Shown here: positions 1-40,450 of the stretch, in pieces | How positions within the stretch are numbered: the first letter of the stretch is position 1 | Layout of the letters: each line of letters starts with the position of its first letter | NCBI GenBank assembly: GCA_003135855.1 | Contig: PNBD01000086.1 | Span: forward strand, 26,420 to 66,869 | Source: Deltaproteobacteria bacterium | GTDB taxonomy: Bacteria; Desulfobacterota; Binatia; Binatales; Binataceae | DNA: 40,450 nucleotides | Direction of reading: 5' to 3' | Notes under the pieces: model-generated | Databases searched by the model: none | What the model was told of the DNA's origin: nothing | The model's input: the letters and a program-made list of their open reading frames with translations, nothing else | Made by a program: the position numbers and the translations under genes

Positions 1-1
1 C

Positions 2-97
2 CGAAGTCGGCTCCGCGTCACCCCCAGGAAGCCCGAAACCCGTGAGGCGTTTCGGACTCTTCTCTTCCCCGGCCTGATGCAGTTTCTTATCCGCCAT
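2..97 (-). CDS. Partial CDS, unknown protein (N-terminus only)
   Basis: A leftward frame opens with ATG at 97 and stays open for 32 codons to the window edge. The visible N-terminus is hydrophilic and basic (MADKKLHQAGEEKSPKR...), then turns Gly/Pro-rich. No family can be recognised from so short a piece. No good ribosome-binding site precedes the ATG; a GGAT lies about 12 nt upstream. It diverges from the small coiled-coil gene at 181. It could be a chance open frame, so confidence is low. Confidence 0.35.
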   Translation of the reverse strand, partial: MADKKLHQAGEEKSPKRLTGFGLPGGDAEPTS

Positions 98-180
98 ACT
101 AATCTATCCGCTGAAAACCCGACCCGCGCGGCTTCACAACCAAGCGCGGCGTGTTCGCAGCACGGAACGGAGGATTGGAA

Positions 181-342
181 ATGGCGGTAGGTGGAGAAAA
201 ACGGATTCTGACCAAGGACCTCGATGCGCGAATCTCGGAACTCGAACGCAAGCTCTCTGAAATCTCCGATCAGCTTACCAAAATAGACGAACGCGTCACC
301 AAAATCGCGAACTCGCTGGCCACGATGCCGCTGCGTTCCTAG
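181..342 (+). CDS. Small coiled-coil protein, 53 residues
   Basis: The ATG at 181 is preceded by a strong ribosome-binding site (GGAGG at 169-173, 7 nt spacing), which favours this start over an in-frame start at 151. The 53-residue product is mostly one amphipathic helix. Residues about 12-46 carry a heptad-like pattern of Leu/Ile with Glu/Lys (ISELERKLSEISDQL), predicting a short coiled coil and probable oligomerisation. There is no signal peptide or membrane segment, and the function is unknown. Its TAG overlaps the TAG of the convergent lutA gene within the shared CTAG at 339-342. Confidence 0.6.
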   Translation: MAVGGEKRILTKDLDARISELERKLSEISDQLTKIDERVTKIANSLATMPLRS

Positions 343-1061
343 CGTGCGGCCAACACCTCCGCCAGATGCCGCGTCTCGATCTCCGCGCCGGCGCGGCTGA
401 GCCCGCCGCCGATCTGCATCAGGCAGCCGCAATCGTTCGCCACCACCACTTCCGCGCCGCTCTCCTTGATTCGCGCCATCTTGTCTTCCAGCATCGCCGC
501 CGAGATATGCGCGAACTTGACCGAGAACATCCCGCCGAAGCCGCAGCACTCCTCGCGATCGCGCAACTCGCATAGCTTGATTCCGGAGACTGCGCTCAGC
601 AGCGTCATCGGCTCGTTGCGCACGCCCAGCTCGCGCATCAGATGACATGACGGATGGTACGCGACCGCCCGCTCGTAGCGCGCGCCTACGTACTTCACTT
701 TCAGTACGTTGACGAGGAATTGCGAGAACTCGAATATCCAAGGACGAATCGCCGCCGCTTTTTCCGCCAGCGCCGGCTCGTTTACCAGCAAGTCACTGTA
801 GAAAATTTTGAGCATGCTGGTGCACGATCCGGAGGGCACCACGATCGGCTTGCTCGGCTCGACTGATTTGAGAAAACGGCGCGCGAGGGCCACCGCTTCT
901 TCGCGGAGTCCTTCGTTGAATGCGACCTGGCCGCAACAGAACGCGCGACGCACCGGAATGACTTTGACTCGGAGCCGCTCGAGCACGGTCGCGACCGCGT
1001 CGTTGACCTCCGGGAAAAACTCTTCGGCGAGGCAGGTCGAGAAGAGCTGGACTTCATTCAT
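339..1061 (-). CDS. lutA: Lactate utilization protein LutA, (Fe-S)-binding CCG-domain protein
   Basis: The protein is 240 residues, the usual length for LutA/YkgE. It carries two cysteine-rich CCG modules: C10, C42-C43-G44 and C80 in the first half, then a PSCH segment near 137, ECCGFGG near 170 and a NDCGC segment near 208 in the second. Such modules bind Fe-S clusters in the LutABC complex, which oxidises L-lactate to pyruvate in other bacteria. It is the last gene of a leftward lutB-lutC-lutA set, and its ATG overlaps the lutC stop by 8 nt (translational coupling). Substrate assignment rests on family and operon context; related complexes serve other 2-hydroxyacids. Confidence 0.9.
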   Translation of the reverse strand: MNEVQLFSTCLAEEFFPEVNDAVATVLERLRVKVIPVRRAFCCGQVAFNEGLREEAVALARRFLKSVEPSKPIVVPSGSCTSMLKIFYSDLLVNEPALAEKAAAIRPWIFEFSQFLVNVLKVKYVGARYERAVAYHPSCHLMRELGVRNEPMTLLSAVSGIKLCELRDREECCGFGGMFSVKFAHISAAMLEDKMARIKESGAEVVVANDCGCLMQIGGGLSRAGAEIETRHLAEVLAAR

Positions 1062-1758
1062 CGCGCGGCCATACCACGATCAGATGCAGCGCCTTCGGGC
1101 CATGGACGCCAAGCACGATTCGCTTCTCGATATCGGCGGTGCGGCTCGGCCCTGTGATCAGCGTCATGCGATGCTCCGCCAGGCGGGTCGGGCCAAGCGA
1201 TGCGAGCACGGCGGCAAGATCGGCCATCACGCGATCGATCTGCACGATTATCAGGCTCGCCGTCGGTAGCAGCGTGAGTGAACTCGGCCGCGTGCCGGTC
1301 GAAATCACCGCGAGCGTGCCGGTCGATGCGATCCCGTACTCCGCTTCCGCGATCCCCAATTCCGCATTCGCAACTCGGTCGCGCATCGCCGCTCGTTCGA
1401 CATCCGCCACCGGCACGGTTTTCACGATCTTGAAGTCGGCGCGCTCGAGCGCTGCTCCAATCTCCTCCATGTCGATCGAAACGCCTTCTCCAATCGCAAC
1501 TGTCGTGGCGCCAATTTCGCGCGCCAGCAGCACAATTCGATTACTCACTTCGTCCGGACTGAGTATTCCGACGAACTTTCCACCGACTGCTTCCAGCTCG
1601 CGCGCGAGCGAAGTCGCCAATTCGGCGCGCTCCGCCCCCGCGGTCACCGCCACCTTCCGCGCAGGCGCCGGCGCCGCTGCATGATTGTGGCCGTCCGGCT
1701 GTCCGCCCGCTTCGAGCGCGGTCTTGATAGTCGCGAGTATTTTGTGAGCCTCAGCCAC
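1054..1758 (-). CDS. lutC: Lactate utilization protein LutC (LUD domain)
   Basis: Homology to the LUD domain begins near AEAHKILATIK and runs to the C-terminus (KALHLIVVWP). It includes the IAEAEYGIASTGTLAV segment typical of the family. I place the start at GTG 1758, giving 234 residues, close to the usual ~240. A CTG at 1764 overlapping the lutB stop is the alternative. The same frame is open further upstream to 2226, but that part lies entirely inside lutB and does not look like protein of this family. LutC works with LutA and LutB in lactate oxidation. It sits 2 nt after lutB and overlaps lutA by 8 nt. Confidence 0.88.
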   Translation of the reverse strand: MAEAHKILATIKTALEAGGQPDGHNHAAAPAPARKVAVTAGAERAELATSLARELEAVGGKFVGILSPDEVSNRIVLLAREIGATTVAIGEGVSIDMEEIGAALERADFKIVKTVPVADVERAAMRDRVANAELGIAEAEYGIASTGTLAVISTGTRPSSLTLLPTASLIIVQIDRVMADLAAVLASLGPTRLAEHRMTLITGPSRTADIEKRIVLGVHGPKALHLIVVWPRDE

Positions 1759-1760
1759 CG

Positions 1761-3188
1761 TCAGGGCGCCTGATTTTCGGCGGGCGCGGGCCGCCGCTTC
1801 TGCGGATGCGGTCGCGGGAAGTTCCGATACTTGGTCCAGTTGCCGAATGGCGGCGGCATCCAGCGCAGATAACCGTTGTGCGCGAATGGTTTCAGCATCT
1901 GCGCCGCGATCTTCCCGAGTAGCCGCGCCGTCCTCGGATGTCGCGCGATGCCGGCAAATCGTCGCGCCCCCGACCTCGCTCGCTCGAGCGCCGCCGGCCA
2001 TTTGAGCGGATGCTCGCCCTCGGTTTCCTTCCAGCGCAGATGGAGCAGGATGCGCGGGATGTCGATCTTCACCGGGCAGATATCCTTGCAGGCGCCGCAC
2101 AGCGTCGAGGCGAATGGTAAGTAGCCGGCGGCGCTGCCAAATAGATTCGGACTGACTATTGATCCGATCGGCCCTGGGTATACCGACTTGTACGCGTGGC
2201 CGCCGATTCGCCGATAGATCGGGCACACGTTAAGGCACGCGCCGCATCGAATGCAGTTGAGCGCTTCACGCAATACCGGATCGGCGAGCATCGCGCTGCG
2301 GCCATTGTCGAGTATCACCACGTGCATCTCGGCTGGCCCGTCGAGTTCGCCTTCCCGCCGCGGCCCCGTGATGAAACTGGTGTAGGTCGTGAGCTTCTGG
2401 CCCGTCGCCGTGCGCGCGAGAATTTCCAGAAAGTGACTCAGGTCCTCGAGCCGCGGGATCACCTTCTCGATTCCCATCACCGCGACGAACGTCTCCGGCA
2501 TCGAACTCGAAAGCCGTCCGTTGCCTTCGTTTTCGACCACGACCAGCGTGCCGGTCTCGGCGATCGCAAAATTAACGCCGGTAATTCCGAAATCGGCCGC
2601 GAGAAAAATCGCCCGCAGCCGTTCGCGCGCTTCGGCCGTGAGTTTTTCCGGCTCCGCCGTGTATTCGGTGCCGAACTTGTCGGTGAATAGCTGCCCGATA
2701 TCTTCTTTCGACAGATGAATCGCCGGCGTGATGATATGCGACGGCCCCTCGCCGCGAAGCTGCACGATATACTCGCCGAGGTCCGTCTCGACCGGATCGA
2801 TTCCCGCCGCCGCGAGCGCCGGGTTCAACTCGATCTCTTCGGTCGTCATCGACTTCCCTTTGACGACGTGCTGCGCGCCCTTCGACTTCACCAGATCGAC
2901 GATATATTTGCGCGCCTCGGCGGCATCCTCGGCAAAGAACACCTTGCAGCCACTGTCTTGCAGTTTGTCGGTGAGCTGAATCAGCAACTCGTCGAGGTGC
3001 GCGATCGCATCGGTCTTGATTCGATGCGCCGCGGTTTTCTCGTCTTCATACGACGGAAATTCTTCTTTGACGATTGCAAAATGATCGAGATGACGCGTGC
3101 TGGCGCTCTCAAGCTTGCGCTGAAGCTCATGGTCCTGAACCGCGGCGCGGCTCGAATCGAAGAAGTCGCCTTTCGCTGATGCGGCCAT
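1761..3188 (-). CDS. lutB: Lactate utilization Fe-S protein LutB
   Basis: The protein is 475 residues, the normal LutB length. A LUD-type domain spans residues about 60-300 (GITGVNFAIAETGTLVVVEN). It is followed by a dicluster ferredoxin domain with CIRCGACLNVCP at 312-323 and CGACKDICP at 364-372, ligands for two 4Fe-4S clusters. The C-terminus is a basic, Pro-rich tail. LutB passes electrons from lactate oxidation in the LutABC complex, probably at the inner face of the membrane. It leads the lutBCA run, and the SirB1-like gene ends 18 nt upstream on the same strand. No strong ribosome-binding site is seen. Confidence 0.93.
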   Translation of the reverse strand: MAASAKGDFFDSSRAAVQDHELQRKLESASTRHLDHFAIVKEEFPSYEDEKTAAHRIKTDAIAHLDELLIQLTDKLQDSGCKVFFAEDAAEARKYIVDLVKSKGAQHVVKGKSMTTEEIELNPALAAAGIDPVETDLGEYIVQLRGEGPSHIITPAIHLSKEDIGQLFTDKFGTEYTAEPEKLTAEARERLRAIFLAADFGITGVNFAIAETGTLVVVENEGNGRLSSSMPETFVAVMGIEKVIPRLEDLSHFLEILARTATGQKLTTYTSFITGPRREGELDGPAEMHVVILDNGRSAMLADPVLREALNCIRCGACLNVCPIYRRIGGHAYKSVYPGPIGSIVSPNLFGSAAGYLPFASTLCGACKDICPVKIDIPRILLHLRWKETEGEHPLKWPAALERARSGARRFAGIARHPRTARLLGKIAAQMLKPFAHNGYLRWMPPPFGNWTKYRNFPRPHPQKRRPAPAENQAP

Positions 3189-3206
3189 GCGGAAATGTCG
3201 ATGCGG

Positions 3207-4031
3207 TCAGTTGATCAGTGCGACCTGGCGCACCAGACGCATCACCGCTTCCCGTGCCGTTTCGGCCGCGGGATGCTCCGGTGCTTGCGAAAGAAAACTC
3301 TGAAAGTCGTCGAGCGCCGCCTTGAAGCATTCTAGCCGCTCGAAAAGCCCACCGCGTTCCACCAACTCTTCGAGCGCGCGCGGATCGAGCAACAGAATTC
3401 GATCCAATGCGGCCAGCGCGCGGTTCCAGTCCGACGCGTTGACGTAGATATTCTTAAGATTGCGCAACACGCGCGCCAGGATATGCCGCGCGCCCACCGC
3501 TTTCAGCATGGTCGGATGCACATCCACCGGCTGTCCGTAGATTTGCGTCAGCCGCGCGCGAATTTCGTCCAGCGCGAGGATCTTGCCGCCGGCAAACGGA
3601 TCGATTACGAGTTCGCCGCGCTCGTCCACCGCCTTGACCAAAAAATGAGTCGGGAACGACACGCCATACAAATTGATTCCGAGCCGCCGCCCGACTTCCA
3701 GATAAATGATTGAGAGCGTAATCGGAATTCCCAGCCGCCGATTGATCACTTCGTTCAGGAACGAGTTTCGCGGGTCGCCAAAATTCTCGGCGTTGCCTTC
3801 AAAACCCTTCTGCTCAAACAGGAAGTGCGACAGCAACTGGATTCGTTCGACCGTGTCCGCGCCCGCGTGAACGATCGGCTCGGCCTCGCGTGCGAGCGCC
3901 GTGAGCTTGTCGTGATACGACTCAATATCCAGGTCGGGATATTCTTCCTTGGCGATCAGCAGCGCGCCACGCGCCAGTGGCACTGGCTCTCGGGCCGCGA
4001 GCATCGCGAATTCGCGCCGCGCGTCGTTCAT
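3207..4031 (-). CDS. SirB1/YchA family protein (transglutaminase-like plus TPR)
   Basis: The N-terminal part matches the SirB1 family: an ARREFAMLAARE segment, LLIAKEEYPDLD, then the core NSFLNEVINRRLGIPITLS and GVSFPTHFLVK, where a transglutaminase-like fold is known. The C-terminal part carries a TPR-like segment (ASDWNRALAALDRILLLDP) continuing into ERLECFKAALDDFQ. I use ATG 4031 (274 residues). A GTG at 4085 would add 18 residues and bring the gene within 6 nt of queG. The biochemical role of the family is poorly known. The gene lies between queG and lutB on one strand and may share a transcript with them. Confidence 0.85.
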   Translation of the reverse strand: MNDARREFAMLAAREPVPLARGALLIAKEEYPDLDIESYHDKLTALAREAEPIVHAGADTVERIQLLSHFLFEQKGFEGNAENFGDPRNSFLNEVINRRLGIPITLSIIYLEVGRRLGINLYGVSFPTHFLVKAVDERGELVIDPFAGGKILALDEIRARLTQIYGQPVDVHPTMLKAVGARHILARVLRNLKNIYVNASDWNRALAALDRILLLDPRALEELVERGGLFERLECFKAALDDFQSFLSQAPEHPAAETAREAVMRLVRQVALIN

Positions 4032-4091
4032 AGGATGGACACCAATCGCTCCAGTGTTCCAATGCGCGCCTGCTTTGACAAGCACGTTACG

Positions 4092-5213
4092 TCAGTTTAT
4101 TTCCTGCGCCGCGCGGATTTCCTCGCGAACTTGGTCGTCCGATTCTCGCGCGTGAGCCGCTTCGAGGGCGCGTCGAGCGCCCACCCCACCGATTTGCCCG
4201 AGCGCCCACGCCGCGTGCGCGCGCACCAGCGGCTCCTTCTCCGATTCGAGCGATCGCGCAAGCATCGGCACCGCGTCGGGATTTCGCGTGTTGCCGAGCG
4301 CCACCGCGACGTTGCGCAGCAATCCGCGCCGCTTCGCGCGTTTGACGGCGCTCTTCGTAAATCGCCGGCTGAATGCCGCGTCGTCCAGAGTCAGCAACTC
4401 CGGTAGGAACGGCAGGAGGTCATTCGCATCGCCGTCGGAACCCGCGTCTCCGTTCCACGGGCAGACGTCGTTGCAAATGTCGCAGCCGAAGATCCAGTTG
4501 CCGAGTTTCGGACGCAGCTCGTGCGGGATCGCGCCGCGATTTTCGATCGTCTGATACGAGATGCACAGGTCCGAGCGCATCACGTAGCCGTCGGCGAGGG
4601 CGCCGGTGGGACACAGATCGAGGCATCGGCGGCAGGTGCCGCAATGATCGCGATAGGGCTCGACCGCCGCCTCGAATTCCGCGTCGGTGAAAATCTCGGC
4701 GAGAAAAAAATACGAGCCATGATCGCGATTCAGCAGCATCGTGTTCTTGCCGAACCACCCAAGGCGCGCCTCAGCCGCCCACTCGCGCTCGAACACCGGA
4801 CCGGTATCGACGTAAGCGCGCGTGATCGCACCGGGCCGGATTTCCGCGATCGTTTCCGCGACCGCGCGCGCCGCCTTCAGCACGTAGTCGTGATAATCGC
4901 GGCCGAGCGCATACGCTGCGATCCGGCCGCGCATCTCCGCGCGCCAATCGATTGAATTTGCATTCGCCGACGCCGGCGGCGCGTACGGATAACCCAGGCT
5001 GACGACAGACCTGAATCGTGCATCGAGCGTCCGCGGATCGAATCTGCGCTCCGCCTCTTCTGCGAGATAATCCATCGTTCCGTGGCTGCCGTTCTGGAGC
5101 CATCGATGGTAGAAATCCTGGCGTTCGTCGAGCCGCCTAAGCTGCGCAAATCCCACCAGTATGAAACCCCGGCGGTGAGCGGCCTCAACTATAGTTTGAT
5201 TTGAGATGATCAA
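4092..5213 (-). CDS. queG: Epoxyqueuosine reductase QueG with C-terminal HEAT repeat
   Basis: QueG reduces epoxyqueuosine to queuosine in tRNA wobble positions, using cobalamin and two 4Fe-4S clusters. The family signature YVDTGPVFEREWA lies at 134-146, with D136 the presumed catalytic acid, followed by LGWFGKN. Two cluster motifs follow: CGTCRRCLDLCPTGAL and CDICNDVCPWN. The last ~75 residues form a HEAT-like repeat (PLVRAHAAWALGQIGG) that occurs in many QueG proteins and is thought to help tRNA binding. The length, 373 residues, is normal. It is the first gene of the leftward queG-sirB1-lutBCA run and diverges from erpA. Confidence 0.95.
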   Translation of the reverse strand: MIISNQTIVEAAHRRGFILVGFAQLRRLDERQDFYHRWLQNGSHGTMDYLAEEAERRFDPRTLDARFRSVVSLGYPYAPPASANANSIDWRAEMRGRIAAYALGRDYHDYVLKAARAVAETIAEIRPGAITRAYVDTGPVFEREWAAEARLGWFGKNTMLLNRDHGSYFFLAEIFTDAEFEAAVEPYRDHCGTCRRCLDLCPTGALADGYVMRSDLCISYQTIENRGAIPHELRPKLGNWIFGCDICNDVCPWNGDAGSDGDANDLLPFLPELLTLDDAAFSRRFTKSAVKRAKRRGLLRNVAVALGNTRNPDAVPMLARSLESEKEPLVRAHAAWALGQIGGVGARRALEAAHARESDDQVREEIRAAQEIN

Positions 5214-5332
5214 CGGAAGCTCGCGAAAACACTAGCATTTTATTGGCGTTATCCGACCAGCAATAGCGGATGCATTGACTCCACAATTGCGTTAAGCTTA
5301 GTTGCTTGACGATGGTTAGAATAAGCAGGTAA

Positions 5333-5355
5333 GCGCCCCTCACGGGCGCATGGAG
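5333..5355 (+). promoter_or_regulatory. Short GC hairpin just before the erpA ribosome-binding site
   Basis: GCGCCC (5333-5338) and GGGCGC (5344-5349) form a perfect 6-bp stem with loop CTCAC. It ends 2 nt before the GGAG (5352-5355) that serves the ATG at 5363. It could affect translation or mRNA stability of erpA. A regulatory role is inference. No clear -35/-10 pair was found in the 149-bp gap to queG, although TAGAAT at 5317-5322 resembles a -10. Confidence 0.3.
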
Positions 5356-5362
5356 ATAGCAC

Positions 5363-5761
5363 ATGGCTCAGGAATTACAGCACGAACACACCGAAACTGC
5401 ACCGCCAGTTGATAAGATCGACGTCAGCTCGCTGCCCGATGTGCTGCTGACGCCCAAGGCGATCGATATGGTCCGCAAGATGCGCGAGACCGAGAAGCTC
5501 GATGCGTCGCACGGGCTGCGCATCGGCGTGGTCGGCGGCGGATGTTCAGGCTTTCAGTATTCGCTCAATTTCGACACCGAGAAGGAAGGCGACCGCGTAG
5601 CAAATTTCGATGGCGTGCGGATTTACGTCGACGAGATTTCGCTGCCGTATATTGCCGGCACGACGCTCGATTACGTCGAGGGTCTGCACGGCGCGGGCTT
5701 CCGCTTCGACAATCCTCGCGCGAGCCGCACCTGCGGATGCGGGTCGTCGTTCAGCTCCTAG
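5363..5761 (+). CDS. erpA: A-type iron-sulfur carrier protein, ErpA/IscA family
   Basis: The HesB-like fold covers residues about 27-132. It has the three invariant cysteines of A-type carriers: C61 in GGGCSGFQY, and C124 and C126 in the terminal CGCGSSF. These carriers deliver Fe-S clusters to target proteins; several are encoded nearby (LutB, QueG, IspH). The ~26-residue acidic N-terminal extension is slightly longer than usual. The start is ATG 5363 with GGAG 8 bases upstream of it. A GC hairpin precedes the ribosome-binding site and a strong terminator follows, so it is probably a monocistronic unit. ErpA is preferred over IscA because no isc genes adjoin it, but the subfamily is not certain. 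Confidence 0.9.
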   Translation: MAQELQHEHTETAPPVDKIDVSSLPDVLLTPKAIDMVRKMRETEKLDASHGLRIGVVGGGCSGFQYSLNFDTEKEGDRVANFDGVRIYVDEISLPYIAGTTLDYVEGLHGAGFRFDNPRASRTCGCGSSFSS

Positions 5762-5785
5762 CCGACAATTCCACTGTTGTGAATC

Positions 5786-5818
5786 GGGCCGCTCACCTCG
5801 GGCGGCCCTTCTTTTTGT
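5786..5818 (+). terminator. Rho-independent terminator of erpA
   Basis: GGGCCGC (5786-5792) pairs with GCGGCCC (5802-5808) over a 9-nt loop, followed directly by TTCTTTTTGT. It lies 25 nt past the erpA stop codon. Confidence 0.85.
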
Positions 5819-5864
5819 CTGCTGATTCTGTTTTCGAACGAGGCCGTGTTAAATCGATGCCGCG

Positions 5865-6431
5865 ATGCTCGCAGGATTGCTCTATTGGCTTTCGCCGGCA
5901 CGCCGGCGCTTCATGCGGCGGCTTGCAAAGCCGGGACTCGAACATATTCGCACCCGATTGGCTGAATCGGGGTCGCCCCGCGCAATTCATTTTGTCTCGT
6001 CGTTGCTGAATGCCAACGCCGACTTTCTCGCTTACGCGCTTTCACCAAATGGACCGCTTGCTGTGTATCGCGATCGCGCGACGCCCGAGACCGTGGAGGC
6101 GTGCATCCGCACGATGCTGATTTACTCGGTGAACCTGTTCGCTCGCGACGAGATGACCAGGAATGAAAGCGAACTGATTCCGCTGCTTGCCCGGTTGACC
6201 GGACTGACTACGACGCAAGTGATGGTGCGGCGCGATGCGCTCCGCAAAGCGCCTCGTTCCGAAGAGTGGCTGCTGGTGACGTGGCTGGCGAAGGACCTCG
6301 GCGTCGCGCCGCCCAAGTATGACGCCGAGCTTGAGCGCGGCTTCGGATACAATTACCTATCTTACATCGATCAGTATCGGCCGCTGTTGGAGCGCCAGAT
6401 GGCGCAGGCGGATTCGGTCGAGAAAGAGTAG
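5865..6431 (+). CDS. Uncharacterised helical protein, 188 residues
   Basis: I do not recognise this family. The product starts with a short hydrophobic stretch (LAGLLYWLSPARRR) that is too short and too Arg-rich for a convincing signal peptide. The rest looks all-helical and soluble. A middle segment (ETVEACIRTMLIYSVNLFARDE) is followed by a Leu-rich part and a C-terminus rich in Tyr (GYNYLSYIDQYRPLLE). The start is uncertain: ATG 5865 has no good ribosome-binding site. It follows the erpA terminator and lies 14 nt before the fabG-type gene, so the two may be co-transcribed. Codon use is like its neighbours, so it is very likely a real gene. Confidence 0.65.
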   Translation: MLAGLLYWLSPARRRFMRRLAKPGLEHIRTRLAESGSPRAIHFVSSLLNANADFLAYALSPNGPLAVYRDRATPETVEACIRTMLIYSVNLFARDEMTRNESELIPLLARLTGLTTTQVMVRRDALRKAPRSEEWLLVTWLAKDLGVAPPKYDAELERGFGYNYLSYIDQYRPLLERQMAQADSVEKE

Positions 6432-6445
6432 GGCGCCGGCCCGCA

Positions 6446-7204
6446 ATGGAGTGCATCGTGAAGGACCTCGAAGGCAAGGGCATCATTATCACCGGCGCAA
6501 CGCGCGGAATCGGCCGCGCGCTTGCGATGGAAGTTGCGCGCCGCGGCGCCAACGTATCGTTCAATTACCTGAAGAGCGATCAGCAGGCGGAAGAGCTAAA
6601 GACCGAGATCGAAAAGCTTGGCGTCAAGGCGCTCGCGTATCGAGTCGATGTCGGCGATCTGAAGAGCGTGCGCGAGATGGTCAATGCGACCAAGAAGGAG
6701 TTCGGCCAAATCGACGGGCTGGTCAACAACGCGGGACTCACGCGCGACAAGGTGTTCGTGATGATGTCCGAGGACGACTGGAACGAAGTTCTCCGCGTCA
6801 ATCTTACCGGGCCGTTCAATTTTGCGCGCGCGGCGGTCTTCATGATGATGAAGGCGAAGCGCGGCGCGATTCTGAATATCACGTCGGTCAGCGGGCTGAT
6901 CGGACTGCCGGGTCAGGCGAACTACTCTGCATCGAAGGCGGGACTGATAGGGCTCACGAAATCGATCGCCAAAGAAGTCGGACGCCTTAATGTCCGCGTC
7001 AATGCGCTCGCACTCGGTTTTATCGAGACCGATATGACCGCCGCGCTGCCTGAAGAAAATCGCAATCAAGCGCTTGGGCTGATACCGCTCGGACGCTTTG
7101 GCAAAGTCGAGGACGTCGCCCCGATGGCGGCATTTCTACTGAGCGACGCCGCCTCTTATATCACTGGAGCGGTGATTCAAGTGGACGGCGGCCTCGCGAT
7201 GTGA
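6446..7204 (+). CDS. fabG: 3-oxoacyl-[ACP] reductase FabG-type short-chain dehydrogenase
   Basis: A classical SDR of 252 residues. It has the NAD(P)-binding TGATRGIG (16-23), NNAG near 94-97, N119, catalytic S147, and YSASK with Y160 and K164. The C-terminal SYITGAVIQVDGGLAM is typical of FabG, which reduces 3-oxoacyl-ACP or -CoA. One oddity is NALALGFIETDMT where most relatives have NAVAPGF, so a conserved Pro is replaced by Leu. GTG 6458 (preceded by GGAG) may be the true start instead of ATG 6446. It is not next to other fatty-acid synthesis genes, so it may serve another pathway; many SDRs are annotated FabG by similarity alone. Confidence 0.87.
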   Translation: MECIVKDLEGKGIIITGATRGIGRALAMEVARRGANVSFNYLKSDQQAEELKTEIEKLGVKALAYRVDVGDLKSVREMVNATKKEFGQIDGLVNNAGLTRDKVFVMMSEDDWNEVLRVNLTGPFNFARAAVFMMMKAKRGAILNITSVSGLIGLPGQANYSASKAGLIGLTKSIAKEVGRLNVRVNALALGFIETDMTAALPEENRNQALGLIPLGRFGKVEDVAPMAAFLLSDAASYITGAVIQVDGGLAM

Positions 7205-7230
7205 TCGCGCGGGCGTAAGCGACGCCGCGA

Positions 7231-7266
7231 AAATGAAAAGGGCCGCGCGGAAACTCCGCACGGCTC
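7231..7266 (-). terminator. Terminator of the leftward HEAT-repeat gene
   Basis: Read leftward, GAGCCGTGCGGA pairs with TCCGCGCGGCCC around a 3-nt loop with a few mismatches, then runs into TTTTCATTTT. It lies just past the stop of the gene at 7289. The rightward side has no T-run, so it probably does not end fabG. Confidence 0.7.
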
Positions 7267-7288
7267 TTGGATGCGCAGAATTGCGATT

Positions 7289-8077
7289 CTAGCGCTCTTG
7301 CTCCTGCATTTTCAGGTCCATCTCGCGCAGCTTGGCAAGCTTCTGATCGGTTGGCTGCAGATCCTTATTTACTTGTGCGGCCATCTCCTTCTTGTGCTCG
7401 GTCGGCAGTTCGCCGCCGATCTTTTGCAGCGCTTCCTGCGCGAGTCTCCGCACCATCCGGCTCTGGTCCTCCGCTACCACCTTGGTCAGAATCGGCGTCG
7501 CCTGATCGCTTCCGATTTCTCCCAGCGCGAACACTGCGGTGCCGCGGCCACGCTCGTCCTGCTCGACGCTGAGATACTGTATTACCGGCAACGCCGCTTG
7601 CGCATCGCCGATTCTGCCGAGCGCGGCGATCAGATGCAGTTTCACGATAGCTTCCGTCGAGCGCAGGAACAGCATCGAGTTCATCGCCGGCACCGCGACA
7701 TTAGCTTCGCGCGCGCCGAGGATATCGATCGCCTTCACCTTCACGCGAATGTCCCGATCCGACATCGACTGCAACAGGATTTCGTTGACTTCAGCGTCCT
7801 GCAGATAACGCAGCTTGTTCAACTCGGCGACGCGCACATTGGGATCGGCGTCCTTGAGGCCGAGCTTCACGTCCTTAATTATTTTGAACGGAGTCTCTTT
7901 CGCCGCGCGACTGGTCATGTCGTCGATCCCCGCGCGCATATTGCCCTGATGCACCATCGGGTTGTTGCTCAGCGCGCTACCGAGACCCTGGCCTCCGTAT
8001 TGCGCGAGCGCGAATTGTGGCGCGGAAATCGCCCCGGCAAGCACGAAGGCGGCGAACAAATTTCTTGGCTTCAACAT
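7289..8077 (-). CDS. Secreted HEAT-repeat protein
   Basis: The N-terminus is a clear signal peptide (MLKPRNLFAAFVLAGAISAPQFALA, cleavage expected before QYGG), so the mature protein is periplasmic or exported. The body contains several HEAT-type helical repeats, for example DADPNVRVAELNKLRYL, SDRDIRVKVKAIDILG, LHLIAALGRIGDAQAA, RGTAVFALGEIG and RMVRRLAQEALQKIGG. The C-terminal ~40 residues are a charged helix ending in MQEQER. Such repeats act as protein-binding scaffolds; the partner is unknown. A purine-rich GGGGGCAGG precedes the ATG. It diverges from the DUF3108 gene, also exported, over an ~88-bp shared promoter region. Confidence 0.8.
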   Translation of the reverse strand: MLKPRNLFAAFVLAGAISAPQFALAQYGGQGLGSALSNNPMVHQGNMRAGIDDMTSRAAKETPFKIIKDVKLGLKDADPNVRVAELNKLRYLQDAEVNEILLQSMSDRDIRVKVKAIDILGAREANVAVPAMNSMLFLRSTEAIVKLHLIAALGRIGDAQAALPVIQYLSVEQDERGRGTAVFALGEIGSDQATPILTKVVAEDQSRMVRRLAQEALQKIGGELPTEHKKEMAAQVNKDLQPTDQKLAKLREMDLKMQEQER

Positions 8078-8165
8078 ATACCTGCCCCCACCAATCGGCC
8101 AAAATTATTGGCGACTATGAAAATTCATTGCAAGGAAGCGTATCGACGGGTGCCGTGAATTGCAA

Positions 8166-9113
8166 ATGACGCGGAGACATATCTTTCGGCTCTCGACGAC
8201 CGCTCAGGTTCTGAAAATATCGGTGCTCGCGGCACTCTACCTGATGCCGGCGTTCGTCATGCCAATCAGGCTGTTGGCCGATCCCCCGGCCGAGCCCATG
8301 TCGCAACCGCAACGCAGGGCCCGTCGCAGTCCCAAGCCGTCACCGACCCCGATGGCGCTGCCCGACGACATCAAGGCCAAGGTTCCCAACTACAAGCTCG
8401 GGCCGGTGCCATTTCACGAAGGCGAACAACTGATCTACCAGGCGTCGTGGATCGGCGTGCCGGCCGCCCAGGCGAAGATCCTGTTCCACAAGAAAAAGAA
8501 AGATCCCTCGCGCTGGATCCCGGAGATTTGGATTGAGACCAATGCGTTCGCCGACGTGTTCTACAAAATGCGCGATTACATGCGGGAGAACGTCGCCGAT
8601 GACACGCTGCAGAGCGCGCAGCTTTATCTGGTCCAGCACGAAAACGCCCGGCTCAACTATTATACCGTCACCTTCGACCGGCCGAGCCGCATGGTCACGA
8701 TGCTCAAGGAAAATCACAAGGGCAAGCAGACCAAGCAGTTTATCGCCTCGAATCCGTTCGGCCCGCTGTCCGGAGCGATGATGGCGCTCACCCAGGAATT
8801 CGCACCCGGCAAGACCTACGCGTTCGATGTTTTCAGCGGAAGTCAGCGTTACGTTTTTTCCTTCGAGGTCGAGAAGCGCGAGCGAATCCACCTGGCGCTT
8901 GGGGATTTCGATGCGTGGCGCGTCATCCCCGACGTGCTGTACCTGAGTGACGGCAATCTGCGCAGCCAGGCGCACGGCACCGTGCTCTGGATCTCCGCGG
9001 ACCGACGGCATCTGCCGCTGCGGATCGAATCGCAGGCGTTCATCGGCACCGTGCGCGCGGATTTGATCCAGATCGACGGTCAAACGGCTGCCGCTTCGCC
9101 GGCTGCGGAGTAG
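8166..9113 (+). CDS. Exported DUF3108-type protein
   Basis: After a basic N-terminus a hydrophobic segment (VLKISVLAALYLMPAFVM) forms a signal peptide or anchor. It is followed by a Pro/Arg-rich linker (RRARRSPKPSPTPM). The folded domain starts at about residue 80 with the family motif PFHEGEQLIYQASWIGVPAAQA and runs through AFADVFYKMRDYM to a C-terminal LPLRIES segment. This matches DUF3108, a predicted periplasmic or outer-membrane beta-rich domain of unknown function. ATG 8166 is used; an in-frame TTG lies two codons upstream and no good ribosome-binding site supports either. It is divergent from the secreted HEAT protein. Confidence 0.75.
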   Translation: MTRRHIFRLSTTAQVLKISVLAALYLMPAFVMPIRLLADPPAEPMSQPQRRARRSPKPSPTPMALPDDIKAKVPNYKLGPVPFHEGEQLIYQASWIGVPAAQAKILFHKKKKDPSRWIPEIWIETNAFADVFYKMRDYMRENVADDTLQSAQLYLVQHENARLNYYTVTFDRPSRMVTMLKENHKGKQTKQFIASNPFGPLSGAMMALTQEFAPGKTYAFDVFSGSQRYVFSFEVEKRERIHLALGDFDAWRVIPDVLYLSDGNLRSQAHGTVLWISADRRHLPLRIESQAFIGTVRADLIQIDGQTAAASPAAE

Positions 9114-9183
9114 TGAAACGCTGGTCAAGTTACCCGCTGCGCGGTAATTCTGTACTCATCGAATTTCGATCGGGGGAACCGCG

Positions 9184-9783
9184 ATGGCGAAGAAGCTCGA
9201 GTTTTTCTACGACTGCTCCAGTCCCTGGACCTACCTCGCGTTCACCAGGATCGAAGACGTGGCGAATCGTCATCGCGCCGATCTGATTTGGAAGCCGATT
9301 CTGGTCGGTGGGCTATTTAACACCGTCAATCCCTCGGTGTACGAAAGCCGCACCAAGCCGGTTCCGGTGAAGGCCAAATACTACACCAAGGATCTTCGCG
9401 ATTGGGCGAACTTCTACCGCCTCAAGATCGGCAATCCCACGGTGTTTCCCGTGAACTCGGTCAAAGCGATGCGCGGTGCGTTCGTCGCGCACGAGCACAA
9501 CATGATTTCGAAATACTCGCGGCGCGTATTCGAGAACTACTGGGGCGACAATCGCGATATCAGCCAGGACGACGTGTTGCGCGATATCGTTCGCGAAGTC
9601 GGCCTCGATGAAAAAGAATTCTTCGCGAAAATCGCGTCGGACGAATACAAAGCCAGGCTCCGCGTCAACACCGAAGAGTTGATTCAGCGCGGCGGCTTCG
9701 GCTCGCCGACGATGTTCGTGGACGGCTTGATGTTCTTCGGCAACGACCGGCTGCCGCTGGTCGAGCACGCGCTTTCGGGCTGA
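9184..9783 (+). CDS. 2-hydroxychromene-2-carboxylate isomerase / DsbA-family thioredoxin-fold protein
   Basis: The 199-residue protein has the thioredoxin-like fold of the kappa-class GST/HCCA isomerase family. The FFYDCSSPWTYLAF segment (residues 7-20) holds the active-site Ser region. The C-terminal GGFGSPTMFVDGLMFFGNDRL contains the usual cis-Pro loop and product-binding part. HCCA isomerases use glutathione in naphthalene-type aromatic degradation, but many homologues act elsewhere, so the reaction is not certain. No aromatic-degradation genes adjoin it. GGGGGAA about 6 nt before the ATG supports the start. It is 3 nt from thpR and probably co-transcribed with it. Confidence 0.83.
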   Translation: MAKKLEFFYDCSSPWTYLAFTRIEDVANRHRADLIWKPILVGGLFNTVNPSVYESRTKPVPVKAKYYTKDLRDWANFYRLKIGNPTVFPVNSVKAMRGAFVAHEHNMISKYSRRVFENYWGDNRDISQDDVLRDIVREVGLDEKEFFAKIASDEYKARLRVNTEELIQRGGFGSPTMFVDGLMFFGNDRLPLVEHALSG

Positions 9784-9786
9784 GCG

Positions 9787-10431
9787 ATGGTTCATTGGGC
9801 AGAGGGCCACCGGCGCGAGCACGCTCGCGACAACTTCCCGTCGCACGGCCATCCGGCGGTGCGCGCGTTCGTGGCGATTCGATTGAATGATCGAGTGGAG
9901 GACCGCGTCGCGGACCTGATCGCGACACTCAGCCGCCCGCGCGACGGTATCCGATGGGTCCCACGCACCAACCTGCACGTCACTCTGAAATTCCTCGGAC
10001 CGGCGGTGGATGCCCATCGCCTGGAGCATCTCACCGGTGCGCTCGAGGAACTCGCGATCAAGATCGACCCGTTTGAAATCACTGCTGAAGGACTCGGTGC
10101 CTTTCCAAATCTGCAGCGGCCGCGCGCGATTTGGGTTGGATTGCACAGCGCCGAACTCGGCGCGCTCGCATCGCGCATCGAGGCGACTGCGTCCGAGTCC
10201 GGCTTCGAACGCGAGAGCAGGCGTTGGACCGGCCATCTGACGATCGGCCGGGTGCGAACCCTGCGCGGATTTTCCGAGACGCGCCGCGCGCTGCTCGAGC
10301 TCAAGGATCGCGAATTCGGCACCTCGAGGATCGAGTCGCTCACGCTCTACCGCAGCCATCCTGGCCGGGAGGGTTCGCGCTACGAATCGCTCGCCACTTA
10401 CCTGTTCGGCAAACACGCGTCCACCGACTAG
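9787..10431 (+). CDS. thpR: RNA 2',3'-cyclic phosphodiesterase ThpR (2H/LigT family)
   Basis: The two HxTx motifs that define the 2H phosphoesterase superfamily are present: HVTL at 64-67 and HLTI at 150-153. The [10 protein letters not shown] opening and the terminal [20 protein letters not shown] are typical of ThpR. These enzymes hydrolyse RNA 2',3'-cyclic phosphates and can ligate tRNA halves in vitro. The first ~24 residues ([15 protein letters not shown]...) go beyond the usual start, so GTG 9859, giving MRAFVAIRL, may be the real start. It lies 3 nt after the isomerase-like gene and upstream of recA. Confidence 0.88.
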
Positions 10432-10536
10432 CACCTCGCGAGCAACCGCTTTTTGTTACCGCCGTGACCGCGCGGTTCGATTCCCTGTGGACACGAGAAT
10501 CGATCCCCTAGCGCTATCGACTCTCATTTATGGCAA

Positions 10537-10552
10537 AATTCTCGACAGAATT
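10537..10552 (+). promoter_or_regulatory. 16-bp perfect dyad upstream of recA (candidate LexA/SOS operator)
   Basis: AATTCT (10537-10542), spacer CGAC, AGAATT (10547-10552) form a perfect inverted repeat 24 bp upstream of the recA ATG. recA is the classic LexA target, and LexA operators are short dyads in this position, but the consensus differs between phyla and this one matches none that I know. No lexA is in the window. The role is inference from position and symmetry. Confidence 0.42.
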
Positions 10553-10576
10553 CCCAATCCTCCAAGGCTGGTTTCG

Positions 10577-11653
10577 ATGGCTCAAGAGATCAAAAGCAAG
10601 GCTCTCGACCTGGCGTTAAGCACAATCGAGAAACAGTTCGGCAAGGGCTCGATCATGAAGCTCGGTGAGCAGGCCATTCAGGCCGACATCGCGGTCGTGC
10701 CCACCGGCTCGCTGGGGCTCGATCTTGCCCTTGGAGTTGGGGGACTGCCCCGGGGCCGCGTCGTGGAAATCTACGGCCCGGAATCGTCGGGCAAGACCAC
10801 GCTCGCGCTCGAGGTAATCGCGGAGGCGCAAAAGCTCGGCGGGACCTGCGCCTTCATCGACGCCGAGCACGCACTCGACGCAGCCTACGCGCGCAAGCTC
10901 GGCGTGAAGGTCGAGGACCTGTTGATTTCGCAGCCGGACAACGGCGAGCAGGCGCTCGAAATAACCGAGACGCTGGTGCAATCGGGCGCGATCGATGTGC
11001 TCGTGATCGATTCGGTCGCCGCGCTGGTGCCGCGCGCCGAAATCGAAGGTGAGATGGGCGAGCCGCAGATGGGCTTGCAGGCGCGCCTGATGTCGCAGGC
11101 GCTGCGCAAGCTGACCTCGGTCATTTCGCGCTCGCGCACCATCGTGATCTTCATCAATCAGATCCGCATGAAGATTGGCGTAATGTTCGGGAATCCTGAA
11201 ACCACCAGCGGCGGCAACGCGCTCAAATTCTACGCGTCGGTCCGCATCGACATCCGCCGTATCGGCACGATCAAGAACGCCCAGGAAGTGATCGGCTCGC
11301 GCACCAAGGTTAAGGTCGTAAAGAACAAAGTCGCGCCGCCGTTCCGCGAGGCCGAGTTCGACATCCTCTACGGCACCGGCATCTCGAAGGAAGGCGAACT
11401 GGTCGACCTGGCCAGCGAGCATAACATCATCGAGAAACTCGGCGCCTGGTACTCGTACGGCGGTGAGAGAATCGGGCAGGGCCGCGAGAATGCGCGCGAT
11501 TTGCTGAAGGCGAATCCCAAGCTGGCGGATGAGATAGAACTGAAGGTTCGCGAAAAACTCGCTGCCAAGCCGGCCGCGCCGCCGCCCGCCCCGCCGATCG
11601 AGGAAGACGGCGCGGAGCCGGTTGCGCCGTCCGCGCCCAAGAAAAAAGCCTGA
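10577..11653 (+). CDS. recA: Recombinase RecA
   Basis: RecA coats single-stranded DNA, drives strand exchange and triggers LexA self-cleavage. The start is ATG 10577 (358 residues; AAGG upstream); an upstream in-frame GTG at 10487 adds sequence foreign to the family. Walker A GPESSGKT is at 67-74. [21 protein letters not shown] and [21 protein letters not shown] follow in the canonical order, then loop L2 ([17 protein letters not shown]). The C-terminal tail is Pro/Ala-rich with a basic KKKA end, not the strongly acidic tail of enterobacterial RecA. A 16-bp dyad upstream may be its SOS operator, and a stem-loop follows. Confidence 0.98.
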
Positions 11654-11678
11654 GCAGATAGCGATCGCGATTCACTAG

Positions 11679-11722
11679 GACACCGAGTCGGCGGGGGACG
11701 CGCTTGGTGTCTTCGTGTTTTC
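11679..11722 (+). terminator. Probable recA terminator
   Basis: GACACCGAG (11679-11687) pairs with CTTGGTGTC (11703-11711) with one G-U pair and a 15-nt loop, followed by TTCGTGTTTTC. The T-run is interrupted. The arm CTTGGTGTC recurs at 19155-19163, so this may also be a copy of a dispersed element. Confidence 0.55.
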
Positions 11723-11780
11723 ATGCTTTATCTGCCGGTCATGCCGAGCCGATCGCGCACCATGCCGCACGATAGCTCTC

Positions 11781-12713
11781 TTACATCGTGTGCAGATGCG
11801 CGATCAGTTCCGGGCCGTGATTCAGCACGATCCGCGATAGTGCGAATATCAAGCCGAAGAACGCGCCGAAAATGACGCCGTTGACCCGAATCCAATCGAG
11901 ATGCGTGCGCGTCTTCGATTCGATCTGCACCCTGATCTGCTCGTTGGAAAACCGCCCGAGATTTTCCCGCACCATATGTGAAATCTGACCGCGGCTGGCG
12001 TCGACGGCGCGTTTCACCAGCGTATCGATTACTCTGCCCGCCAGTTGATGCGCATAACTCTCCGGGTCGTGAAGCTGATGCCCGAATTCATGGAACGCAT
12101 CCTCGACCGTCGCGACCAGTTCGGGATCGTTGCGAAGCTGCGGCAGTCGTTTGCGCAGGTTGGCCGCGATCCGCGCGCTGAGCGTCTCCGCACCGAACCG
12201 ATTCATGACCGAATAGATGCGCGTGAAGGTCTTCGGCAGCGCCTTCTTTAGCACCGCTTCGAGGCGTTCGAGTTTTTCCGGCGATTCGAGGTGCTCGATT
12301 GCGCGGCTCAGGAGGCTCTCCAGCCCAGCGTTTCCGAGCAGATCGCTTATTTTGACATCTTCGAGAAAGCTGCCGAGCTGGCCGACCAGGTCCATCTCAT
12401 TCAGCTTGCGCCCGATCATCTGCGGCGTGAGCCACTCGCTCTCGATGGTATGTGCAATGCCCTCGATCAGCTTCTCTCGATTGCGCGGTAGTACGCCGGA
12501 ACCCGGCAAGAATACGTGCTCCTCGAAGATCATCTTGAGCGCGATATAATCGCAGAGCCCGCCCACCAGTGCCGCCTCGGCCACCGATACCGCAATCCGC
12601 GCCGGTCCCTGCCAATGCGTTAACAATAGAATCGACCAGCTCGCGAGATAGATCGCAGCCGCAAACGACAGCGTCAGCCCACCCTTGTGGGAGTAGAAGA
12701 AATCCCTGTTCAT
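11781..12713 (-). CDS. DUF445 family membrane protein
   Basis: The start is ATG 12713 (310 residues) with GGAAG just upstream; the frame is open further upstream but that part is unlike the family. A transmembrane helix lies near residues 12-32 (FAAAIYLASWSILLL), and a second hydrophobic segment holds the DUF445 signature VGGLCDYIALKMIFE with HVFLPGSGVLPRNREKL. The middle is a long helical domain, and a final transmembrane helix (VIFGAFFGLIFALSRIVL) sits near the C-terminus. The family (YheB/YjiN type) is inner-membrane with unknown biochemistry. It lies 121 bp after macB on the same strand, with a 14-bp tandem repeat between them. Confidence 0.85.
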   Translation of the reverse strand: MNRDFFYSHKGGLTLSFAAAIYLASWSILLLTHWQGPARIAVSVAEAALVGGLCDYIALKMIFEEHVFLPGSGVLPRNREKLIEGIAHTIESEWLTPQMIGRKLNEMDLVGQLGSFLEDVKISDLLGNAGLESLLSRAIEHLESPEKLERLEAVLKKALPKTFTRIYSVMNRFGAETLSARIAANLRKRLPQLRNDPELVATVEDAFHEFGHQLHDPESYAHQLAGRVIDTLVKRAVDASRGQISHMVRENLGRFSNEQIRVQIESKTRTHLDWIRVNGVIFGAFFGLIFALSRIVLNHGPELIAHLHTM

Positions 12714-12756
12714 GCTTCCAGTGTGTCGTTGCTGAACGGCTTTGGCTAGATTCCGA

Positions 12757-12791
12757 TGCAGCCAAGATATTGCAGCCAAGATATTGCAGCC
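12757..12791. repeat. 14-bp tandem repeat, about 2.5 copies
   Basis: The unit TGCAGCCAAGATAT occurs twice exactly (12757-12770, 12771-12784) and then as TGCAGCC (12785-12791). It lies between macB and the DUF445 gene. It may be a slippage product or change the spacing in a leader; nothing shows function. Confidence 0.85.
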
Positions 12792-12834
12792 GGATTTTCG
12801 TTCGTCCGATGAGATTGCCGCGCGGACTGATCGA

Positions 12835-14922
12835 TCACTCGTAGCGGAGCGCTTCGATCGGATGCAGTAGCGACGCCTTGCGCGCCGGGTAGTAGCCGAA
12901 GAAAATTCCGACCGCCGCCGAAAAAATAAATCCACCCGCGACCGCCGTCGTCGATAGCAGTGTCGGCCAACCTGCGAGCGCCGAAATCAGGTTCGAGACC
13001 ACGACGCCGAGCACGATTCCCGCGAGGCCTCCGAGCAGACTCAGCATCATCGCCTCGATCAGGAACTGCAGCATGATATGGATGCGGCGCGCGCCCACCG
13101 CCATCCGGATTCCAATTTCGCGCGTCCGCTCCGTCACCGATACCAGCATGATGTTCATGATGCCGATGCCGCCGACCAGCAGCGAAATCGAAGCGACCGC
13201 CGCCAGCAGCATCGTCATTATTTTGGTCGCGCTTTCGGACGCCTGCGCGATGTCGCTGAGGTTCCGGATGGTGAAGTCATCGTCCTGCTTGGGCTGGATG
13301 TGATGGCGTTCGTGCAATGTGTGGGTGATTTGCGTCATCGCCGCGTCCACCAAGTCGGCGCTCGCGGCCTTGGCGTAGATCATGTTGACGACGCCCGTAA
13401 TCTTGGGCGCGCCGCCGAATGGATTCGTAGACGGCAGCGTCGCGAACACTGACGACGTATTCGCGGGCGCCGCAGCCGCCGCCGCGACCCCTAGAACTTT
13501 TCGCTCGGCCGTGTTGAACGGCATGATGATCACGTCGTCCTGATCCTGCCCGAAGTTCGATTGTCCCTTGACCGAGAGCACACCGATAACTCGCAGCGGA
13601 TAGTTGCGCACACGCACCGTCGCGCCGAGGGGATTCTGGCCTTCGCCGAACAGATTGATCGCGACGGTCTTGCCCAGCAGGCAAACCGCCGCGGCGTTCT
13701 TCTCCTCGGAGTCTGAAAAATTCCGGCCAATCTCGACCGGCCAATCGCGGACGTCCAGATAGCTCGAGGTAGCGCCGTTGATACTGGTGCTCCAGTTGCG
13801 ATTGCCCGATACCACCTGCGCCACCTGCCGATCGATGTAGCTGATCAGGCTGACCGCCGTGGCCTGCTTCTTAATCGTCTCCGCATCGCCAACCGTCAGC
13901 GTCGAATTGCTGCCGTAGCCGGCCCGAACGCCGTTTGCCGTCGTCGCACCCGGCAATACGATGATCAGATTGGTGCCGAGGCTCTGTATTTGCGCCTCCA
14001 CCGAGGAGCGCGCGCCATTGCCGACCGCGACCATCGCGATCACCGCGGCCACCCCGATGAAGATGCCGAGCATCGTCAATGCCGCGCGCATCTTGTTGCG
14101 TCTGAGTGCACGCGCCGCGGCCGAAACCGACATCGTCGCGAACGTCCACGCCTCGTCGCGCATCGAGGCCATGGCGGGCATTGATTCCTCGGTCGCCCGC
14201 GCGGGGTCCGTGACCCGCGCTTGATGCGCCGGGTCAGCCGGTTTACGTGCATCCGACAGGATCGTGCCATCGAGAAACGTGACCACCCGATCTGCATAAG
14301 CCGCGATGTCGGGATCGTGGGTCACGACGATTACCGTGATGCCCTGTTCCCGATTGAGGCGAGCGATGACCTCCATCAGTTCGGCGGAGTTGGTCGAATC
14401 GAGGTTGCCGGTCGGTTCATCCGCCAGCAAGATCGACGGCCGATTCACCAACGCTCGCGCGATCGCGACGCGTTGTTGCTGCCCGCCAGACAGTTGATTC
14501 GGATGATTCAGTTCGCGGCCGCTCAGACCGACCAGTTTCAACAGGTCGGCTGCGCGATGCTCCCCGTCGGCGGTCCACGCCGAATAGAAAAGCGGCAACT
14601 CGACATTCTCGAGCGCCGACGTTCGCGACAGCAGATTGAAATTCTGAAAGACGAAACCGATTCGCTTGCTGCGGATCGTCGCGAGTTCGGATTCGTCGAG
14701 GCGCGCGACGTCCTCGCCCTCCAGTATGTACTGGCCGCTGGTCGGCTTATCGAGGCATCCGAGCATGTTCATCAGCGTCGATTTGCCCGAGCCCGACGAG
14801 CCCATGACCGCCACGAATTCGCCGCGCTCGATCGTCAGGCTGACGCCGCGCAGCGCGTGCACCTCGACCTCGCCCAGCACGTAGGTCTTGGTCAGGTCGA
14901 CAATTTCGATTACCGGGCGCAT
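12835..14922 (-). CDS. macB: MacB-type ABC transporter, fused ATPase and permease
   Basis: The 695-residue protein joins an ATPase domain to a MacB permease. Residues 1-235 have Walker [10 protein letters not shown] (41-49), signature LSGGQ (144-148) and Walker B ADEPTG. After a linker come a first membrane helix ([24 protein letters not shown]), a large periplasmic domain (about 320-565) and three C-terminal helices with the FtsX-type segment [16 protein letters not shown]. It powers a tripartite efflux pump or mechanotransmission system for macrolides, peptides, toxins or lipids; the substrate is unknown here. The Ala-rich stretch [13 protein letters not shown] in the periplasmic domain is a local insertion. 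It starts 12 nt after macA. No TolC-type gene is in the window. Confidence 0.93.
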
Positions 14923-14934
14923 CGCGAATGGCGC

Positions 14935-16143
14935 TCAGCGCATCCGCGGTCCCGACGCGAACGGCGAGGTATTACCAGTCGTCTTACTGCCGGTCTTGAT
15001 CTCGTCGATCACCACCGAGTCGCCGTCATGCAGCGGCCCATCGAGCATCTCGACGAAGTTACCGTCGTTCAGCCCGATCGTGATCGACACCGGCTTGATC
15101 GAGCGCCCGTCCGGTATCCACACGCGCGCACGATTGCGTCCCGAGGAGCCGTCAACTGAATTTGCTTCGCGGATCGACGAGCCCGGCGGCGCGAACCGTA
15201 GCGCCTCCATCGGAATACGCACCGCATTGTCGCGCCGCGCGGTTACCAGCGTGACGTTGGCGGTCATCCCCGGCTTGAGCAGCAATTCCGGATTCTCGAC
15301 ATTGACGACCACGTCGTAAGTCACCACGTTCTGCACGGTGATCGGCGCCTGGCGCACTTGCCCCACGACCCCGTCGAACACGCGATCGGGAAACGCATCG
15401 ACTTTGAAACTGGCGCGCAGTCCCACCCGCACATAACCGATGTCGGACTCGCTGACGTTCGAGTCGACCTGCATCTTGGTCAGGTCTTTCGCGATCAGAA
15501 ACAAGGTCGGAGTCTGGAAGCTCGCCGCGACGGTTTGTCCGACGTCGACGTTGCGCGACACTACGGTGCCATCGACCGGCGAGACAATATTTGTGTAGTT
15601 GAGGCTGAGCCCCGCGTCCTCGAGATTCGCTTGCTGCTGCTGGATGTTCGCGTGATCGAGTGCGAGCTGCGATTGCGCTTGGGCGTAGGTGCTTTTCGCC
15701 GAATCGACGGCGTCTTTCGAAACCACGCCGTCCTTGAGCAGCGCCGCGTCGCGCTCGTAGGTCAACTTCTTGTAAGTCAGATCGGCGGAATCCTTGCCGA
15801 GCTGAGCCTTGGCGTTGGCGACCGCGGCCTTCGCCGCGTCCACTTTTACCTGGAATTGTCGCGGGTCGATTTTCGCGATTAGCTGTCCCTGTTTGACCGG
15901 CGAATTAAAGTTGGCATAAATCGCTTCGATGGGTCCCGAAACGTAACTGCCGACCTGCACCGTGATTACCGGATTGACCGTCCCGGTCGCGGTGACAGAA
16001 CGGGTGATTGCCCCTTGCGTGACTTTCGCAGTGAGAATTTTCGTCGACGACGAGCTACCGCCAAACAGGTAGATTCCCGCGACCAGAATGATCGCCGCGA
16101 CTGCGAGCATCCAAACGGAGAATTTCAGCGGAGGTAACTTCAT
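14935..16143 (-). CDS. macA: MacA-type periplasmic adaptor (HlyD/RND membrane-fusion family)
   Basis: A single N-terminal membrane helix (FSVWMLAVAAIILVAGIYLFGG) anchors the protein. It is followed by the barrel-sandwich half (ARVTQGAITRSVTATG-like opening, VQVGSYVSG), a long alpha-hairpin rich in Ala, Gln and Lys (about 95-185), the second lipoyl half (IVSPVDGTVVSRNVDVGQTV), and beta-barrel and membrane-proximal domains (LLKPGMTANVTL). This is the MacA/HlyD order. It links MacB to an outer-membrane channel. The start is ATG 16143 (402 residues); an in-frame TTG at 16155 is possible. A 16-bp dyad lies 43 bp upstream, and macB follows 12 nt downstream. Confidence 0.92.
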   Translation of the reverse strand: MKLPPLKFSVWMLAVAAIILVAGIYLFGGSSSSTKILTAKVTQGAITRSVTATGTVNPVITVQVGSYVSGPIEAIYANFNSPVKQGQLIAKIDPRQFQVKVDAAKAAVANAKAQLGKDSADLTYKKLTYERDAALLKDGVVSKDAVDSAKSTYAQAQSQLALDHANIQQQQANLEDAGLSLNYTNIVSPVDGTVVSRNVDVGQTVAASFQTPTLFLIAKDLTKMQVDSNVSESDIGYVRVGLRASFKVDAFPDRVFDGVVGQVRQAPITVQNVVTYDVVVNVENPELLLKPGMTANVTLVTARRDNAVRIPMEALRFAPPGSSIREANSVDGSSGRNRARVWIPDGRSIKPVSITIGLNDGNFVEMLDGPLHDGDSVVIDEIKTGSKTTGNTSPFASGPRMR

Positions 16144-16185
16144 CAGGTAACTCAAGTATTGATCGCCGTAACCACATTATTCCAG

Positions 16186-16201
16186 TAACTATCACTAGTT
16201 A
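16186..16201 (-). promoter_or_regulatory. 16-bp perfect dyad upstream of macA (candidate operator)
   Basis: TAACTA (16186-16191), spacer TCAC, TAGTTA (16196-16201) form a perfect inverted repeat in the divergent macA / CoA-transferase gap. Read leftward it is followed by AATAAT, a possible -10 for macA. Efflux operons are often controlled by TetR- or MarR-type repressors that bind such dyads; no such regulator lies nearby. Function is inference. Confidence 0.4.
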
Positions 16202-16290
16202 GACGGATCCTGGCGGAACAAGTTTCAGACCGGACTGCCATCCGTGAAATAGTCACTTCGAGGCGCGAAATCAGGAGAAACCATCGGACT

Positions 16291-17472
16291 ATGGCAGAGC
16301 AACCGCCGCTGACCGGCATCAAAGTAGTCGACCTCACCCGCTACCTCGCGGGCCCCTTTTGCACGCAGATCCTTGGCGATTACGGCGCCGAAGTTTTCAA
16401 GATCGAACCGCTCGAAAATGCGCGCGGCGAGTTGGGCGAGAGCAGTAAGGATTCCTACTTTTTCCTGAGCACCAATCGGTCGAAGAAGAGCGTGCGCATC
16501 GATTTCAAGAAACCTGCGGGGCGCGAGCTCCTGATGCGCTTGATCGATGGCGCCGATGTGGTCGTCGATAACTTCAGGCCCGGAGTCATGACCGCGATTG
16601 GACTCGACTACGATTCGATTTCGCCGCGCAACCCACGCATCATCACCTGCAGCATCTCGGGCTTCGGCTCGACCGGTCCACTGCGCGATTTTCCCGGTTT
16701 CGATCAAATCGCGCAGGGTATGTCCGGCCTGATGAGCGTGACGGGATCCGCCGAGAGCGGGCCGACGCGGGTCGGGATTGCAGTCTGCGATCTGCTCGGT
16801 GGAATTTTCTCGGCGCAGGGAATTTTGCTCGCACTCGAAGCGCGCCATCGCACCGGCCGTGGTCAACGCGTCGAGACTTCGCTGCTTGAATCGATCGTGA
16901 GCATCCTGACCTGGTCGGCCGGCATCTATTTCGAGACCGGCAAGACGCCCGCACCGGCCGGCAACAACCATCCATTGTCGTCGCCGCATGGCGTATTCAA
17001 GGCGTCGGATCGCGCTTTCAACATCGCCTGCGGCAACGAACCGATGTGGAAAAAATTCGTCGTTGTGATCGGGCGGCCGGAACTCGGCGACGATGAGCGG
17101 TTCAAAGGGACCGGTCGGCGCGTCAAGAATCGCGATGCGCTCACGGCCGAAATCAATCACTCACTGGCGGCGCATCCCGCCGAGCACTGGATCGATCTGC
17201 TGAATCGCGAGGGCATCCCGTCAGGCCCGATTCTCACCATCGAAGAAATGTTCAAGCATCCGCAGATCGCGGCACGCGAGATGCTGCTCAAAATGCCACA
17301 TCCGCAATTGGGCGAATACCTGACCACGGGGCTCGCCGCCAAGCTGGCCGAGACGCCGGGAAAAATCACGCGGCCGCCGCTGCTCGGCGAGCACACTGAA
17401 GAAGTGCTCACTGCTCACGGCGTGTCGGCGGCCGACCTGAAGCGGCTGCGCGACGACAAAGTAATCGCGTAG
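16291..17472 (+). CDS. Class III (CaiB/BaiF) acyl-CoA transferase
   Basis: The protein is 393 residues, normal for the family. It opens with PLTGIKVVDLTRYLAGPFCTQILGDYGAEVFKIE, then RSKKSVRIDFKKPAGREL and the DNFRPGVM segment. D167 in RVGIAVCDLLGG matches the catalytic Asp of formyl-CoA transferase. These enzymes move CoA between carboxylic acids; the acid is not predictable. AGGAG lies 13 nt before the ATG, a long spacing. It diverges from macA and ends 18 nt from the convergent ABC-F gene. With the ETF genes and IclR regulator further on, it suggests acyl-CoA catabolism, but it is transcribed alone. Confidence 0.93.
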   Translation: MAEQPPLTGIKVVDLTRYLAGPFCTQILGDYGAEVFKIEPLENARGELGESSKDSYFFLSTNRSKKSVRIDFKKPAGRELLMRLIDGADVVVDNFRPGVMTAIGLDYDSISPRNPRIITCSISGFGSTGPLRDFPGFDQIAQGMSGLMSVTGSAESGPTRVGIAVCDLLGGIFSAQGILLALEARHRTGRGQRVETSLLESIVSILTWSAGIYFETGKTPAPAGNNHPLSSPHGVFKASDRAFNIACGNEPMWKKFVVVIGRPELGDDERFKGTGRRVKNRDALTAEINHSLAAHPAEHWIDLLNREGIPSGPILTIEEMFKHPQIAAREMLLKMPHPQLGEYLTTGLAAKLAETPGKITRPPLLGEHTEEVLTAHGVSAADLKRLRDDKVIA

Positions 17473-17490
17473 ATGTCGCCGGGGCACTCC

Positions 17491-18984
17491 TCATCGAACC
17501 TCGACCCGGCGGCGCTCGAGACGCCATTCGATCGTCGTGCAGCGGCGCGCGAGCGCATCATCGTGCGTCACCATCACCATCGCGCCCGGATACTCGATGA
17601 GCGCTTCTTCGAGTCTTTCGATTGCCAGCATATCGAGATGATTGGTCGGCTCGTCGAGCACTAATCCCCAGACTTGACGACCCAGCCCGTACGCGATCGC
17701 GAGCTTGCGCGCCTCACCAGGCGACGGCAGTTGCGATCCAAGCAATCGTTCCGGGTCGACGCCCAGTGCCGCGACCAGCGACAGCGTGCGCCCGCGTTCT
17801 TCCTCACGCAAGTCGCGAACTGCGTCGAGCATCGCGATTCCCGCGGCAGTGCTGAGTTCCTGGGGCAGGTAAAGAATCCGCCACGACGCGACATGCGCAT
17901 GGCGCAGCATCGCAGCGAGCAACGTGCTCTTGCCCATACCATTCGGAGCGGTCACCCGAATCCTGCTGTCCCGCAGCACCGCGAGGTGAACATCCTCGAG
18001 CAACGTCGCGTTCCCGGCGCAGATCTCGGCTTCATCGAGCGTGAAAATTTTTGCGACCGGCGCGGGAACGTAATCGACAAAAATCGATCGCCCCTTTTGC
18101 TTGCTGAAACGATATTCCCCGATCTTGTCCGACACGCGATCCACTTCGCGCCTGAGCAGGCCCGCCTCGTAGGATTGTTTGGCGAAACCAGACAGCGCTT
18201 TTCCCTTGGCGAGCATGCTGGTGGCGTCATGGTCGCGCGGATTTTTCATTCGGTTGCGGGTCCGCGCCTGTGCCGCCGCGATCGTTTGCAGGCGACGTTT
18301 GTCCGCCAGCCGGCGTGCGAGCGTTTCGCGCTGATGCTTCAATCGCTCGTATTCCGCATGATGCTCGCGTTCTTCCGCTTCCCACGCGCACTTCGCGTCA
18401 CGATACGGACCGCGCCAGATACGCGCCGACCCATCATGAACGCGCACCGTGTACGACGTGATGCGATCGAGCAGCGCGCGGTCGTGCGAGACGATAATTC
18501 CGATGCCGCGGAAGCGCTCGAGGCCGCCAACCAGCAACTCGCGAGCTTCGACGTCGAGATGATCGGTCGGTTCGTCGAGCATCAGCACCGCCGGTTCCTC
18601 GGCGAGCGCCGCGCCGACCTGCCATCGCTTCCGCTCGCCCGGCGACAGCGTAGGCCATCGCGCGAGCAGTCCGGCGTCGAGACGCAATTCGCCGTGCAGC
18701 CGCCGCGCCAATCCATCCGTCGACTGAGCGAACGCCTCGATCTCGGGTGTCAGCGTCTCGACAGTTTGCGCGCAGATGCGCATCTCGCCCGTCGGCGGAT
18801 CGACATGCACATGCCCGGCTGACGGTTCCAGACTGCTCGCGATCAGGCAGAGCAGTGTGGTCTTGCCGTTGCCATTCGCGCCGACGATCCCGGTCCACCC
18901 GGGCGCCAGCGTGAGCGTCACGTCCGACAGAATTGAAACAGAATCCGCGTATGAAAAAGAGAGACCCGATAGTCGCACGAACAT
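17491..18984 (-). CDS. ABC-F family ATPase (ribosome-associated)
   Basis: Two ATPase domains and no membrane segment define ABC-F. Domain 1 has Walker A GANGNGKT (35-42), signature TLSPGERKR and Walker B LMLDEPTDHLD (134-144). Domain 2 has APNGMGKST (346-354), signature SPGEARKL and LVLDEPTNHLD. The linker (about 195-300) is helical and rich in Glu/Arg/Lys (EREHHAEYERLKHQRETLARRL), as expected for the arm reaching the ribosomal E site. ABC-F proteins either protect ribosomes from antibiotics or act as general translation factors; the sequence does not say which. The leader appears to hide the ribosome-binding site in a stem, which would fit drug-inducible translation. A similar SPGE signature is common in this subgroup. 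Confidence 0.92.
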   Translation of the reverse strand: MFVRLSGLSFSYADSVSILSDVTLTLAPGWTGIVGANGNGKTTLLCLIASSLEPSAGHVHVDPPTGEMRICAQTVETLTPEIEAFAQSTDGLARRLHGELRLDAGLLARWPTLSPGERKRWQVGAALAEEPAVLMLDEPTDHLDVEARELLVGGLERFRGIGIIVSHDRALLDRITSYTVRVHDGSARIWRGPYRDAKCAWEAEEREHHAEYERLKHQRETLARRLADKRRLQTIAAAQARTRNRMKNPRDHDATSMLAKGKALSGFAKQSYEAGLLRREVDRVSDKIGEYRFSKQKGRSIFVDYVPAPVAKIFTLDEAEICAGNATLLEDVHLAVLRDSRIRVTAPNGMGKSTLLAAMLRHAHVASWRILYLPQELSTAAGIAMLDAVRDLREEERGRTLSLVAALGVDPERLLGSQLPSPGEARKLAIAYGLGRQVWGLVLDEPTNHLDMLAIERLEEALIEYPGAMVMVTHDDALARRCTTIEWRLERRRVEVR

Positions 18985-19088
18985 CGTAACTGCTCCCGAG
19001 CAAGGCGCGCGCGATCGCGTCGCACGCGCTGGTTGTCCAAAACCACGAAACTGGAGCAGTTATTTCCGCACGCCTTTGTTCTCTCCCT
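18985..19088 (-). promoter_or_regulatory. Putative translational attenuator in the ABC-F leader
   Basis: Read leftward, TAACTGCTCC (19062-19053) is perfectly complementary to GGAGCAGTTA (18996-18987). The GGAG of the second arm is the Shine-Dalgarno of the ABC-F ATG at 18984, with 8 nt spacing. A smaller hairpin TGGTT/AACCA (19045-19030) sits in the 56-nt loop. The first arm begins exactly at the TAA of a possible ORF GTG-CGG-AAA-TAA (19071-19060), which has a GGGAG 11 nt upstream. A ribosome stalled there would cover the first arm and free the Shine-Dalgarno. The complementarity is seen; the mechanism is inferred from known Erm and ABC-F leaders. Confidence 0.5.
19060..19071 (-). CDS. Possible three-codon leader ORF of the ABC-F gene
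   Basis: GTG CGG AAA TAA (fMet-Arg-Lys, stop) follows AGGGAGAG at 19088-19081. The stop codon overlaps the 5' arm of the stem that hides the ABC-F ribosome-binding site. Basic Arg/Lys residues near the end are common in drug-sensing leader peptides. So short an ORF could easily be chance; its position is the only support. Confidence 0.25.
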   Translation of the reverse strand: MRK

Positions 19089-19116
19089 GAGGTTAGAAAT
19101 TTGAACTTATCACCTA

Positions 19117-19167
19117 CACCGGGCCGCACCAAGATGGGCGAGATGCTTGGTGACTTGGTGTCCGGTG
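19117..19167. repeat. Nested inverted repeat between the epoxide hydrolase-like gene and the ABC-F leader
   Basis: The outer pair is CACCGG (19117-19122) with CCGGTG (19162-19167); the inner pair is CACCAAG (19127-19133) with CTTGGTG (19146-19152). It begins about 14 nt past the stop of the gene at 19181, where a transcript end would be expected, but lacks a T-run. It shares CTTGGTGTC with the stem-loop after recA. Confidence 0.5.
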
Positions 19168-19180
19168 GTGAAGATCTTTC

Positions 19181-20140
19181 TTAAAGTCCTTTCAAGAACT
19201 CGATGAGGATCTCGTTCACTTCCTTGGCGCGCTCTTGCTGAACCCAATGCCCGGCGCCCGCAATGATCACTTTCTTCTTGAGATTTGGTGTGAACGCGCC
19301 GGCCATTTCGTACACGCCAGGATACATCTTGCCGACCACATCATGTTCGCCGGCCGCGAATACTGCGGGCTGACGCAACTTGGCGCCATCGAGGAACGGT
19401 GTCAGCTCCCAATTGCGATCGAAGTTTCGATACCAATTGATCCCGCCGCGAAAGCCTGACTGCTTGAACTCATTTGCGAAGAAGTCGAGGTCAGCCTCCG
19501 TCAGCCACGACGGCAGCTTCTTTGGAACGACGCCGGTCTCAATGAATTTCATCGTTTTCGGGAACCGGAAATTCCAGCGTTCGCTGGGCGGCGGATCGCC
19601 CGAGGCGGAATACAGCATCATTGCCATCGTGCGGCGCGGATCGGCATCGAGTTCCTTTTCGACTTTGCCCGGCTCCTGGAAATATAGCTGGTAGAAATTC
19701 TGGTCACCGGCGAGCGCCTTCATCGCATCGGTCGGGCGAACCGAACCGCGCGGAAAATACGGCACGCTGAGCAGCGCAATCGCGCGAAAAATGTCTGGCC
19801 GGAGAATTGCCGAATTCCATGCCACCGGCGCGCCCCAATCGTGTCCGACAATCACTGCGGAATCGGCGCCTATACCGTTGACCAAACCGACGATGTCACC
19901 GGTCAAATTCAGGATGTTGTAAGACTCGATCGGCTCGGGCTTGTCAGTCTGCCCGTAGCCGCGCTGATCGGGCGCGATCACTCGAAAGCCAGCCGCCGCG
20001 AGCGCCGGAATCTGATGCCGGTACGAGTACCACGACTCGGGCCATCCGTGGCACAGCACCACCAGCGGCCCGCTGCCCTGCTCGACGTAGTGCATCTTGA
20101 TGCCGTTGGTCGTGATGAATTTATGTTGCAGTTCACCCAT
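19181..20140 (-). CDS. Epoxide hydrolase-like alpha/beta hydrolase
   Basis: The 319-residue protein shows the soluble epoxide hydrolase pattern: HGWPESW (31-37) gives the oxyanion hole, GHDWG (99-103) holds the nucleophile D101, a GEHD segment near 265 supplies the acid, and GHW near 298 the catalytic His. Asp rather than Ser as nucleophile separates it from esterases. A haloalkane dehalogenase-like role is less likely given HGWPES and the cap-domain Tyr residues. It has no signal peptide. AGAAGG 7 nt before the ATG supports the start. It follows etfA by 45 nt on the same strand and may be in the etf transcript. The substrate is unknown. Confidence 0.87.
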   Translation of the reverse strand: MGELQHKFITTNGIKMHYVEQGSGPLVVLCHGWPESWYSYRHQIPALAAAGFRVIAPDQRGYGQTDKPEPIESYNILNLTGDIVGLVNGIGADSAVIVGHDWGAPVAWNSAILRPDIFRAIALLSVPYFPRGSVRPTDAMKALAGDQNFYQLYFQEPGKVEKELDADPRRTMAMMLYSASGDPPPSERWNFRFPKTMKFIETGVVPKKLPSWLTEADLDFFANEFKQSGFRGGINWYRNFDRNWELTPFLDGAKLRQPAVFAAGEHDVVGKMYPGVYEMAGAFTPNLKKKVIIAGAGHWVQQERAKEVNEILIEFLKGL

Positions 20141-20185
20141 CGTCGAACCTTCTCTAACGCTTCGGACGCTGCCGCTACTCGCACA

Positions 20186-21160
20186 TCAAGAGTGCTTGAG
20201 CTTCTTCACTTCCTCGGCCATCTCAGGCACCGCCTTGAACAGGTCCGCGACGAGGCCATAGTCCGCGACCGCGAAAATCGGTGCTTCCTCATCCTTGTTG
20301 ATCGCGCAAATGACCTTCGAGTCCTTCATTCCCGCCAGATGCTGAATCGCGCCTGAAATTCCGACCGCGATATAGAGTTCCGGCGCGACGACCTTGCCGG
20401 TCTGTCCGACCTGCAAATCGTTGGGTACGAAGCCCGCATCGACGGCCGCCCGCGACGCACCCATCGCCGCGCCCATCTCGTCGACCAGCGGCTCCAGCAC
20501 CGTCTTGAAATTCTCGCCCGACTTGAGGCCGCGCCCGCCCGATACGATTATTCGCGCTTCGGTGAGCTGCGGGCGATCGTTCTTGGTCGCGTTGAATGAA
20601 ACGAATTCCATCTTGAGCGACGCCGTATCGATCTCGGCGTCCTGCTTCTCGACTGGCGCCAATGCGTCGCCCGGCTTGGCCGCGTCGTATGCGGTACCGC
20701 GGACGGTCAGCACTTTGATTGGTCCATCGAGCTCGACCGTCGCCATTACGTTGCCGGCGTATGTTGGGCGCACGAAGGTGTGATCGTCGCTGATCGCGGT
20801 GATTTCCGACGCCATCGGAGCGCCGAGCCGAGCCGCGAGTCGCGGAAACAGATCCTTGCCCATCGCAGTTGCCGTCGCGAGGAGAAATTCCGCGCCGGTC
20901 TTCTTCGCCAATGCCGCGAGCGCCTGCGCATGCGCGTCGGCGAGATAATTCTTCAGCGCGGGATGCGCCAGCGCGATCACCTTGCTGACGCCGTACTTCG
21001 CGATTTCGCCCGCCGCACCTTCCGGCGCGTCGCCCGCCACTACCGCGATCGCATTGCCGCCGCGCTTTTTCGCGAGCTCGAGGCCCGCGTGAATCGCCAC
21101 CAGCGTAGTCTTGGGGAAATGTCCGCCCTGATGCTCCGCGAAAACTAGAACGTCACCCAT
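20186..21160 (-). CDS. etfA: Electron transfer flavoprotein alpha subunit
   Basis: EtfA binds FAD and, with EtfB, carries electrons from acyl-CoA dehydrogenases to the quinone pool via ETF:quinone oxidoreductase. The length, 324 residues, is normal. The N-terminal domain (about 1-190) opens MGDVLVFAEHQGG. The FAD-binding C-terminal domain has IIVSGGRGLKSGENF, ASRAAVDAGFVPNDLQVGQTGKVV and the VGISGAIQHLAGM signature, then VADYGLVADLFKAVPEM. GGAG lies 7 nt before the ATG. It follows etfB by 93 nt. No acyl-CoA dehydrogenase gene is in the window. Confidence 0.97.
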   Translation of the reverse strand: MGDVLVFAEHQGGHFPKTTLVAIHAGLELAKKRGGNAIAVVAGDAPEGAAGEIAKYGVSKVIALAHPALKNYLADAHAQALAALAKKTGAEFLLATATAMGKDLFPRLAARLGAPMASEITAISDDHTFVRPTYAGNVMATVELDGPIKVLTVRGTAYDAAKPGDALAPVEKQDAEIDTASLKMEFVSFNATKNDRPQLTEARIIVSGGRGLKSGENFKTVLEPLVDEMGAAMGASRAAVDAGFVPNDLQVGQTGKVVAPELYIAVGISGAIQHLAGMKDSKVICAINKDEEAPIFAVADYGLVADLFKAVPEMAEEVKKLKHS

Positions 21161-21253
21161 TTATGTCTCCGGCGCCCGGTTCCCTGCGTGTTCCGTCAGA
21201 TTCGGGCGACTCAGTCAAAGTTCTCTTATCGATTCGTCGCGTTCGCCGCGCGC

Positions 21254-22000
21254 CTAAATTACTTTCGCTTCGGTATGCAGCACCGCCACCAGCTCCTGCA
21301 CCGACGCGACCTTGCGACCCGCCTGACGTTTCGGCGGCGCTGCCATCGTTTTCACTTTGAGCTTCGGCGCGAGATCGAGTCCAAGGCTGTCGGCCGCGAT
21401 TTCCTTCATCTCTTTTTTGCGCGCCTTCATGATTCCCGGCAGCGATGCGTAGCGCGGTTCGTTCAAGCGGAGATCAGTCGTGATCACCGCCGGCAACTTG
21501 AACGCTATCGTCTCGAGTCCGCCGTCCACTTCGCGCACGACGGTGGTTTTGTCGGCGCCGATTTCGATCTTCGATGCGAACGTCGCCTGCGGCCATCCGA
21601 GCATCTCCGCCAGCATCTGGCCGATCTGATTCGCATCGTCGTCGATCGCCTGCTTGCCAAGAATGATCAGGTCCGGTTTTTCATCGCCGGCAATCTTCGC
21701 GAGAATTCCTGCGATCGCCAGCGAGTCGAGCGGCGCGTCGGTCTTCACCAGGATTGCGCGGTCGGCGCCCATCGCGAGCCCGGTGCGCAGTTGCTCTTGC
21801 CAGTTGGTCTGCCCGACGCTTACCAGGACGACTTCGCCGGTTTGTTTCTCCTTGATTCGAAGCGCCTCTTCGATCGCGATTTCGCAAAACGGGTTGATCA
21901 CCCACTTCACGTTATCGGTCGCGATTCCGGAGCCGTCGGGCAGCACGCGGATCGTCGTCGCGGGATCGGGAACTCGTTTAACAGGTACTAAAATCTTCAC
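21254..22000 (-). CDS. etfB: Electron transfer flavoprotein beta subunit
   Basis: EtfB holds the AMP of the ETF heterodimer and contacts partner dehydrogenases. The 248-residue protein starts MKILVPVKRVPDP and has the family segments NPFCEIAIEEALRIKE, LAMGADRAILV, LIILGKQAIDDDANQIGQMLAE and LPAVITTDLRLNEPRYASLPGIMKARKK, the last being the ETF-beta signature region. It leads a leftward etfB-etfA transcript that may include the epoxide hydrolase-like gene. A candidate promoter lies at 22102-22130, and an 11-bp direct repeat lies in its leader. Confidence 0.97.
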   Translation of the reverse strand: MKILVPVKRVPDPATTIRVLPDGSGIATDNVKWVINPFCEIAIEEALRIKEKQTGEVVLVSVGQTNWQEQLRTGLAMGADRAILVKTDAPLDSLAIAGILAKIAGDEKPDLIILGKQAIDDDANQIGQMLAEMLGWPQATFASKIEIGADKTTVVREVDGGLETIAFKLPAVITTDLRLNEPRYASLPGIMKARKKEMKEIAADSLGLDLAPKLKVKTMAAPPKRQAGRKVASVQELVAVLHTEAKVI

Positions 22001-22058
22001 CGCAAAATCACTCCAAGCATTCGTTCATGCATCGGTGCGTATCAAGAAATGGCCGCAG

Positions 22059-22079
22059 TTGCTCAGAAATTGCTCAGAA
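22059..22079. repeat. Direct repeat, 11-bp period, in the etfB leader
   Basis: TTGCTCAGAA occurs at 22059-22068 and again at 22070-22079, one helical turn apart. It lies between the candidate etfB promoter and the etfB start. It could be a regulator site; the only evidence is the repeat and its phasing. Confidence 0.5.
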
Positions 22080-22101
22080 TTAACGCTGATAAAACGGACA
22101 G

Positions 22102-22130
22102 AAACTAACAGCGGCCCAAAAGCCAGTCAA
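22102..22130 (-). promoter_or_regulatory. Candidate sigma-70 promoter for etfB-etfA
   Basis: Read leftward, TTGACT (22130-22125) is followed after exactly 17 nt by TAGTTT (22107-22102). The -35 is good and the -10 is weak. It would start a transcript about 95 nt before etfB. Confidence 0.35.
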
Positions 22131-22192
22131 ACATTACTAATGTGAGCCTTCCGGCGCAAAGACCGCGCGCGAAATACCGGACCACTGCGGAT

Positions 22193-22990
22193 TTACTCGT
22201 TGTAGCCCAAGCGATGCGACAGTTCGCGGCCCGCATCAAGCAGGCTCGGCGCGATCTCGCTCGTGATGCGCTCTGGCCCGATTCGATACGTCGGCCCCGC
22301 GACCGCGACCGAACCCACCACCGAGCGCGTGTAATCGCGAATTGGCACGGCGACCGACGAGACTTCTTCGGTAAACTCGCCTGAATCGACCGCGTATCCA
22401 TCGCGCGCGACCGCCTCCAACTGCGCGAGCAGCGCCGCGCGATCGACAATCGTGCGATCGGTGTAACGCTTCAGCGTTTCCGGCAGCGCCGACTTGAGTT
22501 GTTCTTCGGCATCGAACGCAAGATGAGCCTTGCCGGCGGCGCTACAATGCAGCGGCAGTGTGATTCCGATCGGCGGAGTGATCCGCACCGCGCGCTCTTC
22601 TGCCTCTGCCGCTTCGAGCGGTACCACACCGTCGCGCCGCACAATTGCCACGTACGCGCTCTCACGGCATTTGCGCGCGAGATCAACCAGGATCGGGCGC
22701 GCTTGCCTCACCAGCCCCATATGATGGATGTATCGGCGTCCGAGGTGCAGACACTTAATGCCGAGCCGATAATTTTCGGTTGCCTTGTTCTGCTCGATAT
22801 AACTGCGCGCCTCGAGCGTCGCGAGCAGACGAAATACGTTGTTCTTATGCAGCTTGAGCCGTTTCGAAAGTTCAGTGACGCCGAGTTCGTCGACCTCACC
22901 AAAGAACTGCTCGAGCACGTCGAGCGCGTGCGCGACGGATTGAATTACGTAGTTTGTTTTGTCGCGTCTGACCATCTGTTCCGCATGCAT
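22193..22990 (-). CDS. IclR-family transcriptional regulator
   Basis: A winged helix-turn-helix fills residues about 15-80 (VIQSVAHALDVLEQFF, LGVTELSKRLKLHKNNVFRLLATLEARSYIEQ). The IclR effector domain follows (about 90-262), with LPLHCSAAGKAHLAF and GYAVDSGEFTEEVSSVAVPI, both typical. IclR proteins bind small organic acids or aromatics and often repress neighbouring catabolic operons and themselves. Plausible targets are etfB-etfA on one side and the divergent methyltransferase group on the other; this is inference. ATG 22990 and ATG 22975 are both possible starts. A good promoter lies about 50 bp upstream. Confidence 0.93.
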   Translation of the reverse strand: MHAEQMVRRDKTNYVIQSVAHALDVLEQFFGEVDELGVTELSKRLKLHKNNVFRLLATLEARSYIEQNKATENYRLGIKCLHLGRRYIHHMGLVRQARPILVDLARKCRESAYVAIVRRDGVVPLEAAEAEERAVRITPPIGITLPLHCSAAGKAHLAFDAEEQLKSALPETLKRYTDRTIVDRAALLAQLEAVARDGYAVDSGEFTEEVSSVAVPIRDYTRSVVGSVAVAGPTYRIGPERITSEIAPSLLDAGRELSHRLGYNE

Positions 22991-23040
22991 CGTCGCGACG
23001 TGAAAAGCAGCGTCGCTCGTGCGAATTGGAAAGGTGTTCT

Positions 23041-23069
23041 AATCTAGACGGCGCGCCGCGACGCGTCAA
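23041..23069 (-). promoter_or_regulatory. Sigma-70 promoter for the iclR gene
   Basis: Read leftward, TTGACG (23069-23064) and TAGATT (23046-23041) are separated by exactly 17 nt. The expected start site is near 23034, about 45 bp before the iclR start. The spacer contains the 8-bp palindrome GGCGCGCC, a possible operator core. Confidence 0.55.
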
Positions 23070-23160
23070 CGCCACTCCTGAAAATTTTGCAATCATCCAT
23101 AAGTGCTCAATTCTAAACGATAAAAAGATAGCGGCCGACTACTCCAACGAGCGTGAAGTT

Positions 23161-23802
23161 ATGAACAAGCCAATGCCTGCTGAATTTTTCCGGCGCATCG
23201 ACGACTCCAATGATGAGCTATTCTACTCCATGCCTCGGCTCGTCGTTCACATCGATGACGGCGCGATCGCAAAAGTCGCCGACATCTATGCGCAGTTACT
23301 TCCGCAAGGCGGAGCGATTCTCGACCTGATGAGCAGTTGGCGCTCTCATCTGCCGTCTCTGTTGCAGCCCTCGCGCGTCGTCGGCCTCGGCATGAACCTC
23401 CCTGAGATGGAAAATAATCCTGCGCTGACTGAGCGTGTTATCCACAATTTGAATCGCGCGCCGCGGCTGCCTTTCAATGACGATGAGTTCGATGGCGCCG
23501 TCGTGACCGTGTCTGTTCAATACATGACGAGCCCGATCGAGACGTTCCGCGACGTCGGCCGCGTTCTGAAGCCGGGCGCGCCGTTCGTGGTGACGTATTC
23601 CAATCGCATGTTTCCGACCAAGGCGGTCGCGATCTGGCAGCAACTCGACGATTACGACCGTTCGAAACTGATCTCGCGCTACTTTATCGAGAGTGGCGCG
23701 TTTGAGAACATAGATTTTATCGACCAGAGCGCGCCGACCTCACCGCTCTCCGATCCGATTTGGGCCGTAGTTGGTTACCGAACGCGCGAGGCAAGCACGT
23801 GA
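23161..23802 (+). CDS. Class I SAM-dependent methyltransferase
   Basis: The start is ATG 23161 (213 residues, MNKPMPAEFFRRIDD). Motif I is GAILDLMSSWRSHLP with the following VVGLGMNLPEM, and a later motif is LPFNDDEFDGAVVTVSVQYMTSP, matching a Methyltransf_11-like fold. The RVLKPGAPFVVTYSNRMFPTKA segment completes the core. The conserved Gly-rich loop is replaced by DLMSSW, which is characteristic of one bacterial subfamily. The methyl acceptor is unknown. Its TGA overlaps the GTG start of the VOC gene (GTGA), so the two are coupled. It diverges from iclR. Confidence 0.8.
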   Translation: MNKPMPAEFFRRIDDSNDELFYSMPRLVVHIDDGAIAKVADIYAQLLPQGGAILDLMSSWRSHLPSLLQPSRVVGLGMNLPEMENNPALTERVIHNLNRAPRLPFNDDEFDGAVVTVSVQYMTSPIETFRDVGRVLKPGAPFVVTYSNRMFPTKAVAIWQQLDDYDRSKLISRYFIESGAFENIDFIDQSAPTSPLSDPIWAVVGYRTREAST

Positions 23803-24188
23803 TCAAAAATAGCGGTATCCGGCATCTGGCACTTCGCGTCTCCGACGTCGAGCGCGCCGTCGAATTCTATTCGCGCGTGTTCGGGATGAAGCTGGTATGG
23901 CAGCCCGATCCCGATAACGCCTATATGAGTTCCGGCTCCGATAACCTGGCACTCCATCGCGGCAGTCATGGCCATGCCGATGCGCAATCGCTCGATCATT
24001 TTGGCTTCATCGTGCCGACCGTCGAAGATGTCGATGCCGCCTACGTATGGGCGCGCGGCGCAGGCCTCGACATAGTTCATCCGCTGAAGCATCATCGCGA
24101 CGGTTCGGTGTCGTTTTACATTCGCGATCCCGACGGCAACGTGATTCAGGCTTTGTACGAACCGACCATCAGTAATTTTTCGTCCTGA
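23799..24188 (+). CDS. VOC-family (glyoxalase/bleomycin-resistance fold) protein
   Basis: The start is GTG 23799, overlapping the methyltransferase stop as GTGA, giving 129 residues. The fold is clear from IRHLALRVSDVERAVEFYSRVFGMKLV at the N-terminus, the central HFGFIVPTVEDVDAAY and the terminal YIRDPDGNVIQALYEP. Metal ligands are probably the His of RHLAL, His of LDHFGF and the final Glu. VOC proteins include lyases, dioxygenases and resistance proteins; the reaction here cannot be told. Coupling to the methyltransferase suggests a shared pathway. Confidence 0.85.
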   Translation: MIKNSGIRHLALRVSDVERAVEFYSRVFGMKLVWQPDPDNAYMSSGSDNLALHRGSHGHADAQSLDHFGFIVPTVEDVDAAYVWARGAGLDIVHPLKHHRDGSVSFYIRDPDGNVIQALYEPTISNFSS

Positions 24189-24253
24189 GCGGAGGTTCTG
24201 CGGCGAACAATCCCGGAACCACGCTCAAGTCATCAAATACGGGAGACTTATCG

Positions 24254-25366
24254 ATGCTCAAGGGGCACGCGACCGCCGACGGTACCGCCGAATACGCGAA
24301 ACGCTTTCCAGGATTGCCGGGTAATTTCCGCCCGATGCTTGGCAATTCGGTCTCGTCGATCGGAATCGGCACCTATCTTGGCGATCCCGACGTCGAGACC
24401 GATCGCGCCTATGAAGAAGCGCTGACCGCCGCGCTCACCGGCGGAATCAACCTGGTCGATACCGCGGTCAATTACCGCTTTCAGCGGAGCGAACGCACGA
24501 TCGGCAAGGTCCTCGCCGAACTGGTCGCCGCGGGCAAGCTCAAGCGCGAGGAAGTCGTGATCGCCACCAAAGGCGGCTACATCACCTTTGACGGCGGCGT
24601 GCCGGACAACCCGCGCGCGTGGTTCGAGGATCATTTCGTCAAGACCGGAATCGTCTCGCCGGGCGATCTGGTGGACGGCTCGCACTGCATGACGCCGAAA
24701 TACATCGGCACGATGCTCGATTTGTCACGTGCCAACCTGGGCCTCGACACCATCGACATTTATTATGTCCACAATCCCGAGACGCAGCTCGAAGTGCTCG
24801 AGCGCAAGGAATTTCTGCGAAGGATCTCGCAGATTTTCGAGTTCCTCGAAGGCGCAGTCGCCGCGGGCAAGATCGGCGTCTACGGCGTCGCGACCTGGAA
24901 CGGACTCCGCGCGGCGCCGACCGAGCGTGGATGGCTCTCGCTCGATGAACTCGTCCGCATTGCACGCGAGGTCGGCGGCGACGCGCATCATTTCCGCGCG
25001 ATTCAGTTGCCGCACAATCTTGCGATGCCCGAAGCGGTCACGCGCGCGAATCAAATCGTCAACGGCCGCAAGACCACGACGCTCGCAGCAGCAAAGCCGC
25101 TCGGACTCGCAGTATGCGCCAGCGCATCGCTGCTGCAGGGTCAGCTATCGCGCGGATTGCCAGCGATCGTTTCCGAGGCGTTTAAGGGACTCGCAACAGA
25201 TGCGCAGCGCGCGATCCAGTTTGTCCGCTCGACGCCAGGGGTCGATGTCGCGTTGGTCGGAATGAAATCTGCCGAGCATGTGCGCGATACGCTCGCGACC
25301 GCGGCCAAGCCGCCCGCCACGGTCGAGGAGTTCATGCGGCTTTTCCAGGCTCCCGACGAACCCTAG
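24254..25366 (+). CDS. Aldo/keto reductase family oxidoreductase
   Basis: The 370-residue protein has the AKR catalytic tetrad: D69 and Y74 in NLVDTAVNYR, K106 in VIATKGGY and H173 in IYYVHNPE. The NADPH-binding end is seen in GVDVALVGMKSAEHVRDTL. It is longer than the usual ~320 because of an insert at about 110-145 (GGVPDNPRAWFEDHF...) between the Lys and His. The N-terminus also extends about 25 residues before the barrel. GGGAG about 8 nt before the ATG supports the start. It follows the VOC gene by 65 nt on the same strand. The substrate is unknown. Confidence 0.88.
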   Translation: MLKGHATADGTAEYAKRFPGLPGNFRPMLGNSVSSIGIGTYLGDPDVETDRAYEEALTAALTGGINLVDTAVNYRFQRSERTIGKVLAELVAAGKLKREEVVIATKGGYITFDGGVPDNPRAWFEDHFVKTGIVSPGDLVDGSHCMTPKYIGTMLDLSRANLGLDTIDIYYVHNPETQLEVLERKEFLRRISQIFEFLEGAVAAGKIGVYGVATWNGLRAAPTERGWLSLDELVRIAREVGGDAHHFRAIQLPHNLAMPEAVTRANQIVNGRKTTTLAAAKPLGLAVCASASLLQGQLSRGLPAIVSEAFKGLATDAQRAIQFVRSTPGVDVALVGMKSAEHVRDTLATAAKPPATVEEFMRLFQAPDEP

Positions 25367-25398
25367 CACGCGGCATTTCCAGAACCGCGCCTGCAGTC

Positions 25399-25950
25399 TT
25401 AGCGCCGCTCGGCACTGCGGGAAGGGGTTGCCGCAGTCGACGTCCCGACGCCGTGTTCGTAAACGAGTTCTCCGCCGGTCTTGCCCTGGTAGAGAAGCGC
25501 GCCCGCCGCGACCATCGCCGCAAGCAGGAAGACAACGCGGGTGCGCTGAAGGCGGCTCGATAACTAGAGCATCATTCGCCAGGCGGCCAGAACCAAAAAC
25601 GCGTACATGAGGTAGTGCCCGAGAACCGCGTGAGACAGGTAATCGGGAGCACCGTTTGAGGGTGCAAGAATCTGCTGAGCAGCGGGTGACATTGTGTCCC
25701 AGAGCCGATCGGCTTCTGCGTCCCCGGAGAAGTATTACAGGACGCTGGCGGCCGCTCCGCCGATCATTAGCAGGAGCGAAGTGCTCCGGAGCTTCTGGCC
25801 CCAAACTGATACGAAGCCTGTCCGGCCGCGAGAGAGCAGGATCGCCGCGGCGGCGAGGATTTCCGCGGTAATCCCGAAGGTCAGCAACGCGATCGTGAAG
25901 TGATCGACGATCAGATGCAGATGATACGTGCTGACCAGTTGAGCAAACAT
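25399..25950 (-). pseudogene. DUF2231 membrane protein pseudogene with two in-frame stop codons
   Basis: One reading frame of 184 codons runs from ATG 25950 to TAA 25399, interrupted by TAA at 25735-25737 and TAG at 25564-25566. All three pieces read as one protein. The first has two membrane helices (LHLIVDHFTIALLTFGI and following). The second continues YFSGDAEADRLWDTM and has a helix with HAVLGHYLMYAFLVLAAW. The third has a helix and GGELVYEHGVG, the mark of DUF2231. The frame is unshifted, so decay is recent or one stop is a sequencing error. It lies 10 nt after the cupredoxin gene, a frequent partner. Both TAA and TAG end normal genes here, so recoding is unlikely. Confidence 0.85.
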
Positions 25951-25960
25951 ATCGTCACGC

Positions 25961-26317
25961 CTACTCGACGACGGAGACCTTCATCTTCATGTTGCCGTGG
26001 CCGGTACCGCAGTAGTGGTCGCAGATGACGGTGAAGTCGCCGGCGGTGTCAGGCGTCACGGGGATATCGGTGGTCTTGCCGTCGGCGATGTCGGTGTCGA
26101 TTTTGAGCGGCTTCGACATGAAGCCGTGCACGCGATCGGTGCTGGTCAGCCGCAGGATCACGGGCTCACCTTTTTTGAGCGTGATCTCACTCGGCGAGAA
26201 ATCGAACTTCTTCGCCGTGATCTCGATCACTTTCGGATTGACCGCGGCGCTCGCCGATTCAATCGCGCGGGCGAGATTGATCGCGGGTGGGACAAGGGCG
26301 AGCCCAATTTCGCACAC
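25961..26317 (-). CDS. Cupredoxin with CuA-type site, N-terminus uncertain
   Basis: The mature domain (VNPKVIEITAKKFDFSPSEI to the end) is a cupredoxin of the cytochrome c oxidase subunit II type. Copper ligands are the His of VHGFM and the CDHYCGTGHGNM motif (CxxxCxxxHxxM), which would form a binuclear CuA site. It lacks the two membrane helices of true COX2. A hydrophobic signal-like stretch (CAILLAGVCEIGLALVPPAI) precedes the domain. However, no ATG/GTG/TTG sits before that stretch until TTG 26446, inside the sigma-factor sequence. GTG 26317 would cut the signal in half. The real 5' end is probably lost at the rearrangement junction. Confidence 0.7.
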   Translation of the reverse strand: MCEIGLALVPPAINLARAIESASAAVNPKVIEITAKKFDFSPSEITLKKGEPVILRLTSTDRVHGFMSKPLKIDTDIADGKTTDIPVTPDTAGDFTVICDHYCGTGHGNMKMKVSVVE

Positions 26318-26637
26318 GCCTGCGAGGAGGATCGCGCAATCGCGGCACCAATTCGTCCGCGGAATTCGACGAAAACCTGCACAGCGGTGATTCCGAGCCG
26401 AACTGTCTAGAGGCCGATGCGGTCCGCCGCGCCGACGGTGCCGCAATCCGTGACGCGCTCGACGAGTTGCCAGTGGAGTTTCGCGAGGTGATCGTGATGC
26501 GCGATGTCGAAGGCTTGTCTTACAAGGAAATCGCCGCCGCTGCCGATTTGCCGATTGGCACGGTGATGTCGCAGCTGGCGCGCGGCCGCGGGAAGTTACA
26601 GCAGATGCTCAAACAGCGCATCGCGAAGGAGTCGTGA
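26287..26637 (+). pseudogene. 5'-truncated ECF sigma factor (region 4 only)
   Basis: From about codon 26 on, the sequence is an ECF sigma factor: a linker (EFDENLHSGDSEPN), then region 4 (ALDELPVEFREVIVMRDVEGLSYKEIAAAADLPIGTVMSQLARGRGKL), whose helix-turn-helix binds -35 DNA. Region 2, needed for core binding and -10 melting, is absent. The frame upstream (from GTG 26287) reads as the opposite strand of the cupredoxin gene. The normal length is ~170-190 residues; about 90 remain. The anti-sigma gene follows after 1 nt, so this was a standard sigma/anti-sigma pair before truncation. Confidence 0.75.
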
Positions 26638-26638
26638 C

Positions 26639-27409
26639 ATGAATTGTGACGATGCGCGCATTCTGCTTCACGGCCATCTCGACGGCGAACTCGAGCTCGG
26701 CCGCGACCTCGAGCTGCAGCGCCATCTGGCCGAATGTCCGCAGTGCGCAGGCGAATACCAGTCGATGCGTGCGATGCGCCAGCGGCTCAGGGACGACGAA
26801 TTTCACTTCGCGGCGCCGCCAGAATTGCTCGAGCAAATTCGCGATGCGATGCCGGCGGCCGGGCGGTCGAGCACGGTCAGCCAGATCTCGCGACCTCGTT
26901 TAACTTCGCGAACCGCGCGGTTTGCGATCCCGCTTGCGGTTGCTGCGATGCTCGCGCTGTTAATCTTACCGCGCATGATTCCGCGAGGAGAAAACGACAG
27001 CGTCGCGCGCGAAGTCGTATCGAGTCACGTTCGCTCGCTGATGGCGTCGCATCTCACCGACGTCGCCTCGACCGATCAGCACACCGTCAAGCCGTGGTTC
27101 GACGGCAAACTCGATTTCTCGCCCACCGTGATCGACTTTGCGCGCGAAGGCTTCCCGCTAGTCGGCGGACGGCTCGACTACGTCGGACAACGTGGCGTCA
27201 ACGCGCTTGTGTATCAACGCGGCAAGCATGTCATCAACGTGTTCATGTGGCCGGCCAGCGATACCACGACCGCCGTGGAGCGAATCGAATCGGAGCACGG
27301 CTACAACGTCGAGCAGACCACAGTCGCCGGCATGAATTGCTGGGTGGTGTCGGATCTGAATCAGGTCGAGCTGAAAAAATTCGCCGATCTGCTCCACTCT
27401 CGCGGCTAA
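26639..27409 (+). CDS. Zinc-finger anti-sigma factor
   Basis: The N-terminal ZAS-type domain has the HLAECPQC motif (HxxxCxxC) after ILLHGHLDGEL. One membrane helix (FAIPLAVAAMLALLILPRMI) lies near residues 95-115. The C-terminal ~140 residues are extracytoplasmic and include a DFSPTVIDFAREGFPLVGGRLDYV segment found in many such proteins. It would hold the partner sigma factor at the membrane until a signal arrives. GGAG precedes the ATG, and the sigma stop is 1 nt away. Because that sigma gene has lost region 2, this protein may be without its proper target. It appears intact. Confidence 0.85.
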   Translation: MNCDDARILLHGHLDGELELGRDLELQRHLAECPQCAGEYQSMRAMRQRLRDDEFHFAAPPELLEQIRDAMPAAGRSSTVSQISRPRLTSRTARFAIPLAVAAMLALLILPRMIPRGENDSVAREVVSSHVRSLMASHLTDVASTDQHTVKPWFDGKLDFSPTVIDFAREGFPLVGGRLDYVGQRGVNALVYQRGKHVINVFMWPASDTTTAVERIESEHGYNVEQTTVAGMNCWVVSDLNQVELKKFADLLHSRG

Positions 27410-27415
27410 CATTCT

Positions 27416-28033
27416 TCACGGCTCAGCGCGCAGCATCCGCACACCGAACATCAGGCGTTGCGCCCCGGTTACGATTTCCAGCGCGGTCATCGCGTAGCAA
27501 AGGTAGGGACCGAGCGGATGCAGAATCGCAGTCGCCTCGACCACTGCGAGCACCACGAAAAAGATCAGCGCCTCGCTACGCTCCAGTATTCCCGGCGGAT
27601 AATCGATCAGCTTCGGTCCGTGGCGCTCGATCGCGGCGCCCACGGCGAGAAAGATCGTGATGTTCACATACCAACTCCCGACCAGGAGCAGCGCCGGGAA
27701 AAACAATGCCGGGTCGTGCCAAGCGATTGCGACGATTACGAGGATTTCGACAATCCGGTCCGACGTCAGATCGAGCACACCGCCCAACGCACTTGGCGTG
27801 CCGCACTCGCGCGCGATCGTGCCGTCGATCGCGTCGAGTCCCGCGCTGATCGCGAGCGCCACGATTCCGAGCACCGTGCTACTGCGTCCGAACGCAATCG
27901 CAGCAAGTATCCCTGAAATCGCAGCCGCAATCGTCGCGATGTTTGCGCTGATTCCAACTCGAAACAGCGCGCGCGCAGCGAGTGATTGAACTCGCTTGAT
28001 ATCGCCGTTCGCGCCGAGAATCGTGTCGAGCAT
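27416..28033 (-). CDS. CDP-alcohol phosphatidyltransferase family protein
   Basis: The full catalytic motif is present: D67-x2-D70-G71-x2-A74-R75-x8-G84-x3-D88-x3-D92. This Mg-dependent site transfers a phosphoalcohol from a CDP-alcohol in phospholipid synthesis. Several membrane helices surround it (NIATIAAAISGILAAIAFG, IVEILVIVAIAW, FFPALLLVGSWYVNITIFLAVG and two near the C-terminus). The 205 residues fit PgsA- or Pgs-like enzymes, but the acceptor alcohol is not evident. It is convergent with the anti-sigma gene (6 nt gap) and lies 37 nt after the MFS gene on the same strand. Confidence 0.88.
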   Translation of the reverse strand: MLDTILGANGDIKRVQSLAARALFRVGISANIATIAAAISGILAAIAFGRSSTVLGIVALAISAGLDAIDGTIARECGTPSALGGVLDLTSDRIVEILVIVAIAWHDPALFFPALLLVGSWYVNITIFLAVGAAIERHGPKLIDYPPGILERSEALIFFVVLAVVEATAILHPLGPYLCYAMTALEIVTGAQRLMFGVRMLRAEP

Positions 28034-28070
28034 CAGCGTCGCGCGATTACGCGCATCCGGAATTTTCGTT

Positions 28071-29402
28071 TCATTCGACCGGCGCCAGCGTTAATTCTTC
28101 CAGCCGGAGCCCGCGCGTCTCCGGCGCGAACAGCCAGATGAGCACTGCGCCAATCACCGGCCCGATCGACACCACCGCGACCGCGTTTCCCAAACCTCCG
28201 AGCGACTTGGACAACGACCCGATGATAAGCGGCGTCAGCAGGCCCGCGATCTGTCCGAGCAGTTGCACCGTCATGCTGTACGACGTCGCGCGTATTTCAG
28301 TCGGGAACAATTCGGCCGAGTAGGTCGCGGTCGCGGTGCGCGCACCCTGAAATGCGACCACCGTGACAATCATCGCAGCGAGCATCGCGCTGTGGCTCGA
28401 ACTCTGGAACAGCACCAGAATCGCGATCGATCCGACGACGTAGGAAAGTCCAGTCGTGAATTTTCGCCCGACATGATCGAGCATCCATCCCGCCAGCATG
28501 ATCCCCAGCGTGCCGATCACGTATGCAATCACCACCGCGTGGCCGATTTGCGCCGAGGTCCAATGATGGTCCCGCTTCGCGTAGAGGCTGAAGAACGTGA
28601 CCGCCGGTGCGCCCACGAGTCCGACGCAATTCCACAGCAGCGCGACCAGGATCAACCGCCCGCGATACGGTCCGCGGAACGGTTCGATTGCCAGCTTGAG
28701 CGCCACCAGCACTCCAGTTGCCCTGGCCGGCATCGCCTCGCGATCGCGGCGAACTTGTTCGAAGCGCAGCGTCTCGCGCAGCCCCCGCCTGAGAAACGCG
28801 ACCAACAGCAGCGGTACAATCCCGATGAAATACATCCCGCGCCAGCCCCAGCTCGAGTCCGCGACGTAGCCATAGAGCTGACCACCCGCAATCACGCCCA
28901 CCAGGCCCATCGCGTGCAGCATCGCGACACCGCGTCCGCGCGCGGCGTCCGAAAATTCCTCGCTGAGCATTATTATTGCGAGAGCGAACTCGGCCGAGAG
29001 AAAAATCTGTGCGCAACTTTGAAAAATCGTGAACGACCACAGCCCGCGCGACAGCGCCGTCAGCAGGGTGAACAGCGTGTAGAACAGCACCGTCGCCGAG
29101 ACGATCGGTTTGCGCCCGATTCGATCGGACAGCATCACCACGACGAACGCGAGCATCCCGCCGAAGCGCACGATCGACGCCATCAGCCCGACCGCGCGAT
29201 CGTCCATCTGAAACGTGCGTGCGATGTCAGGCGTACAAAGATGAAAGATCGTAACGTCGTAGCCCTCGAAGATGGTCACCGACATCAACAGCCCAAGCAG
29301 GACTTTTAGATACGGGCCCTCGCGAAACATCGCGGACGGCGCGAGACTGGCGCCGCCGTTGGTGGCGGAAGTATCAAGCTCGGCGGGGTTGATTGGATTC
29401 AT
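28071..29402 (-). CDS. MFS transporter
   Basis: About 12 hydrophobic helices in two halves fit the major facilitator superfamily. Helix 1 carries FEGYDVTIFHLCTPDIA. The loop 2-3 motif is LSDRIGRKP, its counterpart in the second half is GWMLDHVGRKF, and the C-terminal motif is PETRGLRLEEL. The GYD and PETRG features resemble aromatic-acid or sugar/metabolite:H+ symporters; the substrate cannot be assigned. The start ATG 29402 (443 residues) has AGAGG directly adjacent; a TTG at 29417 is an alternative. It is inner-membrane. The CDP-alcohol transferase gene follows on the same strand. Confidence 0.9.
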   Translation of the reverse strand: MNPINPAELDTSATNGGASLAPSAMFREGPYLKVLLGLLMSVTIFEGYDVTIFHLCTPDIARTFQMDDRAVGLMASIVRFGGMLAFVVVMLSDRIGRKPIVSATVLFYTLFTLLTALSRGLWSFTIFQSCAQIFLSAEFALAIIMLSEEFSDAARGRGVAMLHAMGLVGVIAGGQLYGYVADSSWGWRGMYFIGIVPLLLVAFLRRGLRETLRFEQVRRDREAMPARATGVLVALKLAIEPFRGPYRGRLILVALLWNCVGLVGAPAVTFFSLYAKRDHHWTSAQIGHAVVIAYVIGTLGIMLAGWMLDHVGRKFTTGLSYVVGSIAILVLFQSSSHSAMLAAMIVTVVAFQGARTATATYSAELFPTEIRATSYSMTVQLLGQIAGLLTPLIIGSLSKSLGGLGNAVAVVSIGPVIGAVLIWLFAPETRGLRLEELTLAPVE

Positions 29403-29493
29403 CCTCTGAAAGGACAATTGGTAGACGCGATCAAGGTTCCAAACCTGGGATACAATGGCAAGTGGGACCGCGCGCGACTGTTGGACTTACCTG

Positions 29494-30297
29494 ATGACGA
29501 AATTGACGAATCGAAAACTTGAACGGCGGATGATCGCTTCGCTGGCATTGATTGCCGGCCTCGCTTGCGCATCCGGCGCGATTGGCGGCAGCACGCTCAA
29601 TTTTCCGCCAACCGACTTCACGATCATGGATCCCACCACGCATTTCGCGATGGGCCGCGGCCACTACAGCATTGCCGTCACTCCCAATGGCGCAGTCGTA
29701 CACGGCGAGAATCACTATGACAGTGGTTCGTCCGATGTCGAGCTCGCCGAGCTACAATCAAGCTCTGATGGCGAGTCGCCGCGATTGATCGACTGCGATC
29801 ACACGTTCTACAAGCCAAATGGCTCGATTTCGCAACGCTCACATCTGGATCTGAAATCGGGTTACGGAACCTGTATCGACAACAACAGCGATCCGAAACT
29901 CGATCAGACCGATCCGCTCGCGATTCCGCCCGACACTTGGGCCGGCGCGAGCGTGGCGATTCCAATCCAGCACATGCTGCACAACGGTGCGACCGGCTCG
30001 CAATCGCTGCACGTCTTCAATTGCGCGCCGACGCCCAAGATTTTTGCGATCCAGGTCAATATCGATCCCGCCGCGAAACTATGGCAGCCCTACGGCGACG
30101 CGCTGGAGGTCGAGGTGCGTCCCGACTTCGGCTGGATCAACATTTTGATCGCGCCGTTCGTTCCCAAACTGCATGCCTGGTTCGATCCCCACGACGATTG
30201 GACCTTCGTCGGCTCCGAAGCTGCGCGCTATTACAAAGGCCCGCCGATCATGCTCGTCAAGATGCGCGACGCTCCGAGCGCGCAGGCAAAGCATTAG
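29494..30297 (+). CDS. Secreted protein of unknown function
   Basis: The N-terminus is basic followed by a hydrophobic core (RKLERRMIASLALIAGLACASGAIGG), a signal peptide, so the product is exported. The mature part opens with NFPPTDFTIMDPTTHFAMGRGHYSI and contains repeated Asp/His-rich segments (DCDHTFYKPNGS, WFDPHDDWTFVG) and Cys near 114, 138 and 190 that may form disulfides. It looks beta-rich and I do not recognise the family. Starts at 29455, 29494 and 29530 are all possible; none has a clear ribosome-binding site apart from GGGA before 29455. It diverges from the MFS gene and ends before a convergent small gene. Confidence 0.65.
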   Translation: MTKLTNRKLERRMIASLALIAGLACASGAIGGSTLNFPPTDFTIMDPTTHFAMGRGHYSIAVTPNGAVVHGENHYDSGSSDVELAELQSSSDGESPRLIDCDHTFYKPNGSISQRSHLDLKSGYGTCIDNNSDPKLDQTDPLAIPPDTWAGASVAIPIQHMLHNGATGSQSLHVFNCAPTPKIFAIQVNIDPAAKLWQPYGDALEVEVRPDFGWINILIAPFVPKLHAWFDPHDDWTFVGSEAARYYKGPPIMLVKMRDAPSAQAKH

Positions 30298-30324
30298 CGT
30301 CTGCGCCGCGCAACGCGCACGATT

Positions 30325-30347
30325 GCACGCCCAGCAGTCTGGCGTGC
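30325..30347 (+). terminator. Weak terminator-like hairpin between convergent genes
   Basis: GCACGCC (30325-30331) pairs perfectly with GGCGTGC (30341-30347) over a 9-nt loop, followed by CCTCATTCGAATTT. The T-run is poor on both sides. Its position in the short gap between convergent genes supports a termination role. Confidence 0.4.
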
Positions 30348-30365
30348 CCTCATTCGAATTTCGAT

Positions 30366-30578
30366 TTAAAAGTGAACGATGCCTTCGCCCTCAGGATGCT
30401 TTACGCTCGAGGGCTTGGGCTTACGATACTCGAAAGACGTCCCGCACTTCTGGCAGGTACCGTTGGGCTGCTGGCCGGCGCGGCGCACCAGTTTGACGTA
30501 ACGCACCGCATTGTCGCTGCACACGTGGGCAGCGACCGGAAAGTCATACACAGTCCGAACTGTGGCTTTTTCGCTCAT
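30366..30578 (-). CDS. Small Cys-containing protein, 70 residues (possible zinc ribbon)
   Basis: The frame has ATG 30578 with GAAG directly before it and GGGAG 15 nt upstream. The product has C20 (with H18) and a CQKC pair at 42-45 followed by GTSFEYRKPKP, which resembles a small zinc-binding knuckle. The C-terminus is hydrophilic (PEGEGIVHF). The 5' region (30579-30720) is unusually AT-rich, with TTTATATATC a possible -10. Family and function are unknown. It could be a chance frame, but composition and the regulatory-looking upstream argue for a gene. Confidence 0.5.
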   Translation of the reverse strand: MSEKATVRTVYDFPVAAHVCSDNAVRYVKLVRRAGQQPNGTCQKCGTSFEYRKPKPSSVKHPEGEGIVHF

Positions 30579-30720
30579 CTTCGACGCTAACGCTCCCTCA
30601 TTTTAATTTCGCCTCGACTTGAACGGGCTCCGTCAACGCCGCAAGCCCGCACTCAAGATATATAAATCGAAATGACAAGCAATCCTTTTTGACCGCTTAC
30701 GAAAAATATTTTTTGAAGTT

Positions 30721-33504
30721 TCAGTGCCGACGCTCCCGCACCTCGAACGTGACAATCTCGAACGGCTTGAGTTCCAGCGTCACGCTCCCGTCGCGCGACC
30801 GCTTGAGGCCGCCTGCTCGCGACGGAATCGCGCGTCCTGCCAAATCGATCTGCCGCACTCGACGGCTATCGCAAAAACTGAATCGCGCCCGCTCCGGATT
30901 CGATGATGCGCTGAAGACGCGCACCTTGTACCTGCCTGCGCTTTTGAGCGGGCGCGCCGTCGAGAACATCACGCGCGGATTGTCGCATCCCACCAGTGCC
31001 AATTCGCGGCCGGCGCTCCCGCCTCGTCCGGCGAACATCCGCGGTGCGGCTGTGAAGTTCTCAATTCGAGCGAGCAGATCCCCATCAAGATAGCCGCGCT
31101 CGAAAGTTGCGACCGAAAAATCAAAGCGATGAGCGCCGGGTTCCTGCGCGTCCGGCGTTTCCAGCTCGGGGCCCGCGCCACCGCGGCGCGTCGCCAGGTC
31201 GGACCGCGAGAGCCATCCGACGCATCGGAGCAGGGTGAGCAATATGGTCGAGCCGCCCGCGTCCGGCCGCACCTCGGCCTCATACAGGCCGCGCGCGATC
31301 ATCGCAGTTGAGAAATCGCGGCCCTCGACCGCCGTAAACGTGCGATGCGGCACGGTCGGGTAGATATCCTCAGTGCCCGGCTGCTCGGAGCGATCCAACG
31401 GACGCCGCACCACGCCGAAACTGGTGTCATGCACCGCCTCTGCCGTGGCGATTGCCGTGCGCAACGCGAGCCGTAACCGATGATCCCGCGCGCGATTTTG
31501 CACCTCGGCCGTAAGGTCGATCCGTTCGAGGCCCGCATGGATCGTCGCGACCAATTCAATTTCGAGTTTTTCAAGTTCGTTGGAGCGGGTGGCGCGATCG
31601 CCGGTCAGCGACGCCGGGATGTCGTACATGAGCGACATCGTGATGCGGCTGCGCACCGGACCGCGCTCAACGATTCGCGATGAAATCGAAGCGGGCGTCG
31701 CGATCCGCTCCGCTCCCAGCACCGGATCGTAATTGTACTCATCGCCGCGATCGCCCTCGTCTTCGAAATACAATTCCATCGACGCATTCCGCCTCAAGTC
31801 GCGAATCTCGAGCCCTCGCGGATTGGCCGTCACGCGGCAATATTCGTTTTCGATCGATTCCGGAACTGATTCGAGCGTGGTGTTGATCGCGGGCGCGTCA
31901 TCGCGTACCAGCCGATAGAAGCTGAATCCCGTCTGCGCGAGATCGTCGGTCACGAAGCTGATCGTTGATCGCGACGCCATCGTCGCATGAATCCTCACCG
32001 CGCCGGAGTCGGGAATCCGCGCGCGTATCGCATGCCTGAATTCCTCCAGGTCCAATTCACTGAATGCGGCGCGGCTCATGAACAGATTCACCTGCGGTCG
32101 GCCGTCCGCGAGAGCGCCGATCTCGTAGCGATTGACAGTTCGGCCAAACACCGCGGGCTGGCTGATCCCACTAACGATCGACTTGAACTCCGATGCAGCC
32201 ATGTCCGCATCAAACGAACGTCCTGTGCGAGCCGTATCGACCGCCGTGGCGATTCGGCGTCCATCCGCAGTCTCGATCGCGTGTCGAGCGCCCGCATCGG
32301 GCACCTCGATTTCGCCGCTCACCAATCCTGCCCTGCTGAAGCTGGGGTTGAACACCGCGATCATCGACGCATCCGTCGCCGCGGATTTAAGGCACGCCGC
32401 CGATGCCCGCCGCGTTGCATCCTCCGCAACCATCGCGGCCTGGTCGAATCGAAACCGCATGTCGGTATGCACCTGGTCCACCGAACAGCCGCATATCGAA
32501 TCGTGCGGATGATTCTGAATTTCGGTGCGCCACGCCAATTCGAGAAATGCTTCGAGTCCCTCTCCGCGGCCCAGCGCATTCGCTATCGCCGCGATCGGAT
32601 CGGCATAGCGTTCCAGCGCGCGGCAATTCTCAAAATCCCGTTGCTTGATCCAGGTACGCGCCGACGTGACCCCTGGTAGCAGATGCGATCTGAGCGGCGA
32701 GCGCAGTTCGCCCCGATGATGAGGCGTGCCGTTTGGCGCGCTCGCGACGACCCGGCGAGCGTAGGTCTCGAGATCGCCCAACTCGAACGTCATCGCCGAA
32801 ACTTCGCGCGCTTCATTGATTCGCGTCGCCAGTCGCGCGTCGGGCTCGGCATGATCGGTGCCGTTCATCACCAGGATCGGCGTGCCTGCCGCGAACTCGC
32901 GCTCACGCCGCGCGATTTCCTCCGCCCGCGCGAGAAAACGATCGAGCGATTCAAGCGGCAGGTTGGCGCCGTTCGAATATCCATTCGGCAGGTAAATCGT
33001 CAGCAGCGAGGATCCGTCCGGCGCTTCCCAGATGAACCGGTTTCGATTCACGTCTGCGCCGACCCCACGCCACAAGACCGCGGTCGTGAAGCCGAAGCCC
33101 GCCAGTATCTGCGGCATCTGCGCGATATGCCCGAACTGATCCGGCAAATATCCGACTTCGAGCGAATGGCCGAAGCGCTTCGCCGTCGCCATTCCAGTCT
33201 CGAGATTTCTGATCAGCGACTCGCCGCTCACCAGGAAGCTGTCCGCGAGCACGTACCACGGCCCGACCTGGATTTTGTTCGCGCCAACGAGTTTCTTGAG
33301 CCGCGCTTCGGCTTCTGGACGCAGCTCGAGATAGTCATCGAGCGCGATCGTCTGTCCATCGAAATGAAACGACGGAATCGCGCCGCGCTCGACCAACGGG
33401 ATCATGCGATCCGCCATCGCCACCAGCCGCGCACGCATCTGCTGGAACGGTTGATACCATTCGCGATCCCAATGGGTGTGGACGACGAAAAAAAGCTGGT
33501 CCAT
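30721..33504 (-). CDS. Glycoside hydrolase family 38 alpha-mannosidase
   Basis: GH38 enzymes are retaining, Zn-dependent alpha-mannosidases. HTHWDREW (9-16) gives ligands H11 and D13. YLPDQFGH holds D122, the nucleophile/ligand, and NHPHDSICGCSVDQVH carries the later His ligand. The catalytic barrel fills about 1-270, a helical bundle about 270-370, and a large beta-rich C-terminal half follows (927 residues). The WRTEIQNHPHDSICG form resembles the bacterial MngB (mannosylglycerate hydrolase) branch; the substrate is not certain. No signal peptide, so it is cytoplasmic. ATG 33504 is used; GTG 33522 directly after the MaoC-gene stop is possible. No sugar transporter or PTS gene adjoins it. Confidence 0.93.
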   Translation of the reverse strand: MDQLFFVVHTHWDREWYQPFQQMRARLVAMADRMIPLVERGAIPSFHFDGQTIALDDYLELRPEAEARLKKLVGANKIQVGPWYVLADSFLVSGESLIRNLETGMATAKRFGHSLEVGYLPDQFGHIAQMPQILAGFGFTTAVLWRGVGADVNRNRFIWEAPDGSSLLTIYLPNGYSNGANLPLESLDRFLARAEEIARREREFAAGTPILVMNGTDHAEPDARLATRINEAREVSAMTFELGDLETYARRVVASAPNGTPHHRGELRSPLRSHLLPGVTSARTWIKQRDFENCRALERYADPIAAIANALGRGEGLEAFLELAWRTEIQNHPHDSICGCSVDQVHTDMRFRFDQAAMVAEDATRRASAACLKSAATDASMIAVFNPSFSRAGLVSGEIEVPDAGARHAIETADGRRIATAVDTARTGRSFDADMAASEFKSIVSGISQPAVFGRTVNRYEIGALADGRPQVNLFMSRAAFSELDLEEFRHAIRARIPDSGAVRIHATMASRSTISFVTDDLAQTGFSFYRLVRDDAPAINTTLESVPESIENEYCRVTANPRGLEIRDLRRNASMELYFEDEGDRGDEYNYDPVLGAERIATPASISSRIVERGPVRSRITMSLMYDIPASLTGDRATRSNELEKLEIELVATIHAGLERIDLTAEVQNRARDHRLRLALRTAIATAEAVHDTSFGVVRRPLDRSEQPGTEDIYPTVPHRTFTAVEGRDFSTAMIARGLYEAEVRPDAGGSTILLTLLRCVGWLSRSDLATRRGGAGPELETPDAQEPGAHRFDFSVATFERGYLDGDLLARIENFTAAPRMFAGRGGSAGRELALVGCDNPRVMFSTARPLKSAGRYKVRVFSASSNPERARFSFCDSRRVRQIDLAGRAIPSRAGGLKRSRDGSVTLELKPFEIVTFEVRERRH

Positions 33505-33522
33505 CGCCGGCGGCCGAGCCAC

Positions 33523-33969
33523 TCAGACCGGACGACGCGGAACCAGGATTTTACGGCGCAGGATCATTATCTGTTCGCTGCGTTGATTCAGACCGCGCGT
33601 CTCGACGTAGATCACGCCGCGATCGGTCTTCGATTGCGACGGCGTCGTCTCGAGCACCGTGGTCTCCGCGTACAGCGTGTCGCCCGCAAACGTCGGCCCG
33701 CTATGGCGTACGCGCTCGTACTCGAGGTTCGCGATCGCGTTCTCGCTCACGTCTTTCACGCTCATCCCGACCACCGTCGCCATCACCAGCAACCCGTTGA
33801 CCAGCGGCCGCCCGTGCTGCGTCGTCGCCGCGTAAGCCGCATCGAAGTGCACCGGGTTGGTGTTCATCGTCATCAGCGTGAACCAGGTGTTGTCGAACTC
33901 CGTGATCGTGCGGCCCGGCCAGTGCTTGAAAATCTGCCCGGAACGGAAATCTTCAAAATATCGAATCAT
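33523..33969 (-). CDS. MaoC-like (R)-specific enoyl-CoA hydratase/dehydratase
   Basis: The 148-residue hot-dog-fold protein opens with YFEDFRSGQIFKHWPGRTITEFDN. It has the hydratase motif TNPVHFDAAYA, with the catalytic His/Asp pattern, then GRPLVNGLLVMATVVGMSV and a beta-rich end. MaoC proteins hydrate enoyl-CoA or dehydrate beta-hydroxyacyl- and mesaconyl-type CoA esters. This one is closest in feel to beta-methylmalyl-CoA dehydratase-like members, but that is not secure. It directly precedes the GH38 gene with no intergenic base if GTG 33522 is used, an odd functional pairing. It diverges from the biotin carboxylase gene. Confidence 0.88.
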   Translation of the reverse strand: MIRYFEDFRSGQIFKHWPGRTITEFDNTWFTLMTMNTNPVHFDAAYAATTQHGRPLVNGLLVMATVVGMSVKDVSENAIANLEYERVRHSGPTFAGDTLYAETTVLETTPSQSKTDRGVIYVETRGLNQRSEQIMILRRKILVPRRPV

Positions 33970-34080
33970 ACGGTTTAACTCGCGCTAGTGTATCAGCCGA
34001 TTATCCGAAGCGCGCCCCGTTTGCAATTGAAGCCGCGCGGGTTTACGCCGCGGCAGCTTGTGGTAATTGTTTTGGCACCG

Positions 34081-35576
<1,496 letters not shown>

Positions 35577-35580
<4 letters not shown>

Positions 35581-36113
35581 AGCTGAAGCGCGCCGGTGAC
35601 TCCCAATATGACGTCGAGCTGATTTCGCGCGACGGTTCTGCGCTTCGCGCTCGCGTCGGGGACTTGGAAGTCGCCGCCCGCTTCATTCCCGATTCCGGTG
35701 CTGGAGTCCTGGCTGGCACGCTCATCATCAACGGTCGGCGCTTCGCGATTTCCGGCGCGCGGCGCAAAGATTCGATCATCGTCGGCGTCGGTCCCGCTTC
35801 GTTCGAGTTCAAGCCCGCCGAAAGCGGCGCCCGGCGTCACGCGCTCGGTCTTGCGGCGCCGGAAATAACCGCGCCGATGCCCGGAAAAGTTCTAAAGGTG
35901 ATGGTCCAGGACGGCGACGCGGTCGAAGCTGGTCAGCCGCTGGTCGTGATCGAGGCGATGAAAATGGAAACGACGCTTAGCGCCGAGAGCGCCGCGATCG
36001 TCAAGCGGGTCCGCGTCGCAGTCGGTGAGATGGTCGATCACGGCGCGGTGCTGATCGATCTCAGTCCTCCTCCGGCTTCATCAAATTCTGGATCTGCACC
36101 CCGAGGCCTTTGA
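35577..36113 (+). CDS. Biotin carboxyl carrier protein of an acyl-CoA carboxylase
   Basis: GTG 35577 overlaps the biotin carboxylase stop (GTGA) and has GGAG 9 nt upstream. The 178-residue product has a beta-rich N-terminal part (about 1-90) that continues the BT-like linker of fused alpha subunits. The biotinyl domain is at about 95-162: ITAPMPGKVLKVMVQDGD and VIEAMKMET with the biotinylated K129. In most relatives carboxylase and carrier are one polypeptide; here they are split in adjacent frames. A 16-residue Ser/Pro tail follows the domain and is encoded in the region overlapped by the convergent gene at 36061. Confidence 0.9.
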
Positions 36114-36294
36114 CCCAGTCATCGAAATCGCCCTCGCGCTCGACGATTATCTCGAGCTTGCCATCCTTCATGATCGACACGCGCCCCGGATGCTCCGTGC
36201 GAAGCGGAATCACGACCGCCTCCCGCGAAATTCCCATCGGATCGATCACTTCAAAGATGCGCTCGATTTCTTTCAATGTGACTGCTTTCAACAT
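36061..36294 (-). CDS. Small protein of unknown function, 77 residues
   Basis: The sequence reads like a compact alpha/beta domain: MLKAVTLKEIERIFEVIDPMG, then GRVSIMKDGKLEIIVEREGDFDDW and a charged end. There are no Cys, signal peptide or membrane segments. I do not recognise the family. It is convergent with the biotin carrier gene and overlaps its last 53 nt, with both frames appearing real. ATG 36294 has no strong ribosome-binding site. It diverges from the cold-shock gene, and a 9-bp direct repeat lies in the shared upstream region. Confidence 0.6.
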   Translation of the reverse strand: MLKAVTLKEIERIFEVIDPMGISREAVVIPLRTEHPGRVSIMKDGKLEIIVEREGDFDDWVKGLGVQIQNLMKPEED

Positions 36295-36302
36295 AGGCGT
36301 AT

Positions 36303-36326
36303 GCGGTCCAATTGCGCGCGGTCCAA
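36303..36326. repeat. 9-bp direct repeat in the divergent promoter region before the cold-shock gene
   Basis: GCGGTCCAA occurs at 36303-36311 and 36318-36326, 15 bp apart. It lies between the 77-residue gene and the cold-shock gene and could be a regulator site. Only the repetition supports it. Confidence 0.4.
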
Positions 36327-36338
36327 CGACGCTCTTTA

Positions 36339-36390
36339 CTTCAGGCGCTCACCCCGTAAGCTGAAGACTGCAACTGCCGTTCGACGGAGG
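36339..36390 (+). promoter_or_regulatory. Cold-shock gene leader with inverted repeat and strong ribosome-binding site
   Basis: CTTCAG (36339-36344) and CTGAAG (36361-36366) can pair across a 16-nt loop, if transcribed. The ribosome-binding site GGAGG (36386-36390) lies 9 nt before GTG 36400 and decides that start. Structured leaders are common in cold-shock genes; a thermosensing role is speculative. Confidence 0.35.
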
Positions 36391-36399
36391 TGTTTATCG

Positions 36400-36603
36400 G
36401 TGTTTGGCACGATCAAGAAAATAGTCAAGGACAAGGGCTTCGGCTTCATTATCCCGGACGACGGCACGGAAGAGGTATTTTTCCACCGTTCGAAACTCGC
36501 TCCCAAAATCCAGTTTGACGATCTGCGTGAAGGCAACGAAGTGCAGTTCGAAGTGCGCCCCGGCGATAAGGGACCACAAGCCTTCAATCTTCGTTTGCGC
36601 TAA
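36400..36603 (+). CDS. Cold-shock domain protein (CspA family)
   Basis: GTG 36400 gives 67 residues, the normal CSP size, with GGAGG 9 nt upstream. The RNA-binding motifs are KGFGFI (12-17, RNP1) and VFFHRS (26-31, RNP2). The end GPQAFNLRLR replaces the usual GPQAxNV. These proteins bind single-stranded RNA or DNA and act as RNA chaperones. The opening MFGTIKKIVKDKGFGFI has Thr/Ile in place of the common Gly-Thr-Val-Lys-Trp-Phe, so the aromatic surface is slightly reduced. It is monocistronic and convergent with the MerA-like gene. Confidence 0.92.
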   Translation: MFGTIKKIVKDKGFGFIIPDDGTEEVFFHRSKLAPKIQFDDLREGNEVQFEVRPGDKGPQAFNLRLR

Positions 36604-36653
36604 GCAACTTCGATTTATTGCCTTAGTGTCGTTTGCGAAGACCTCGCGTCACC

Positions 36654-38177
36654 TCATCTGGTGAACGCGAACCACCACTTCATCAGTCCGGCCACGAACG
36701 GAGTAAGCCGCGTTCGGTTGTACGCGTATCCGGCGCGCCGAATCGCCTCAGCCTGCGTGGGATATGGATGAATCACGTCCGCGATCTTGCCGAGGCCGAC
36801 GCCCGCCGCGATCGCCGTCGTCAGCTCAGAGATCATCTCGCCGGCATGACTCGCGACGATCGTCGCGCCGACGATCGTGTCGCTGCCCTCCCGCACATGC
36901 ACCTTCACGAAGCCTTCCGTCTCCCCATCGAGCACCGCGCGATCGACTTCCGCCAGTTCCTGCCTATAGGTAGTCACCGCGATACCGCGATTCTTCGCCT
37001 CCGCTTCATATAGTCCTACATGCGCGATTTCCGGGTCCGTGTAGGTACACCATGGAATAGTCAATGCACTGACTAGTTGCCGCCCGAAGAATAGTGCATT
37101 GCGAAGTACTATTCGTGCATGCGCGTCCGACAAATGAGTAAACTTGTACTGTGACGCTACGTCGCCGGCTGCGTACACCAGCGGATTGGTCGTCCGCAAG
37201 TAGTCATCCACTTTGATTCCGTTCTGCCGGTCGTACTGGATCATCGCGGCCTCGAGGTTGAGTCCCTCGACCGCGGGAACCCTGCCAACCCCGATCAGGA
37301 TTTCATCGACTACGTATTCCTTCCGCGCACCCTCGCGCTCGATCGCGATCGCTTTCTCATTGCCGCGCCGCTCGACGCTGACGATTTTGCATCCCGTGAC
37401 AACATCGACTCCGTCCCGCGCTATCGCTCGCTCGATTAGCTGTGCGGCGTCGCGATCCTCCCGAATCAGAATCTGCGGCGCGACTTCGAGTAACGTCACC
37501 GCCGCTCCCAGCCGCTGAAAGGTTTGCGCAAGTTCGCATCCGATCGGGCCCGCCCCGATCACCGCGATTCGCCGCGGCAATTCCGTCAGTGAAAAAACCG
37601 TCTCATTGGTTAGATAGCCCGTCTCTGCGAGTCCCGGGATCGGCAGCGACGCAGCCCGCGCACCAGTCGCGATTGCTGCTTTCTTAAAACGCAGCCGCTT
37701 GCCCTCGACCTCGACGCAATCGGGCGCGACGAATTTCCCATCGCCGATGAAGACGTCCACGCCGAGTCCGCGAAAGCGCGCCGCGGAATCGATCGGACTT
37801 AGCTCCGCGCGCAGCTTGCGCATCCGGTGCATCACCGCCGGGAAATTGACGCGAACGACAGCTGGCACCTCGATACCGAAGCGGCCCGCATCGCGAACTT
37901 CCGCCGCAGCCCGCGCGGCGCGAATCAGCGCCTTCGACGGAACGCATCCGAAATTGAGACAGTCGCCGCCCATGAAGTCACGCTCGACCAGCGCGACTTT
38001 CGCCCCCAGGATTGCGCCGCCCGCCGCCGTCACCAGTCCCGCAGTGCCGGCCCCGATTACCACCAGGTTGTAGCGATGCGCCGGCTCTGGATTCGTCCAT
38101 CCCGCAGGATGCAGATTCTCGACGAGCGTCCGGTTGTATTCGTCGAGCGGCGTATGTGCGAGCGCGTGCGTTGGCAT
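36654..38177 (-). CDS. MerA-like FAD-dependent pyridine nucleotide-disulfide oxidoreductase
   Basis: The 507-residue flavoprotein has the FAD fold IGAGTAGLVTAAGGAILGAKVALVE, the redox-active disulfide GDCLNFGCVPSK (C73, C78), the NAD(P) fold VIGAGPIGCELAQTFQRLGAAVTLLE, and YAAGDVA. It ends with a dimerisation domain containing HPYPTQAEAIRRAGYAYNR, whose His is the base of this family. There is no C-terminal Cys pair and no HMA domain, so mercury reduction is unlikely despite the common label. An N-terminal extension (1-36) precedes the FAD domain. It lies 24 nt after the TVP38-type membrane gene, a pairing seen in many bacteria. Its substrate is unknown. Confidence 0.9.
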   Translation of the reverse strand: MPTHALAHTPLDEYNRTLVENLHPAGWTNPEPAHRYNLVVIGAGTAGLVTAAGGAILGAKVALVERDFMGGDCLNFGCVPSKALIRAARAAAEVRDAGRFGIEVPAVVRVNFPAVMHRMRKLRAELSPIDSAARFRGLGVDVFIGDGKFVAPDCVEVEGKRLRFKKAAIATGARAASLPIPGLAETGYLTNETVFSLTELPRRIAVIGAGPIGCELAQTFQRLGAAVTLLEVAPQILIREDRDAAQLIERAIARDGVDVVTGCKIVSVERRGNEKAIAIEREGARKEYVVDEILIGVGRVPAVEGLNLEAAMIQYDRQNGIKVDDYLRTTNPLVYAAGDVASQYKFTHLSDAHARIVLRNALFFGRQLVSALTIPWCTYTDPEIAHVGLYEAEAKNRGIAVTTYRQELAEVDRAVLDGETEGFVKVHVREGSDTIVGATIVASHAGEMISELTTAIAAGVGLGKIADVIHPYPTQAEAIRRAGYAYNRTRLTPFVAGLMKWWFAFTR

Positions 38178-38201
38178 CGATGCCTCCTCGAACAGTCGTA
38201 C

Positions 38202-38912
38202 TTAGGTCTTCTCTCTGAGCGCTCGCGCGCCGATTCGAGTCGCATATATCGCCACACCCAACGTCGCGGTAAATCCCGCCGCATACAGCGCCCATCCCAA
38301 CGGCGGCCGCTCCGCGCCACCGCCCGCGACGCGCGCAAGGTCGCCGGTGAGCGAGCCGATATAGACGTACAGAATCGTGCCGGGAATCATCCCCGCCCAC
38401 GACGCGAAGAAATAATCGCGCAGCCGCACCCGCGTGAGGCCGTACGCGTAGTTGAGCAGGTTGAATGGAAACACCGGCGAGAGCCGCGTCAGGATGACGA
38501 TTTTCCATCCTTCCTTCCCAACCGCTTCATCGATTGCCTTGAACTTCGCGTTGCCTTCGATTTTTGCCGCCACCCAACCGCGCGCGAGATAGCGCCCAAC
38601 CAGAAACGCCGCCGTCGCGCCGAGTGTCGCGGCGATCGAAACGTAGATCGATCCGCGCACGACGCCGAAAATTACGCCCGCGCCGATAGTCAATATCGAA
38701 CCTGGGAGAAACAGCACCGTCGCTGCGATATAGATCGCGATGAACGCGACCGGCGCGAGCGCTCCGAGGCCGCGTATCCAGTCGAGCGCGTTCTTCAGCA
38801 TCGGTCCCGCGCCGAACCGATGCGCGCCGTACAGCACCGCGATCGCCGCTAACACGATCAATATTATTTTCGGCTGAAAAAATGCCGCAGCGCGCTTCGA
38901 TGCAGTAGTCAT
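38202..38912 (-). CDS. TVP38/TMEM64 family (DedA-like) membrane protein
   Basis: ATG 38912 gives 236 residues. Several membrane helices are visible, with the family core FLPGSILTIGAGVIFGVVRGSIYVSIAATLGATAAFLVGRY and LTRLSPVFPFNLLNYAYGLTRVRLRDYFFASWAGMIPGTILYVYIGS. These SNARE-associated/DedA-like proteins are inner-membrane and are linked to lipid or ion transport and envelope stress. It shares a strand with the MerA-like flavoprotein, 24 nt downstream; the two probably act together. An in-frame TTG at 38948 could extend the N-terminus. It diverges from moaB. Confidence 0.9.
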   Translation of the reverse strand: MTTASKRAAAFFQPKIILIVLAAIAVLYGAHRFGAGPMLKNALDWIRGLGALAPVAFIAIYIAATVLFLPGSILTIGAGVIFGVVRGSIYVSIAATLGATAAFLVGRYLARGWVAAKIEGNAKFKAIDEAVGKEGWKIVILTRLSPVFPFNLLNYAYGLTRVRLRDYFFASWAGMIPGTILYVYIGSLTGDLARVAGGGAERPPLGWALYAAGFTATLGVAIYATRIGARALREKT

Positions 38913-39030
38913 CCTGCTTGCTTTCGGTGCAATCTCCGCTGATCGCAACCCGCTGAATCGAGATTTGCCGCGAGCCTCGCGACGTCGAAATGCTTATACT
39001 GTGGCCGCCGATTATGTAATCCTAAAAGCT

Positions 39031-39528
39031 ATGTCGGTCCAAGAGCACAAGCGTCATGCACGCGGCAATCTCAAGGTTGGAGTGATTTCCGCCTCCGATT
39101 CGCGCAATCCCGAAACTGACGACAGCGGCAAGTTGATTCGTCAGATGTTCGAGGCCGCCGGCCATCAGGTGAACTATTACGAAATCCTGCCCGATGAGCC
39201 TGAAAAGATTTCTGCGTCGATCGCGAAGAACCTGCCCAACCTCGACGCGATCGTCATCAATGGCGGCACCGGCATCACCGCGCGCGATCGATGCACCGAA
39301 GTCGTCAAGTCGTTGATCGACCGCGAGCTCGAAGGCTTCGGCGAAATTTTCCGGATGCTCTCCTACCAGGAAATCGGCTCCGCCGCGATGATGAGCCGCG
39401 CGATCGCCGGCGTCCGTCACGGTAAATTCGTTGCCGCGATTCCCGGCTCGCCCACCGCCTGCAAGCTCGCGATGGAAAAACTCATCCTCCCGGAAATCGG
39501 CCACATCGTTTCTCTGCTGAGTCAATGA
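39031..39528 (+). CDS. moaB: Molybdopterin adenylyltransferase-type protein MoaB
   Basis: ATG 39031 gives 165 residues (MSVQEHKRHA). The MoCF-binding fold has LKVGVISASDSRNPETDDSGKLI, LDAIVINGGTGITARD (72-86) and FRMLSYQEIGSAAMMSRAIAG, ending IPGSPTACKLAMEKLILPE. MoaB/Mog-type proteins adenylate or bind molybdopterin in molybdenum-cofactor synthesis. The AUG of the moaD-moaE fusion overlaps its stop (ATGA), so the two are coupled. TATACT at 38995-39000 is a possible -10, but no matching -35 is seen. Confidence 0.92.
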   Translation: MSVQEHKRHARGNLKVGVISASDSRNPETDDSGKLIRQMFEAAGHQVNYYEILPDEPEKISASIAKNLPNLDAIVINGGTGITARDRCTEVVKSLIDRELEGFGEIFRMLSYQEIGSAAMMSRAIAGVRHGKFVAAIPGSPTACKLAMEKLILPEIGHIVSLLSQ

Positions 39529-40244
39529 ATCGTTTGACGCTCAAGCTCTTCGCGACGCTGCGCGAGCGCGCTCGCACTTCCGAACTGACCCGCGAATTCC
39601 CCGACGGCACCACCATCGCGCAGATCTGGACGCATCTGGTCCGCGAATTTCCCGAACTCGGCGGCCATCGAGATTCGGTCGGCTTCGCCGTCAATCAGGA
39701 ATATGTCGAGGGCGACTACCAACCCCGCCAGGGCGACGAGGTCGCATTCATTCCTCCAGTCAGCGGTGGCGCCGACGCGACCGTTGAATCCAAATGGATC
39801 GGCAAGATGACCATCGGTCGCGACCCCATCGACGTTTCGGTTCTCGAGCGCGAAGTTGGCGCACCCAACGCCGGCGCGATTGTCACCTTCGCCGGCACCA
39901 CCCGCTCCGACAACGCGGGCCGGATCGTGCTGCGCCTCGAATATGAGGCCTACGAATCGATGGCTCTTGCTGAGATGCGCAAGCTCGCGCGCGAGGCGGG
40001 CCAACGATGGAAAATCGTGCGCATTGCGATCGCGCATCGCGTCGGCGTCGTCGAAATTGGCGAGACCTCGGTTGCGATTGCCGTTTCCGCCGCGCATCGC
40101 GGCGAGGCCTTCGAAGCTTGCCGTTTCGCGATCGATCGCCTGAAGGAAATCGTGCCGATCTGGAAGAAGGAACACTTTGAAGGCGGCGAGATTTGGATCG
40201 GTTGCCAGACCTCCCATCCGCCGCACATTGACTCCCATCATTGA
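39525..40244 (+). CDS. moaX: Fused molybdopterin synthase, MoaD-MoaE (MoaX-like)
   Basis: Residues 1-82 are a ubiquitin-like MoaD ([13 protein letters not shown] ... [13 protein letters not shown]) and about 95-239 are MoaE ([37 protein letters not shown], and [15 protein letters not shown] with the catalytic Lys pair). Molybdopterin synthase adds two sulfurs to cPMP using a thiocarboxylate on the free C-terminal Gly of MoaD. Here the Gly-Gly (81-82) is internal, followed by ADATVESKW, so cleavage after Gly82 would be needed, as reported for mycobacterial MoaX. It overlaps moaB by ATGA. Confidence 0.92.
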
Positions 40245-40276
40245 CCGCGCGGACAGGAACCGGTTACATAGATTCG

Positions 40277-40450
40277 ATGGTAATGGGCGAAACTTCCGTC
40301 GAAAAGATAATCCTGGCTGAGCCGCGCGGCTTTTGCGCCGGCGTCGATCGCGCCGTCGAAGCGGTCCGCAGCGCACTGCGCTCTTATGGTCGCCCGCTTT
40401 ACGTGCGCCATCAGATCGTTCACAACCGCTTCGTGCTCGAGGCGCTCGAA
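40277..40450 (+). CDS. ispH: 4-hydroxy-3-methylbut-2-enyl diphosphate reductase IspH, 5' part
   Basis: The frame from ATG 40277 is open for 58 codons to the window edge. [19 protein letters not shown] and [17 protein letters not shown] are the N-terminal signature of IspH (LytB), with C20 the first of three ligands of the 4Fe-4S cluster. IspH makes IPP and DMAPP in the last step of the MEP isoprenoid pathway. ATG 40283 is a second possible start. It follows the moaX-type gene by 32 nt on the same strand. Confidence 0.93.

Follow-up and report, generated by a model that had tools for sequence, protein, structure and literature searches.

The DNA stretch analysed here (the window, 40,450 nucleotides; positions 26420-66869 of its contig) belongs to the 4.5-Mb draft genome of an uncultured bacterium of Gram-negative type, which was placed in Candidatus Binataceae or near it. 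On its minus strand, the window carries a gene for an ABC-F ATPase, preceded by a leader whose elements are collected in Table 1. When the protein was compared with the NCBIfam models, the top model was NF000355 (ribosomal protection-like ABC-F; E = 7.9e-79, 265.8 bits), and the EttA and Uup models ranked below it. This score misses the 380-bit cut-off of NF000355, and on its sequence the protein would be classed as a divergent relative, not as a member.

The AlphaFold2 (AF2) model of the protein (mean pLDDT 87.8) consists of two ABC domains linked by the long helices 194-246 and 254-289, a bi-helical linker of the PtIM/ARD type. VIA-align returned VmlR2 and VgaL as the closest solved structures (both Z 35.2), followed by VmlR (Z 33.0), LsaA (Z 32.9) and human ABCF1 (Z 32.7). 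As human ABCF1 and housekeeping ABC-Fs also match the model, the fold is no proof of a resistance role; the modelled protein has a resistance-type look and is a candidate resistance factor. Downstream of the ABC-F gene, at a distance of 1.3 kb and separated from it by a convergent CoA-transferase gene, are genes for a MacA-like adaptor and a MacB-like ABC transporter (12835-16155, minus strand); they could possibly represent a drug-export neighbourhood.

Architecture of the ABC-F leader

The first-pass annotation of the window had described a perfect 10-bp inverted repeat that places the Shine-Dalgarno sequence (SD) of the ABC-F gene in a stem, together with a short upstream ORF (uORF) that has a GGGAG of its own. 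All these elements were read from the sequence at the positions that had been claimed for them. The extent originally given to the leader (18985-19088) turned out to be slightly narrow, since the lower stem and the promoter-like site lie partly or wholly outside it, reaching 18971 and 19132, respectively.

Table 1. Features of the ABC-F gene and of its leader in the window, ordered by position.
Feature	Position	Strand	Description
ABC-F ATPase gene	17491-18984	minus	497 aa; relative of ribosomal-protection ABC-F proteins
P1 lower stem, 3' arm	18971-18981	minus	ABC-F codons 2-5; from the fold
P2 core stem, 3' arm	18987-18996	minus	GGAGCAGTTA, with the ABC-F SD GGAG (18996-18993); identical in 7/7 leaders
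P4, GC-rich hairpin in the loop	19005-19029	minus	MFE fold; similar hairpins in other leaders, sequence diverged
P3, hairpin in the loop	19030-19045	minus	MFE fold; most leaders have a hairpin here, without sequence conservation
P2 core stem, 5' arm (anti-SD)	19053-19062	minus	TAACTGCTCC, from the uORF stop codon; sequence and fold
Three-codon uORF	19060-19071	minus	GTG-CGG-AAA-TAA (Met-Arg-Lys-stop); M-[RK]-[KNQ]-stop conserved in 7/7 leaders
P1 lower stem, 5' arm	19065-19074	minus	uORF start region; from the fold
SD-like GGGAG of the uORF	19083-19087	minus	Purine-rich run at this place in 7/7 leaders
Putative promoter-like site	19104-19132	minus	TTGGTG (19132-19127), 17-bp spacer, TAAGTT (19109-19104); predicted from sequence

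The ABC-F SD is located 8 nt ahead of the ATG (18984), and the spacing between GGGAG and the uORF is rather long (11 nt). The promoter-like match is weak and falls outside the top five of the scan. Upon folding, the leader adopts a single long hairpin, composed of P1, P2 and two hairpins within the loop, with the AUG in an internal loop. In this long hairpin, the ABC-F SD is paired through P2 with the uORF stop codon and the seven nucleotides that follow it. In the sequences of the seven leaders described below, neither the P2 nor the P4 hairpin is followed by a U tract. The leader was therefore not assigned to the dual-mode, transcription-terminating subtype of the VmlR/CplR type, and as far as the sequence goes regulation looks purely translational. 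No Rfam 15 family matched up to E = 1 within 18500-19500.

We used dinucleotide shuffles and the 28 genes of the window as background for the strength of the stem. When the 104-nt leader was shuffled 20,000 times with its dinucleotides preserved, an inverted repeat of 10 bp whose 3' arm falls within the last 20 nt arose in 43 cases. Among the 28 genes, whose starts were picked automatically, the ABC-F SD is the least accessible one (probability of being unpaired, 0.008). Strongly paired SD-like sites are also found at 24254 and 34081 (plus strand; 0.07 and 0.02), at automatic starts that are possibly wrong.

Conservation of the leader in the Binataceae

The ABC-F gene shows a patchy distribution, being present in 8 of 41 genomes of the family. 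For comparison of the leaders we used the window and genomes G003, G028, G015, G029, G034 and G025; the copy of G002, which is a 3' fragment only, was left out. Conservation of stem and short ORF in relatives had been proposed as a check, and the leader was found upstream of every one of the seven ABC-F copies that keep their 5' end, with uORF and stem kept throughout among proteins that are 57-87% identical. Two of these copies look broken. In G003 (L006, from 1501) the second ABC domain has an in-frame deletion of about 140 residues, and in G029 (L008, reverse, from 2175) unrelated sequence interrupts the gene at residue 222. These two copies and the patchy distribution (8 of 41 genomes) suggest that the gene is accessory and subject to gain and loss.

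The uORF reads GTG CGG AAA TAA in the window, GTG CGG AAG TAA in G003 and G028, GTG CGG AAT TAA in G015, GTG CGG CAG TAA in G029, TTG AAA AAC TAG in G034 and TTG AAA AAC TAA in G025. The encoded tripeptides are MRK (three leaders), MKN (two), MRN (one) and MRQ (one). All the changes stay within function: the start codon is GTG or TTG, codon 2 is CGG or AAA (Arg or Lys), codon 3 specifies Lys, Asn or Gln and the stop codon is TAA or TAG. It is the sole ORF of 2-7 codons with both start and stop aligned in the seven leaders, and when the columns were permuted, any ORF so fully conserved arose in 3 of 20,000 cases. A purine-rich, SD-like run precedes its start by about 7-11 nt in all leaders, despite the low identity of the flank upstream of the uORF (mean, 37%). 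Mean identity is 84% in the 5' arm of P2 and 51% in the loop, and the 3' arm is invariant. Further upstream, five other leaders contain a promoter-like TTGAYY-N17-TANNYT, its -10 element ending 29-36 nt before the uORF; G003 has TTGGTG-N19-TAAATT, a weaker version as in the window.

A covariance model of the leader, run on 148 genomes of the class, recovered the seven ABC-F leaders at E values from 1e-16 to 8e-24. The next match (G489, L128; E = 0.002) does not precede an ABC-F gene, and we regard it as a chance hit. Such a leader is absent from the 250 nt upstream of two ABC-F homologues of the same class that are 36-39% identical (L118 and L119); L120, where the ABC-F match began only at residue 108, was left out of this comparison. 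These data bear on the possibility that the inverted repeat is a product of chance. A frequency of 0.2% in one leader is not extreme when a 40-kb window has been scanned, but chance does not account for a repeat that is kept in seven leaders next to a loop and a flank that diverge, nor for convincing model matches that are limited to ABC-F leaders. Conservation refutes this explanation, to which we give practically no weight.

A perfect 10-bp dyad close to a promoter could also be a DNA operator recognized by a transcription factor. Against this, the arms are at least 56 nt apart, and the distance from the uORF to the gene varies among the seven leaders (87, 87, 97, 97, 91, 89 and 97 nt). The 5' arm lies downstream of the promoter-like site, and its C-to-U and A-to-G changes keep G-U pairs in the RNA. 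On these grounds the operator was rejected as highly improbable.

Pairing in the RNA was then quantified. Across the seven leaders, 93.5% of the cells are paired in the P2 core stem and 83% in the P1 lower stem. Three pairs are altered on both sides, two of them in P1. At the edge of P2, G015 has U-A in place of G-C; in P1, G034 and G025 have A-U in place of G-C, the change of uORF codon CGG to AAA being matched by a change of TTC to TTT in ABC-F codon 2. Counting was done on the two ungapped arms joined, instead of on an alignment fitted to the sequences. Of 500 shuffles, 3 attained the covariation score, which no slid version did, and 21 attained the number of two-sided pairs. The covariation in this set of seven leaders, which includes two pairs of close kin, is real but modest, because arms fixed by an SD and by a stop codon can hardly vary.

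It may be argued that the hairpin merely keeps ABC-F translation low, or that it responds to temperature or to ribosome loading in general, with the tripeptide ORF a coincidence. Sequestration of the SD is strong, and a 3' arm that contains the SD forces a complementary 5' arm, so that some conservation would be expected even without a uORF. What this explanation leaves unaccounted for is the preservation of start and stop codons through GTG/TTG, CGG/AAA and TAA/TAG changes, the position of the ORF end, always exactly at the arm, and the SD-like run before the ORF in seven of seven leaders. We consider it quite unlikely.

Proposed ribosome stalling on the uORF

The first-pass annotation had interpreted the leader as a possible ribosome-stalling attenuator. 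A much more stable fold leaving GGAG open was one of the findings named as contrary to it; in six of the seven leaders there is no more stable structure of this kind, and the probability that the SD is unpaired without a ribosome is 0.001-0.044. When the 31 nt around a ribosome placed at uORF codon 1 or 3 were kept single-stranded in silico, this probability rose to 0.10-0.44 in six of seven leaders, that is, exposure of the SD upon modelled stalling is partial (10-44%). G029 is the exception: its SD has a probability of 0.26 of being unpaired without a ribosome, and the blocking effect runs the opposite way. As the ABC-F gene of G029 is disrupted, its leader is possibly in decay. The two tests that could have refuted the attenuator reading from sequence, on relatives and on folds, left it standing, and we regard it as supported.

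Based on the sequence conservation, the pairing, the conserved uORF and an SD that is hidden or exposed in silico, we assign a probability of roughly 0.8 to the leader being a uORF-dependent translational attenuator of the ABC-F gene. The transcription start, translation of the uORF, stalling, the inducing drug and resistance are steps that we infer. The mRNA would begin about 25-30 nt ahead of the Met-Arg-Lys-stop uORF. In cells growing without drug, a ribosome would read the uORF and leave fast, and the leader would close into the long hairpin; the uORF and the next 7-8 nt would then be paired with the SD and the first codons of ABC-F, and ABC-F would remain untranslated. An inhibitor would arrest the ribosome on the uORF, either on the start codon or with the stop codon in the A site. 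With its footprint, the arrested ribosome would cover the 5' arm and free GGAG, so that a second ribosome could start ABC-F, whose product would then serve as a ribosome protection factor.

Several observations weigh against this attenuator. The uORF begins with GTG or TTG, is widely spaced from its SD-like run and has its start within the lower stem. The leaders are few, two pairs of them being close kin; covariation is modest, modelled exposure of the SD is partial and the effect in G029 is reversed. Moreover, the protein fold fits human ABCF1 and housekeeping ABC-Fs as well.

The uORF could instead sense the general state of translation (amino-acid or release-factor limitation, or termination-reinitiation coupling) and not drugs. 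Any slow ribosome on the three codons would open the stem, and the ABC-F protein could be an EttA-like factor of translation quality. However, both codon 2 (Arg or Lys) and codon 3 (Lys, Asn or Gln) vary, which is a misfit for the sensing of one amino acid, and both the type of tripeptide and the protein neighbours match drug-induced resistance ABC-Fs. A sensor of this sort is, in our opinion, rather unlikely.

If the leader is a drug-responsive attenuator, its most likely inducer by analogy would be a lincosamide, a pleuromutilin or a streptogramin A rather than a macrolide, because of the type of tripeptide and of the structural neighbours of the ABC-F protein. Sensing of macrolides through a +X+ motif was set aside: the motif is absent from the Binataceae uORF, as the stop codon follows residue 3 and this residue varies (Lys, Asn or Gln).

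Relation to known attenuators and to a second leader type

Inducible ABC-F genes under uORF control are a main intrinsic route by which bacteria resist lincosamides, pleuromutilins and streptogramin A. To our knowledge, attenuation devices of this kind have been described so far mainly in Gram-positive bacteria. We found no report of such a leader for any Gram-negative ABC-F gene in the open-access literature, subscription journals being outside the scope of the search.

Three-codon uORFs are the norm for several resistance ABC-Fs of Gram-positives, where they encode MR[I/M] (CplR), MIN (VmlR) and MK[L/Q] (VmlR2) (PMC10201436), and the natural variants of the vmlR uORF include MRK, MDN and MDK (PMC9226507). 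In B. subtilis, lincomycin induction still works with an MRK uORF, although it is weaker than with MIN (PMC9226507). The Binataceae leader shares with those of CplR, VmlR, VmlR2 and Lmo0919/VgaL (Clostridia, Bacilli and Listeria; PMC10201436, PMC9226507) an M-[R/K/I]-x uORF near the 5' end, an ABC-F SD held in a stem and the use of leader sequence as anti-SD, MRK itself being natural in vmlR. In those systems, a U-tract terminator is combined with SD sequestration in several stem-loops, whereas here there is one long hairpin and no terminator, the start codons are GTG or TTG, and the phylum is a different one.

A likeness to erm and ABC-F leaders had been noted at first. The switch itself would have two arms, as in toiL, and not the four arms of erm, because the uORF nucleotides themselves belong to the 5' arm. 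The leader toiL, which controls topAI-yjhQP in E. coli (PMC12121999), is the closest in layout, being Gram-negative and having a uORF that pairs with the downstream SD. Stalling by several drug classes exposes the topAI SD, which is the same principle that we propose here; toiL differs in having a longer uORF and Rho termination, and in belonging to a toxin-antitoxin operon without any ABC-F link (PMC12121999). In ermC/ermD-type leaders and MsrDL, leader stalling likewise exposes or extends the resistance gene, but the peptides are longer and read macrolides, and the switches are four-arm or terminator ones (PMC8298421, PMC10314930).

What looks like a compact two-arm form of the switch in a lineage of uncultured Gram-negative bacteria, with a tripeptide identical to one known from Bacilli, suggests that the sensor either is of ancient origin or can readily be invented anew. 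It also hints that soil lineages of the Binataceae type meet such drugs in nature. Tentatively, and with somewhat less than even confidence, we propose that this Gram-negative candidate phylum reached the drug-reading tripeptide (M-R/K-x-stop) of Bacilli and Clostridia independently, other Desulfobacterota-type genomes having a four-arm leader with M-K/R/I-N-S-R-stop. If so, the three-codon uORF would serve as a general code by which inhibitors of early elongation are sensed. Which tripeptide reports which drug becomes testable through comparison.

This other leader was found in genomes of other families of the same phylum (L112, L113, L115, L116, L133, L134 and L135). It lies about 230-250 nt before the start of ABC-F homologues that are about 35% identical. 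Its uORF, M-[KRI]-N-S-R-stop, lies within a conserved AACAGCCGCT, which is complementary to AGCGGCTGT about 110 nt later, and a third segment, GGGCCGCTG, could compete for the pairing. The SD AAAGGTGC pairs with GCACCT in a second, SD-holding stem, and a TTGACA box is present upstream. From its sequence, this leader type looks like a four-arm attenuator. Five of the genomes have an extra AAAAGCC-GGCTTTTT hairpin.
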